This document shows, in pieces, positions 1-45,494 of a DNA stretch of 45,494 bases (position 1 is the first letter of the stretch; each line of letters begins with the position of its first letter). Origin of the DNA: Calditrichota bacterium. Lineage in GTDB: Bacteria > Calditrichota > Calditrichia > RBG-13-44-9 > J042. Below the pieces are notes generated by a model. That model was not told the DNA's origin. It saw only the letters and a list, made by a program, of their open reading frames with translations, and did no database searches. A program made the position numbers and the translations under genes. The DNA lies in assembly GCA_003696445.1 (NCBI GenBank), contig RFHE01000177.1, positions 1 to 45,494 on the forward strand. The letters run 5' to 3'.

Positions 1-872
1 ACGGCCTGGCGATAGACGGGATCCTGGACATCCCCGGCAGCAAATACCCCCTCCACCGAGGTTCGGGTGGACTTGGGTTCGGTAATGATGTAACCCCGTT
101 CGTCCAGTTCGAGCTGATCCTGGAAAATTTCGGTGTTGGGTTTGTGGCCGATGGCCAGAAACACGCCCTGACAGGCAAATTCACTTTCTTCGCCGGTTTT
201 GGTGTCCCTGAGACGAACGGCACGAACCCCTTCCTCAGGAGTGCCTAGAATATCCACCACTACCTTATTCCACAGAAAGTCGATTTTGGGATTCTGAAAG
301 GCCCGATCCTGCATGATTTTAGAGGCCCTCAGCTGATCCCGGCGGTGAATGACGGTGACCCGGGAAGCATATTTGGTTAAGAAGATGGCTTCCTCCATGG
401 CGGTGTCCCCACCACCGACCACCACTACATGTTTATCTTTAAAGAAAAACCCGTCGCAGGTGGCACAAGCCGAAACGCCGTGCCCCATCAATCGCGCTTC
501 GGATTCCAGCCCCAGCAGCTTGGCCGATGCACCGGAGGCAATAATTACACTGTCGGCAGTTAAAGTTTTGCCATCGGCCTCCAGAACGAACGGGCGCCGG
601 GAGAAATTCACCCGGGTAACGGTGGCATACAGAAAATGCGTGCCGAAGCGCGCCGCCTGCTTGTGCATCCGATCCATTAATTCCGGCCCCAGGATTCCTT
701 CCGGAAAACCAGGAAAGTTTTCCACCTCGGTGGTAATAGTCAGCTGACCGCCGGGCTGCACGCCCTGAATGACCAGCGGCTCCAGATCGGCCCGGGCGGC
801 GTAAATGGCTGCGGTTAATCCGGCCGCCCCTGAACCAATAATGACCACCTTGTAATGGGATTTGATGTCCAT
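1..872 (-). CDS. trxB: Thioredoxin reductase, C-terminus cut by window edge
   Basis: This is an NADPH-dependent flavoprotein that reduces thioredoxin in the cytoplasm. About 290 residues are present of roughly 310 usual; the last residues lie outside the window. The N-terminal FAD motif reads GSGAAG, the redox-active disulfide is CATC within a SACATCDGF context, and the NADPH-binding motif reads [13 protein letters not shown] followed by the HRRD stretch. The final visible part is AAGDVQDP, the second FAD-contact motif. The start ATG at 872 is preceded by AAAGGGG eight bases upstream, a good ribosome binding site. The gene is divergent from the DUF58 gene, and a Bacteroidota-type promoter is visible upstream. 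The family call is secure; the partner thioredoxin is not in the window. Confidence 0.96.
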
Positions 873-936
873 ATCTGCAACCCCTTTCAACGTTTGCGTT
901 TCATTTGGCTTCCCGATGCAAGTTTTTTAGATGGCT

Positions 937-967
937 TAAACATACCCAGGATACACTCCGGCGCAAA
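937..967 (-). promoter_or_regulatory. Candidate Bacteroidota-type promoter of trxB
   Basis: On the minus strand a TTTG box (964-967) is followed after 19 bases by TATGTTTA (937-944), seven of eight matches to the TAnnTTTG -7 element. The predicted start site is near 930, giving a leader of about 58 bases. The rest of the gene-free stretch 873-1204 shows no ORF or RNA gene that I can support. Confidence 0.45.
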
Positions 968-1204
968 TTAATCAGCAAGGCACAGAAAAATTACCGCTCT
1001 CTTTAAGAAGCGAATCCCCACTCACCGCCCTGCCGGCGACGATTTAGGACCAATTTAGTCACCAAAATAAGCAATCTCCATTCACAAACAAAATTCGGGT
1101 GGTGGATTTTGGCATTGCTAGGCCTTGGTTTACCCCCTAACTTGGTTTTTCAGGTCCATCAGGGCGGGAGGCCTGTTTAACACGGACTGGACGGAGGAAC
1201 CAAA

Positions 1205-2119
1205 ATGACCAAACCCAGCACCGGAAACAGCACCCAGTATTTGCTGCCCGAAGTGGTATCCCGACTTAAAAATCTGGAATTGGTGGCCCGCATGATTGTG
1301 GAGGGCTTCCTGGTCGGGCTGCACAAGAGCCCCTTTCACGGTTTCAGTGTGGAGTTCAGCGAACACCGCCAGTACATGCCCGGCGACGATATCCGTGACA
1401 TCGACTGGAAAGTTTACGGGCGCACCGACCGGTTTTACATCAAACAGTACGAAGAGGAAACCAACCTGAAGGCCTACCTTCTGCTGGATGTATCCGGTTC
1501 CATGGGCTACAGCAGTCATTCCATCAGCAAACTGGACTACGCCCGCTACCTGGCCGCTGCGCTGGCCTATCTGCTGCTCAAGCAGCGGGATGCGGTGGGG
1601 TTGACCCTGTTTTCGGATCGCATCCACAAAATGTTGCCGGCCAAATCCACCAGTAATTACCTCAAGTTTCTGCTGAAGGCCCTGCACGAGGCCGAGCCGC
1701 AGCCAAGCACTACCGCGGTGGCCGACACCCTTCACCGCATGGCCGAAAAACTGAAGCGGCGGGGCATGGTCATTCTGCTTTCTGAATTTCTCTACGAACC
1801 AGCCGAGCAAATTGTGCAGGGGTTGCGCCACTTTCGCTACTACGGCCATGAGGTGCTGGTGTTCAACATCCTCGATCCGAAAGACCGCTATTTTGATTTT
1901 AGCGACGAAGCCACCTTCGTGGATCTGGAAACTGGAGAAAAGCTGAAAACCCAGCCCTACTTCATTCAGTGGGACTATGTGCAACTGATTGAACAATTTT
2001 ACGGAAGGCTCAAAAACCAGTGCTACGGCATGCAGATCGACTTTGAGAATGTACTGACCAGCGAAAGCTTCGAAAAGCCCCTGCTCCGGTTTTTACTCAA
2101 GCGCCAGAAGATGCTGTGA
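1205..2119 (+). CDS. DUF58 / von Willebrand A-type domain protein
   Basis: The 304-residue protein has the DUF58 signature: an N-terminal HRQYMPGDDIRDIDWKVYG stretch (about residues 54-72), then a vWA-like fold beginning with LLLDVSGSMG (about 92-101), a metal-ion-dependent adhesion motif of DxSxS type. No signal peptide or membrane segment is visible, so it is probably cytoplasmic. DUF58 proteins usually sit next to a MoxR-family AAA+ ATPase and membrane vWA proteins; none is adjacent here. The start ATG follows GGAGG with a spacing of about seven bases. Its stop codon is only seven bases from the stop of the convergent outer-membrane protein gene. The molecular function of the family is unsettled, and I do not assign one. 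Confidence 0.9.
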   Translation: MTKPSTGNSTQYLLPEVVSRLKNLELVARMIVEGFLVGLHKSPFHGFSVEFSEHRQYMPGDDIRDIDWKVYGRTDRFYIKQYEEETNLKAYLLLDVSGSMGYSSHSISKLDYARYLAAALAYLLLKQRDAVGLTLFSDRIHKMLPAKSTSNYLKFLLKALHEAEPQPSTTAVADTLHRMAEKLKRRGMVILLSEFLYEPAEQIVQGLRHFRYYGHEVLVFNILDPKDRYFDFSDEATFVDLETGEKLKTQPYFIQWDYVQLIEQFYGRLKNQCYGMQIDFENVLTSESFEKPLLRFLLKRQKML

Positions 2120-2126
2120 GCGGGTT

Positions 2127-3770
2127 TTACAGGTTCGCGCTCAGGGCAACCTGCCAGCGATCCAGTTGGATCAGATCGCTGCCCAGAAATGCATCCAGCC
2201 GAAACCGCTTCCAGCGAAAGCCCAGGCCGGCCATGGCCTCGCGGTCAATCGCCCGGGTACTGGAGCGATTTTCGATCTCACGCCTGGAGGGCAAATCGCC
2301 CAGCCTTCTGGAATGCTGGTCAGTATCCCGCCAGTGCCATACCACTCCCAGGCGGGCCTGAATGGGACCCACTTCGCCCTCCAGCGCAACCGGCAAATTC
2401 AAAGCGGTCTCGCGCGTACGATCCAGGGCAGGAATTTCATCCATTACATCCAGTTGGTCGGTCACCGAATCCCTGACCGTAACCTGGTGATCTTCGAAAG
2501 CCAGTGGCGCGCTGATTTTGGTTCGCACATAGCTCAGCTGCAGCCCAGCCAGAATACGGGCCCGCCGATGAACGGGAATTACCTGCCCCACGCCGCCCCG
2601 GAAAGCCACAAGGGTATTGCTCCCGTTTGCGGATTGCTGGCTTGTTTCTTCCATGCGGAAATTAAAACTTCCCGAGCCGGTTTGCTTCCTCACATCCTGG
2701 AGGGCATCATCCTGCATTTCTCTACTCTTGAAGCGGGCGATACGGGCAAACAAATGGAGGCGGGTCAAACCGCGCCAGCCCTCCACCCCACCTTCCCAGG
2801 CATACAACCGGTACACACCGGGTCCGAGCGTCCGATGGTCAAATTGGCTGGTATTGGTGAATGGATTGGGAGGATTGGAATACACATTACGCTCGAACAT
2901 GGAGACTTCGTTATTGATCCAAAAGCGGCTTCGATAGTATTTCCAGCGCAATTGCGGCAAAATATCCCATTTGCCTGCAGAAATGCGGGCACCAAGCGCC
3001 AGCTCGTGCCCCCGCCATGGCTGCCCGCTACCGGAACTGCTGAAATTTTTTACCTCCCGATCCAGGCCCGATCCGCTGGAGCTGAATGTCTCACGAAGCT
3101 GAAACTCATTCTGGCTTTTTCGCTGCAAATAATAAAACCGGTAACTGAAGGCCACCTGTACATTCGACCGGTTGAGCACGCCCAGCCAAAGCTGTGCGCT
3201 GAACTCATCGCTTACCGCCAGTTTCTGGCTCGTGCTTTCCCGGTTGTTCTGCCCTCCCGAATTGGAAAAGGCTAGATTATCGCTGAGCGAACTGCTCTGC
3301 TTGTCGGTGATTCCTCGAAAAAAAACCCCGGCCGAAAGGCCTTTGCCAAAGAGGCGACTACTCCAGTAACCCAGCGACAGTACCGGCCCCCGGGTGAGCG
3401 TTCCTCCGGCTGCAGCCGGGGCAACCAGCTCACCCCCGGATTCATCGCTACCAGTCCCGGTAATTCTTTGAAATGGTAAAATTTCAGGTTCCGGGCGGGG
3501 CGCATAATCCACCACCACCCTGTCCCCAGAAATCTGAAACAGTGCCGCGGGGTGGACAAACAGATCGGTCAGGGTATCCTGCACCAGACCGGCAAAGCCG
3601 GCCCCCAGCGCCCGCATCCGCACTGACAAATAGGGAATCTCGCTTACTGGGAAAACAATGCTACTTCCGCTAATTAAAGCATTTACTCGATGCTCGAAAT
3701 GCTGAGCCAGTACAGGCGTGTACAAAGCACTGCAGAGGACCACAAACACGATTGGCCGGTGGGCTTTCAT
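2127..3770 (-). CDS. PorV/UPF0164-like outer-membrane beta-barrel protein
   Basis: The protein is 547 residues from the ATG at 3770, which follows GGAGG about nine bases upstream and begins a clear signal peptide (MKAHRPIVFVVLCSALYTPV, cleavage probably after VLA). The in-frame extension to 3860 has no ribosome binding site. After the signal, the segment MRALGAGFAGLVQDTLTDLF ending in HPAAL resembles the 'RAMGMGGAFVAVADDASALYWNPA' type of start seen in PorV and related porins. The rest is rich in alternating hydrophobic and aromatic strands with polar turns, as expected of a large barrel. It lies downstream of the pilus-like operon, 274 bases away, probably as a separate unit. The last residue is Leu, not aromatic. 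The substrate is unknown; family membership is inferred from pattern only. Confidence 0.7.
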   Translation of the reverse strand: MKAHRPIVFVVLCSALYTPVLAQHFEHRVNALISGSSIVFPVSEIPYLSVRMRALGAGFAGLVQDTLTDLFVHPAALFQISGDRVVVDYAPRPEPEILPFQRITGTGSDESGGELVAPAAAGGTLTRGPVLSLGYWSSRLFGKGLSAGVFFRGITDKQSSSLSDNLAFSNSGGQNNRESTSQKLAVSDEFSAQLWLGVLNRSNVQVAFSYRFYYLQRKSQNEFQLRETFSSSGSGLDREVKNFSSSGSGQPWRGHELALGARISAGKWDILPQLRWKYYRSRFWINNEVSMFERNVYSNPPNPFTNTSQFDHRTLGPGVYRLYAWEGGVEGWRGLTRLHLFARIARFKSREMQDDALQDVRKQTGSGSFNFRMEETSQQSANGSNTLVAFRGGVGQVIPVHRRARILAGLQLSYVRTKISAPLAFEDHQVTVRDSVTDQLDVMDEIPALDRTRETALNLPVALEGEVGPIQARLGVVWHWRDTDQHSRRLGDLPSRREIENRSSTRAIDREAMAGLGFRWKRFRLDAFLGSDLIQLDRWQVALSANL

Positions 3771-3818
3771 GACCAACCCTCCTCTCCAACCAGAACCAAA
3801 CCACCTTTTCAGGGTAGT

Positions 3819-3850
3819 AAAAAGTAATTGTACAACATTTGCTAAACAAG
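3819..3850 (-). promoter_or_regulatory. Weak candidate promoter of the PorV-like gene
   Basis: On the minus strand CTTG (3847-3850), 20 bases, then TACTTTTT (3819-3826). This matches three of four and seven of eight positions of the Bacteroidota layout. It lies about 50 bases upstream of the start codon. The surroundings are AT-rich, so a chance match is possible. Confidence 0.3.
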
Positions 3851-4043
3851 AGGTGCCCAAATTTTCTCCAATTCTTTTAAAAATAGCCCTTTTTTCTCCC
3901 TGATATCAAAAGCGCCACTCCACAAAAGTATCCTTTTTTATTTTTTTCGAGAGAACCAAGCGGCCTATGCCTGGCACAGTTGTTATCCGTGGTGTTAGGT
4001 TCAATTAAGGCTGCGGCAGGGGCGAGCCTGCGGGTCAGGGCCT

Positions 4044-5198
4044 TTAAGAAGCGGAGAGGGGCTGGTAAGGCCGGAGCTGGAATGGTTCTGCGGAGAGCAG
4101 GCCGGTACCCAGTAAGGTCAGAAAAGCCACTGGAGCGAGGCTTTGAGAGCTCTGGGCTCTAAGGCGGGGCACCGGTAAAAGGGCTGGCTTGCCGATCAGG
4201 CGGGCCACTGCTTCCACTACGGGCAAGCGGGTCGCCTCCGGGCCGCACACCACCAGCAAAGCGCTACTCAATACAGAATCGGGTAAGCGGTAAAGGAGGG
4301 TTTGAAGCGTCCCCAGAAAACTACGCCAACTATCAGGCATATCTTCCGGCAACCCTTTCTCGAACCGGCTCGCTGCGCGAGTGCGCTGGTTTCCTTCATC
4401 GTGCGGGTATTCTGTGCCTCCCAAGCGCTCCAGCACCGCCTGCACTTGAATTTGCCCCTCCTCGGGCATGGGACAGGCCAATTGCCGGAATAGGTGCATT
4501 GTGCCCTCAACTTGCAGGCATAGGCCAATCGCTCCCGGATGCAAAAGGACGCAAAGCACCGGTAAAGGTGTTGGAACAACCATCCCAAGGGCCTGAGAGA
4601 GACCGGCACTGAAATGGAAATATTCCACCTGGCGCCAGGTCCAGTGGTTCAGCAGTGCTTCCCACGGCTTGATCAGGCGGGATGGAAACACTTGCACCAG
4701 CACCTGGCTGGTCTGTCCTGGGCCAGCCAGATGGGTTCGTAACAGTTCCCATCGCCAGTAATCTCCTGGCTTAAATTCTGGAATTTCTTTTTTCAGCAGA
4801 TAAAGCACAGGCTTTTCCAGAAAGTGCGGGTCCAGGGTTCGGGGAATTTTCAGGATAGACTGATAAAGTCCCGGCAAGCCGAGGCCGATACGCAGCTCAA
4901 TAGGTCCCTTGCTTTTCCGATGGACATGGTTCAGTAAGTCCTGCAGTTCCTTCAGGTCAAGCAGGGATTGACGGGCAATACACACTTCCCCATACTGGAG
5001 GGTTTGGAAACGGCCCTGAAACTGATCTCCAACCAGATAATAAACCATGCCGGGATGAATTTCCAGGCATAGGACTCGGGTTGCCCGCAGGCGCTGCCAA
5101 GGCTTGAGTTTGACGCCGACGGGGATTTCGCGTATCTTTATCCATGTGGAGGGCGAACTTGATGTGGGTGGTGGTTTCCCAGCTCCACGGCTTTGCAC
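4044..5198 (-). CDS. Divergent PilM/GspL-like ASKHA protein
   Basis: The 384-residue protein aligns by eye with PilM-type actin-fold proteins of type IV pilus and type II secretion inner-membrane platforms. Residues 41-57 take the place of the phosphate-1 motif but read LCLEIHPGM instead of the LGIDIGSSS type. A middle stretch (117-152) has the PilM-like pattern of IPRTLD followed by EIPEF and YWRWELL. Residues 213-229 replace the phosphate-2 motif (VLLHPGAIG), and VVCGPEATRLP near the C-terminus replaces the adenosine motif (TGGGALLPGL type). The nucleotide-binding residues therefore look lost. The start is GTG at 5198, chosen because GGGAGG lies nine bases upstream. It begins 24 bases after the prepilin peptidase stop, so it is the last gene of that operon. 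A GspL cytoplasmic domain is an alternative reading. Confidence 0.62.
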   Translation of the reverse strand: MQSRGAGKPPPTSSSPSTWIKIREIPVGVKLKPWQRLRATRVLCLEIHPGMVYYLVGDQFQGRFQTLQYGEVCIARQSLLDLKELQDLLNHVHRKSKGPIELRIGLGLPGLYQSILKIPRTLDPHFLEKPVLYLLKKEIPEFKPGDYWRWELLRTHLAGPGQTSQVLVQVFPSRLIKPWEALLNHWTWRQVEYFHFSAGLSQALGMVVPTPLPVLCVLLHPGAIGLCLQVEGTMHLFRQLACPMPEEGQIQVQAVLERLGGTEYPHDEGNQRTRAASRFEKGLPEDMPDSWRSFLGTLQTLLYRLPDSVLSSALLVVCGPEATRLPVVEAVARLIGKPALLPVPRLRAQSSQSLAPVAFLTLLGTGLLSAEPFQLRPYQPLSAS

Positions 5199-5222
5199 AG
5201 TTGCACACCTCCCAGCAATCTA

Positions 5223-5999
5223 TCAGGGTACACTGGCAACCAATTCTGCAACCCCCGGCCAGCCGGAGGGATAAGCGCCCCACAACAGAAGTACAATCAT
5301 GCCAATGGCCAGGAAGGGCACAAAAGGAATGCTTGCCTGTACTCGGGGATTTCGCAAAAAAGCAGGCAACAAGCCAGCCACCCCGGCAAGTAAAAAGCCG
5401 ATTAAAATAGCGAACAGTATGGCAGTGGGTCCTAAAAAAATCCCGGCGGCGGCAGCCAACTGGATATCACCGAAACCAACCAGTGATTCTCTTCCCAGAA
5501 GTTTACTGAGAAGGACCACCAGGGCCAGAACGGACCCCCCCATTGCAGCCCCAAGGCATACCATGGACCACGGCTGAACCTGCAGCAGCAAATTGGCAGC
5601 CAGCCCGGAAACAAGCATCAGCACAATCAGGCGGTTTGGGATCAACTGCAATTCAGCATCAATCAAACTGATTGTGATTAAAAAACAACAAAAGAGGCCG
5701 TAAAAGAAAAACGGCCCGGTAAATCCGAACCGCCCATAGAGGGCCAGACCGGACAAGGCGGTGCTTAATTCGATAATCGGGTAGCGCACCGAAATGGGAA
5801 AATGACAGTAAAAGCAACGGCCTTTTAGAAACATATAGGAAATCAGTGGAATTTTAAAGTAGGGGGCCAGGTACATATGGCAGCTTGGACAGAAAGATCC
5901 AGTTCGAAACAGTGCAATGTGCCGGGGCAGTCGATAAGCACATTTTCCAAGAAATTCCCCAATCAGGAGCCCGAGAAAAAAAACCACCGTCCAGTTCAT
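5223..5999 (-). CDS. Prepilin peptidase (PilD/GspO-type, A24)
   Basis: This is a membrane aspartic peptidase that cleaves, and in two-domain forms methylates, type IV prepilin-like signal sequences. In the 258-residue form the cytoplasmic loop carries two cysteine pairs (CPSC at 37-40 and CFYC at 62-65), typical of the zinc-binding methyltransferase region. The catalytic aspartates are visible: Asp114 in DAELQLIPN and Asp178 in GFGDIQL. The latter has Gln where many members have Lys. Several hydrophobic segments follow. The start is ambiguous: ATG at 5999 has GGAA eight bases upstream, and GTG at 6005 is also in frame. It lies between the GspE-like and PilM-like genes, reading in the same direction. 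No prepilin gene is visible in the window. Confidence 0.9.
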   Translation of the reverse strand: MNWTVVFFLGLLIGEFLGKCAYRLPRHIALFRTGSFCPSCHMYLAPYFKIPLISYMFLKGRCFYCHFPISVRYPIIELSTALSGLALYGRFGFTGPFFFYGLFCCFLITISLIDAELQLIPNRLIVLMLVSGLAANLLLQVQPWSMVCLGAAMGGSVLALVVLLSKLLGRESLVGFGDIQLAAAAGIFLGPTAILFAILIGFLLAGVAGLLPAFLRNPRVQASIPFVPFLAIGMIVLLLWGAYPSGWPGVAELVASVP

Positions 6000-6086
6000 C
6001 GCCACGGTTCCGTAAATTTTGTACTCGCTTATTGCCGTTCCGTTTTTTTTTATCGGCTTAAATTGGCCTCGAGGTCAGGAGAAAAA

Positions 6087-7805
6087 TTATTTCACACTAC
6101 CGGCAAGCACCTGTGCTGTTCGAGCCGGAGAAAGGGATGTGGGGCTTACATCGGACGGGGAGATGCCCAGTTGGCCAAAGAGTTGTTGCACAGCCTGCCA
6201 GTCGGTAACTCCGCGCCGGATCAATGCCCAGGCATTCTCCTGAAACGAAATCCGGTGAGCGCTGCCATTCACAATGTCCTCCACCGAGGCTTGCTGGTGC
6301 AATGCTTTTCTCAATTCCGGCGATGCCGGTAAAAATTCCTGAATAAGCACCCATCCAGCATACCCGGTAAAACCACAGGCTGGACACCCCACGGCGCCCC
6401 CGGAGAGTTCTGCCCCGCCGGTTGGTACCAGCCCTGCCCTCGGTAAAGCCACCGGGCGGCAACGAGTACAGAGTGCAGGTAATTTGTGCACGGCTACTGC
6501 GGCACTGAATACTGCAGCCAGATCTTGCGGGGCCACCTTCTGTTGCAGGTGCTCCAGGGCAGAAAAAACAGTGGGTTTTTCCAGAACCAGCACAACCAGG
6601 CGTCGCCGGGCTTCCTGAACAGCGAGGGCAATAGCCGCTTTCTCCCCCGCCGGTTCCAAAACAACGACCTCCGGCTCCAGGCTTAGAAAACTGCGCAATA
6701 AAGCCCCTGGACCAGGCTCATGTCCTGTTTGCCAGCGCAATTTGACCACGCCCGGAATCCAGGGGGAAACTTGCCGTTCGATGATTAGCAGCCTCTTCCC
6801 CTCCATTTTCAGCATTTCCAGTTCAAGGTTGAGCCGACCTCGCACCGGGGACTCCAGCCTACCGGAGAGGAGAACAAGTCCGTTATTCTTCCGTAAAAGT
6901 TCGGGAATGTATTTGAAATTGGGATGCTCAGCCGGGCGTGGCGTTTCTTTCCCCTCTTGCAGGTGTTCCACCCACTGGAGGCTTAACTCAAACCGATGTG
7001 CATTTTTTTTCCACCGAAGCCGTGCACCAAACTCTGCCTGGTGGGCTGGTAAAACCAGTGTGGCATTGTTCTTTTCTTCCACCATTTCCCACCGGCACCC
7101 ACCCAATTTGAATAGCTGCCTGAGCAGCGACGGCCAAAGAATGGAGGGAACGGCGAAATGTTCTTTTTCCCAATGCTCGGTTTCCAACTCCAACCTAACC
7201 GCATTGCCTGGCAGGTAAAAAGCATGGAGGAGCCCCCTTCGCTCGGCAACCCGGGCCAGAAGCAAGCGAACAAAGCTATCTACCAGATTGCTCCCCTCGG
7301 ATGGCAACGCTCCTTGGGCATTCAGGTAATCCCGAAGCCATCCCAGAGCCTGGGAGAGCCTGCGCCAGGTGTGTGCGACCTCCCGCTGGACTCCAAACAT
7401 CCAGCGAACTTCCATACCGCACCGCCATTCCAGCCAGCGCTCCTGCTCGCCAGTCAGGGGTAAAGCAGCTACGACATTCAGAGGCGGTGTCTGCCCTATT
7501 AGCGTCAAAATTTGCCAGGCCTGCAGCCGGTTTGCCCCCAGGGCAAAAATCTGCTCAATATCGGGTTGACAAACGCTGGGATTTCTCCCACAAATTCCCA
7601 ACCGGCGCCACACCAGGCGGTAAAGTTGTTCTGCGGTCAATATGCCCCGGGCCAATAACAGGTTTTGGAGAAACACAGGCTCTTGCTCAAGTGGTGCAAG
7701 CAATTGTTTCAGTTGACGGGAGGAGAGGATCTCGTTTTTTAGCAAGAGGGGAATCAGCCAACCATCGGCCACCCGCGGTGCAGTGTTGCGATCTTCCTTG
7801 TTCAT
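6087..7805 (-). CDS. GspE/PilB-like protein with degenerate ATPase domain
   Basis: The 572-residue protein is organised like a type II secretion/type IV pilus extension ATPase: an N-terminal GspE-N-like region (about 15-120), a middle domain, then a C-terminal domain that lines up segment by segment with PilB. The Walker A position reads SGRLESPVRG (314-323) instead of GPTGSGKTT. The Asp box reads IERQ instead of IEDP, Walker B reads EVVVLEPAGE instead of DVIMIGEIRD, and the His box reads VLEKP instead of TLHTN. The zinc cysteines are kept: CTRC (446-449) and CPAC (474-477), followed by FTGYAGW. This indicates a non-hydrolysing paralogue. ATG 7805 is chosen because AAGGGG lies eight bases upstream; an in-frame ATG at 7847 lacks such a site. 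It is the first gene of the operon with the prepilin peptidase and PilM-like genes. Confidence 0.85.
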   Translation of the reverse strand: MNKEDRNTAPRVADGWLIPLLLKNEILSSRQLKQLLAPLEQEPVFLQNLLLARGILTAEQLYRLVWRRLGICGRNPSVCQPDIEQIFALGANRLQAWQILTLIGQTPPLNVVAALPLTGEQERWLEWRCGMEVRWMFGVQREVAHTWRRLSQALGWLRDYLNAQGALPSEGSNLVDSFVRLLLARVAERRGLLHAFYLPGNAVRLELETEHWEKEHFAVPSILWPSLLRQLFKLGGCRWEMVEEKNNATLVLPAHQAEFGARLRWKKNAHRFELSLQWVEHLQEGKETPRPAEHPNFKYIPELLRKNNGLVLLSGRLESPVRGRLNLELEMLKMEGKRLLIIERQVSPWIPGVVKLRWQTGHEPGPGALLRSFLSLEPEVVVLEPAGEKAAIALAVQEARRRLVVLVLEKPTVFSALEHLQQKVAPQDLAAVFSAAVAVHKLPALCTRCRPVALPRAGLVPTGGAELSGGAVGCPACGFTGYAGWVLIQEFLPASPELRKALHQQASVEDIVNGSAHRISFQENAWALIRRGVTDWQAVQQLFGQLGISPSDVSPTSLSPARTAQVLAGSVK

Positions 7806-7954
7806 CTTGAAAGCCCCTTCCCTGGAATTTCCGTTTTTTTGAATCAATTATTCTTGTGCAGTTATTGTGCCAGAAAAGCGCGCTCCATAGCAACGAGGCC
7901 CTGCACCAGATTGGAAGGGTAAAACAGCCAGGAATGACAGAAGGAAACTCAGGC

Positions 7955-7975
7955 AGTGTCGCTTTTTTCGACACT
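7955..7975 (-). terminator. 3' stem-loop after rsmB, no U-tract
   Basis: A perfect seven-base inverted repeat, AGTGTCG (7955-7961) and CGACACT (7969-7975), encloses a seven-base loop. It begins 20 bases after the rsmB stop. The minus-strand RNA has no run of U after the stem, so it may protect a 3' end or act with Rho rather than work as an intrinsic terminator. Confidence 0.45.
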
Positions 7976-7994
7976 CAGGCGGGCGAAGATGTGT

Positions 7995-9407
7995 TTAGCG
8001 AGCCTTTTTATACAACCGGACGGCAAAGGAGCCATCCATCTTATGGCGATGGGGAAAAGTGCGAACAAAGCATTTGCTCCACAGGTACTGAGCCGGCAGT
8101 TCCCCGCTAAGCTCCTCGGAAACAAATTCGGGATGGGTTTCCAGAAACTGCTGAACCACCTGTTCGTTTTCTTGAGGGTCGATGGTACAGGTGCTGTAAA
8201 CCAGCCGTCCGCCTGGTTTCAGGAGTTGGGCAGCGCAATCCAGCAGGCGCAGTTGGAGCTGACTCATGTTTTCAATGTCCTGCTGGCTCCGTTTCCACTT
8301 TAAATCCACTCGTTTTTGCAGCACGCCCAGTCCACTGCAGGGGGCATCCAGAAGGATGCGGTCGAAACGAAGGGTGGTTGGGCAAGCCAACGCATCGGCG
8401 CATACGGTAGTGGCACAGTCCACCCCAAAACGGCGCAAATTGTCGGCCAGCATTTTCGCCCGATGCAGGTGCCTTTCCAAAGTAACCAGCCGTCCTTTAT
8501 TGTTCATTAATTCGGCAATGTAGTTGGATTTCCCGCCGGGAGCCGCACACATATCCAGAATAGTCTCCCCCGGCCTTGGCTGTAGGAGTCGAACCGGAAT
8601 TCCGGTGCTGACATCCTGAATGGAAATCCACCCCTTACGCATTAAATCCAATTTGCGAAACTCGCTAAAATTGTCGATGGCCAGGAATTCGGGGAAATCT
8701 GGATGGATCTGATATTGAATGCTGTTTTCTTCCAGAATTTTAAAAACAACTTCCCGGTTAGCCTGAAGGGAATTGATACGGCCGTAAATACGGGGCCGCT
8801 GATTGTTGGCTTCGCACAGTTTCATCGCCTCATCAATGCCCCAAAACTCCACCCAGCGTTGCAACAACCAGAAAGGATGGGAATAGCGGACCGCTACCCG
8901 TTCCAGGTAAGGTAATTCGATTTCGGCCAGTTCCAGCCGCCGGGCCTGCCGCAAGTAATTGCGTAAAATGGCATTAACCAGGTTGGCTGTTTTTTGATTA
9001 AACCGCTTCTTGGCAATTTCCACCGCCTCGTTTAAAACCGCGTAGGGGGGGATGCGATCCAGGTACATTAACTGGTAAAGCGAGGCGCGAAGATTGTTTT
9101 TTACCTCGGGAATGAGATCTTCGTAACTGCCCACATAAAGCTGCTGAAGGTACCAGTCCAACCGATAGCGCCAGCGGAGGGTGCCATTGACCACTTCGGT
9201 AATCAGGGCACGATCCACCTCGTTAAACTCCTCCACCTCTCTCTCCAGTAAACGATCGGTATAGGCCTGTTGCGTATCCACACGGGTCAGAATTTCCACA
9301 ATTTTTGCCCGAGCATTAATCTGGGATTCCGGCTGGCTGCTTTTAGCCCGCCCTCCATTACCCGAGCCACTGGGTACAGCGGAGGCTTGTTCTTCCCGAT
9401 AGTCCAT
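7995..9407 (-). CDS. rsmB: 16S rRNA (cytosine-967-C5)-methyltransferase RsmB
   Basis: This enzyme uses S-adenosylmethionine to methylate C967 of 16S rRNA. The 470-residue length is slightly above the usual 430 because of a polar N-terminal tail of about 30 residues. A NusB-like RNA-binding domain covers about 33-165. The methyltransferase domain follows, with the SAM motif MCAAPGGKSNYI, the DAPCSGLGVLQK motif bearing the first catalytic Cys, and the YSTCTIDPQENE motif with the second. The pair of cysteines is diagnostic of the Sun/Nop2 family. It lies about 200 bases downstream of the SDH protease gene; that gap (9408-9605) shows nothing else I can name. The start ATG at 9407 lacks a strong ribosome binding site. 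Confidence 0.95.
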   Translation of the reverse strand: MDYREEQASAVPSGSGNGGRAKSSQPESQINARAKIVEILTRVDTQQAYTDRLLEREVEEFNEVDRALITEVVNGTLRWRYRLDWYLQQLYVGSYEDLIPEVKNNLRASLYQLMYLDRIPPYAVLNEAVEIAKKRFNQKTANLVNAILRNYLRQARRLELAEIELPYLERVAVRYSHPFWLLQRWVEFWGIDEAMKLCEANNQRPRIYGRINSLQANREVVFKILEENSIQYQIHPDFPEFLAIDNFSEFRKLDLMRKGWISIQDVSTGIPVRLLQPRPGETILDMCAAPGGKSNYIAELMNNKGRLVTLERHLHRAKMLADNLRRFGVDCATTVCADALACPTTLRFDRILLDAPCSGLGVLQKRVDLKWKRSQQDIENMSQLQLRLLDCAAQLLKPGGRLVYSTCTIDPQENEQVVQQFLETHPEFVSEELSGELPAQYLWSKCFVRTFPHRHKMDGSFAVRLYKKAR

Positions 9408-9605
9408 ATTTTATTTGCACAATCCAGGTTTAGGGAACATTTGCCGTTTAATCCAGCTGACCGGTCCATTTCGGCTGTTTAACCAGCCTTTGTTCTACCG
9501 GCTTTTTCCATTAAACTCCCCTATTGAGGAAAGGTTTTACGGACCCCATCTTCACAAATTGAACCTTCCCTTTTGGGTCAGCGGAAAGCCTACTCGGCCC
9601 CTGCT

Positions 9606-10439
9606 CTACTCGTGACTGGTTTTGTGTGCAGGCTGGTAAGGCACCGGGATGTACTGAACGCCGCCTGCCCGCCGTACGGGTTGAGGGAACAGGCTCATGA
9701 AATCGTAAATTTCTTCCGGCATTTCCGTGGATACCGGCAAGCCAATTCGTTTAGCTTCCTCAGGCATAATCGGGTAATCGTGAGTCCAGTGTCCCATGGC
9801 CAGTAGATCGGCAATCTGTTCGGCCTTTTCCTTATCCATTTTTCCATCCAGGATTTCCTGAACGGTGGCTTTTAATTGCCGGATAGCCTTTTCCCCCACA
9901 TCGCCCATGATCAGGGTCTGATCATCTACTTTGTCCGGCTTTTTCTTTTCGATAGCGGCAAGGATGGAGGCGGCCGGAAACTGCCCCAGTTGCGGATCGA
10001 CCGGACCCAGCACCGCATTGTGGTCCATAACGATCTCGTCCGCCGCCAGCGCGATAAGTGTTCCCCCTGACATGGCATAGTGGGGAACGAATACGGTGAC
10101 TTTTCCCGGATGGCGCTTCAAGCCCATGGCAATTTGTTTAGCAGCCAGGGCCAAACCGCCGGGCGTGTGAACGATTAGGTCGATGGGCATGTTGGGATCG
10201 GTAAGTTTAATAGCCCGCAAAATCTCTTCCGAGTCCTCAATGTTAATAAAACGCATCACCGGAAAACCGAGCACGCTCATGGTTTCCTGGCGATGAACCA
10301 TCGCAATTAACCGGCTGCCTCGGTTCTGCTCAATCTTGCGCATCAACCGTACCCGGGCGGATTCCAGCATACGCTGGCGAATGATCGGCTGAATGGCGGT
10401 AATAATGAAAAACAGCCAGAACAAATCCATAATACTCAT
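9606..10439 (-). CDS. Membrane-anchored SDH/ClpP-class serine protease
   Basis: The protein belongs to the serine dehydrogenase proteinase (SDH_sah) group of ClpP/SppA-fold peptidases. In the 277-residue form, one N-terminal membrane segment (about 5-20, LFWLFFIITAIQ) is followed by the peptidase domain. HTPGG (91-95) forms the usual oxyanion-side motif, and the nucleophile is probably Ser124 in YAMSGGTLIALAADEI. The GPVDPQLG stretch after it is typical of the group. ATG 10439 was chosen because AGGGGG lies nine bases upstream; the frame is open to 10565 but that part overlaps the rhomboid gene and lacks a site. The rhomboid protease gene ends 31 bases upstream, so the two intramembrane/membrane proteases are probably co-transcribed. 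Confidence 0.88.
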   Translation of the reverse strand: MSIMDLFWLFFIITAIQPIIRQRMLESARVRLMRKIEQNRGSRLIAMVHRQETMSVLGFPVMRFINIEDSEEILRAIKLTDPNMPIDLIVHTPGGLALAAKQIAMGLKRHPGKVTVFVPHYAMSGGTLIALAADEIVMDHNAVLGPVDPQLGQFPAASILAAIEKKKPDKVDDQTLIMGDVGEKAIRQLKATVQEILDGKMDKEKAEQIADLLAMGHWTHDYPIMPEEAKRIGLPVSTEMPEEIYDFMSLFPQPVRRAGGVQYIPVPYQPAHKTSHE

Positions 10440-10470
10440 ATCGCAAGCCCCCTCAACTTTAGCATTTTCC

Positions 10471-11181
10471 TTACCAGGGACGAAACTGATCCCGATGAAC
10501 TTTAACCAATTGTTTTCTTCGTCGAAACACAAATTGCAACAGTGCACCAGCCACAAACCCACCAAAATGGGCCCACCAGGCTACCCCACCTGCATTTGAA
10601 GCGACGCCCAACGACAGGGTTCCTTCAATGAGTTGCATAAAAACCCAAAAACCCAGAAAGAAAAGAGCCGGTATTTCGATAATATCCACAAAGAAAAACA
10701 GGAAAATAGCCGTAATGACCCGCGAATAGGGAAACATGAGAAAATAAGCCCCCATCACTCCGGCAATGGCGCCGCTGGCACCAATGGTTGGCACATGGGA
10801 ATTCGGGTTCATGTAAAGATGGGTAAACCCGGCGGCCAGCCCGCACAGAATGTAAAAGGCAAAATAGCGCCCATGCCCCATCCGGTCCTCCACGTTGTCG
10901 CCAAAAATCCACAGGTACCACATGTTGCCAATCAGATGAAACCATCCGCCATGAAGAAACATGGAGGTAAAAATCGGATAGTAGCGCGCCCAAACATTGC
11001 CCGGTTCATTGGCGGCCAGCCAGAAAAACTTGGCCGGAATCACTCCAAAATGACGTAAAAACGGCTCCAATTGAGGCCCCAGGGACACCTCGTAAAGAAA
11101 GATCAAGGCGTTGATGACAATCAGGCTGACATTAACCACCGGGAACGTGTACGATGGAATGGTATCTTTTAGCGGGAACAC
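10471..11181 (-). CDS. Rhomboid-family intramembrane serine protease
   Basis: This polytopic protein cleaves transmembrane substrates within the membrane. The 236 residues contain about six hydrophobic segments. The catalytic pair is visible: Ser136 in GASGAIAGVMG and His205 in AHFGGFVAG. The upstream HxxxN motif (His82 and Asn86, in FHLIGNMWYL) that stabilises the oxyanion is present, as is the WR-type loop region. The start is GTG at 11181 with AAGG seven bases upstream. It is followed by the SDH-type protease gene and preceded at 78 bases by a universal stress protein gene on the same strand, suggesting an operon dealing with envelope protein quality or stress; that role is inferred from context. 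Confidence 0.93.
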   Translation of the reverse strand: MFPLKDTIPSYTFPVVNVSLIVINALIFLYEVSLGPQLEPFLRHFGVIPAKFFWLAANEPGNVWARYYPIFTSMFLHGGWFHLIGNMWYLWIFGDNVEDRMGHGRYFAFYILCGLAAGFTHLYMNPNSHVPTIGASGAIAGVMGAYFLMFPYSRVITAIFLFFFVDIIEIPALFFLGFWVFMQLIEGTLSLGVASNAGGVAWWAHFGGFVAGALLQFVFRRRKQLVKVHRDQFRPW

Positions 11182-11258
11182 AGAAAGACCTTATCGTTTT
11201 TTGTATTTTCCTCGCTAACAAAATTAGACAAAACAGCTTTTATCTGAAAGCAACGAAA

Positions 11259-12173
11259 TTAGAAATTTGATTCGAACCGTTTCACCGTTAGAACCGGACA
11301 GGCCGCCCAGCGGACCACTTTTTCTGTAGTACTTCCCAATAGAAAATAATCCAATCCACTTAATCCATGTGTGGAAATCACGATCAAATCCATGTGATTT
11401 GCGGCGGCAAAATCGACAATTTGTTTGTGGGCTTTGCCCTCCAGCACCACGTACTCCTCGACCCTGCTTTCCGTCCCCCAATCGGAAACAAACGCCTGCA
11501 TGTTGTCGATAATTTGTTTTTTCAGAGCCGGGTCCACTTCGAATACCGAGTGCACATCCCCTGCATACACCGATGGGTGAACATCCTGTTCCACGACATG
11601 CAGAATGGTTATGCGCGCCTCAAACTTTTCGCACAGACAAAAGGCATGTTCCAGAGCACGCTGGCAGTAAACGGAAAAATCGATGGGAACCAAAATGCGT
11701 TGCAATTGAAACGATTTTACCGAACGGTGAACGGTCAGTACCGGCACAGGGGCCAGGCGCACTATCTTTTCGGCAACACTTCCTTGAAGCAGATGGGACA
11801 GGCCGGTGCGTCCGTGGCTGCCCATTACCACCAAATCGACAGGATGCGATTCAACGTAATCCAGAATGGCGTTGCCGGCGGAAACCCCGCGCACCACTTC
11901 GGTTTGAATCCGGGCGCCCCGGCTGATGCCCAACATTTTTCGGGCACTCATCTGCCCGAAGATCTTTTTCTCCTGCTCGGCAACCCACTGAGTATAGGCC
12001 TGCAGGCGTTGTTGGTCGGAGGCGTCTTCCTGGAACAGAACCGCTGCATGAAGCAAACGCACCTGAGCATCGAAAGCCTGTGCCAGATGTAGGGCATAAT
12101 CCACCGCCAGGTCGGAAAACGGGGAAAAATCCACCGGTACCAGAATGGTTTTAAGGTCAGCCTCTAAATTCAT
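11259..12173 (-). CDS. Tandem universal stress protein (two UspA domains)
   Basis: The 304-residue protein has two UspA folds. The first starts with KTILVPVDFSPFSD, and its ATP-binding loop is GSHGRTGLSHLLQGS, a full G-x2-G-x9-G-S motif. The second starts with RILVPIDFSVYCQRA, and its loop is STHGLSGLDYFLLGS, where the first Gly is replaced by Ser. The first domain therefore probably binds ATP; the second may do so less well. The start is ATG 12173, immediately before NLEADLKTILVPVD; the longer in-frame start at 12242 would overlap the OPT transporter 3' end region and add an atypical tail. It is cytoplasmic and probably a stress or energy-state sensor, but no partner is known. Confidence 0.93.
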   Translation of the reverse strand: MNLEADLKTILVPVDFSPFSDLAVDYALHLAQAFDAQVRLLHAAVLFQEDASDQQRLQAYTQWVAEQEKKIFGQMSARKMLGISRGARIQTEVVRGVSAGNAILDYVESHPVDLVVMGSHGRTGLSHLLQGSVAEKIVRLAPVPVLTVHRSVKSFQLQRILVPIDFSVYCQRALEHAFCLCEKFEARITILHVVEQDVHPSVYAGDVHSVFEVDPALKKQIIDNMQAFVSDWGTESRVEEYVVLEGKAHKQIVDFAAANHMDLIVISTHGLSGLDYFLLGSTTEKVVRWAACPVLTVKRFESNF

Positions 12174-12195
12174 GGTCAAACTCGTTAAATAGGTG

Positions 12196-12234
12196 ATTGC
12201 CCCGGGCGAAGTGTATCCCCCTTCCCGAGGCAAT
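12196..12234 (-). terminator. 3' stem-loop after the OPT gene, no U-tract
   Basis: Outer arms ATTGCC (12196-12201) and GGCAAT (12229-12234) and inner arms CGGG (12203-12206) and CCCG (12224-12227) pair with a single internal C/A mismatch. It begins 15 bases after the stop codon at 12250. On the minus strand no U-run follows. It separates the transporter from the stress protein gene. Confidence 0.45.
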
Positions 12235-12249
12235 GTAAGCACAGATGCG

Positions 12250-14211
12250 CTAATTTGTTCTGGATTTCTTGAGGGGAATGGCTACCAGCAGATAAAGCAA
12301 GCCAACAAAGACCAGCAGTCCAAGCCACACACTGGGATGTTGTGCTCCCCAGTCGGCCAACCGAAAGTTGCTGCCCTTGAGGCTGGCCCCCAACACCACA
12401 AAGGCCAGGATCACCGCCATCAGTGCTTCGCCGGCAATCAAGCCGGAAGAAAGCAACACGCCCACGTTTTCGGCCTTTACTTTTTCCTCGACTCCGGCAC
12501 CGCGGCGGCGAAGCATAAACTCCAGAACCCATTTAATAATGCCGCCAACAAAAATTGCCGCCGTGGAATGAAAGGGCAAGTACATCCCCACCGCCACCAG
12601 CATAGGGGAAGGGGCATTAACCAAAATTAATCCCACAGCAAAAAACATCCCTGCAACCACCAGTGGCCAGGCCATTTCGCCACCCACAATGCCCTTAGCC
12701 ATCAGAGCCATTAAGCCGGCCTGGGGTGCGGGGAGCTCCTCGCTGCCAATGTGGTACACGGAATCCATAGCCACCATGGGCCAGACCAGCACCAGGGAAG
12801 CAGCAATTACACCGATGATTTCCCCCATTTCCATCTTCCAAGGGGTTCCCCCCAGAATATGACCCACCTTCAGGTCCTGCATCATGTCCCCAGCAATGCC
12901 GGCGGCACAGCACACCACTCCGGCGACGCCCAACACACCCATCACCCCGTGGGTTCCGGTTACACCCAGCCCTACCATGAGCAAGGCGGAAATGAGCAAA
13001 GCGGACAGGGTTAGCCCGGAAATTGGATTGTTGGAACTACCCACCAGGCCAACCAGGTATCCGGCCACGGCAGCAAAAAGGAATCCAAGCACAATGAGCA
13101 CCAGGGTTAACACCAGGGCACCGCCTACCGAATCGGCAAAATAGCGGTAGAGGAAAAAGATGGGTACGGAAAGAATAACAATTGTGGTAATGACCTTCTT
13201 AAAATCCAGATCAAGCTCCAGGCGATTAACTTTCTCGGCGCCGGTTTTAGCCAGAGAAAGGTCGCGCAAGGCTTTGGTAATGCCGGAAATCAGTGCAGAT
13301 CGCAGGTTGTAGAGGGTGTAAAAGGCGGCCACAATCATGGTGCCGACTGCCAGCGGACGAATCTGGCGGAACCAGACTTCCATGGCCACCTCCGTCCAGC
13401 TATGGCCGGCATTCACCAGTTCGCTAAGCCCGGGATTCAGGAAAATGCCCATGGGAACCAAAAAGAGCCATCCCATCAGGGCGCCGGCGAACAACACAGC
13501 AGACACCCTAAGCCCGACAATGAAGCCGACGCCTACCAGGGCCGGCGAAGCCGCCGGGGTTTCCAGAATAAAACCCCCCCCATAGCTGATTTTTTGGCCC
13601 AGCATGGAGATTTTGGAACTGGCCATGGGAAAGAAATCGCGGGAATGGTCCTTAATAAACTGAATACCGTTGGAGTTTTTGAATAGCTCCCACAGCGCGG
13701 CAAGGCCCATGCTGCCGAAAACGTAGGCGGCGCCGGTCTGCCCTCCCTGGCCGGCTTTCACGATTTCCGCTGCCGCCACACTTTCCGGAAAGGGCAGATC
13801 GGCCTCTTCGATTAAAGAACGGCGCAGCACGATGACAAATAATACCCCCAGGACACCACCGCTGAGCATAATCAGGGTGCTTTCCCAATAATGGAGGGTG
13901 TCCCACACCCCACTGATTACGAAGGCGGGGATGGTAAAAATAGCTCCGGCAATCAGTGCTTCGCCCACCGAGGCGGTTGTTCTGGCGATGTTTTCCTCCA
14001 GCACCGTCCCGCCGAACACCCTAAGGGCAGCCATGGCTACCACTGCCGCCGGAAAGGTAGCCGCCACAGTGAGCCCGGCCTTCATGCCCAGGTAGGCATT
14101 GGCGGCACCAAGAATGATCGCCATAATGACACCCAGCACCAGGGCACGTAGCGTCATTTCCTTTAAATCGGTATCCGCAGGAACAAATGGCGTAAAACGG
14201 CTGGCTTCCAT
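12250..14211 (-). CDS. OPT-family oligopeptide/metal-chelate transporter
   Basis: The 653-residue integral membrane protein has about fifteen hydrophobic segments and the N-terminal pattern of the OPT family: LRALVLGVIMAIILGAANAY followed by LGMKAGLTVAATFPAAVVAM, then ARTTASVGEALIAGAIFTIP. OPT members import oligopeptides or iron-siderophore and related chelates with proton symport in the inner membrane; the substrate cannot be told here. The start ATG 14211 follows GAGGAGG closely upstream, a strong ribosome binding site. A terminator lies between it and citrate synthase, so it has its own promoter, probably within 14212-14395, though I do not see a good match. Length is typical for bacterial members. 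Confidence 0.92.
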   Translation of the reverse strand: MEASRFTPFVPADTDLKEMTLRALVLGVIMAIILGAANAYLGMKAGLTVAATFPAAVVAMAALRVFGGTVLEENIARTTASVGEALIAGAIFTIPAFVISGVWDTLHYWESTLIMLSGGVLGVLFVIVLRRSLIEEADLPFPESVAAAEIVKAGQGGQTGAAYVFGSMGLAALWELFKNSNGIQFIKDHSRDFFPMASSKISMLGQKISYGGGFILETPAASPALVGVGFIVGLRVSAVLFAGALMGWLFLVPMGIFLNPGLSELVNAGHSWTEVAMEVWFRQIRPLAVGTMIVAAFYTLYNLRSALISGITKALRDLSLAKTGAEKVNRLELDLDFKKVITTIVILSVPIFFLYRYFADSVGGALVLTLVLIVLGFLFAAVAGYLVGLVGSSNNPISGLTLSALLISALLMVGLGVTGTHGVMGVLGVAGVVCCAAGIAGDMMQDLKVGHILGGTPWKMEMGEIIGVIAASLVLVWPMVAMDSVYHIGSEELPAPQAGLMALMAKGIVGGEMAWPLVVAGMFFAVGLILVNAPSPMLVAVGMYLPFHSTAAIFVGGIIKWVLEFMLRRRGAGVEEKVKAENVGVLLSSGLIAGEALMAVILAFVVLGASLKGSNFRLADWGAQHPSVWLGLLVFVGLLYLLVAIPLKKSRTN

Positions 14212-14395
14212 ACGACCTCCTCGCGTTTAAGATTGGGCTCTTCTCATTCCCCGGCCACGGTACCGCCTTCTCGGCCGTGGGGACGTCCCCCCGAGACCAG
14301 GCAAAAATACCACCCGCCGGCGTAAACTTTCAAGATGGGGAAACATTTTGCTGTTCTGCCAGGAAAACAAGCCCAACCCGTGCGGCTGGAGGTAC

Positions 14396-14434
14396 AACAA
14401 AAAGGCCCTGCCATGGCAATCTGCAGGCAGGGCC
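14396..14434 (-). terminator. Intrinsic terminator of citrate synthase gene
   Basis: GGCCCTGCC (14404-14412) and GGCAGGGCC (14426-14434) form a perfect nine-base GC-rich stem with a 13-base loop. Read on the minus strand the stem is followed by TTTTTGTTG. It lies 27 bases after the stop codon of the citrate synthase gene, which reads in this direction. Confidence 0.85.
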
Positions 14435-14460
14435 GGAAAAAGACAAAAGGACGTCGCCAA

Positions 14461-15807
14461 TCAGCCACGCTGATCCAACGGCACATAGTGACGCACCTCG
14501 GCCACACTTTTGTAGGAGGGCCGAATGATGCGACCGCCAGAGATCAACTCTTCCATTCGATGGGCAGACCAGCCCACAATACGGGCCATCGCGAACAAGG
14601 GCGTGTAAATTTCCTTGGGAAAGCCCAGCATGTCGTACACAAAGCCGGAATAAAAATCCACATTAGCGGAAATGACTTTGTTGGATTTTTTAACCCGCCG
14701 GAAAATTTCGGGAGTCAGTGTTTCCACCGCACGATAGAGATTGAATTCGTCCAGGCGACCTTTCTCGGCAGCCAGCTCGCGAGCCTTTTCCCGGAGAATC
14801 AGCGCCCGGGGATCGGATTTAGTGTACACCGCGTGCCCCATGCCGTAAACCAAGCCGGTGCGATTGTGCGCTTCTTTACGCAGGATTTTTTCGATGTAGC
14901 TGGCCACCTCTTCCTGATCATTCCAGTCCTTTACATTTTCTTTAATGTTCTGCATCATATCCATCACGTTGGCATTGGCTGCCCCGTGCAGGGGTCCCTT
15001 CAGCGAGCTGATAGCCGCAGCAACAGCGGCGTAGGTATCGGTCCAGGAGGAGGTGACCACATGCATGGTAAACGTGGAATTGTTGCCTCCACCGTGCTCG
15101 GCATGGAGAATCAGTGCCAAGTCCAGAATTTCGGCCTCCAGGGGCGTGAACTTGCCATCCGGACGCAGCATGTAGAGAAAATTTTCCGCAAGGTCCAGTT
15201 CCGGATCAGGTAAATGAATAAACAAGGACTGGCCATGAAACCAGTGATTGCGAGCATGCAAGGCATAGGCGATGATGGTGGGGAATTTGGCAACAATTTC
15301 CAGGCTCTGGCGCAACACATTGGCAATCGAAACATCATCGGCGTTTTTATCCAGTACGTAAAGGGCTAAAACCGTACGCTGCAGTTGATTCATAACATTG
15401 TTGCTGGGCAAATGAAGAATCTGGGAGGTCAACACTTCCTCATCCAAGGTTCGGCGGGAGCGCAAATACTGGTCAAACTCTTCCAGCTCCTGCTTGTTGG
15501 GCAAACGCCCCAGCAGCAGCAGGTACGCTACCTCGGCAAAGCCATGACGCCGCTCTTTTTGAATGCCCTCCACAATTTCGTTAATGTTTATGCCCCGGTA
15601 ATAAAGCCGACCGTCCACCGGTTCAATGCCAGCCTCGGTCTTCTTAAATCCCACCACACTGGAAATTTTGGTCAGCCCAGCCAAAACACCGGAACCATCT
15701 GCGTTTCGCAATCCCCGCTTAACATCAAATTTGGCATACAACTCGGGATCGATGTGATAAGCTTCCTCAATTTGATGAAGCGCCCGTTCAAGAAATTGGC
15801 TCTGCAT
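14461..15807 (-). CDS. gltA: Citrate synthase
   Basis: This enzyme condenses acetyl-CoA and oxaloacetate to citrate, the entry step of the TCA cycle. The 448-residue length and the YRGININEI start of the core resemble the longer bacterial type I-like enzymes. The catalytic residues can be seen: His in HAEHGGGNNSTFT, His in GPLHGAANANVMDMM and Asp in NVDFYSGFVYDMLG. The CoA-contact region GMGHAVYTKSDPRA is also present. The start ATG 15807 follows GGAG nine bases upstream. The gene ends in a clear intrinsic terminator and is divergent from the small protein and ftcD genes. A 2-methylcitrate synthase role cannot be excluded from sequence alone, but no propionate genes are nearby. Confidence 0.93.
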   Translation of the reverse strand: MQSQFLERALHQIEEAYHIDPELYAKFDVKRGLRNADGSGVLAGLTKISSVVGFKKTEAGIEPVDGRLYYRGININEIVEGIQKERRHGFAEVAYLLLLGRLPNKQELEEFDQYLRSRRTLDEEVLTSQILHLPSNNVMNQLQRTVLALYVLDKNADDVSIANVLRQSLEIVAKFPTIIAYALHARNHWFHGQSLFIHLPDPELDLAENFLYMLRPDGKFTPLEAEILDLALILHAEHGGGNNSTFTMHVVTSSWTDTYAAVAAAISSLKGPLHGAANANVMDMMQNIKENVKDWNDQEEVASYIEKILRKEAHNRTGLVYGMGHAVYTKSDPRALILREKARELAAEKGRLDEFNLYRAVETLTPEIFRRVKKSNKVISANVDFYSGFVYDMLGFPKEIYTPLFAMARIVGWSAHRMEELISGGRIIRPSYKSVAEVRHYVPLDQRG

Positions 15808-15896
15808 AGGTATGTCTCCTCTTTTGTCTATTGCACACTAAATTCGACAGAGTGATTCATTTAGTTAAATAACCCAAAAATGGTAAAGTTGCAACG

Positions 15897-15904
15897 CAAA
15901 TTTA
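15897..15904 (-). promoter_or_regulatory. Possible -7 element upstream of citrate synthase
   Basis: The minus strand reads TAAATTTG here, a full TAnnTTTG match 90 bases upstream of the start codon. There is no TTTG box at 19-21 bases, only one at 14, so this is weak. Confidence 0.25.
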
Positions 15905-16063
15905 CTTTGTACGGCCTGCAAACTACCGACAACCTTTGTTATTCTCTTTTAAAGAACAAATGTGAATTACGCTTGAAAAATTGAGCACAGCGCTCGAATT
16001 TACCGCCTGGGGGACAGCGGCGAACCGCAATGCCTGATCCAGGCTCAAGGGAAGGATGCACTT

Positions 16064-16312
16064 ATGATTAAAATAATAAAAGTGAAATACCTGGAACCCC
16101 GGGAGGCGTTGGCCAGCATTCAAAAGGCCGGCATTATACCCTACCTGATCAACTGGGGCTGCGATGTGGACGAACAGAACCGGCGATTGATTTTTAATTT
16201 GCGCCATGGCAGCGGCAGTGGCGGGAGTTTTGATGAGGAATTGCGGCGGGTGGGAAACGAGATTGAACAGTTTTTGAAATCGATCGATCGACCCCGAGAA
16301 GACAGGGATTGA
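16064..16312 (+). CDS. Small unknown 82-residue protein upstream of ftcD
   Basis: I do not recognise a family. The protein starts MIKIIKVKYLEPREALASIQ, has no signal peptide or membrane segment, carries a glycine/serine-rich patch (HGSGSGGSF, about 48-56) and ends in a charged tail. The start is supported by AAGGA seven bases upstream of ATG 16064. It is followed 51 bases later by ftcD on the same strand and is likely co-transcribed, so a link to histidine or folate metabolism is possible but unproven. The opposite-strand ORF over the same bases (15923-16330) has no ribosome binding site and is probably a shadow. Confidence 0.7.
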   Translation: MIKIIKVKYLEPREALASIQKAGIIPYLINWGCDVDEQNRRLIFNLRHGSGSGGSFDEELRRVGNEIEQFLKSIDRPREDRD

Positions 16313-16363
16313 AACTTGGGAAGACGGCACTGTGCCGAAAGAATAAAATTTTGAGAATGGCTT

Positions 16364-18202
16364 ATGGCAAAGAAACTGGTTGAATGTGTTCCTAATTTTT
16401 CAGAAGGGCGGAATAAAGAGGTTATCGATCAAATTACTGCGGCCATTCGCTCGGTGCCGGAGGTAGAATTGCTTTCGGTGGAAATGGGCGCCGATGTTAA
16501 CCGGACAGTGATTACCTTTATCGGCCCTCCGGAGCCGGTAGCCGAGGCGGCTTTTCGTGCTATTGCCAAGGCCACCGAATTGATTGACATGCGCCAGCAC
16601 AAAGGGGCCCATCCGCGCATGGGAGCCACTGACGTGTGCCCTTTTGTTCCCGTGAGTGGGGTCACCATGGAAGAGGTGGTGGAACTCTCCCGTCGGGTGG
16701 CGCGCCGGGTCGGCGAGGAATTGGGTATTCCGGTTTACTTGTACGAATATTCGGCCACACGGCCGGAACGGCGCAGCCTGGCCAACATTCGGGCTGGAGA
16801 GTACGAGGGCCTACCAGAAAAATTAAAGGATCCAGCCTGGAAACCGGACTTCGGGCCTGCTGAGTTCAATCCCAAAACGGGTGCCACCGTCATCGGGGCC
16901 CGGGAATTTTTAATTGCTTACAACATTACGCTCAACACCCGGGACAAGCAGCTGGCCATGGACATTGCCTTCGAATTACGCGAAAAAGGCCGCAGCGTAC
17001 GCACGGGTAATATTCATCCGGTGTACATGCGAGGCGAGCTTGTGAAATACCAGGAAAATCATTTCCCCTGCGGCAGTTGCTCCTTTGTTGGCAAGACCAT
17101 TGAGGAGACCGCGGTCCATTGCCAGCAAGCGCATGGCTACGACCTGGTGGCATTACTCAAGCAACACGGGATCGACCCCTCCAACCCCGTGGGACGTTCG
17201 GTCAAGAAACCGGGCAAATTTAAACATTGCCGGGCCATCGGCTGGTATGTAAAGGAGTACGGCCGTGCTCAGATTTCCTGCAACCTGACCAATTACAAAG
17301 TGACCCCACCACATCTGGTGCTGGAAGAGGCCCGCCGACTGGCTGCTGAACGAGGGCTAGTGGTTACTGGTAGCGAAATTGTAGGGCTGGTGCCCTTCGA
17401 CGCGATTTATCAGGCCGGGTTGTTTTACTTGAGCCGCCAGGGCTACACCACCGGGCTACCGGTCAAGGATGTGCTTGAGGCCGCCATCCATTCAATGGGG
17501 CTGAACGATGTGGCCCCCTTTGTGCCTGAGGAAAAGATTTTGGGATTGCCTCGGATGCCGCGCAACGCCCTGATGGCCATGCGCGCCGATGAACTGGTTC
17601 ATGAAGTCAGCAGGGAAACCCCGGCACCCGGCGGTGGTTCCATTGCCGCCCTGGCCGGCGCGCTGGGGAGCGCACTGGCTGCCATGGTCAGCAACCTCAC
17701 TGTGGGCAAAAAAGGCTACCAACAGGTTTGGCCGGAGCTGGACCAATTGGCTCGCCAAGCCCAAAAGGTGAAGGACCAGTTGATTGAAGCGGTGGATGCG
17801 GACACCCAGGCCTTCAACGACTATCTGGAAGCCCTGCGCCTGCCCCAAAACAACGAAGAGGAAATAAAACAACGCCAGCAAGCCATTCAGGAAGGTTTAA
17901 AAAAAGCCGTACAAGTGCCTTTGCAAACCGCCCGTTTAAGCCTGGAGGCCCTTCAACTTTGCCGGCAGGCGGCGGAAAAAGGCAATGTCAATTCCATGAC
18001 CGATGCCGGGGTTGGAGCACAGATGGCCTATGCCGGGGTTGTTGGCGGGGTGTTCAACGTGCTCACCAACTTGGGCGATATTGCAGATATCCGCTACGTT
18101 GAGGAAATGAAAGCCACCTGCCAGAAATTGCGCCAGGAAGCCGAAGAGATTTTGCAGCATACGCTGGACCGGGTGGAAAATTACTTGGCGGACAAAACCT
18201 GA
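16364..18202 (+). CDS. ftcD: Bifunctional glutamate formiminotransferase/formimino-THF cyclodeaminase
   Basis: The 612-residue fusion transfers the formimino group from formiminoglutamate to tetrahydrofolate and then cyclodeaminates it, the last part of one histidine breakdown route. The transferase half begins LVECVPNFSEGRN and includes HKGAHPRMGATDVCPFVP and YEYSATRPERR. The cyclodeaminase half starts near residue 400 with DELVHEVSRETPAPGGGSIA and ends in a helical tail. Between them sits an insertion with CGSC (236-239), His252 and His257, giving C-x2-C-x12-H-x4-H spacing, followed by GRSVKKPGKFKHCRAIGWY. The start ATG 16364 is close behind the small unknown gene. Truncated hutU, which makes the precursor, lies at the window's far end. 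No hutH or hutI is seen here. Confidence 0.95.
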   Translation: MAKKLVECVPNFSEGRNKEVIDQITAAIRSVPEVELLSVEMGADVNRTVITFIGPPEPVAEAAFRAIAKATELIDMRQHKGAHPRMGATDVCPFVPVSGVTMEEVVELSRRVARRVGEELGIPVYLYEYSATRPERRSLANIRAGEYEGLPEKLKDPAWKPDFGPAEFNPKTGATVIGAREFLIAYNITLNTRDKQLAMDIAFELREKGRSVRTGNIHPVYMRGELVKYQENHFPCGSCSFVGKTIEETAVHCQQAHGYDLVALLKQHGIDPSNPVGRSVKKPGKFKHCRAIGWYVKEYGRAQISCNLTNYKVTPPHLVLEEARRLAAERGLVVTGSEIVGLVPFDAIYQAGLFYLSRQGYTTGLPVKDVLEAAIHSMGLNDVAPFVPEEKILGLPRMPRNALMAMRADELVHEVSRETPAPGGGSIAALAGALGSALAAMVSNLTVGKKGYQQVWPELDQLARQAQKVKDQLIEAVDADTQAFNDYLEALRLPQNNEEEIKQRQQAIQEGLKKAVQVPLQTARLSLEALQLCRQAAEKGNVNSMTDAGVGAQMAYAGVVGGVFNVLTNLGDIADIRYVEEMKATCQKLRQEAEEILQHTLDRVENYLADKT

Positions 18203-18223
18203 TTTAGCAGCCGGGTTTTCATA

Positions 18224-18258
18224 TTAAAAGCCCCGAACAGGGAACCTATTCGGGGCTT
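18224..18258 (-). terminator. Terminator between ftcD and the hybrid kinase
   Basis: AAGCCCCGAA (18228-18237) and TTCGGGGCTT (18249-18258) form a perfect ten-base stem with an 11-base loop. On the minus strand the stem runs into a TTTTAATAT tract, so it suits the kinase transcript (stop at 18344). On the plus strand no U-run follows, but it may also help end ftcD transcripts. Confidence 0.8.
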
Positions 18259-18343
18259 CGAGTTAGAGGGGAATGTTCCCGTTGCAGCAACTTCCCTGTC
18301 ACCAGCAATTCACATCCCTGTGTCCGGCCATTCCCTTCCAGAA

Positions 18344-20683
18344 TTAACTTGCTTGCAAAGTTCGTTCAATAATATCGACCAGATCTTTGATCTGGTAAGG
18401 CTTCTTGAGAAAATTTTTAGCGCCCCTGCGCCGCAACTCTTCGAATTTGGCCGGTGGTGCATAACCACTGGAAAAAACGATGGGAAAATCGGGCGCCTCT
18501 TCCCAGATCCGCGTGGCGGCTTCCAGGCCATCCATCACCGGCATTTGGATATCCATTAAAATCACATCGATTTCATGGCGATGCTTTTGAAATAATTGCA
18601 CTGCTTCCTGGCCATTACTGGCTTCAAAAATTCGATATTTGAGGGTGCTGAGCATGGACTTTAGACTGCTGCGCAGCATCTCCTCATCGTCCACCACCAG
18701 AATGCGCCACTTGCCGGGTTGAGCCTGTAGAGCATGGCCATTGCTGTTTTGAATTTTTCGAGAAGTGGCCGGCAGGTAAATTGTGAACCGGCTCCCGTGC
18801 CCGGGCTGGGAGCTTACATCGATGTACCCGCGATAACTGCGGACAATGCCGTAAACCATGCTTAATCCCAGACCAGTGCCTTTTTCCTTTTTCTTGGCGG
18901 TGAAAAAGGGATCGAAAATTCGATCTAAAATCTCTTTGCTCATGCCGATGCCGGTATCCACCACTTCCAGTTTCACGTATCGTCCCGGCTTTAACTGCGG
19001 TATCATGCTTTCAGCATCGACCAACTCCAGATTTTCGGTTCGATACAGCAGCGTCCCCCCATTCGGCATGGCATCCACAGCATTCATGGAAAGATTCATT
19101 AAGATTTGTTCGATCTGGGTTCGATCCGCCTCCACGTTCCAAAGATTTTCATCCAGTTGGGCGCGGATATCGATGTTTTTATTTACCACCCGCCCAATCA
19201 TGGTCTGGAATTCCCGAATCAGATCATTGAGGTTAAACACCTCCATTTTCCCGCCTTTGCTACCCCGGGCAAAGGAGAGAATCTGGCTGGTAAGATCGGC
19301 TGCTTTGGAGGTGGCTTTCTCGATGGTTTCCACCATAGGCACCAGTTCAGCATCGGACGCCAATCTCATTTTCAGCATCTGGGCAGTGGGTAAAATGATG
19401 GCCAGAATGTTGTTGAAGTCGTGGGCAATGCCGCCAGCCAGTTTCCCCATGCTCTCCAGACGTTGGGTTCGGTTCAGTTGCCGCTCCAATTCGGTTTCCC
19501 GGGTCACATCCTTGATGATAAAAATCATACCCACTGCCTGGCTGTTTTCCCCAAGCAGGGGTTGCGTGCGTACCTCCAGCAGTCGGGTGGAAACACTGGA
19601 TAGCTTAAATTCGATACGAAATGTGCTTTCGATCTTCGCCCGGGTCACTTCTCGTAGTTTCCCCTGAAACTTGCCATCAAGGAAAACCTTTTCGGCAAGC
19701 AGATTAGCATTTTTCAACCGAGAACGGTCCTTGATTTTTAACACTTCAACCAGTTCGTCATTGAACCATCGGATTTCCCCACCCTCGGTCACCACCAGCA
19801 GTCCAATCGGAATTTGGTGGAAGATTTGTAGCACTTCTTCCTGTATCTGACGCAATTGCCGCGTGGCCAATCTGACTTTTTCTTCCAGGTGTTCGGAGTA
19901 TTCATGTAACTGAGCAGTCAGTTCTTCCTGCCGCGTCTGGTAACTTTTCAATCGAGCAATCATTTCGTTAAACTTGCTGGCCAGAAATCCCAGCTCATCC
20001 TCCCGTTCAACCTTCAGGCGAAAGTCGAAATTGCCCTTACTTACCTGCTCGGTTCCGGCAACCAACTGCTGTACCGGGGCCAGAACACTCTCGGACACTT
20101 TCTGTACCCCCCAAATAACCAGCAAAATTAGCAAAATGCCCACGGTAAGCGAAAGCCAGCGCACCTGCCTCGCCACCTGCTCGATGTGCTGGTAATTCAG
20201 TCCCAGCAACACTGTACCCCAATAAGTCCCATTGGTGCGAATAGGCTGGTAAACCTCCAGCAGGGCCCGGGTAGGGAAGTATTCAAACAGGTAATCCGCT
20301 TGCCGGACCTGCCTTAACAGGGTAGGGTTTAAATTGACCAGGTTCAGGAGCGTGTCGTAGGGCTGTGGAGCCGACCAGGCAAACACTTTGTCGTCCCCAT
20401 TTAACACACTGACAAAAACGATGTCGCTCTGATCGGTTACCCGTGCCAGATTTTGATAAAGGGAGATTTCATCCGAGTGCAGCAGGGCCGGCAGGGCCAC
20501 ATTGGCCAGATTTTCTGCAATCTGGCGTGCTCGTAACTCCATCTGAGTTTGTATTAAATGGGTGTAAAAGGTCTGTACGGTCACCAGAATAACGCTGAAA
20601 AGGACGAGCAGAACAATCCCGATCAGTACAGTCAGTTGAGAGGCGATAGGTAATCGGCGAACGCGGTTTATCAGTCGTTTCAT
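18344..20683 (-). CDS. Hybrid sensor histidine kinase (HAMP-PAS-HK-REC)
   Basis: This is an inner-membrane signalling kinase of about 779 residues. Membrane segments lie near residues 17-38 and 176-192 and enclose a periplasmic sensor of about 135 residues. HAMP follows (about 200-250), then a coiled coil, a PAS domain (about 290-400), the H-box LAGGIAHDFNNIL with the phospho-acceptor His near 421, the ATP-binding G boxes (VVDTGIGM and GTGLGLSMVYG), and a C-terminal receiver domain with LVVDDEE and the phospho-acceptor in LMDIQMPVMDG. The start is uncertain: ATG 20683 with AGAG five bases upstream, or GTG 20698. No separate response regulator is adjacent, so phosphorelay to a distant partner is likely. 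A diverged intergenic repeat lies just upstream. Confidence 0.93.
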   Translation of the reverse strand: MKRLINRVRRLPIASQLTVLIGIVLLVLFSVILVTVQTFYTHLIQTQMELRARQIAENLANVALPALLHSDEISLYQNLARVTDQSDIVFVSVLNGDDKVFAWSAPQPYDTLLNLVNLNPTLLRQVRQADYLFEYFPTRALLEVYQPIRTNGTYWGTVLLGLNYQHIEQVARQVRWLSLTVGILLILLVIWGVQKVSESVLAPVQQLVAGTEQVSKGNFDFRLKVEREDELGFLASKFNEMIARLKSYQTRQEELTAQLHEYSEHLEEKVRLATRQLRQIQEEVLQIFHQIPIGLLVVTEGGEIRWFNDELVEVLKIKDRSRLKNANLLAEKVFLDGKFQGKLREVTRAKIESTFRIEFKLSSVSTRLLEVRTQPLLGENSQAVGMIFIIKDVTRETELERQLNRTQRLESMGKLAGGIAHDFNNILAIILPTAQMLKMRLASDAELVPMVETIEKATSKAADLTSQILSFARGSKGGKMEVFNLNDLIREFQTMIGRVVNKNIDIRAQLDENLWNVEADRTQIEQILMNLSMNAVDAMPNGGTLLYRTENLELVDAESMIPQLKPGRYVKLEVVDTGIGMSKEILDRIFDPFFTAKKKEKGTGLGLSMVYGIVRSYRGYIDVSSQPGHGSRFTIYLPATSRKIQNSNGHALQAQPGKWRILVVDDEEMLRSSLKSMLSTLKYRIFEASNGQEAVQLFQKHRHEIDVILMDIQMPVMDGLEAATRIWEEAPDFPIVFSSGYAPPAKFEELRRRGAKNFLKKPYQIKDLVDIIERTLQAS

Positions 20684-20863
20684 TTTTTCTCTGGTCACTC
20701 TGGCATCAAGCTCTATATCGTCAGTTTGAGCAAAATTTTTAAGCCTTTTTGTTTAAACCTTTCCAGGCAGCAAAGCCCAGTAGATGAAGAGAGAGCCTGG
20801 TTATTCTCCCTGTACCCAACAGAGATCGGCTCGGGGTTGTCCAAAAAGGTTTGATTGCTGTAA

Positions 20864-21098
20864 TTTTATGCAAACAACTATTTCACTTGCACAGGACTTA
20901 AGTCAACTCTCCCCCCAACCCACTCTTTTGCAAGAGAGGGGGCGAAGGGGGTGAGTTCACTACCAATAAAGGGATACAAGGTTGTTGGTTTTGCCAAAGT
21001 TGTCGTATTTCGTTGAAAAACTGCAAGTGTAATCACTCCACTAATAAAAACGACTATATGCAACTATTCGCAACCATATTCAATTTGCTTTGCTTTTT
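20864..21098. repeat. Diverged intergenic repeat, copy A
   Basis: This stretch matches 33146-33375 in the same orientation through five collinear blocks. TTTTATGCAAA is at 20864 here and 33146 there, TTTCACTTGCA at 20881 and 33165, a 17-of-20 match starting ATACAA at 20974 and 33251, TGCAACTATT at 21059 and 33336, and TTGCTTTGCTTTTT at 21085 and 33362. Spacing is kept to within a few bases. It covers the gap between the M64 peptidase and the hybrid kinase and reaches into the last five codons of the peptidase gene. No ORF in it is convincing. The gap from 20699 to 20863 shows nothing further. Confidence 0.8.
20906..20956. other. Long imperfect hairpin inside repeat copy A
   Basis: The left arm (20906-20926, C-rich) and the right arm (20932-20956, G-rich) are largely complementary around a short TTGC loop: ACTCTCCCCCC pairs with GGGGGTGAGT-type sequence and CACTCTT with AAGAG. 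About twenty pairs with a few mismatches form. The corresponding part of copy B is C-rich on the left but has lost most of the pairing. Confidence 0.6.
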
Positions 21099-22543
21099 GG
21101 ATAACCCCGGCCCGTGTAGTAATCAATCACCCGGGTGATGGCTTCCTGACACACTGGGTCGAAGTCCTGCAAGCCTTTACTGAACATAATGCAATTCAGC
21201 GCAGGCCGATAGATGCCGCTGGAGACATACCCCCCTCCCTCAAAAGCACCGACTTTACCCGCGTAGGGTTGGCTGGCGAAGAATTGTTTCAGCCAATGCT
21301 GATAGGTTAGTTCGGCCTGCCGAATTTGCTCCTCGGAGGCCCCCTTGGCGCGCAACCGGCTTACCTGCCGGCGGAATTCCCCGGTTTTTGCCTCGTAGGT
21401 AGCCTTGTCCCAGGGGGTCGGAATGGGGGTTCCCGGCTCCACAAGATGCTTCCATTTCAACTGAGCTGGATCGGCCAGGGCGGTTAAATTGGGCTCCCAC
21501 GGTTCAGTACCTTCCGGATAAAAATCCTGATAAGCCACTGTGCTGCTAAAGTACTCATCCCCTAAACCGGCAAAGCTGTGGCCGAATTCGTGCACCATCA
21601 CGTACGTACTCCAGGGATTATCCACCGTGGTGCAAGCATACAAGTTGTAGATCCCCCCACCCCCGTAGCGATTGGTGTTTACCAGAATCACAATGGCATC
21701 GAAAGGCGCTTTTTCAGCAATGTTCTGAAGGCTCCGATTATCATCAGTCATTAAATAGCGGGGCAACCCGAATGTACCGAAGGAAGCATTCAGCGGGGTA
21801 GTGCGGTACTGCTTTTTACCGGGCTCATCCACTCCGGAATCCGGAGAAGCAACAAAAACGGCGTAGCAATTGAACCGGTTTTGCACTTTGAGGAACGGGT
21901 CCACCGAAAACAGTGCCTTCATCATCCGCCGGGCATCGGTTAAAAACTTGGATCGTTGATTTGCGGTGTAACCCTCGGCCACAAACACGACGTCCACGCG
22001 CTCCTGCGGATTACCGGTCTTTTGAAGGATGGTCATTTCTGCTTGCGGCAGGGCAGGTTCCGGATGAATGACCAGGCTATCTGGGTGAAAAACCTGTTGG
22101 AAAACCACGCGTGTAAACCGATTATTGGCATCCCGGCGAAGGATGCTCAGCCGGAAGGAACGTCTAGGCAAGGGAAGGCGAAGGGTTTCGCCGAAAGTGC
22201 GGTGCGCCCCTCTACCAGCCTCGGCCGTGGTTTGCCATTCATTGAACAGGGTAGAAAAACCGCGAGCGTAAATCAATTGCTGGCTCTCAAGATCCTCTAC
22301 TCTGGCCTGATACAGGCCCAGGGGTGGTGGATCGGCCAGGCCGGTGCTCGGACCATTCCATCCTTCCCGAACCCACAGGCGATCCACCGTGTACTGCTCG
22401 TTTTTCTTCCCGCCGGTATGAAACAGATCGATCCGCAGGGTGCGGTTGAAAAACCAGCGAGCAAACGAATCCTGAGCCCGGGCGGCGTTTGTCTGCAACA
22501 CAAGCAACGCTCCTACGATCATCCAACAGCAATGGACCCGCAT
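21080..22543 (-). CDS. Secreted M64-family metallopeptidase (IgA-peptidase-like)
   Basis: The 487-residue protein starts at ATG 22543, with AGGAGGT eight bases upstream, and begins with a signal peptide (MRVHCCWMIVGALLVLQTNA, then ARAQ cleavage). An N-terminal M64_N-like beta domain is followed by a catalytic domain with VDVVFVAEGYT, DAIVILVNTNRYGGGGIYNL and the zinc motif HEFGHSFAGLGDEY, which fits the HExxH plus downstream acidic ligand of peptidase family M64. Founding members cleave IgA, but most environmental members have unknown substrates. It is probably periplasmic or secreted. The C-terminal codons (KSKAN) lie inside the repeat copy described separately. It follows acyl-CoA dehydrogenase on the same strand but a stem-loop separates them. 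Confidence 0.9.
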   Translation of the reverse strand: MRVHCCWMIVGALLVLQTNAARAQDSFARWFFNRTLRIDLFHTGGKKNEQYTVDRLWVREGWNGPSTGLADPPPLGLYQARVEDLESQQLIYARGFSTLFNEWQTTAEAGRGAHRTFGETLRLPLPRRSFRLSILRRDANNRFTRVVFQQVFHPDSLVIHPEPALPQAEMTILQKTGNPQERVDVVFVAEGYTANQRSKFLTDARRMMKALFSVDPFLKVQNRFNCYAVFVASPDSGVDEPGKKQYRTTPLNASFGTFGLPRYLMTDDNRSLQNIAEKAPFDAIVILVNTNRYGGGGIYNLYACTTVDNPWSTYVMVHEFGHSFAGLGDEYFSSTVAYQDFYPEGTEPWEPNLTALADPAQLKWKHLVEPGTPIPTPWDKATYEAKTGEFRRQVSRLRAKGASEEQIRQAELTYQHWLKQFFASQPYAGKVGAFEGGGYVSSGIYRPALNCIMFSKGLQDFDPVCQEAITRVIDYYTGRGYPKSKAN

Positions 22544-22645
22544 ATTCGGTACCTCCTGAGTTTCCTGCAACAGAACCTTTCTGGCTGAAGCTACAGGGCG
22601 GTAGCCAAAGCAGGGGAAAGGAAGGTTCACATGACCCCGCAATGC

Positions 22646-22671
22646 GGTGCCGCCGGAGAGGTAGCGGCACC
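22646..22671 (-). terminator. 3' stem-loop after acyl-CoA dehydrogenase, no U-tract
   Basis: GGTGCCGC (22646-22653) and GCGGCACC (22664-22671) form a perfect eight-base stem with a ten-base loop, starting 19 bases after the stop codon. A second small palindrome, CCGCAATGCGG, abuts it. No U-run follows on the minus strand. It may be an atypical terminator or a leader structure of the M64 gene. Confidence 0.5.
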
Positions 22672-22689
22672 TTCATGGGAACATCTTTT

Positions 22690-23847
22690 TTACTTTTTAA
22701 ACAGCAGATACTTGGCGATGGTCTGCAACTGCATGTTGGAGGTACCTTCGTAGATTTGTCCGATCTTGGCATCCCGATAGAACTTTTCCACAGGGTATTC
22801 CTTAGTGTAGCCATAGCCCCCGAAAATTTCGATCATGCGGGAGGTGACCCTTTCGGCATAGACCGAGGAAAACAACTTGGCCATGGCCGCTTCCTTCAAA
22901 AAGGATTGACCGGCGTCTTTCAGCCGGGCGGCATTGTACACCAGGTTGCGCGAAGCCTCCAGAAAGGTTGCCGCCTCGGCAATCTGGAATTGAACGGCCT
23001 GAAATTTAGCAATGATCTGGCCAAATTGCTCGCGCTCCAGCGCATACTTCATCCCTGCTTCCAGGGCGCCTTCCATGATGCCGACCATCTGAGCCCCGAT
23101 GCCAATCCGGCCTTCATTCAGCGTTTCGATGGCCACCTTGTAGCCTTTACCCACCTCGCCAATAATGTTTTCTTTGGGCACGATGCAATCTTCCAAGATC
23201 AGCTCGCAGGTGCTGGAAGCTCGGATGCCCAGTTTGTCTTCTTTTTTTCCCACCGCAAATCCAGGAAAGTCGCGTTCCACAAGGAAAGCCGTGATGCCTT
23301 TGTAGCCCAGATCGGGATTGACATTGGCATAGACGATAAAAATGTCGGCTTCGGCAGCACTGGTGATCCACATTTTCCTTCCGTTAAGCACATAATGGTC
23401 ACCCTTTTCCACCGCCCGGGTTTGCAGGCCGAAGGCGTCGCTGCCGGAGTTGGGTTCAGAGAGAGCATAGGCACCCACCGCTTCGCTGCACAGCCGGGGC
23501 AAATAGCGCTTTTTCAGATCCTCGTTCGCCCAGCGCAGCAAACAGTTGTTCACCAGTGTATTCTGAACATCCACGTAAATGGCGGCCGAAGCATCCACCC
23601 GAGCCAATTCCTCGACGGCCAGAATGGCCATAAAGAAGGAGGCACCCGTACCGCCATATTCCTCCGGTACCTCAACCCCCATTAAGCCCAATTCAAAAAA
23701 CTTCTGGAGCAATTCGGGTTTAAAAGTAGCCTTTTCGTCCATTTCCCGCACGTGCGGTGCAATTTCGGTTTCGGCAAATTCGCGTACCATATCTCGAAAC
23801 ATCGCTTCTTCTTCACTAAGTACTGTCAGGGGACCTGAAACATCCAT
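22690..23847 (-). CDS. Acyl-CoA dehydrogenase
   Basis: This FAD enzyme oxidises acyl-CoA to trans-2-enoyl-CoA in fatty-acid or branched-chain amino-acid breakdown and passes electrons to ETF. The 385-residue length is standard. Visible family motifs include GVEVPEEYGGTGASF, AYALSEPNSGSDAFGL, WITSAAEADIFIV and the C-terminal IFGGYGYTKEYPVEKFYRDA. The catalytic base is probably the Glu in QIYEGTSNMQ, the position used by short-, medium- and branched-chain members. The start ATG 23847 follows AGGAGG nine bases upstream. It is divergent from the TPR gene and shares a promoter region with it. Chain-length specificity cannot be read reliably; a short/branched-chain type is most likely. No ETF or other beta-oxidation gene is nearby. 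Confidence 0.95.
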   Translation of the reverse strand: MDVSGPLTVLSEEEAMFRDMVREFAETEIAPHVREMDEKATFKPELLQKFFELGLMGVEVPEEYGGTGASFFMAILAVEELARVDASAAIYVDVQNTLVNNCLLRWANEDLKKRYLPRLCSEAVGAYALSEPNSGSDAFGLQTRAVEKGDHYVLNGRKMWITSAAEADIFIVYANVNPDLGYKGITAFLVERDFPGFAVGKKEDKLGIRASSTCELILEDCIVPKENIIGEVGKGYKVAIETLNEGRIGIGAQMVGIMEGALEAGMKYALEREQFGQIIAKFQAVQFQIAEAATFLEASRNLVYNAARLKDAGQSFLKEAAMAKLFSSVYAERVTSRMIEIFGGYGYTKEYPVEKFYRDAKIGQIYEGTSNMQLQTIAKYLLFKK

Positions 23848-23901
23848 GAGAAGCTTCCTCCTGGGTTTTATTTTCTGGTTAATTGGTGATTTTGGAAACT
23901 T

Positions 23902-23932
23902 TTTGTTCTCCGGATAAAACGGTGTATATTTT
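23902..23932 (+). promoter_or_regulatory. Candidate promoter of TPR gene
   Basis: TTTG (23902-23905), 19 bases, then TATATTTT (23925-23932), seven of eight matches to TAnnTTTG. The start codon at 24038 lies about 105 bases downstream. The -7 element overlaps the -10 of the divergent acyl-CoA dehydrogenase promoter. Confidence 0.45.
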
Positions 23933-23951
23933 CAACGGGTGTAGTGGTCAA
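23923..23951 (-). promoter_or_regulatory. Candidate sigma-70-type promoter of acyl-CoA dehydrogenase
   Basis: On the minus strand TTGACC (23946-23951), 17 bases, then TATACA (23923-23928). This is a close match to the general housekeeping consensus. It lies about 75 bases upstream of the start codon at 23847. Confidence 0.5.
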
Positions 23952-24037
23952 AGTTCTTCAAGGGCCCGCAATCCGCTTTATCCGGGTCGTTCAAGCTTCC
24001 TAAAAAACGACGAATTTAACGCCAGTTCAAGGAAATT

Positions 24038-24952
24038 ATGAATTCAGAAGAGCAGCAGGTTTTAAAACGCTTGAAAGCGGCTCGCAATGCTTACTTGAAA
24101 CGAAACTACGCGCGGGCCATTGAACATTATCGGTGGATTGAGCAGGCAATCCAGGACGATGAAAAAAATCTGCCCATTATCTGGATTGAACTGGGATGGA
24201 GCTATTACTACAACCACCAGTATGCCGAAGCTATTGAATATTTAAGCAAAGCGCTGGGCAGCTCCCACCTGAATGCCGAACAACGATTCGACTGCAATCG
24301 GATAATCGGTTTTGCCTACCAACAGCTCAACGAATGGGATCGGGCGATTGAATATTTGCAGGAAGCGCTTCGGCAGCCGGTTCAAGAAAGTACCAAACGC
24401 TACGCTTATTTTGAGCTGGGCAAAATTTACTTTATCCAGCGAGAGCTGGACGCCGCCGAATCGCACCTGCTGAAGGCGGACAAGCTATTCCGAATGGAGG
24501 AAAGCGACTACAAGTTCACCATCCACTACTATCTGGGTTTCATTGAATTTTTCCGAAAGCATTATGAACAAGCCCGCCGGCATTTTCAGTACATCATTCA
24601 GAATTCGGCCAGCAGCTCAACCCGGGCAACCGGATTTTTTGGATTGGCTCACCTTTTCTACGAAGAAAACGACTACCCGGCCCTTCTGGATGTGGTGGAA
24701 AAAATCGTTCAACTGGATCCCAACTTCTACGACAAAGAAACGCTGGGGTTCTTTGCCTGCCTGGCCTGCATGTATCTGTACAAGTGGGAAGAAATGGAAG
24801 ACTTTTTTCAGGAATTGAAAAAACGCTACCCTGCCGGACGATATGCCTCCTATTACCCCTTTTTTGAGGAAGCTTTACGGGAAAGAAAACTGCCCGACCC
24901 ATTTCAAAAACGCCGCGTGAAACCCGGAGGACTGCTGGACAACAAAAACTAA
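24038..24952 (+). CDS. Cytoplasmic tetratricopeptide-repeat protein
   Basis: The 304-residue protein is almost wholly helical repeats. TPR-type units can be seen in NYARAIEHYRWIEQAIQ, WIELGWSYYYNHQYAEAIEY, GFAYQQLNEWDRAIEYLQEA, FELGKIYFIQRELDAAESHL and the HYEQARRHFQYI unit, with family residues A, Y and G at the usual positions. No signal peptide is present. The C-terminal part is more divergent and ends with a charged tail. The start ATG 24038 follows AAGGAA. It is 24-125 bases upstream of the HD-GYP response regulator on the same strand, depending on that gene's start, so they may be co-transcribed. TPR proteins are scaffolds; the partner here is unknown. Confidence 0.88.
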   Translation: MNSEEQQVLKRLKAARNAYLKRNYARAIEHYRWIEQAIQDDEKNLPIIWIELGWSYYYNHQYAEAIEYLSKALGSSHLNAEQRFDCNRIIGFAYQQLNEWDRAIEYLQEALRQPVQESTKRYAYFELGKIYFIQRELDAAESHLLKADKLFRMEESDYKFTIHYYLGFIEFFRKHYEQARRHFQYIIQNSASSSTRATGFFGLAHLFYEENDYPALLDVVEKIVQLDPNFYDKETLGFFACLACMYLYKWEEMEDFFQELKKRYPAGRYASYYPFFEEALRERKLPDPFQKRRVKPGGLLDNKN

Positions 24953-25076
24953 TTCGCCTTCGCCATGGAGGCCCCGTGTCCGAACAACTTTCCCGGTCAA
25001 GTCAACTCGCCCTTTCGCCGATGATTTACCCTTCAGCCGTTGATTGGAAGATTTTTGCCCAAAGTTCGATCAAAGG

Positions 25077-26633
25077 ATGGAAGAACCAAAACACTGTCCA
25101 ACCCGTAGTGCTCAGGCAGCCTCTGCCCATGCCCAAGAGCAACAGAACGGACCGGTTCGAATTCTCATTGTGGATGACGAGGTTCAGCTGTACGAAAGCC
25201 TGGTTCAATTTTTAAACTTGCAGGGCTTTCAGGCCACCGGCACCCACTCCATCGAAGAAGCTCAGAGTCTTCTGGACCGGGAGCGGTTCGATCTGGTCAT
25301 CTCCGATGTTCATTTCCCCAACCACACTGCGCGGGATTTGTTTGATTACGCCAGAAAACATCATCCGGAAGTGGCCTTCATGTTTATGACCGGTAATCCG
25401 GACCTGGACTTTGCCATCGATCTGCTCCGACAGGGCGGCTACGACTATATCATCAAGCCGTTTGGCCTGACCGACCTGCTGAACAAAGTCCGTACCGTGC
25501 TGGAGAAGGTGGAACAGCGCCGGCGACAGCGACACCTGGTGGACGACCTGCGGCTGATGCTGGATAGGCGTCTGAATGAACTGCGCATTTATCAGGATAT
25601 TTTCGAGTGTGCAGAGGAGGGCCTGCTGATCCTGGATACCGAAGGCAATATCGTGAAAGCCAATCAGGGATTCGAACGCCTCAGCGGGCTGGAAGAACAG
25701 GCCCTCTTCCAGCGCTCTCTGGAAGAACTGTGCCCGCACATTTTCCCCGACCTACCCCTCGATCAGGTGCGGGAAACACTGCAAAAAACCGGACGCTGGT
25801 CCGGCGAGCAGACGGCCATGCGGAGCGACGGTCAGCCCTGGGTTTCCAATGTGTCTATTTTCCCGATTCGTGATGACAAGGGCAAACTTTTCGCCTACGG
25901 GGCTTTTGTTAAAGACGTCACTTCCCAGCGATCGGTGGAAAAAGCGTTGATTCAGAGCCTGGAACGTACCACCCTGGCCCAGGAGGCCATCATCTTTGGG
26001 TTGGCACGGCTGGCCGAGTATCGCGATAAGGATACCGGCCTCCACCTGGAGCGCATTCGTAACTATTGCAAAATTCTGGCCGAAGCCCTGGCAGACCACC
26101 CCCGGTTTCAGAAAAAGGTCAACACTCAATTCATTAAAACCCTTTACAGCACCGCTCCCCTCCATGATATCGGGAAAGTGGGTATCCCCGACTACATCCT
26201 CCTGAAACCGGGTAAACTGACCAAACTGGAATTCGAAATCATGAAAACACACACCATCATCGGTTACCAGACTCTTTCCTCGATTAAGAAGCAATACGGT
26301 GAGATGGATTTTCTAAACATGGGCATCGAAATTACTTACTACCATCACGAAAAATACGATGGCACCGGTTACCCTGTAGGCCTTAGGGGGGAATCCATTC
26401 CCCTGTCCGCACAGATCCTTGCTGTAGCCGACGTTTACGATGCCCTCACCTCCAAACGGGTGTACAAAGAGGCCTTTACTCATCAGGTAACCCTGGACAT
26501 CATGCGCAGCGAGCGGGGCAAGCATTTTGCCCCTGAATTGCTGGATGTATTTCTGAGCGTTGCCGACCAGTTCCAGCTCATTTCCCGGCAATTCAGCGAA
26601 GCCCCAGAGGAGGAGGACCAACTCAATCCATAG
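25077..26633 (+). CDS. Response regulator with PAS and HD-GYP domains
   Basis: The protein combines a receiver domain (LIVDDEV near the start, acceptor Asp in LVISDVHFPN, Lys in YIIKPFG), a coiled linker, a PAS domain (ILDTEGNIVKANQGFERLSG) and a C-terminal HD-GYP domain. The latter has HDIGKVGIPD, THTIIGYQ and HHEKYDGTGYPVGLRGE, all ligand motifs of active cyclic-di-GMP phosphodiesterases. It probably lowers c-di-GMP in response to phosphorylation. The start is uncertain: ATG 25077 has AAAGG directly adjacent, while a TTG at 25044 lacks a site. A GTG at 24976 with GGAGG upstream lies in another frame and would need a frameshift to join. About 518 residues from ATG 25077. Confidence 0.92.
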   Translation: MEEPKHCPTRSAQAASAHAQEQQNGPVRILIVDDEVQLYESLVQFLNLQGFQATGTHSIEEAQSLLDRERFDLVISDVHFPNHTARDLFDYARKHHPEVAFMFMTGNPDLDFAIDLLRQGGYDYIIKPFGLTDLLNKVRTVLEKVEQRRRQRHLVDDLRLMLDRRLNELRIYQDIFECAEEGLLILDTEGNIVKANQGFERLSGLEEQALFQRSLEELCPHIFPDLPLDQVRETLQKTGRWSGEQTAMRSDGQPWVSNVSIFPIRDDKGKLFAYGAFVKDVTSQRSVEKALIQSLERTTLAQEAIIFGLARLAEYRDKDTGLHLERIRNYCKILAEALADHPRFQKKVNTQFIKTLYSTAPLHDIGKVGIPDYILLKPGKLTKLEFEIMKTHTIIGYQTLSSIKKQYGEMDFLNMGIEITYYHHEKYDGTGYPVGLRGESIPLSAQILAVADVYDALTSKRVYKEAFTHQVTLDIMRSERGKHFAPELLDVFLSVADQFQLISRQFSEAPEEEDQLNP

Positions 26634-26739
26634 CCGCGAACGGGGCGTGGCATTTGCTTAGCATTCCCTATCTCACAGGTGCTCCGGGCGGAAAACGTGG
26701 CTAAGCTGTTGCTGGAACTTTGCGGAGATGTTTCGGGAT

Positions 26740-28167
26740 TTATTCCCCGGTGTACTTCATAGCCATCCCGGTCAGGGTGCGCTTCAGTTTTTGGTATTCC
26801 CCACCCAAATTCCCATTGGTCATGATTACCACCACGTGTTGGTCATCCAGGAACGGTTCCAGAGCGGGCAACAATTCGGAGGGTGAATTGAGGAGAAGGC
26901 ACCGTTTGTTCAAACGGCTCAGGTGCTGTGCAATGCGTTCCCGGGAGAGGCGCCTTTGCGGGGGGATTTTTTCGGCCCGGTGAATGGGAAGCAATACAGC
27001 GACATCGGCCACGGCCAGGGCTCTGGCCAGAGGTTCTTGCAAAATGTTCTGCACCATGGTGTTGGTTCTGGGCTCGAAGACGGCTACCAGCTTTCGGTTC
27101 GGGTGCATCCGGCGGACAGCTTGGAGTGTTTTCTCCACAGCGGTTGGATGGTGGGCAAAATCCTCGTAAACCTGGGCCCCCGGAGGTCCCGGCCAAGGTT
27201 CCAGCCGCCGCTGCACGCCCTGAAAGCGGGACACCGCCCCGGCAATTACCTTCCAGGGAATGCCGCATTCCCGTGCAACAATGGCCGCGGCCAAGGCGTT
27301 TTCCACCTGAAAGGCACCGGGAAGCGGCAGGGTTAAGTCGGCCTCCGGCCGCCCCCGAAAGTAAATTCGGGCCCGCTGCGGCAGGCCATTCCCCTCCAGC
27401 AACTGATAATGCCACTCGGCCTCGCCGCTGGCGCCAAACCAGGTGAGTCGTGAATACACGGGGTCCAGCACCTCCTTCAGGGCAGCCGATCCCTGATTGG
27501 CCACCACCAGCCCGCGCGAGGGCACAATGCGCATCAGCTTGCGGAACCCGTCCTGGATGTCAGCCAGAGACCGGTAAATGTCGGCATGGTCAAATTCCAG
27601 ATTGTTGGCAATCAGAATTTCGGGAAAGTAGTGGAGAAACTTGGGCCGTTTATCGAAAAAGGCGCAATCGTATTCATCTCCCTCAATAATAAAAAACTCG
27701 CCCTCGCCCAAGGCCACAGAGGACTGGAAGTTGCGGGCAATGCCACCGATTAAAAAGGTTGGCGACAGGCCTGCCTCATGGAAAATCCAGCTGATCAGTG
27801 CAGTGGTGGTGGTCTTCCCATGGGTACCGGTCACCACAATGGTTCTTTTCTGCTCCACAAATTCCTGGCGTATCACTTCCGGGAGGGAACGAAAGGGCAA
27901 TCGCCTATTTAAGATGGCCTCCACCTCTTGGTTGCCTCTGGACAGGGCATTACCGATCACGGCCACGTCGAAAGGCTTGTCCAAATGACTAACCCGATAG
28001 CCCTGCCAGAGGGGAATGTCGTGGGCAGCCAGAAAATCACTCATGGGCGGATAAAATTGGGCATCGGTTCCCCACACTTGATGGCCTTTTAACTTCAGCA
28101 GAACTGCCAGCGATGCCATGGCCGTCCCACAAATGCCCAAAAAGTAATAGCGCCTGGGTTTCACCAC
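26740..28167 (-). CDS. mpl: UDP-MurNAc:L-Ala-gamma-D-Glu-meso-DAP ligase Mpl
   Basis: Mpl attaches recycled murein tripeptide to UDP-N-acetylmuramate, so the organism probably has DAP-type peptidoglycan and recycles it. The 475-residue protein begins YYFLGICGTAMASLAVLLK (the UDP-sugar fold), has the ATP motif GTHGKTTTTALI, the central ligase stretch EFDHADIY and the C-terminal DFAHHPTAVEKTL and FEPRTNTM motifs that separate Mpl from MurC. The start is GTG 28167, with AAAGG of a G-rich tract about eight bases upstream; a second GTG follows in frame. It starts 11 bases after the trmJ stop and is probably in the same operon. It converges on the HD-GYP gene with about 106 bases between them. Confidence 0.95.
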   Translation of the reverse strand: MVKPRRYYFLGICGTAMASLAVLLKLKGHQVWGTDAQFYPPMSDFLAAHDIPLWQGYRVSHLDKPFDVAVIGNALSRGNQEVEAILNRRLPFRSLPEVIRQEFVEQKRTIVVTGTHGKTTTTALISWIFHEAGLSPTFLIGGIARNFQSSVALGEGEFFIIEGDEYDCAFFDKRPKFLHYFPEILIANNLEFDHADIYRSLADIQDGFRKLMRIVPSRGLVVANQGSAALKEVLDPVYSRLTWFGASGEAEWHYQLLEGNGLPQRARIYFRGRPEADLTLPLPGAFQVENALAAAIVARECGIPWKVIAGAVSRFQGVQRRLEPWPGPPGAQVYEDFAHHPTAVEKTLQAVRRMHPNRKLVAVFEPRTNTMVQNILQEPLARALAVADVAVLLPIHRAEKIPPQRRLSRERIAQHLSRLNKRCLLLNSPSELLPALEPFLDDQHVVVIMTNGNLGGEYQKLKRTLTGMAMKYTGE

Positions 28168-28178
28168 GTGCCCCCCCT

Positions 28179-28949
28179 TTAACTGCGGCTACCAGTGTCC
28201 ATGGATTGATCCGGCGGGCAATTGCGGGCGATGTATTCATCGAAGGCTTGCAAAATTTTGTGCATCAGGCGCACATCGCGTACCTCAGGCATGGCCCGCC
28301 CGAAAAAACGTTGAAAACGCATCAAAAAATTGTCCCAGTTGTCCATTGGCTCAAACCCTACCTGCTCCAAGCTCTGCCGGAGATGTTTTTTCAGTGCTTC
28401 CAGCTCCTGATGGCTGGCCAGTCGATAGCGATAGCGGGCTGGGGTTTCACTGACAAAATTGTACAGTTCGTAAGCGTACACCATTACCGCCTGAGAGAGA
28501 TTTAATGAAGGATGCGACGTGGCAGCCGGAATGGTGGAGATAGCATGGCAATGGGCTAATTCCTCGTTGGTGAGCCCAGTAGCTTCCCGCCCGAAAACGA
28601 TGGCAACCTGATGAGATTTGGCCATGGGAATCAACCGTTCCGCCAACTGCTTGGGAGTAAAATAGGGCAGATGAAACTCCCGGGTACGCTGAGTGGTGCC
28701 CACCACAAAATGCTTGTCGGAAACAGCCTCGGCCAGCGTGGAAACCACCTTGATCTGGTCAAACAGATCTTCGGAAGCATGGGCCATCCAACGGGCTTCG
28801 GGCACATCGAACGGAGCAGGATTGACCAGCACCAGGCGATCGAAACCCATGGTTTTCAGCGCCCGAACCGAGGCTCCAATGTTTCCGGGATGCTGGGGTT
28901 CCACCAGCACAAAATGAATATTGTCCCAATGAGCGCGTTTTGGAGGCAT
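28179..28949 (-). CDS. trmJ: tRNA (Cm32/Um32) 2'-O-methyltransferase TrmJ
   Basis: This SPOUT-fold enzyme methylates the 2'-hydroxyl of nucleotide 32 in tRNA anticodon loops. The N-terminal motif reads VEPQHPGNIGASVRALKTMG, the middle motif VFGREATGLTNEEL and the knotted C-terminal motif SHPSLNLSQAVMVYAYEL, together diagnostic of the TrmJ/LasT group. A C-terminal helical extension (about 175-256) is of the dimerising TrmJ type. The start ATG 28949 follows AAGGA five bases upstream. The 256-residue length is typical. It is upstream of mpl on the same strand and divergent from the small HicB-like gene. Confidence 0.93.
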   Translation of the reverse strand: MPPKRAHWDNIHFVLVEPQHPGNIGASVRALKTMGFDRLVLVNPAPFDVPEARWMAHASEDLFDQIKVVSTLAEAVSDKHFVVGTTQRTREFHLPYFTPKQLAERLIPMAKSHQVAIVFGREATGLTNEELAHCHAISTIPAATSHPSLNLSQAVMVYAYELYNFVSETPARYRYRLASHQELEALKKHLRQSLEQVGFEPMDNWDNFLMRFQRFFGRAMPEVRDVRLMHKILQAFDEYIARNCPPDQSMDTGSRS

Positions 28950-29100
28950 GGAATCCTTACTCGATCTCCTTCAATTTCCTTTGCTTAGCCCCGGCGTTAA
29001 CCAGCTCACTCTCTACGGCAGGCAGCAATTTGAGCAGGGAAGTGTTGTTTTGCAAAAGAAATTCCGAACGCCTGCCTATGGAAGGTACTGAGAGATTGGG

Positions 29101-29129
29101 TTGCATTTCCGAGTCGAAATGCGTATAAT
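29101..29129 (+). promoter_or_regulatory. Strong sigma-70-type promoter of HicB-like gene
   Basis: TTGCAT (29101-29106), exactly 17 bases, then TATAAT (29124-29129), a perfect -10 box. The predicted start site is near 29136, about 50 bases ahead of the HicB-like start codon. It is the best housekeeping-type promoter match I see in the window. Confidence 0.7.
29103..29122. promoter_or_regulatory. Palindromic operator candidate between -35 and -10
   Basis: GCATTTC (29103-29109), six bases, then GAAATGC (29116-29122): a perfect seven-base inverted repeat that fills the spacer of the promoter. Its position would let a dimeric repressor block RNA polymerase. What binds it is unknown; autoregulation by the downstream genes is one possibility. 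Confidence 0.5.
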
Positions 29130-29185
29130 AACTCAGCTTCCGGGGGTAAACATTCGCCCAAACCTGTTCATCTGGAAATTGAGCC

Positions 29186-29374
29186 ATGAAATTTAAAATA
29201 CGGATTGAGCGAATTCGCGAGGGTCTTTTCATCGCCACGTGTCTGAACCTACCTTACTGCATGGTGGATGGAGAAGACGAACGGGAAGCCAGGCAACGAC
29301 TGCAGGCCGCTATCCAGGCCTACGTGCAAAGCTACCGAGATCGGCATGAAGAAATCCCTTATCGAAACAGTTAA
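29186..29374 (+). CDS. Short HicB-like protein
   Basis: The 62-residue protein matches the partial RNase H-like fold of HicB-type antitoxins: MKFKIRIERIREGLFIATCL, then LPYCMVDGEDEREARQRLQA and a closing helix. It ends before any DNA-binding domain, so it belongs to the short HicB-like group. HicB normally neutralises HicA, a small double-stranded-RNA-binding-like mRNA interferase, but no HicA-like sequence is adjacent. The next ORF, which overlaps its last 29 bases, encodes an unrelated-looking protein. The ribosome binding site is weak (GGAA ten bases upstream), and the promoter above is strong. An orphan HicB-like regulator is an equally fair reading. Confidence 0.7.
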   Translation: MKFKIRIERIREGLFIATCLNLPYCMVDGEDEREARQRLQAAIQAYVQSYRDRHEEIPYRNS

Positions 29375-29663
29375 CGGATCGATTCAGACGGGTCAATCGG
29401 ACCCCAATCTTCGCGTGCCGTTAAAATTGCTGATACAAAAGCTGAGGGAACACCGTTTTGCACGGGACTTCGAATCCCAGCTGGTGGTATTGTTTCGAAA
29501 GCAGGATTTCCCTTTTCACAGAATTGTACTTCCCAATCGGGAATGGATCTCCCGCGAGTTACTGGAACGGTACGTAAACGCTTTAGACCTTCCGGAAAGT
29601 TTGCTGCAACTCCCCGCAGCCGCCCCATCAGGGGAAAGCAAAGAGACCGAAAATAGGGATTAG
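29346..29663 (+). CDS. Unknown 105-residue protein overlapping HicB-like gene
   Basis: I do not recognise this protein. It starts MKKSLIETVNGSIQTGQSDP and has a helical stretch LRVPLKLLIQKLREHRFARD, then ESQLVVLFRKQDFPFHRIVL, a second helical part around ISRELLERYVNALDLPE and a polar tail. There is no signal peptide. The start ATG 29346 lies inside the HicB-like gene with GAG about seven bases upstream, so translation may be coupled. An in-frame earlier ATG at 29268 would overlap more deeply. Its TAG stop shares bases 29660-29663 with the stop of the convergent kinase. As the partner of a HicB-like gene it could be a toxin-like protein, but no evidence beyond position supports that. Confidence 0.6.
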   Translation: MKKSLIETVNGSIQTGQSDPNLRVPLKLLIQKLREHRFARDFESQLVVLFRKQDFPFHRIVLPNREWISRELLERYVNALDLPESLLQLPAAAPSGESKETENRD

Positions 29664-31906
29664 TTCAAGGCCTGTTTGACCCGCTGCAGGATATCCTTTA
29701 CCTGAAATGGTTTGCTCAAAAAGGCCAGCGCCCCGGCAGAGAGCACATCCTGCAAGTCTTCCTTATGGGCGTAGCCGCTGATGATGATGATCTTTTGAGC
29801 AGGTTTGATGCGCCTGATTTCGGCAAAAGTCCGCCGCCCGTCCATCACCGGCATGATCATATCCAGGATCACCAGGCCGATTTCCTCAGCATGCTTTTTG
29901 AAAATTTGCAAAGCCTCCTGGCCATTGGCCGCCGTGTAAACCCGAAGGCCGTTCATCTCCAAAACTTCGGAAATAACCGAGCGAATGTTGTATTCATCGT
30001 CCACCACCAGCACCGCTTTTTGTTTGCCATTCTGCGTTTTTGTTTCCGCCGTTGTTTTCTGGCGTGCTAAAGCGGAGGCTCCACGAATGGGAAAATAGCA
30101 AAAGACGCGGGTGCCCTGTCCCTCATCGCTGCGCAGCACAATGCTTCCTCCCATCTGCTTCAGCAGATTGTAGGCAAAGAATAGCCCTAATCCGTAACCC
30201 TGATTTTCTACTTTGGTCGTGTAAAACGGCTTAAAGATGTTCTGAACATGGCGGGCATCGATGCCAGGACCATTGTCCTCGAACACCATTTCGATGTAAC
30301 GACCTTTTTCCAGAAAAACGCCCGAGCCCACCCGCAAGCCATCTTCCTTTTGCTGGACACTGCGGGTGCTGATGTGAATATAGCCTTTGCGATCCCCCAG
30401 CGCTTCCAGGGCATTCCGGGTCAGGATGCCCAGCAAGCGTTTTACCGCTTCGGGATGCGCTTCCAGAGGCGGCAAACCGGGTTCCAATGCGTGGAGCACT
30501 TCAACACGCTCTCCATAACGGGCATTGAGTTTTTCCACAAAGGCTTTAATCTCCCGGTTAATGTCCACTTTCTGTGGAGCGGCCGGCTCGGGAAGGTTAA
30601 AACTCAAGAATCGCTTCACCACCTGCTCGGCCTGAGCCAGATATTTTTCCATCGCCGAAATCCGATTGATCAATTGCGGATTGTCCTGTAATTGATTTTT
30701 CAGATAACTGAGGTTTGGCACCAGATGTTGGACCAATTCGTTCAGAAACCCGTAGGCCTGCCGGGAAAAATGGGTAATTTCGTCCAGCAATTCAGTTTGC
30801 CTGGCTTGGGAGTCGGCAGCCACTTGATCGGTGACATCGACACCAAACACTAGGATAAGCGAAAAGCGGTTTTTCAGCTCCACTTTGGTTAAATAGAGGT
30901 CCAGAATCAACGTCTCTCCACTGGCGCGCTGAAAGCGAGAGCGAAATCGCCGGCGCTGGTTTTCCTCTAGTGTGCGATAAGTTTGCACGAAAGATTCTCG
31001 TTGTTCAGGCGGCAGCAAATGTACAAATTTTTCGCCCAGAAGGTAATCCTCATCCACACCCAGGCTTTTCAGGGCGGTTGCATTGGCGTGGAGGATTACC
31101 CCGCGGGGATCGACGGCAAAAATGAGAACCGGCCCCCCATCAAAATATTCCGCGTACTTGACGTCCGCCAGCAAACGTTTGGTTTTGAACTGCTTGAACA
31201 AACGCCCCTTCAGCTTTTCCAGATAAAACTGCTGGTAAAGGCTGAGGGCGATAGGCGGAGAAAGTAGGTTGAGTACAGATTGTTCCTGGGGCATGAACGG
31301 TTTTTCTTTGCGGACCAGCGCCCCGAAACCAATCAAGTTGCCGCGAACAATCAGCGGGAACAACATCAGCGAATGGGCTTCGAACACCTCCCAGGGTACC
31401 TGGGTAATCTGGAACTGTCTTACATTATTCAGGGCAACCGCCATGTCCCGGTTGCGAAAATATTCCAGAATGCTCATCAGTTCGGCTTCGCCCAATTTCT
31501 CGCGGTAGTATGGCTCTTTTTCCGGCGTCTCCGGCAGGTAAGTGAATTCGGGATCCAGATTGGAAAGACGAATGCAGATCAACCCGTCGTCGTGGGGAAT
31601 TTGCCTTTCCAGAAACTCCCGGATCAGGTTCCAGGCCTGCTCACGGGATTTTGTCCGCGCCAGGGTGCGGTAAAAATCAATGATTTCCGAGAGGACATCC
31701 AGCTGAACCAGGAAGGCATCGAATTGATTATCCAGGGTAGCAAAGGAGGTGCGAATCAACGCTTCCAGCTGGCTCATTTCCTGGGAAATGTTGGACAGCT
31801 CGGTGAATAGTTCGGCGCTTTCCTCAACCGTTTTCAGCCTGCGGACCAGTTCCTGGAAGTACTGAAAAAAGTTGCTGCGCGATTTCATTGAACCGTTGCG
31901 TTCCAT
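29660..31906 (-). CDS. Soluble GAF-PAS hybrid histidine kinase with divergent H-box
   Basis: The 748-residue protein lacks membrane segments. A coiled N-terminus precedes a GAF-like domain (about 75-225) and a PAS domain (about 255-365). The kinase region has the N box LLGILTRNALEAL (about 491-503), the G1 box FEDNGPGID (542-550) and G2 YGLGLFFAYN (571-580), so ATP binding looks intact. The H-box position reads LVQHLVPNLSYL, with His394 followed by Leu instead of the usual Glu or Asp. A receiver domain ends the protein, with VVDDEYN and acceptor Asp682 in LDMIMPVMDG. ATG 31906 directly abuts the stop codon of the HDOD gene (TGA then ATG), which implies translational coupling. ATG 31888 is an alternative start. 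Confidence 0.9.
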   Translation of the reverse strand: MERNGSMKSRSNFFQYFQELVRRLKTVEESAELFTELSNISQEMSQLEALIRTSFATLDNQFDAFLVQLDVLSEIIDFYRTLARTKSREQAWNLIREFLERQIPHDDGLICIRLSNLDPEFTYLPETPEKEPYYREKLGEAELMSILEYFRNRDMAVALNNVRQFQITQVPWEVFEAHSLMLFPLIVRGNLIGFGALVRKEKPFMPQEQSVLNLLSPPIALSLYQQFYLEKLKGRLFKQFKTKRLLADVKYAEYFDGGPVLIFAVDPRGVILHANATALKSLGVDEDYLLGEKFVHLLPPEQRESFVQTYRTLEENQRRRFRSRFQRASGETLILDLYLTKVELKNRFSLILVFGVDVTDQVAADSQARQTELLDEITHFSRQAYGFLNELVQHLVPNLSYLKNQLQDNPQLINRISAMEKYLAQAEQVVKRFLSFNLPEPAAPQKVDINREIKAFVEKLNARYGERVEVLHALEPGLPPLEAHPEAVKRLLGILTRNALEALGDRKGYIHISTRSVQQKEDGLRVGSGVFLEKGRYIEMVFEDNGPGIDARHVQNIFKPFYTTKVENQGYGLGLFFAYNLLKQMGGSIVLRSDEGQGTRVFCYFPIRGASALARQKTTAETKTQNGKQKAVLVVDDEYNIRSVISEVLEMNGLRVYTAANGQEALQIFKKHAEEIGLVILDMIMPVMDGRRTFAEIRRIKPAQKIIIISGYAHKEDLQDVLSAGALAFLSKPFQVKDILQRVKQALN

Positions 31907-32791
31907 TCAACTACCGATAATATCGAAAAATGCCTGATTCTGCGCAATCAATTCCTGGGCGTAATCGACTAAGCCCAGAAACTCTTCTTCGGAGAAAGAA
32001 AAATATCGGGTAAAATCGGGGTCGTAGGCCACAACCGCCTCCATGCCGGGCTGTTCCCCTTCCAGGTAGTGGGAGACGACATTAGCCAGATAGACCTGGC
32101 GAACCAGACCAGCAACAGCTGGATCGCCTTCAAACTCTTCAGGATAGTGATGATAACGGGTACTTTGGTGGAGTTTTTCCGGCAAGTTCCAGCGCTCCAG
32201 AAGGGCAGCCCCAACATCCCCATGATGAAATCCCAGCAGGCGGCGTTCCACCACGTCCAGGCGCAGCCCCTCCTGACGGCTTTTCTCCACCAACATTGGG
32301 AATTCTTCCGGCAACAGGCGCAGCTCGACCAATTTGCCCAGGTCGTGTAACAGTCCGGCAATGTAAAGCACCTCTTTGGCAGCCGGATCCAGCTTCTCCG
32401 CAATGGCCCGGCCGGTAAATGCTGTGGTGATCGAATGTCGCCACTGCGCTCCTAAATCGACACCGCTCTGGGCGGAAAAGCCTTTGTACAGGCTGTAAAT
32501 AGCAATGCTTACCGCAATATCGCGGAGTAAATTAAAACCCAGTATTACAATGGCGCGTTCCAAAGTCGTAATTTTTCTGGGGTAGTTAAAATAGCTCGAA
32601 TTAGCAATCCGCAGCACCTGGGAGGTCAAACTCTGATCCACAGAAATCACCTTGACCAGCTGGGAAATGGAAGTATCTGAATCCGAACAAAGCTGGATAA
32701 CTTGGAAAGCCACCGCATTGATGGTGGGTAGCTTCTTAATTTGTCCTATCAGCTTGTCCAGTTGATATGTCATCGCGGTCTCTGCTTTCAC
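31907..32791 (-). CDS. HDOD-domain signalling protein
   Basis: The 294-residue protein has an HDOD domain over most of its length: KLPTINAVAFQVIQLCSDSD, ISVDQSLTSQVLRIANSSYF, LGFNLLRDIAVSIAIYS and IAGLLHDLGKLVELRLLPEE. HDOD proteins resemble HD phosphohydrolases; many lack catalysis and act as signalling partners of kinases or diguanylate enzymes. The HDLGK motif is present here and a second His pair (FHHGDVGAALLERW) follows. The start is GTG 32791 with GGAGG four bases upstream, or ATG 32773. It sits upstream of and touching the soluble hybrid kinase, so the two probably act in one pathway. Confidence 0.9.
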   Translation of the reverse strand: MKAETAMTYQLDKLIGQIKKLPTINAVAFQVIQLCSDSDTSISQLVKVISVDQSLTSQVLRIANSSYFNYPRKITTLERAIVILGFNLLRDIAVSIAIYSLYKGFSAQSGVDLGAQWRHSITTAFTGRAIAEKLDPAAKEVLYIAGLLHDLGKLVELRLLPEEFPMLVEKSRQEGLRLDVVERRLLGFHHGDVGAALLERWNLPEKLHQSTRYHHYPEEFEGDPAVAGLVRQVYLANVVSHYLEGEQPGMEAVVAYDPDFTRYFSFSEEEFLGLVDYAQELIAQNQAFFDIIGS

Positions 32792-33145
32792 TTTGCCTCC
32801 AGGCGCGTGTTATTAGTATCGTGTTCCCTTTGCTTAACTTTATGAACTCTTTGGATTTACTACAAACTGGGTTTAACGGCTCTCCATAGGGCTGGGAGAG
32901 TTACCCAGGCGCAACAATCAATGGGTCGGGGAGTAAAGCAAAACAAGAGAAGCTCTCTAGGGAAAACCAGCTATTTTCTGCAAGCAAAACTGGAACGCAT
33001 TGAACCGGCCCATAAAGGCAGAAAGGCGTGCGGTACTGTGCGATTCACTGTTTTTTCTGGCGCCGGGGTAAAACCCCACCCGTATTGAGACTAGGTTGGT
33101 TTTACCGGATTACCTGGGCCGTTCTCAATGCCTCCATTACCGTAC

Positions 33146-33375
33146 TTTTATGCAAAAACCTTTTTTTCACTTGCAGCGAACTTAAACCAACCCCCTCCTC
33201 TCTGGCCAAAAAAAGGTGCCAAGGGAATAAATTTACTACAAATCAAAGCCATACAAAGTTGATTGTTTTGATTAAATCGCTGTAATCAGTTAAAAACCTC
33301 CCGGTACAAACTCTGCTTTAATACAGACCACTCGTTGCAACTATTGGCAAGTTTATTCACCTTGCTTTGCTTTTT
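33146..33375. repeat. Diverged intergenic repeat, copy B
   Basis: This is the second copy of the repeat described at 20864-21098, in the same orientation, with five matching blocks in the same order. It lies upstream of the HDOD gene (minus strand), as copy A lies upstream of the hybrid kinase (minus strand). The G/C-rich centre has diverged most. Confidence 0.8.
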
Positions 33376-33669
33376 AAACAGTCCCTAAATGCAATATTCA
33401 CCACTTTTAGGGCCCTCTGGAAAGCCGTGTTTGCGCTGAGCATGAAAACGTACTTGCCCGGCAAGCACACTGATTTGTTTTTCGCGTTTGAATCCGTTTT
33501 GATCCCCCGGGAGCCGTGGAGAACAAGCCTGGGATAGGTAAAGCTAAACGGCGAGGAACGGAAAAACCGTTTCCCTGTCACGTGGGCTTCCCATATGGAA
33601 AACAGCCTGCTGGGAAAAAGACAACCAGAGAGGCTACACCAAGGGAACGATTCCCAGAATCCGTGACCG

Positions 33670-33713
33670 GAGTAGGGGGCTTAGCCCTTTACACACGCGC
33701 TCTCCCCCGACTC
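33670..33713 (-). terminator. 3' stem-loop after small barrel gene, no U-tract
   Basis: GAGTAGGGGG (33670-33679) pairs with CCCCCGACTC (33704-33713), nine of ten positions, with a 24-base loop. The stem starts directly next to the stop codon at 33714. No U-run follows on the minus strand. Confidence 0.45.
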
Positions 33714-34364
33714 TCAGAAGCCGAATCCGTGGACAATGCCGATACTGAAAGAGAGGCCATCCAGATTGGTTCGGCCAACCACGGCGGAGGGGTAACGTAA
33801 AACGATGTAGCGCAAGTCTGCGGAAATGGCCCAGTCTCGTGCCCACAGGTAATCCACTCCTGCGCCAGCAAACGCAGTGCCCCCGGCCAGAAAATGACTG
33901 TTGGAAAAATTTAAATTCACCTGGCGGTTCGGGCCGTAATCTAAGGCAAAGCTTGGTCCAAAGCCACCAATTAAGTAAGGCACAACATGAGCACTCGGGC
34001 TATTGGTCAACCGGATTTTCAAGGAAAGCCAGAGGGGAAACAACAGGGCGTGGGTCTGAACATCGGTAAATCCATTTGCCCCCCGGGTAGTCCGGCTGAG
34101 CGGTGCAACACCAGCAATCACACCGAAGGCACGCTGGGAAAATGGTTCCCGAAAATAGGAAAACAAAGCCGTGGCAAAATCGGGGTGAACAGCCATTTGC
34201 ATGGTCCCATGTTGCTGGTAAAACAGATCCAAGCGGGAGGCTTTTTCCAATACACGGGCTGTAGGCGCACCGGGATGTTTCGGGTGCAGGGAGGCAGGCA
34301 CCTGTTGAGCCCCACCAGCAACGGCAAAGGCCACCAACAGCCAAAGCGAAATAATGGATTTCAT
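33714..34364 (-). CDS. Small outer-membrane beta-barrel protein
   Basis: The 216-residue protein has a clear signal peptide (MKSIISLWLLVAFAVAGGAQ) and then alternating strands such as SAHVVPYLIGGFGPSFALDY, GGTAFAGAGVDYLWARDWAI and SADLRYIVLRYPS. It ends in FGF, the aromatic C-terminus typical of outer-membrane barrels recognised by the BAM machinery. The size fits an eight-stranded OmpW/OmpA-like barrel. The start ATG 34364 follows GAGGTG six bases upstream and begins nine bases after the NtrC-type regulator's stop, so it is part of the sensory operon. Its ligand is unknown; co-expression with a solute-binding protein and kinase suggests a receptor or entry pore for the sensed compound, as inference. 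Confidence 0.82.
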   Translation of the reverse strand: MKSIISLWLLVAFAVAGGAQQVPASLHPKHPGAPTARVLEKASRLDLFYQQHGTMQMAVHPDFATALFSYFREPFSQRAFGVIAGVAPLSRTTRGANGFTDVQTHALLFPLWLSLKIRLTNSPSAHVVPYLIGGFGPSFALDYGPNRQVNLNFSNSHFLAGGTAFAGAGVDYLWARDWAISADLRYIVLRYPSAVVGRTNLDGLSFSIGIVHGFGF

Positions 34365-34373
34365 GAGCTCACC

Positions 34374-35768
34374 TCACATGTTGTATTTGCGCAATTTGTT
34401 GCGCAGGGTTCGAATGGTAAAGCCAAGGCGTTTGGCGGCCTGCGTTTTATTCCCTCCGGTTTCGATCAATGCCTGACGAATGATTTCCCGCTCGCAGGCT
34501 TCCAATTTTTCCCGGTAGCTTAATGCATCGGCATTGTGAAGAATGTCCATAAGCGAAGTTCGAGCCTGCCGTGGGGTCTGCAAATAGGCCGGCAAATCCC
34601 CTGGTTCAATAAATTCACCTTCACACATAATAATGGCATTTTCAATGGCATTCTCCAGTTCGCGCACATTCCCCGGCCAGTCGTAGGCCAGGAGCACCTT
34701 CCGTGCCGCCTCACTGATCCCACGCACCCGTGGGTTGTTTTTCTTGGCATACTTTTGAATAAAATGATCGGTGAGCGGACCGATGTCCTCCAACCGGTCT
34801 CGCAGAGGGGGAATAAAGATGGGGACGACATTCAACCGGTAATACAAATCTTCCCGGAAGCGACCTTCTTGCATCAATGCCTCCAGATCGGCATTGGTAG
34901 CAGCGATCAGGCGTACGTCCACCTCGATGCTGGTCACGCCCCCCACGCGAGAGAATCGCTGCTCCTGCAACACCCGCAGCAACTTGGCCTGAAGTGCCAT
35001 GGACAACTCGCCAATCTCGTCCAAAAACAGGGTGCCCTCATGGGCCAGTTCGAATTTGCCCTTTTTCATCCGGTAGGCACCGGTAAAAGAGCCTTTTTCG
35101 TGACCGAAAAGCTCGCTTTCCAACAAATTTTCGGGAATAGAGGCACAATTAATCTCCACCAGGGGTTTGTCCCGCCGGGAACTTTGATAGTGAATGGCCC
35201 GCGCGATCAACTCCTTGCCCGTACCGCTTTCGCCCCGCAAAAGCACCGTCGCATCGGTATTAGCCACTTTTACGATTTTTTGAAACACTTCCTGCATTTT
35301 GCCGCTGAAACCAATGATGTTCTCGAAGCGATAGGTTTCAGCGATTTTAGATTTCAGATCGATGTTTTCGGAAATTAACCGTTGTTCGTCCAGAGCGCGC
35401 CGAATGATGATTAACAATTCGTCCAGATTGATCGGCTTGGTCAGATAATCGTAAATGCCCAACTTCATGGCATGGACCGCATTTTTCACCGAGCCGAAGG
35501 CGGTCATCATGATAATTTTCACATTGGCCTGCTCTTCCAGCAAAATCCTGGCCAGTTCCAGACCGTCCTGATCAGGCAGTAAATAGTCCAGCAAAACCAC
35601 GTTAAAGGGACTGCCTCTCAGCTCCTGAAGGGCTTCTTTGGCCGAGCGGGCTTTGACCACTTCGTAAGTTTCGTCTTCCAGAATTTCAGCCAGACCGTTG
35701 AGGGTGTTAATGTCGTCCTCAACAATTAGAATGCGATCCTTCATGATCACGTCTTCACTTACCTGCAC
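34374..35768 (-). CDS. NtrC-family sigma-54-dependent response regulator
   Basis: The 464-residue protein has a receiver domain (ILIVEDD, acceptor in VVLLDYLLPDQDG, Lys in YDYLTKPINL), an AAA+ sigma-54 activation domain and a Fis-type helix-turn-helix. Walker A reads GESGTGKE, the sigma-54 contact loop reads GSFTGA (GAFTGA variant), Walker B reads GTLFLDEIGEL, and the arginine-finger region FREDLYYRLNVVPIFIPPLR is complete. The HTH is GGNKTQAAKRLGFTIRTLRN. The start is GTG 35768 with AGGAG five bases upstream; an internal ATG at 35744 is weaker. It lies 26 bases after the membrane kinase and should receive phosphate from it. It implies that the genome encodes sigma-54. Confidence 0.96.
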   Translation of the reverse strand: MQVSEDVIMKDRILIVEDDINTLNGLAEILEDETYEVVKARSAKEALQELRGSPFNVVLLDYLLPDQDGLELARILLEEQANVKIIMMTAFGSVKNAVHAMKLGIYDYLTKPINLDELLIIIRRALDEQRLISENIDLKSKIAETYRFENIIGFSGKMQEVFQKIVKVANTDATVLLRGESGTGKELIARAIHYQSSRRDKPLVEINCASIPENLLESELFGHEKGSFTGAYRMKKGKFELAHEGTLFLDEIGELSMALQAKLLRVLQEQRFSRVGGVTSIEVDVRLIAATNADLEALMQEGRFREDLYYRLNVVPIFIPPLRDRLEDIGPLTDHFIQKYAKKNNPRVRGISEAARKVLLAYDWPGNVRELENAIENAIIMCEGEFIEPGDLPAYLQTPRQARTSLMDILHNADALSYREKLEACEREIIRQALIETGGNKTQAAKRLGFTIRTLRNKLRKYNM

Positions 35769-35794
35769 ATAAACTCCTCTATTTTTCTTGCAAA

Positions 35795-37624
35795 TTATTG
35801 CTTCAGGCTTGCCGAGTCAATGGGCAGTTCGATGAAAACGCGAGTACCTATCCCTTCTTCACTTTCCAGGTAAATGCGGCCCCGATGGCCTTCTACAATC
35901 TGGCGTGCAATAGCTAGTCCCAGGCCAGTTCCAGTGGGTTTGGTGGTGTAGTAAAATTCGAATACGTTTTCTAACTCGTCCGGAGGGATACCTCTGCCGG
36001 AATCCTCGAAAGTAATGCGTACCATGGGGATGGCTTTTTCGCTTTCCCTATCCAGAGCACTGATCCGGCTGGTCCGAATGACTAATTTACCCCCCTTCTC
36101 CATAGCCTGGAAAGCGTTGACCACAATGTTGTGAAACACCTGCTTCAACTGGTTGGTGTCGAACATGCCAACCAGCGGGGTCGAATAAAATTGGCGGCAG
36201 ATCTGAATGTTTTCTTTTTTGGCTTTGCCTTCGTGAAGAAGAATGACCTCCTCCAGGGTTTGATGGATATCGCTTTTCACCAAGTTTAATTCCGGCGGCC
36301 GGGAGATGGCCATGAAGTTGGAAACCAGCTCATTCATTCGGGAGATTTCCGAAGCAATCACATTCAAGTACTTGAGTTTTCGGGATTCGGACACATCGCT
36401 GCGAAACATGATGCGCTTGAGGATTTGCATGTTGATGTTCATGGCGTTAAGCGGGTTGCGGATTTCGTGGCTGACCAGGGAAGCGAACCGGCTGAGGGCG
36501 GCCAGACGTTCCATGCGCTGCAGTTCCCGCTGGATGCGCAGTAGCGAGCCGGCCATAGCATTAAACTCTCCGGCCAGTTCGGCCAGCTCGTCCCGCGAAT
36601 GGATGGAAATACGATGGGCCAGGTTACCGCGAGCAAATTCCCTTGCGCCGGCCACCAGCCGGGCAAGTGGGCGGGTAAAACGGCGCACGCCAAAGATACC
36701 CAGCACAATAGCAATCACAATGGTCAGGGCGACAAACAGGAGCACCCGGGCCTGCATCTGCCGGGCCAGGGTAAAGGCTTCCCGGCGCGTTTGCTGAATG
36801 ACAATTCCCCAGCCCAAACGGGGTACCGGCACGTAGGCGGCGATGAAATCCTCTCCATCCATCCGATACTGGGTAATTCCTTCCTCCCCATTCCTCAACG
36901 CCTGAACAAACTGGTAATTGGAGTAATTGGCCCTTTCGAACACTTTCTCCTTGTCCAGATGAGCAATGACCACCCCTTCTGCACTGAGCAGATAGGCATT
37001 GCCGGTCTTTCCGATTTTAATGTTATCCACCAACTCCCAAATGCTTTTCAGGTCCACTTCTGCGGCCAGAATGCCCACCACCTGATTGAATTTGAGAATG
37101 GGTTCCGCCACCAATAACACAGGGAAACGGGCATGGGTAAAATACACTTCGGAAACGTATTGCTCCCCTTCCATGGCTCGACGGAAGAAAGGGGTTTGTG
37201 CTAAATTGAGCATCTCCTCCCCAAAGCTGGTGGTCACCACCACAAAGCCGGCCTCGTCCAGAATAAAAATTTTGCGGAAGAAGGGATTCTCTTCTTTGAT
37301 CCGATTAACCAGGCTGCTTTGTGCAAAGCGTTCCATCTGCGAAATATCCCGGGTGAGGGCGGCGGTATGCAATACCGTCAGCGGCCCTTCCAGAAACAAG
37401 TAAATTTCGTTGGCAGCACGCCGGGCGGTCTCCAGATTGCGCTGGTGAATGTAGGTTTGCAGGGTGGCCTGGGTCAGGGAAATGAGGATAATGCTTACCA
37501 GAATGAGCGGCAGGGCGCCTAAGGCAACATAGGTGAGAACCATCTGGGTTGCAATACGGCGGACAAAGAAGCGATTAAAAAAACGCCGGAATGCCCGCCA
37601 CCGAGCCTTAAGACGCAATTGCAT
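35795..37624 (-). CDS. Membrane histidine kinase with dCache sensor and HAMP
   Basis: The 609-residue kinase has a basic N-terminus, a membrane segment (about 29-51), a periplasmic dCache-like sensor of about 240 residues (with the GKTGNAYLLSAEGVVIAH and VPVPRLGWGIVIQQ signatures), a second membrane segment (about 294-312), HAMP (about 313-363) and then HisKA with LVSHEIRNPLNAM (His near 386). HATPase motifs FEDSGRGI and GTGLGLAIARQIVEG are complete. It should autophosphorylate and pass phosphate to the sigma-54 regulator. ATG 37624 is chosen over an in-frame TTG at 37630. The solute-binding protein gene ends 26 bases upstream, so binding protein, kinase, regulator and barrel are one operon. 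dCache domains often bind amino acids or small organic acids directly. Confidence 0.95.
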   Translation of the reverse strand: MQLRLKARWRAFRRFFNRFFVRRIATQMVLTYVALGALPLILVSIILISLTQATLQTYIHQRNLETARRAANEIYLFLEGPLTVLHTAALTRDISQMERFAQSSLVNRIKEENPFFRKIFILDEAGFVVVTTSFGEEMLNLAQTPFFRRAMEGEQYVSEVYFTHARFPVLLVAEPILKFNQVVGILAAEVDLKSIWELVDNIKIGKTGNAYLLSAEGVVIAHLDKEKVFERANYSNYQFVQALRNGEEGITQYRMDGEDFIAAYVPVPRLGWGIVIQQTRREAFTLARQMQARVLLFVALTIVIAIVLGIFGVRRFTRPLARLVAGAREFARGNLAHRISIHSRDELAELAGEFNAMAGSLLRIQRELQRMERLAALSRFASLVSHEIRNPLNAMNINMQILKRIMFRSDVSESRKLKYLNVIASEISRMNELVSNFMAISRPPELNLVKSDIHQTLEEVILLHEGKAKKENIQICRQFYSTPLVGMFDTNQLKQVFHNIVVNAFQAMEKGGKLVIRTSRISALDRESEKAIPMVRITFEDSGRGIPPDELENVFEFYYTTKPTGTGLGLAIARQIVEGHRGRIYLESEEGIGTRVFIELPIDSASLKQ

Positions 37625-37650
37625 GGCCAATACCGCTTTTTTGCTTAAAA

Positions 37651-39294
37651 CTAAAAATTGTATTTTTGCAGTTCCTTGGGCACATACCAGTTTTCAATAG
37701 GATTCAATCGATAAAAGAAGTGACCATCCTGCTTGAAGACTGAACGCACGTTGTGAAATCGGCTACTCAGTACCACAATGATTCGCTGGTCGAAGAAGAG
37801 AAAAATTGCCGGTCGATCTCGTTTAATGTAAAACTGAAAGCGATGGAAGAGCTCTTCCCGCAGCTCGGGCCGCTGGTACACAGCATTAAACAGCCTGTCC
37901 AGACGAGAATTGGTGTAATTGGGGTTACTTAAATCCCCTTTCAGCACATCAAAGTAAAACTGTTCCGCCGCTTCCAGAGGGTAATTGGGGTCGTAACTGT
38001 AAGTCAAAATCATGGCCTGAAAGTCGTTGTTTTGCACATGATCCAGTTTTTCGCCCTCTGGGATAGGTACCGGCTGCACGTTTATGTTCAACTCGCCCAG
38101 ATATATTTTAACCAGGCGGGCAATGCTTTCCTCCAGGGTGGAGAACTGAGAAAAATAGAGCTTAAAGGAAAACGGGCGGCCGTTTTTCACCAGGACCCCT
38201 TTCTGGGAATCTATGTGCCAGCCAGCCTGGGTTAACAAATCCAGTGCACGGGAAGGGTTGTAACTACCCCGAAACAAAGGTCGATAGTACACCGGATCTC
38301 CCTCAGCAAACAAGGTGTTGGCCAGCTTCTGGCCGGTGCCTTTGAACCGCTCCACCAACCCCTCGCGGTTAATGGCCAACTGGATGGCTTCCCTTACCCC
38401 CCTCTGCTGAAAAGGGAAACCACGAAGGTTGAGCAGGATAAAGAACAATTTCTTCTCCGGGCGGGGAATGGTAAAGACCAGAATCTTTTTCCCCATCAAC
38501 TGATGTAATTGTTCGGCCAGTCGGCGGTCCTGCAACTCCAGGTAATCCAGTTCTCCATTGACCAACGCATCCACCATGGCTTGTTCACTGTCGTAGAGCC
38601 GAACCTGGATGTTGTTGATGAACGGGCGGCCAGCAAAATAATGACGGTGAAATTTCAACTGGATGCGTTCCGGGCTAATGGATTCTACGGCAAAAGGACC
38701 CAGACCCATAGGAGTTTTCTCTTCGAACACCTCCATGCCCCGGGTCATGGCTTCCCGGTAATAACGGGAGGAGAGGATAGCCACATCGTTAAATTCTTCA
38801 AAAAAACGTGGATTGGGCCGGTCGAGGACAAACCGAACCTCCAAGTCCCCATCCAGATCGATCTGCTGAATGGATTGAAAATTTAAACGCCGGTTGAGCA
38901 CATAGCCGCCGAAACGCTTCAAAAATTCGAAAGTGAATTTGACGTCCTGGTTGCGCAGATCCGTACCATCCTGAAAGATCACATTCCGCCGCAACACAAT
39001 CCGCCATACACGGTCCGATTGCCCCGCATCCCGAACGTAGCGATCGATCAGAGGGGGTGGACTGGCCATCTTACCCGGCTTCTGCAACAATCCGGTGCCA
39101 AATACAAAGTGAATGAGTTGTTTTTGGTCGGTCGAGTACACCTGGTACGGCACCAGTTTCAGAGGACGGTTGCGCACCATCCCCATAATTAACTGATCGC
39201 CATAGGACTCCGTTACCGAGGGCGGCCATTGAGGGTAAAGCAGAGAGACCAGAGCGAAGCCAACGGCCGCAATCAGCAAATTTATGTTACGCAA
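37651..39294 (-). CDS. Family 5 extracellular solute-binding protein
   Basis: The 547-residue protein resembles periplasmic binding proteins of peptide/nickel ABC importers (SBP_bac_5): VWRIVLRRNVIFQDGTDLRN, DVKFTFEFLKRFGG and REAIQLAINREGLVERF are family segments, and the length is usual. The N-terminus (MRNINLLIAAVGFALVSLLY) is a signal sequence or anchor; no lipobox Cys is seen, so it is soluble in the periplasm or held by the uncleaved segment. No permease or ATPase genes accompany it; instead the two-component pair and barrel follow. A sensory role, presenting ligand to the dCache kinase, is my inference. An orphan importer subunit is the alternative. Confidence 0.9.
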   Translation of the reverse strand: MRNINLLIAAVGFALVSLLYPQWPPSVTESYGDQLIMGMVRNRPLKLVPYQVYSTDQKQLIHFVFGTGLLQKPGKMASPPPLIDRYVRDAGQSDRVWRIVLRRNVIFQDGTDLRNQDVKFTFEFLKRFGGYVLNRRLNFQSIQQIDLDGDLEVRFVLDRPNPRFFEEFNDVAILSSRYYREAMTRGMEVFEEKTPMGLGPFAVESISPERIQLKFHRHYFAGRPFINNIQVRLYDSEQAMVDALVNGELDYLELQDRRLAEQLHQLMGKKILVFTIPRPEKKLFFILLNLRGFPFQQRGVREAIQLAINREGLVERFKGTGQKLANTLFAEGDPVYYRPLFRGSYNPSRALDLLTQAGWHIDSQKGVLVKNGRPFSFKLYFSQFSTLEESIARLVKIYLGELNINVQPVPIPEGEKLDHVQNNDFQAMILTYSYDPNYPLEAAEQFYFDVLKGDLSNPNYTNSRLDRLFNAVYQRPELREELFHRFQFYIKRDRPAIFLFFDQRIIVVLSSRFHNVRSVFKQDGHFFYRLNPIENWYVPKELQKYNF

Positions 39295-39421
39295 ACGCCA
39301 GTCCTCGTTTCACCCTTGGTACATCATCCCAAAAGCCCCCATCAGCATGCGAGGCACCATAAAGTTTAAGCAAAAGTTGACCATCTTACCAACGGCCACC
39401 AAATATTTTTGTCGGGCGCCG

Positions 39422-39438
39422 TTCCAGCAGCGTGCCAA
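39422..39438 (-). promoter_or_regulatory. Weak sigma-54 promoter candidate of sensory operon
   Basis: On the minus strand TTGGCACG (39431-39438) is a perfect -24 box; four bases later TGGAA (39422-39426) replaces the -12 box TTGCA, and the essential GC is GA. It lies about 128 bases upstream of the solute-binding protein start. Because the operon encodes a sigma-54 activator, autoregulation is possible, but the poor -12 box makes this doubtful. Confidence 0.25.
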
Positions 39439-39498
39439 CCGCCAGGTGACAAACTAGTACAAATGCAGAATTTTTAAGACAGTTCGGTGAGAGTTGCA

Positions 39499-39530
39499 TT
39501 TGCAAAATTGAAGATTTTCTATTAACTTTG
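39499..39530 (+). promoter_or_regulatory. Bacteroidota-type promoter of SpoIID-like gene
   Basis: TTTG (39499-39502), 20 bases, then TAACTTTG (39523-39530): a full match to TTTG-N19/21-TAnnTTTG. It lies 36 bases upstream of the start codon at 39566. Confidence 0.6.
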
Positions 39531-39565
39531 TTGGCTGTGCACCAATAAACGGAAAGCGAGGTAAC

Positions 39566-41173
39566 ATGGAAGAGAAGACTCAGCAACTGCACTTAAAACA
39601 GATCGATGGCGAGCCGGTTTTCCGCATCCACCTCTTCGAAAATCAGGAGATGGTGGATTTTAAATTGGGCGAGCAATTTACCGTGGAAGATGCCGACGGA
39701 AATCCGCTGATTAAAAACATTAAATCCAACCTGCGCTGGCGGGTGAAAATTAAATCCGCCAATCCTGGCAAGGTCCATTATTACCTGGTTCTCTACGAAA
39801 CCTTCGATGCCAAGCGGGCCGAAGAACGCCTGGCCGTTGCCCGGAAAATTGCTCCGGAAGCCAGAATCCTGACCCTGGGCGGAGAGATCTTTCTGAACAA
39901 TAAAAAAATTAATAGCAACACCAAATACACCATTGTGGTGGGCGAGTATTCCAGCGAACTGGCGGCCAAGCGACATATCAAGCGTTTCCGGCCCGAATTT
40001 TCCCCCCGGGTCGAAAAGGCCATTGCCCAACCAGGCACCGGCGAAATTGAAATTTTTGATGCCGAATACGAAAATTCGGCCGAAACCGCCAACGCTGTGC
40101 GCATCGTGCCCAAAGATTTCAATGCCAAAATCAAGCTGTACAACATTCGGGGTGTGGATGAAATTCTGCAAAAGGAATACTACAAAGATCATGTGTACAA
40201 CGGCACCATCGAGTTTCGCATCGATCCCCAGGGACGCCTGATGGCCATTAGCGAACTGCCATTGGAATCCTATCTGAAGCGGGTTGTGTATTCAGAAATC
40301 GGTACCGAATTGCCGTTGGAATTCAGCAAGAGCCTGGCCATTGTGTGCCGGAGCGAGGTAATGGCGCGCATCGGCCACAAGCACCTTGGCGCACCCTACG
40401 ACATGTGCAATTGGGGCCATTGCCTGCGCTACTACGGCGACGATTTTGAAGACAAAAACATTGAAGCAGCCATCGAACAGACCCGGGGCCAGGTGATTGT
40501 GGCCCGTGGCCTGATTGTGGATACCTATTTTAATCTGATTTGCGGAGGCCACACCGAGGACGCCTCCGGGGTGTGGGAAATTGACGAGGCGCCCTTTTTC
40601 CACGGAAAATACGACTGGACGGAAACACCCAAGGAGTTTGCCAATCTTCAGGACGAGGACACAGTGCGGCGTTGGATTCATGCCCGGCCGGAGGCCTGGT
40701 GCAATTTAAAGGGCCGTCAGGTTCCAGACTCCCTGGAGAAAGCCAAACAGTATTTCCGCTGGGAAGTCAACTACAGCCGCCGCGAGCTGGAAGAAATCAT
40801 CCGCAAAAAAACCGGAGAGGACCTGGGCGACCTGTTCGATGTGGTGCCCATCCAGCGGGGGGCTTCCGGTCGATTGAAAGAGGTGGAGTTAATGGGTAGC
40901 CTGAAAAACTACCGGCTGCGCGGCGAACTCTCCATCCGCGAGGCACTGGCCTACGACTACCTGCCCAGCTCTTGCTTTTACGTGGAAAAAGAGATGGACG
41001 AAACCGGCACCCCCTACCTGTTTACCTTTGTCGGTGCCGGTCAGGGGCACGGCGTGGGCATGTGCAAAACCGGTGGTGCGGTGATGGCCATGGAGGGGCA
41101 CACTTGCGAACAGATCCTAAACCATTATTTTGAGGACTGTAATTTGGAATCGATTTACAAAATGGGACAGTAA
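39566..41173 (+). CDS. SpoIID/LytB-domain protein without signal peptide
   Basis: The 535-residue protein has a C-terminal SpoIID-like domain: ISELPLESYLKRVVYSEIGT, SLAIVCRSEVMARIGH, QTRGQVIVARGLIVDTYFNL, ICGGHTEDASGVWE and the closing GAGQGHGVGMCKTGGAVMAM. In Bacillus SpoIID is a lytic transglycosylase during engulfment; related LytB proteins enhance amidases. The family is widespread outside spore formers. The N-terminus (MEEKTQQLHLKQIDGEPVFR) is charged and lacks any signal, unusual for an enzyme of the wall, so it may be cytoplasmic, or a different start is used. Residues about 120-145 (KYTIVVGEYSSELAAKRHIK) resemble a SPOR-type fold. It lies 65 bases ahead of prfB on the same strand and has its own promoter. 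Confidence 0.85.
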   Translation: MEEKTQQLHLKQIDGEPVFRIHLFENQEMVDFKLGEQFTVEDADGNPLIKNIKSNLRWRVKIKSANPGKVHYYLVLYETFDAKRAEERLAVARKIAPEARILTLGGEIFLNNKKINSNTKYTIVVGEYSSELAAKRHIKRFRPEFSPRVEKAIAQPGTGEIEIFDAEYENSAETANAVRIVPKDFNAKIKLYNIRGVDEILQKEYYKDHVYNGTIEFRIDPQGRLMAISELPLESYLKRVVYSEIGTELPLEFSKSLAIVCRSEVMARIGHKHLGAPYDMCNWGHCLRYYGDDFEDKNIEAAIEQTRGQVIVARGLIVDTYFNLICGGHTEDASGVWEIDEAPFFHGKYDWTETPKEFANLQDEDTVRRWIHARPEAWCNLKGRQVPDSLEKAKQYFRWEVNYSRRELEEIIRKKTGEDLGDLFDVVPIQRGASGRLKEVELMGSLKNYRLRGELSIREALAYDYLPSSCFYVEKEMDETGTPYLFTFVGAGQGHGVGMCKTGGAVMAMEGHTCEQILNHYFEDCNLESIYKMGQ

Positions 41174-41238
41174 AAAAATTCACTTCAGCCCCAGCACGCT
41201 TTGGCCGATGGCTGAATAAAGGAGCGGAGAAACACGCG

Positions 41239-42364
41239 ATGGTAGAAGAGATTACCAAAAACCTGGATCAAACCGAGCAAATACTGGAAAACTTACGGGG
41301 GTTTCTTTGAAATCCCCCGCCTAGAATCCGAAATTGCCGAGCTGGAGAAAAAATCCGCCGATCCAACCCTCTGGGAGAATCCCGAACAGGCCCAGCGAAT
41401 CCTTAAATCGTTGAATGACAAAAAAGAAAAGTTGCAAAGCTGGCGGGAGGCCTGGCAGCAGGTCCAGGATGCCAGACTGATGCTGGAACTGGCCCAAGAA
41501 GCGGAAGACGCCGAAGAGCTCAAAAACCTGCTTTCGGAAAGCCAGCGGTTGCTCAATCGGGCCAGGGAACTGGAATTGCAGGGGTTGCTTTCCCGCCCGG
41601 AGGACCGTAAAAATGCCATTCTGACCATTCATCCCGGTGCGGGTGGAACCGAAAGCCAGGACTGGGCGCAGATGCTAATGCGCATGTATTTGCGCTGGGC
41701 GGAACGAAAAGGATACAAAGCAGAAATCATGGACCTGCTTCCCGGGGAGGAAGCCGGGATTAAAAGCGTCACCATCGAAATCTCCGGTCCCTACGCCTAC
41801 GGATTTCTGAAAGCGGAAACCGGTGTTCATCGGCTGGTGCGCATCTCTCCTTTCGACGCCAGTGGAAGGCGCCATACCTCATTTGCCTCGGTCTTCGTGC
41901 TGCCCGAAATCGATGAGGAGATTGAAATTGAAATCAATCCAAACGATCTGCGCATCGACACGTTTCGGGCCAGCGGTGCCGGTGGACAGCACGTGAACCG
42001 AACCGATTCGGCGGTAAGAATCACCCATATCCCAACAGGAATCGTGGTCACCTGCCAGAGCGAACGCTCCCAGCACAAAAACAAAGCCAATGCCATGAAA
42101 ATCCTGAAGGCGCGCCTCTATCAGCGCAGGCTGGAAGAAAAACAAAAGGAGCGCCAAAAGATCGAGGAAAGTAAAAGCGAGATTGCCTGGGGTAATCAGA
42201 TTCGCTCCTACGTGTTTCATCCTTACAACCTGGTGAAAGATCACCGCACCGGTCACGAAACCGGGGATATTCAGAGGGTGATGGACGGAGAAATTGACGA
42301 TTTTATTTATGCTTACTTGTTGAATCCACCCGAGCAGGTGCGCCGGGAAGAAGAAAAAACTTAA
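41239..42364 (+). CDS. prfB: Peptide chain release factor 2 with programmed +1 frameshift
   Basis: RF2 reads UGA and UAA and releases finished proteins. Translation starts at ATG 41239 (GGAG nine bases upstream), runs for 23 codons to TGA at 41308-41310, then a +1 shift continues in the frame 41309-42364, giving about 374 residues in total. The stop-reading motif SPF (VRISPFDASG) and catalytic GGQ (ASGAGGQHVNRTDSAVRI) are present and intact. The frameshift signal has the classic order of an internal Shine-Dalgarno run, CTT and TGA. It lies downstream of the SpoIID-like gene and 19 bases upstream of the Rrf2 gene. This is the autoregulatory scheme known for most bacterial prfB genes. Confidence 0.96.
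41297..41310 (+). promoter_or_regulatory. Programmed +1 frameshift site of prfB
   Basis: GGGGG (41297-41301), three bases, CTT (41305-41307), then TGA (41308-41310). The spacing equals that of the Escherichia coli site. When RF2 is scarce the ribosome pauses at TGA and slips +1 from CTT to TTT. The base after TGA is A rather than C. Confidence 0.93.
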
Positions 42365-42383
42365 TTCAGAGAAGGTGCTATTC

Positions 42384-42842
42384 ATGACCCAGTTTTTGAA
42401 TTCGAGAGCCGTTTATGCTTTGCGAGCCATGATTTTCATCGCCTGGAAGTGTGAGGAACGAGACTTCATTCCGGTTCGCGAAATAGCCAAAGCTCTTGAT
42501 CTTTCTTTTTCTTTTTTGGCCAAAATCATCGGCCAACTGGTAGAACAGGGTCTGCTGGTCTCGCACCGCGGGCCGGCCGGCGGCGTGGGGCTGGCTCGCC
42601 CGGCCGATCAAATTAACCTGGCCGAAATTCTGTGGGCTGTGGAAGGCGAAGACTATCTGGAAGGTTGCCTTCTTCAACTCCCGGGATGTGAAGAAGCAAC
42701 CCCCTGCCCCATTCACGACCAGTGGAGTAAAATCCGAGAGCAGATTAAGCAGGTGTTTGTAAATACCAGCCTTAAGGAGCTGGCTACCAAGGTCCAAAAA
42801 GAAGGCCTTCGCTTAGCCGATCTTCCCTTCGAAAAGTATTGA
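42384..42842 (+). CDS. Rrf2-family transcriptional regulator, likely Fe-S type
   Basis: The 152-residue protein has the Rrf2 winged helix: FLNSRAVYALRAMIFIAWKC, then VREIAKALDLSFSFLAKIIG and the recognition/wing GLLVSHRGPAGGVGLARPAD. Three cysteines follow in CLLQLPGCEEATPCPIHDQW, the layout that binds an iron-sulfur cluster in IscR, NsrR and RsrR-like members. It may sense iron-sulfur status, nitric oxide or redox. The start ATG 42384 follows GAAGG eight bases upstream; GTG 42375 is in frame but overlaps that site. It is 19 bases after prfB and may be co-transcribed; which genes it controls is not visible. Confidence 0.92.
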   Translation: MTQFLNSRAVYALRAMIFIAWKCEERDFIPVREIAKALDLSFSFLAKIIGQLVEQGLLVSHRGPAGGVGLARPADQINLAEILWAVEGEDYLEGCLLQLPGCEEATPCPIHDQWSKIREQIKQVFVNTSLKELATKVQKEGLRLADLPFEKY

Positions 42843-42907
42843 ATGTCTTTCCTGCCAGCAGAAGTCTGCCAGGCAGAGGGGTAGCAGCGTTGTTCTGGCC
42901 GTTGTTT

Positions 42908-42937
42908 TCTGCCGGTCCTGCATAGTTTCCCGGCAGA
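42908..42937. other. Stem-loop in the Rrf2-TPR gap
   Basis: TCTGCCGG (42908-42915) and CCGGCAGA (42930-42937) form a perfect eight-base stem with a 14-base loop, 65 bases after the Rrf2 stop. No U-run follows on the plus strand. A smaller CTGCC/GGCAG repeat lies before it. A TAAATTTG at 43092-43099 could be the -7 element for the next gene. Nothing else stands out in 42843-43132. Confidence 0.4.
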
Positions 42938-43132
42938 TGCCATTCCGTCGGGTAAAACCACCCTGTTTTCCTTGAACGACCAGAGGCTGTTTTTTCGAGA
43001 AGGAAACGCTTCAATTCAGTCGCATGCCTTTCCCGGCCCAGAGAAACAATGTAATTTACCTTATAGAAAATCACTGCTCGCTCAGTAATTTTAAATTTGT
43101 TTTGCGCTGAAGAAATTAACTGGGAGACCCTG

Positions 43133-44458
43133 ATGCGACAGACGGTAGCGACTTTCCTGTTCATCCTGTGTTTTCTTGGGGTGAGGCAATCCCGGGCCGG
43201 GGAAACCACCCTTGCGGACAGCATCCAGTTTCTCATTCAGCAGGCACAGTTCAGTGAGGCCACCCGCCTTGCGGAACAGGCGCTTAAAGAGCATCCCGAG
43301 GAAGCCCGGTTGTTTTACCTGGCCGGGACGGCCTGGCAGGGGCTGTTCAATCCGCTGAAAGCGCTCACATATTTTCAGGGGGCGGAACGCCTGGCGCCTT
43401 ACAACCCAACTTATCTGTTTGCCCTGGCTCGGATTTACTACCAGCTTTCTCGTTATCAGGACGCCGAACGGCTGTTCAAAAGAATTCTGGCCAATCAGCC
43501 GGATCACCAAGCGGCCCGCCTGTGGCTAGCGGACTGCCAGTTCAGTCAACAGCAGTACGGGGCCGCTTTACAAATTTACAGGGCCATCGTCCAGCGGGAC
43601 AGTTTAAACCTGTTTGTCCTGCAACGAACGGCCACCTGTCTTCAAAGACTTGGAAACGCATCCGAGGCACTGGCTTTTTGGCAAAAGCTGATTGAGTTGG
43701 ACCCGGGAAACATCCCCTCAGCCCAGGCTCTGGCCAAATTTTACCTGAGCAAAAATCAGCTAGACAGTGCCCGGGCCATTCTGACTACCGCCCTTTCCTA
43801 CAATCCCCATTCCAGTTCCCTTCTCAAACTACGGGCCAGGGTCGCCTACCGTGCTGGGAATTACCGCCAGGCAGCCAGTGTGTACCGGCAATTGCTTGCT
43901 CAGGGGGATAGTTCCAGTTTTGTGCTTCGCCGTCTGGGAAGTTGCCTGCTTTATGTGGATTCCCTACAAGCAGCCGAAACGTTTCTGATGAAAGCGACAG
44001 CGCGGGACAGTACCGACGCGTTAAGCTGGTTTTACTTGGGGTTGTTGTACAACGAACAGGAATCGTATGCGAAAAGTGCTCGTGCTCTGGAAAGAGCCAT
44101 CCAGTTAAGCCGGCCCGATTTTTTGGCCGATGCCTTCGCACAACTGGCCACCGCCTACCAGGCTCTGGGCAAACACAGCCAGGCCATACAAGCCTTTAAA
44201 CAGGCCCTGAAACTGGATTCAACCCAGACTGCCCTGTGGTTTTATTTGGCCTCGACTTACGATGCCTATTATGCGGACCGGCGCGTCCCGCTGTTCTACT
44301 ACCGAAAATTTCTGGAAGTAGCCGGCAATAGTGCCGATCCCGCACTCAACGAGTATGCACGCTTCCGAATTGAAAAGCTGGTGGAGGAAATCCACTTTCA
44401 CCAACACGGCCAGACCAGCACCGTTAATCGGCAAAACCAAATCGACCAGGGCGGTTAA
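43133..44458 (+). CDS. Secreted/periplasmic TPR protein
   Basis: The 441-residue protein starts at ATG 43133 with GGGAG six bases upstream and begins with a signal peptide (MRQTVATFLFILCFLGVRQS, cleavage near ARA/GE). The rest is about ten tetratricopeptide units with the usual pattern, for example NPLKALTYFQGAERLAPYNP, RYQDAERLFKRILANQPDHQ, NASEALAFWQKLIELDPGNI and KHSQAIQAFKQALKLDSTQT. It is probably a periplasmic scaffold for an envelope complex. The longer in-frame start at 43097 would destroy the signal peptide. It converges on hutU with about 64 bases between; a small GCGCC/GGCGC hairpin near 44492-44514 lies in that gap. Confidence 0.88.
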   Translation: MRQTVATFLFILCFLGVRQSRAGETTLADSIQFLIQQAQFSEATRLAEQALKEHPEEARLFYLAGTAWQGLFNPLKALTYFQGAERLAPYNPTYLFALARIYYQLSRYQDAERLFKRILANQPDHQAARLWLADCQFSQQQYGAALQIYRAIVQRDSLNLFVLQRTATCLQRLGNASEALAFWQKLIELDPGNIPSAQALAKFYLSKNQLDSARAILTTALSYNPHSSSLLKLRARVAYRAGNYRQAASVYRQLLAQGDSSSFVLRRLGSCLLYVDSLQAAETFLMKATARDSTDALSWFYLGLLYNEQESYAKSARALERAIQLSRPDFLADAFAQLATAYQALGKHSQAIQAFKQALKLDSTQTALWFYLASTYDAYYADRRVPLFYYRKFLEVAGNSADPALNEYARFRIEKLVEEIHFHQHGQTSTVNRQNQIDQGG

Positions 44459-44522
44459 TCTCGGCGACTGCCGGGCGGGGAAATCGGTTCAGCGCCCTAC
44501 GTGTCCAGCGGCGCACTCCCGA

Positions 44523-45494
44523 TCAGTCCACCAGCATCGGAATCTTAATGCCGTGCTTGCGGGCAAAGGCAATGGCTTCCTCGTAACCGGCGTCTGCATG
44601 GCGGGCAATACCGATGCCCGGATCGTTGGTCAGCACCCGCTCGATGCGCACCGCCGTTTCCGGAGAACCGTCGGCGACCATCACCTGACCGGAATGCTGG
44701 GAATAGCCGATGCCCACCCCACCTCCATGGTGCATGGAAACCCAGGAAGCACCGGAAGCCACGTTGAGCATCCCGTTCAGCAGCGGCCAGTCCGCAATGG
44801 CGTCGCTGCCGTCCTTCATGGCCTCGGTTTCCCGATTGGGCGAGGCAACCGAACCGGTGTCCAGATGATCGCGCCCGATCACAATGGGGGCCTTAATTTC
44901 GCCCTTCGCCACCAGATCGTTGATGGCCAACCCAAAGCGGGCCCGCTCCCCGTAGCCCAACCAGCAAATCCTGGCTGGCAGCCCTTGAAACTTGACCCGC
45001 TTCTGCGCCATATCGATCCAGCGCACCAGGGGCTTGTTTTCCGGAAACAACTCTTTTACCAGTTCATCGGTGCGGTAAATGTCCTCGGGATCCCCAGAAA
45101 GGGCCACCCAGCGAAAGGGCCCGCGACCTTCGCAAAACAGCGGCCGGATGTAAGCGGGCACAAATCCCGGATACGCAAACGCCTCTTTGAACCCGGCCTT
45201 TTCCGCCTGCCCGCGCAGGTTATTGCCATAATCGAAGGCCACCGCCCCGCGTTTTTTCATCTCTACAATGGCCTCGCAATGACGTCTCATGGACTGAAAG
45301 GCCAGTGCAATGTAGCGTTCCGGATCGGACTTGCGCAGGGCCAGGGCTTCCTGATAGGGCAGTCCGGCCGGCACGTAGCCGTTCAATTCGTCATGGGCGG
45401 AGGTCTGATCGGTTACCACATCCGGGATGATGCCCCGGCGAACAAATTCAGGAAACACATCGGCTGCATTGCCCAGAAGCCCGATGGAGAGGGG
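44523..45494 (-). CDS. hutU: Urocanate hydratase, N-terminus cut by window edge
   Basis: HutU turns urocanate into imidazolonepropionate, the second step of histidine breakdown, using tightly bound NAD+ as an electrophile. The last 323 residues of about 555 are present. The frame stays open to the edge, so a GTG at 45458 is internal, inside the family stretch [18 protein letters not shown]. Other family motifs are [16 protein letters not shown], the conserved Cys in [34 protein letters not shown] and [20 protein letters not shown]. FtcD at 16.4 kb belongs to the same pathway; neighbouring hut genes may lie beyond the right edge. Confidence 0.96.

What the first reader, a model, noticed from the sequence alone, without database searches (positions are those of the whole stretch)
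29101..29663. HicB-like gene with an unrelated partner and a palindrome in its promoter
A near-consensus promoter (TTGCAT-N17-TATAAT) contains a perfect GCATTTC-N6-GAAATGC inverted repeat in its spacer. It drives a 62-residue HicB-like gene that overlaps a 105-residue unknown gene by 29 bases. The layout is that of an autoregulated toxin-antitoxin pair, but the partner does not look like HicA. This could be an undescribed two-gene module.
Basis: partly seen in the sequence, partly recalled or inferred. Interest (0 to 1): 0.7.

Follow-up and report, generated by a model that had tools for sequence, protein, structure and literature searches.

The report
Conserved toxin-antitoxin pair with dead toxin
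Two overlapping genes look like a bacterial poison-and-antidote (HicB/HicA) pair, but the poison has lost its cutting site, and the pair has been inherited for a very long time across one bacterial class, where some lineages fuse it into one protein, which suggests it was turned from a toxin into a normal cell component.

Summary
The layout is real: a 62-aa HicB-like gene (29186-29374) overlaps a 105-aa gene (29346-29663) by 29 bases. Profile-profile comparison (E 9e-18 against hicBA-order HicA) and an AlphaFold2 model whose six best PDB matches are all HicA show a divergent HicA. Pfam misses it because the catalytic Gly-Ser-His is gone (Q45-L46-V47 here). His is absent in 28 of 31 family members, and only one keeps a Gly at the catalytic Gly position. 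The family is single-copy, present in 31 of 40 genomes of the class (Calditrichota) and not recognised in 345 genomes outside it. It is two genes in the window's order and one fused ~148-aa protein elsewhere. It is under purifying selection in relatives, follows the host families, keeps conserved neighbours, and was not found in phages, plasmids or viral contigs. The promoter palindrome is not conserved and is of a kind common in the window. Best reading: a class 2/12 HicBA module turned into a non-toxic chromosomal two-domain protein; its present role is inferred only.

The parts
29101..29129 (+). Putative sigma-70-type promoter TTGCAT-N17-TATAAT
   Evidence: Read directly. -10 is 6/6, -35 only 3/6; not passed by the promoter scan. 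Many fused relatives carry TTGAC(A/T)-N17-TATATT 28-51 nt before the start codon.
29103..29122 (.). Perfect inverted repeat GCATTTC-N6-GAAATGC over the -35/spacer
   Evidence: Perfect match. Not conserved in relatives; p about 0.013 for a given 35-bp promoter.
29186..29374 (+). HicB-like small protein, 62 aa, no DNA-binding domain
   Evidence: PHROG 497 E 2.1e-6; hhalign of its family (A3) with small HicBs (A10) E 2.5e-22. The same domain in a fused relative models as HicB (2dsy, 6u0i, 6hpb_B).
29346..29663 (+). HicA-derived protein, 105 aa, without the catalytic Gly/His
   Evidence: hhalign of its family (A1) with hicBA-order HicA (A9) E 9.4e-18. AlphaFold2 model: six best PDB rows are all HicA, Z 8.1 to 4.5.
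29478..29486 (+). Codons Q45-L46-V47, where canonical HicA has G-S-H
   Evidence: Alignments; codons read. Catalytic role of Gly/His in HicA: PMC12297915.
29346..29374 (+). 29-base overlap of the two genes, +1 frame
   Evidence: Overlap or spacing varies among relatives, from an overlap of a few tens of bases to a gap of about 10.

Best explanation
The pair is a descendant of a compact hicBA toxin-antitoxin module (small HicB without a DNA-binding domain, encoded upstream of HicA: Gerdes class 2; class 12 when fused). Its HicA half has lost the catalytic Gly-Ser-His and so should no longer cut RNA (shown: homology, predicted fold, residue loss; inferred: loss of activity). The module entered or arose in an ancestor of the Calditrichota class, lost toxicity, and became a single-copy chromosomal gene kept by purifying selection. 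It is two overlapping genes in one order and one fused gene in the others (shown for relatives). How it most likely works (inferred): the HicB-like part and the pseudo-HicA part form a stable 1:1 unit, in cis when fused and in trans when overlapping and translationally coupled. The unit acts as a binding or regulatory protein rather than as a toxin. The loss of basic residues at the RNA-facing end of helix 2 and the drop in net charge make protein binding somewhat more likely than RNA binding.
For: HicA descent: hhalign E 3.2e-13 against 15 canonical HicA of the class and E 9.4e-18 / 1.9e-19 against hicBA-order HicA; negative control against HicB E 0.41. The family HMM picks up canonical hicBA-order HicA in other taxa at E 1e-12 to 1e-15. 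AlphaFold2 of the window protein: 1whz Z 8.1, 4p78_C 7.8, 6g26_F 7.1, 5yrz_B 6.9, 6hpb_A 6.2, 4c26 4.5, then unrelated rows at 4.1 or lower. The fused homologue models with high confidence (pLDDT 88.5, pTM 0.82) as HicB then HicA. Loss of activity: catalytic His column His in 22/24 canonical but 3/31 family; Gly in 19/24 versus 1/31; Gly22 and His24 of gonococcal HicA are essential for toxicity (PMC12297915). Kept function: dN/dS about 0.04 to 0.2 where dS is not saturated. Vertical inheritance: 31/40 genomes, one copy each; tree changes equal the minimum for six family labels; conserved neighbours; no hit in phages, plasmids or viral contigs. Canonical HicA in the same class is patchy, up to 13 matches per genome. 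Median net charge +3 versus +7 for canonical HicA.
Against: Three members of one genus have a His at the catalytic column, without the Gly. A different active site cannot be excluded by sequence. Nine class genomes lack the gene, some over 90% complete, so it is not essential. The window's own copy is divergent (long branch; 24-33% identity to the other two-gene partners; HicB motif GCHV reads YCMV), and no close relative allows dN/dS for this copy. The present molecular role is not shown at all. Neighbours are mostly on the opposite strand, so they give synteny but no operon partner.
Confidence: 0.78

Rival explanations
1. An active toxin-antitoxin module whose HicA-fold toxin uses a rebuilt active site or acts by binding rather than cutting RNA; the HicB-like protein neutralises it.
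For: HicBA gene order and overlap kept; HicA fold kept; a new conserved motif FPFxR and (I/L)PN in the family; a fused toxin-antitoxin can be active (CapRel and EzeT, as cited in PMC10865869).
Against: Catalytic Gly/Ser/His and the second His (VPxH) lost; no new invariant catalytic-type polar set beyond R59 and S69; vertical, single-copy, non-mobile distribution; lower net charge.
Confidence: 0.13
2. An anti-addiction or decoy module: the HicB-like/pseudo-HicA unit neutralises incoming HicA toxins or titrates their antitoxins.
For: The family keeps both HicB and HicA folds, and canonical HicA systems invade the same class.
Against: No association with canonical HicA: 12 of 31 family-positive genomes carry an above-cut-off HicA, against 5 of 9 family-negative ones. 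The window genome has none. The fused form would occupy its own HicB face.
Confidence: 0.08
3. One reading: HicB-like gene with an unrelated partner, autoregulated through the promoter palindrome.
For: Palindrome lies over the promoter; Pfam finds no HicA in the partner.
Against: Partner is a HicA homologue. Palindrome absent in relatives and of a kind frequent in the window. HicB has no DNA-binding domain.
Confidence: 0.04
4. Decaying remnant of a toxin-antitoxin locus without present function.
For: Catalytic residues lost; window copy on a long branch.
Against: Open in 31 genomes of many genera; purifying selection on both halves; conserved position and conserved promoters in relatives.
Confidence: 0.04

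Closest known systems
Class 2 hicBA modules (Gerdes classification, PMC10865869)
   Same: Small HicB without DNA-binding domain upstream of and overlapping or touching hicA; HicA dsRBD fold; nearest sequences in our searches (DHQTGSHIILRN..PPHRRLTIPNHKEIAKGTLR type).
   Different: Catalytic Gly-Ser-His and second His replaced; helix-2 start KGTLR replaced; not recognised by Pfam HicA; vertical and single-copy instead of patchy.
Class 12 fused HicBA (PMC10865869)
   Same: One ~140-150 aa protein, HicB domain then HicA domain, as in 20 relatives.
   Different: Active-site residues lost; restricted to one bacterial class in our searches; the paper treats class 12 as possible toxins and does not discuss catalytic residues in its main text.
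Thermus protein 1whz (HicA-like) and HicA3 of Yersinia pestis (4p78_C)
   Same: Best structural matches of the window protein, Z 8.1 and 7.8.
   Different: HicA3 is a canonical HicA; the window protein has Q45-L46-V47 at the G-S-H site. That 1whz is a canonical HicA is from memory; the PDB title says hypothetical protein.

Membership tests
HicA mRNA interferase toxin (PF07927) | alpha-beta-beta-beta-alpha dsRBD fold | tested here: met
   AlphaFold2 model of the window protein, six best PDB rows all HicA.
HicA mRNA interferase toxin (PF07927) | Sequence homology to HicA | tested here: met
   hhalign E 9.4e-18 against hicBA-order HicA, 3.2e-13 against class HicA; Pfam's HMM does not reach it.
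HicA mRNA interferase toxin (PF07927) | Catalytic Gly-x-His at the start of beta2 | tested here: not met
   Q45-L46-V47 in the window; His absent in 28/31, Gly in 30/31 family members.
HicA mRNA interferase toxin (PF07927) | RNase activity and growth arrest | not testable with these tools
   Needs expression tests.
HicB antitoxin, small type | Partial RNase H-like beta-beta-beta-alpha domain homologous to HicB | tested here: met
   hhalign E 2.5e-22; PHROG 497 E 2e-6; fold in fused homologue.
HicB antitoxin, small type | Neutralises its HicA | not testable with these tools
   Needs co-expression or binding test.
Gerdes class 2 / class 12 HicBA module | hicB (63-103 codons, no DNA-binding domain) before hicA, linked, overlapping or fused | tested here: met
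   62 aa HicB-like plus 29-nt overlap here (at the lower edge of the published size range); fused in 20 relatives.
Mobile type II toxin-antitoxin module | Patchy, mobile distribution (phages, plasmids, variable copy number) | tested here: not met
   31/40 genomes, one copy, tree and neighbours follow host families, none in phages, plasmids or viral contigs with the fused query.
Mobile type II toxin-antitoxin module | Autoregulation through an operator in its promoter | tested here: inconclusive
   Palindrome present here only; not conserved; binding untested.

The most novel reading that the evidence does not exclude
A whole bacterial class has converted a toxin-antitoxin module into a conserved non-toxic regulatory or scaffold protein (pseudo-HicA plus HicB), kept at defined chromosomal sites and split or fused between lineages: a clear natural case of toxin-antitoxin domestication with a new cellular role.
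Probability: 0.55. Interest if true: 0.7.

Novelty: new variant of a known kind. Interest (0 to 1): 0.52.

Why it matters
What toxin-antitoxin modules become when they stop being selfish is an open question. Here the same degenerate HicBA unit is followed through about 30 genomes as two genes or one fused gene, with the toxin's catalytic residues replaced, the scaffold kept and selection still acting. That makes domestication directly testable, including in Caldithrix-type relatives. It also shows that curated HicA models miss such derivatives, so proteins annotated as hypothetical next to small HicB genes should be re-examined by profile or fold.

Tried and rejected
Pfam, NCBIfam, PHROGs and PADLOC on the 105-aa protein gave no usable name; PDB sequence search with the family profile gave only chance hits. 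The kinase that sits next to the module in both lineages looked like a shared functional partner, but cross-searches do not support that the two kinases are orthologous, so that link was dropped. Conserved operator: no shared inverted repeat upstream of the relatives. Sequencing-frameshift origin of the two-gene form: rejected, because 11 genomes share the split with varied overlaps and gaps. Anti-addiction link with canonical HicA: no association. The search for related loci with the more diverse alignment failed; with a closer set it found 13 loci, nearly all titled Calditrichota-type; one is titled Caldisericaceae but is 76% identical to the Caldithrix-type protein and is probably mislabelled.

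Full report
Observation. The promoter is not near-consensus: its -10 is perfect but its -35 has 3 of 6 matches. The palindrome is only mildly unusual: 48 such repeats lie in the window against 32-51 in shuffles, with p about 0.013 for one given 35-bp promoter.

The first gene. The 62-aa protein is a small HicB: PHROG 497 (HicB-like) at E 2.1e-6, and its family profile matches small HicBs encoded upstream of HicA at E 2.5e-22. Pfam's HicB_lk_antitox is sub-threshold here (E 0.2) and better in relatives (E 0.0002 to 0.002).

The partner is a HicA derivative. Single-sequence library searches find nothing. Relatives from the same class of bacteria give a family. Its profile matches 15 canonical HicA proteins of the class at E 3.2e-13 and 11 hicBA-order HicA proteins at E 9.4e-18 and 1.9e-19; a control against HicB gives 0.41. 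Searching 385 genomes with the family profile, the strong matches outside the class that I read (12 loci, including all at 46 bits or more) are ordinary HicA genes with an intact GSH or GGH motif, nearly all with a small HicB just upstream. An AlphaFold2 model of the window protein (core pLDDT 87-96) has HicA in its six best PDB rows (Z 8.1, 7.8, 7.1, 6.9, 6.2, 4.5), above unrelated rows at 4.1 and lower. A fused relative (L088) models confidently (pLDDT 88.5, pTM 0.82), with HicB structures on residues 1-60 and HicA structures on about 70-133.

The toxin's active site is gone. In 24 canonical HicA sequences of the class the catalytic column is His in 22 and the preceding Gly is present in 19. 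In the 31 family members His is present in 3 (one genus, without the Gly) and Gly in 1. In the window the three positions are Q45-L46-V47 (codons 29478-29486). The second conserved His (VPxH) is also replaced. Gly22 and His24 of gonococcal HicA are required for toxicity, and a His at this place is described as catalytic in the family (PMC12297915; PMC7180214). The start of helix 2, KGTLR in canonical proteins, has become S-x-E-L-L or S-P-L-I-I in most members, and the median net charge of the domain falls from +7 to +3.

Distribution and selection. The family is present once per genome in 31 of 40 genomes of the class, and none of the 345 genomes outside the class gives a match in its score range. 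Hits in genome contigs are Calditrichota-type records, apart from one that looks mislabelled. It is two genes in the window's order (11 genomes) and one fused ~148-aa gene in the other families (20 genomes), a split that the tree supports at 100/99. The tree needs the minimum number of changes for six host families. The fused gene lies next to lptB and the lptA/lptC/kdsD gene row in 14 of 20 genomes. The two-gene form commonly lies between a SpoU/TrmH-type methylase gene and a hybrid histidine kinase gene. dN/dS is about 0.04 to 0.2 where dS is measurable. Many fused genes have TTGAC(A/T)-N17-TATATT 28-51 nt before the start codon. The fused query finds nothing in 50,697 phage and 72,556 plasmid records or in viral contigs. 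Canonical HicA in the same class is, by contrast, patchy and multi-copy. The window's genome has no canonical HicA at E 0.01, though it is only 89% complete.

Mechanism. What is shown is descent from a class 2 / class 12 HicBA module (terms of PMC10865869), loss of the catalytic residues, and maintenance by selection in relatives. What is inferred is that the product is a non-toxic HicB/pseudo-HicA unit working by binding. Its target is unknown. The immediate neighbours are mostly on the opposite strand and the kinases next to the two forms do not appear orthologous, so context does not name the role. An anti-addiction role is not favoured: canonical HicA above cut-off occurs in 12 of 31 genomes with the family and 5 of 9 without it. 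Autoregulation through the palindrome is not favoured: no relative has it.

Limits. The window's own copy is among the most divergent and has no near relative to test selection on it. Structures are predictions. The literature search covers open-licence papers only; within it I found no description of a catalytically dead HicA family.

Noticed in passing
window 29660-31906 and 31907-32791 (-): Hybrid PAS/HATPase/REC kinase without a Pfam-recognised HisKA domain, followed directly by an HDOD protein; the kinase has clear orthologues at the same place in G003 and G006.
   Followed up: partly
L112:3984-9047 and equivalent loci in other class genomes: In the fused lineages the gene sits on the opposite strand between lptB and, in many genomes, a PAS/HATPase/REC kinase gene, with an LMW phosphatase and a CitMHS transporter beyond it: a long conserved gene row in which the fused gene is the only reversed member nearby.
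   Followed up: partly
L110:8275-10643 and L128:1397-3973: In the Caldithrix-type genus the fused gene instead follows a REC/sigma-54 activator gene on the same strand; Pfam finds REC, AAA+ and lid but no DNA-binding domain in it (L128).
   Followed up: no
G008 and G015: Two genomes of one genus carry 10 and 13 matches to canonical HicA, far more than the rest of the class.
   Followed up: no
L086: Record titled Caldisericaceae bacterium holds a Caldithrix-type fused gene at 76% identity; likely a misnamed genome bin.
   Followed up: no
L130-L138: A widespread hicBA subtype with a strongly conserved HicA (DHQTGSHIILRN..RRLTIPNHKEIAKGTLR) and ~70-aa HicB in unrelated taxa; PMC10865869 states that class 2 has not been studied experimentally.
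   Followed up: partly
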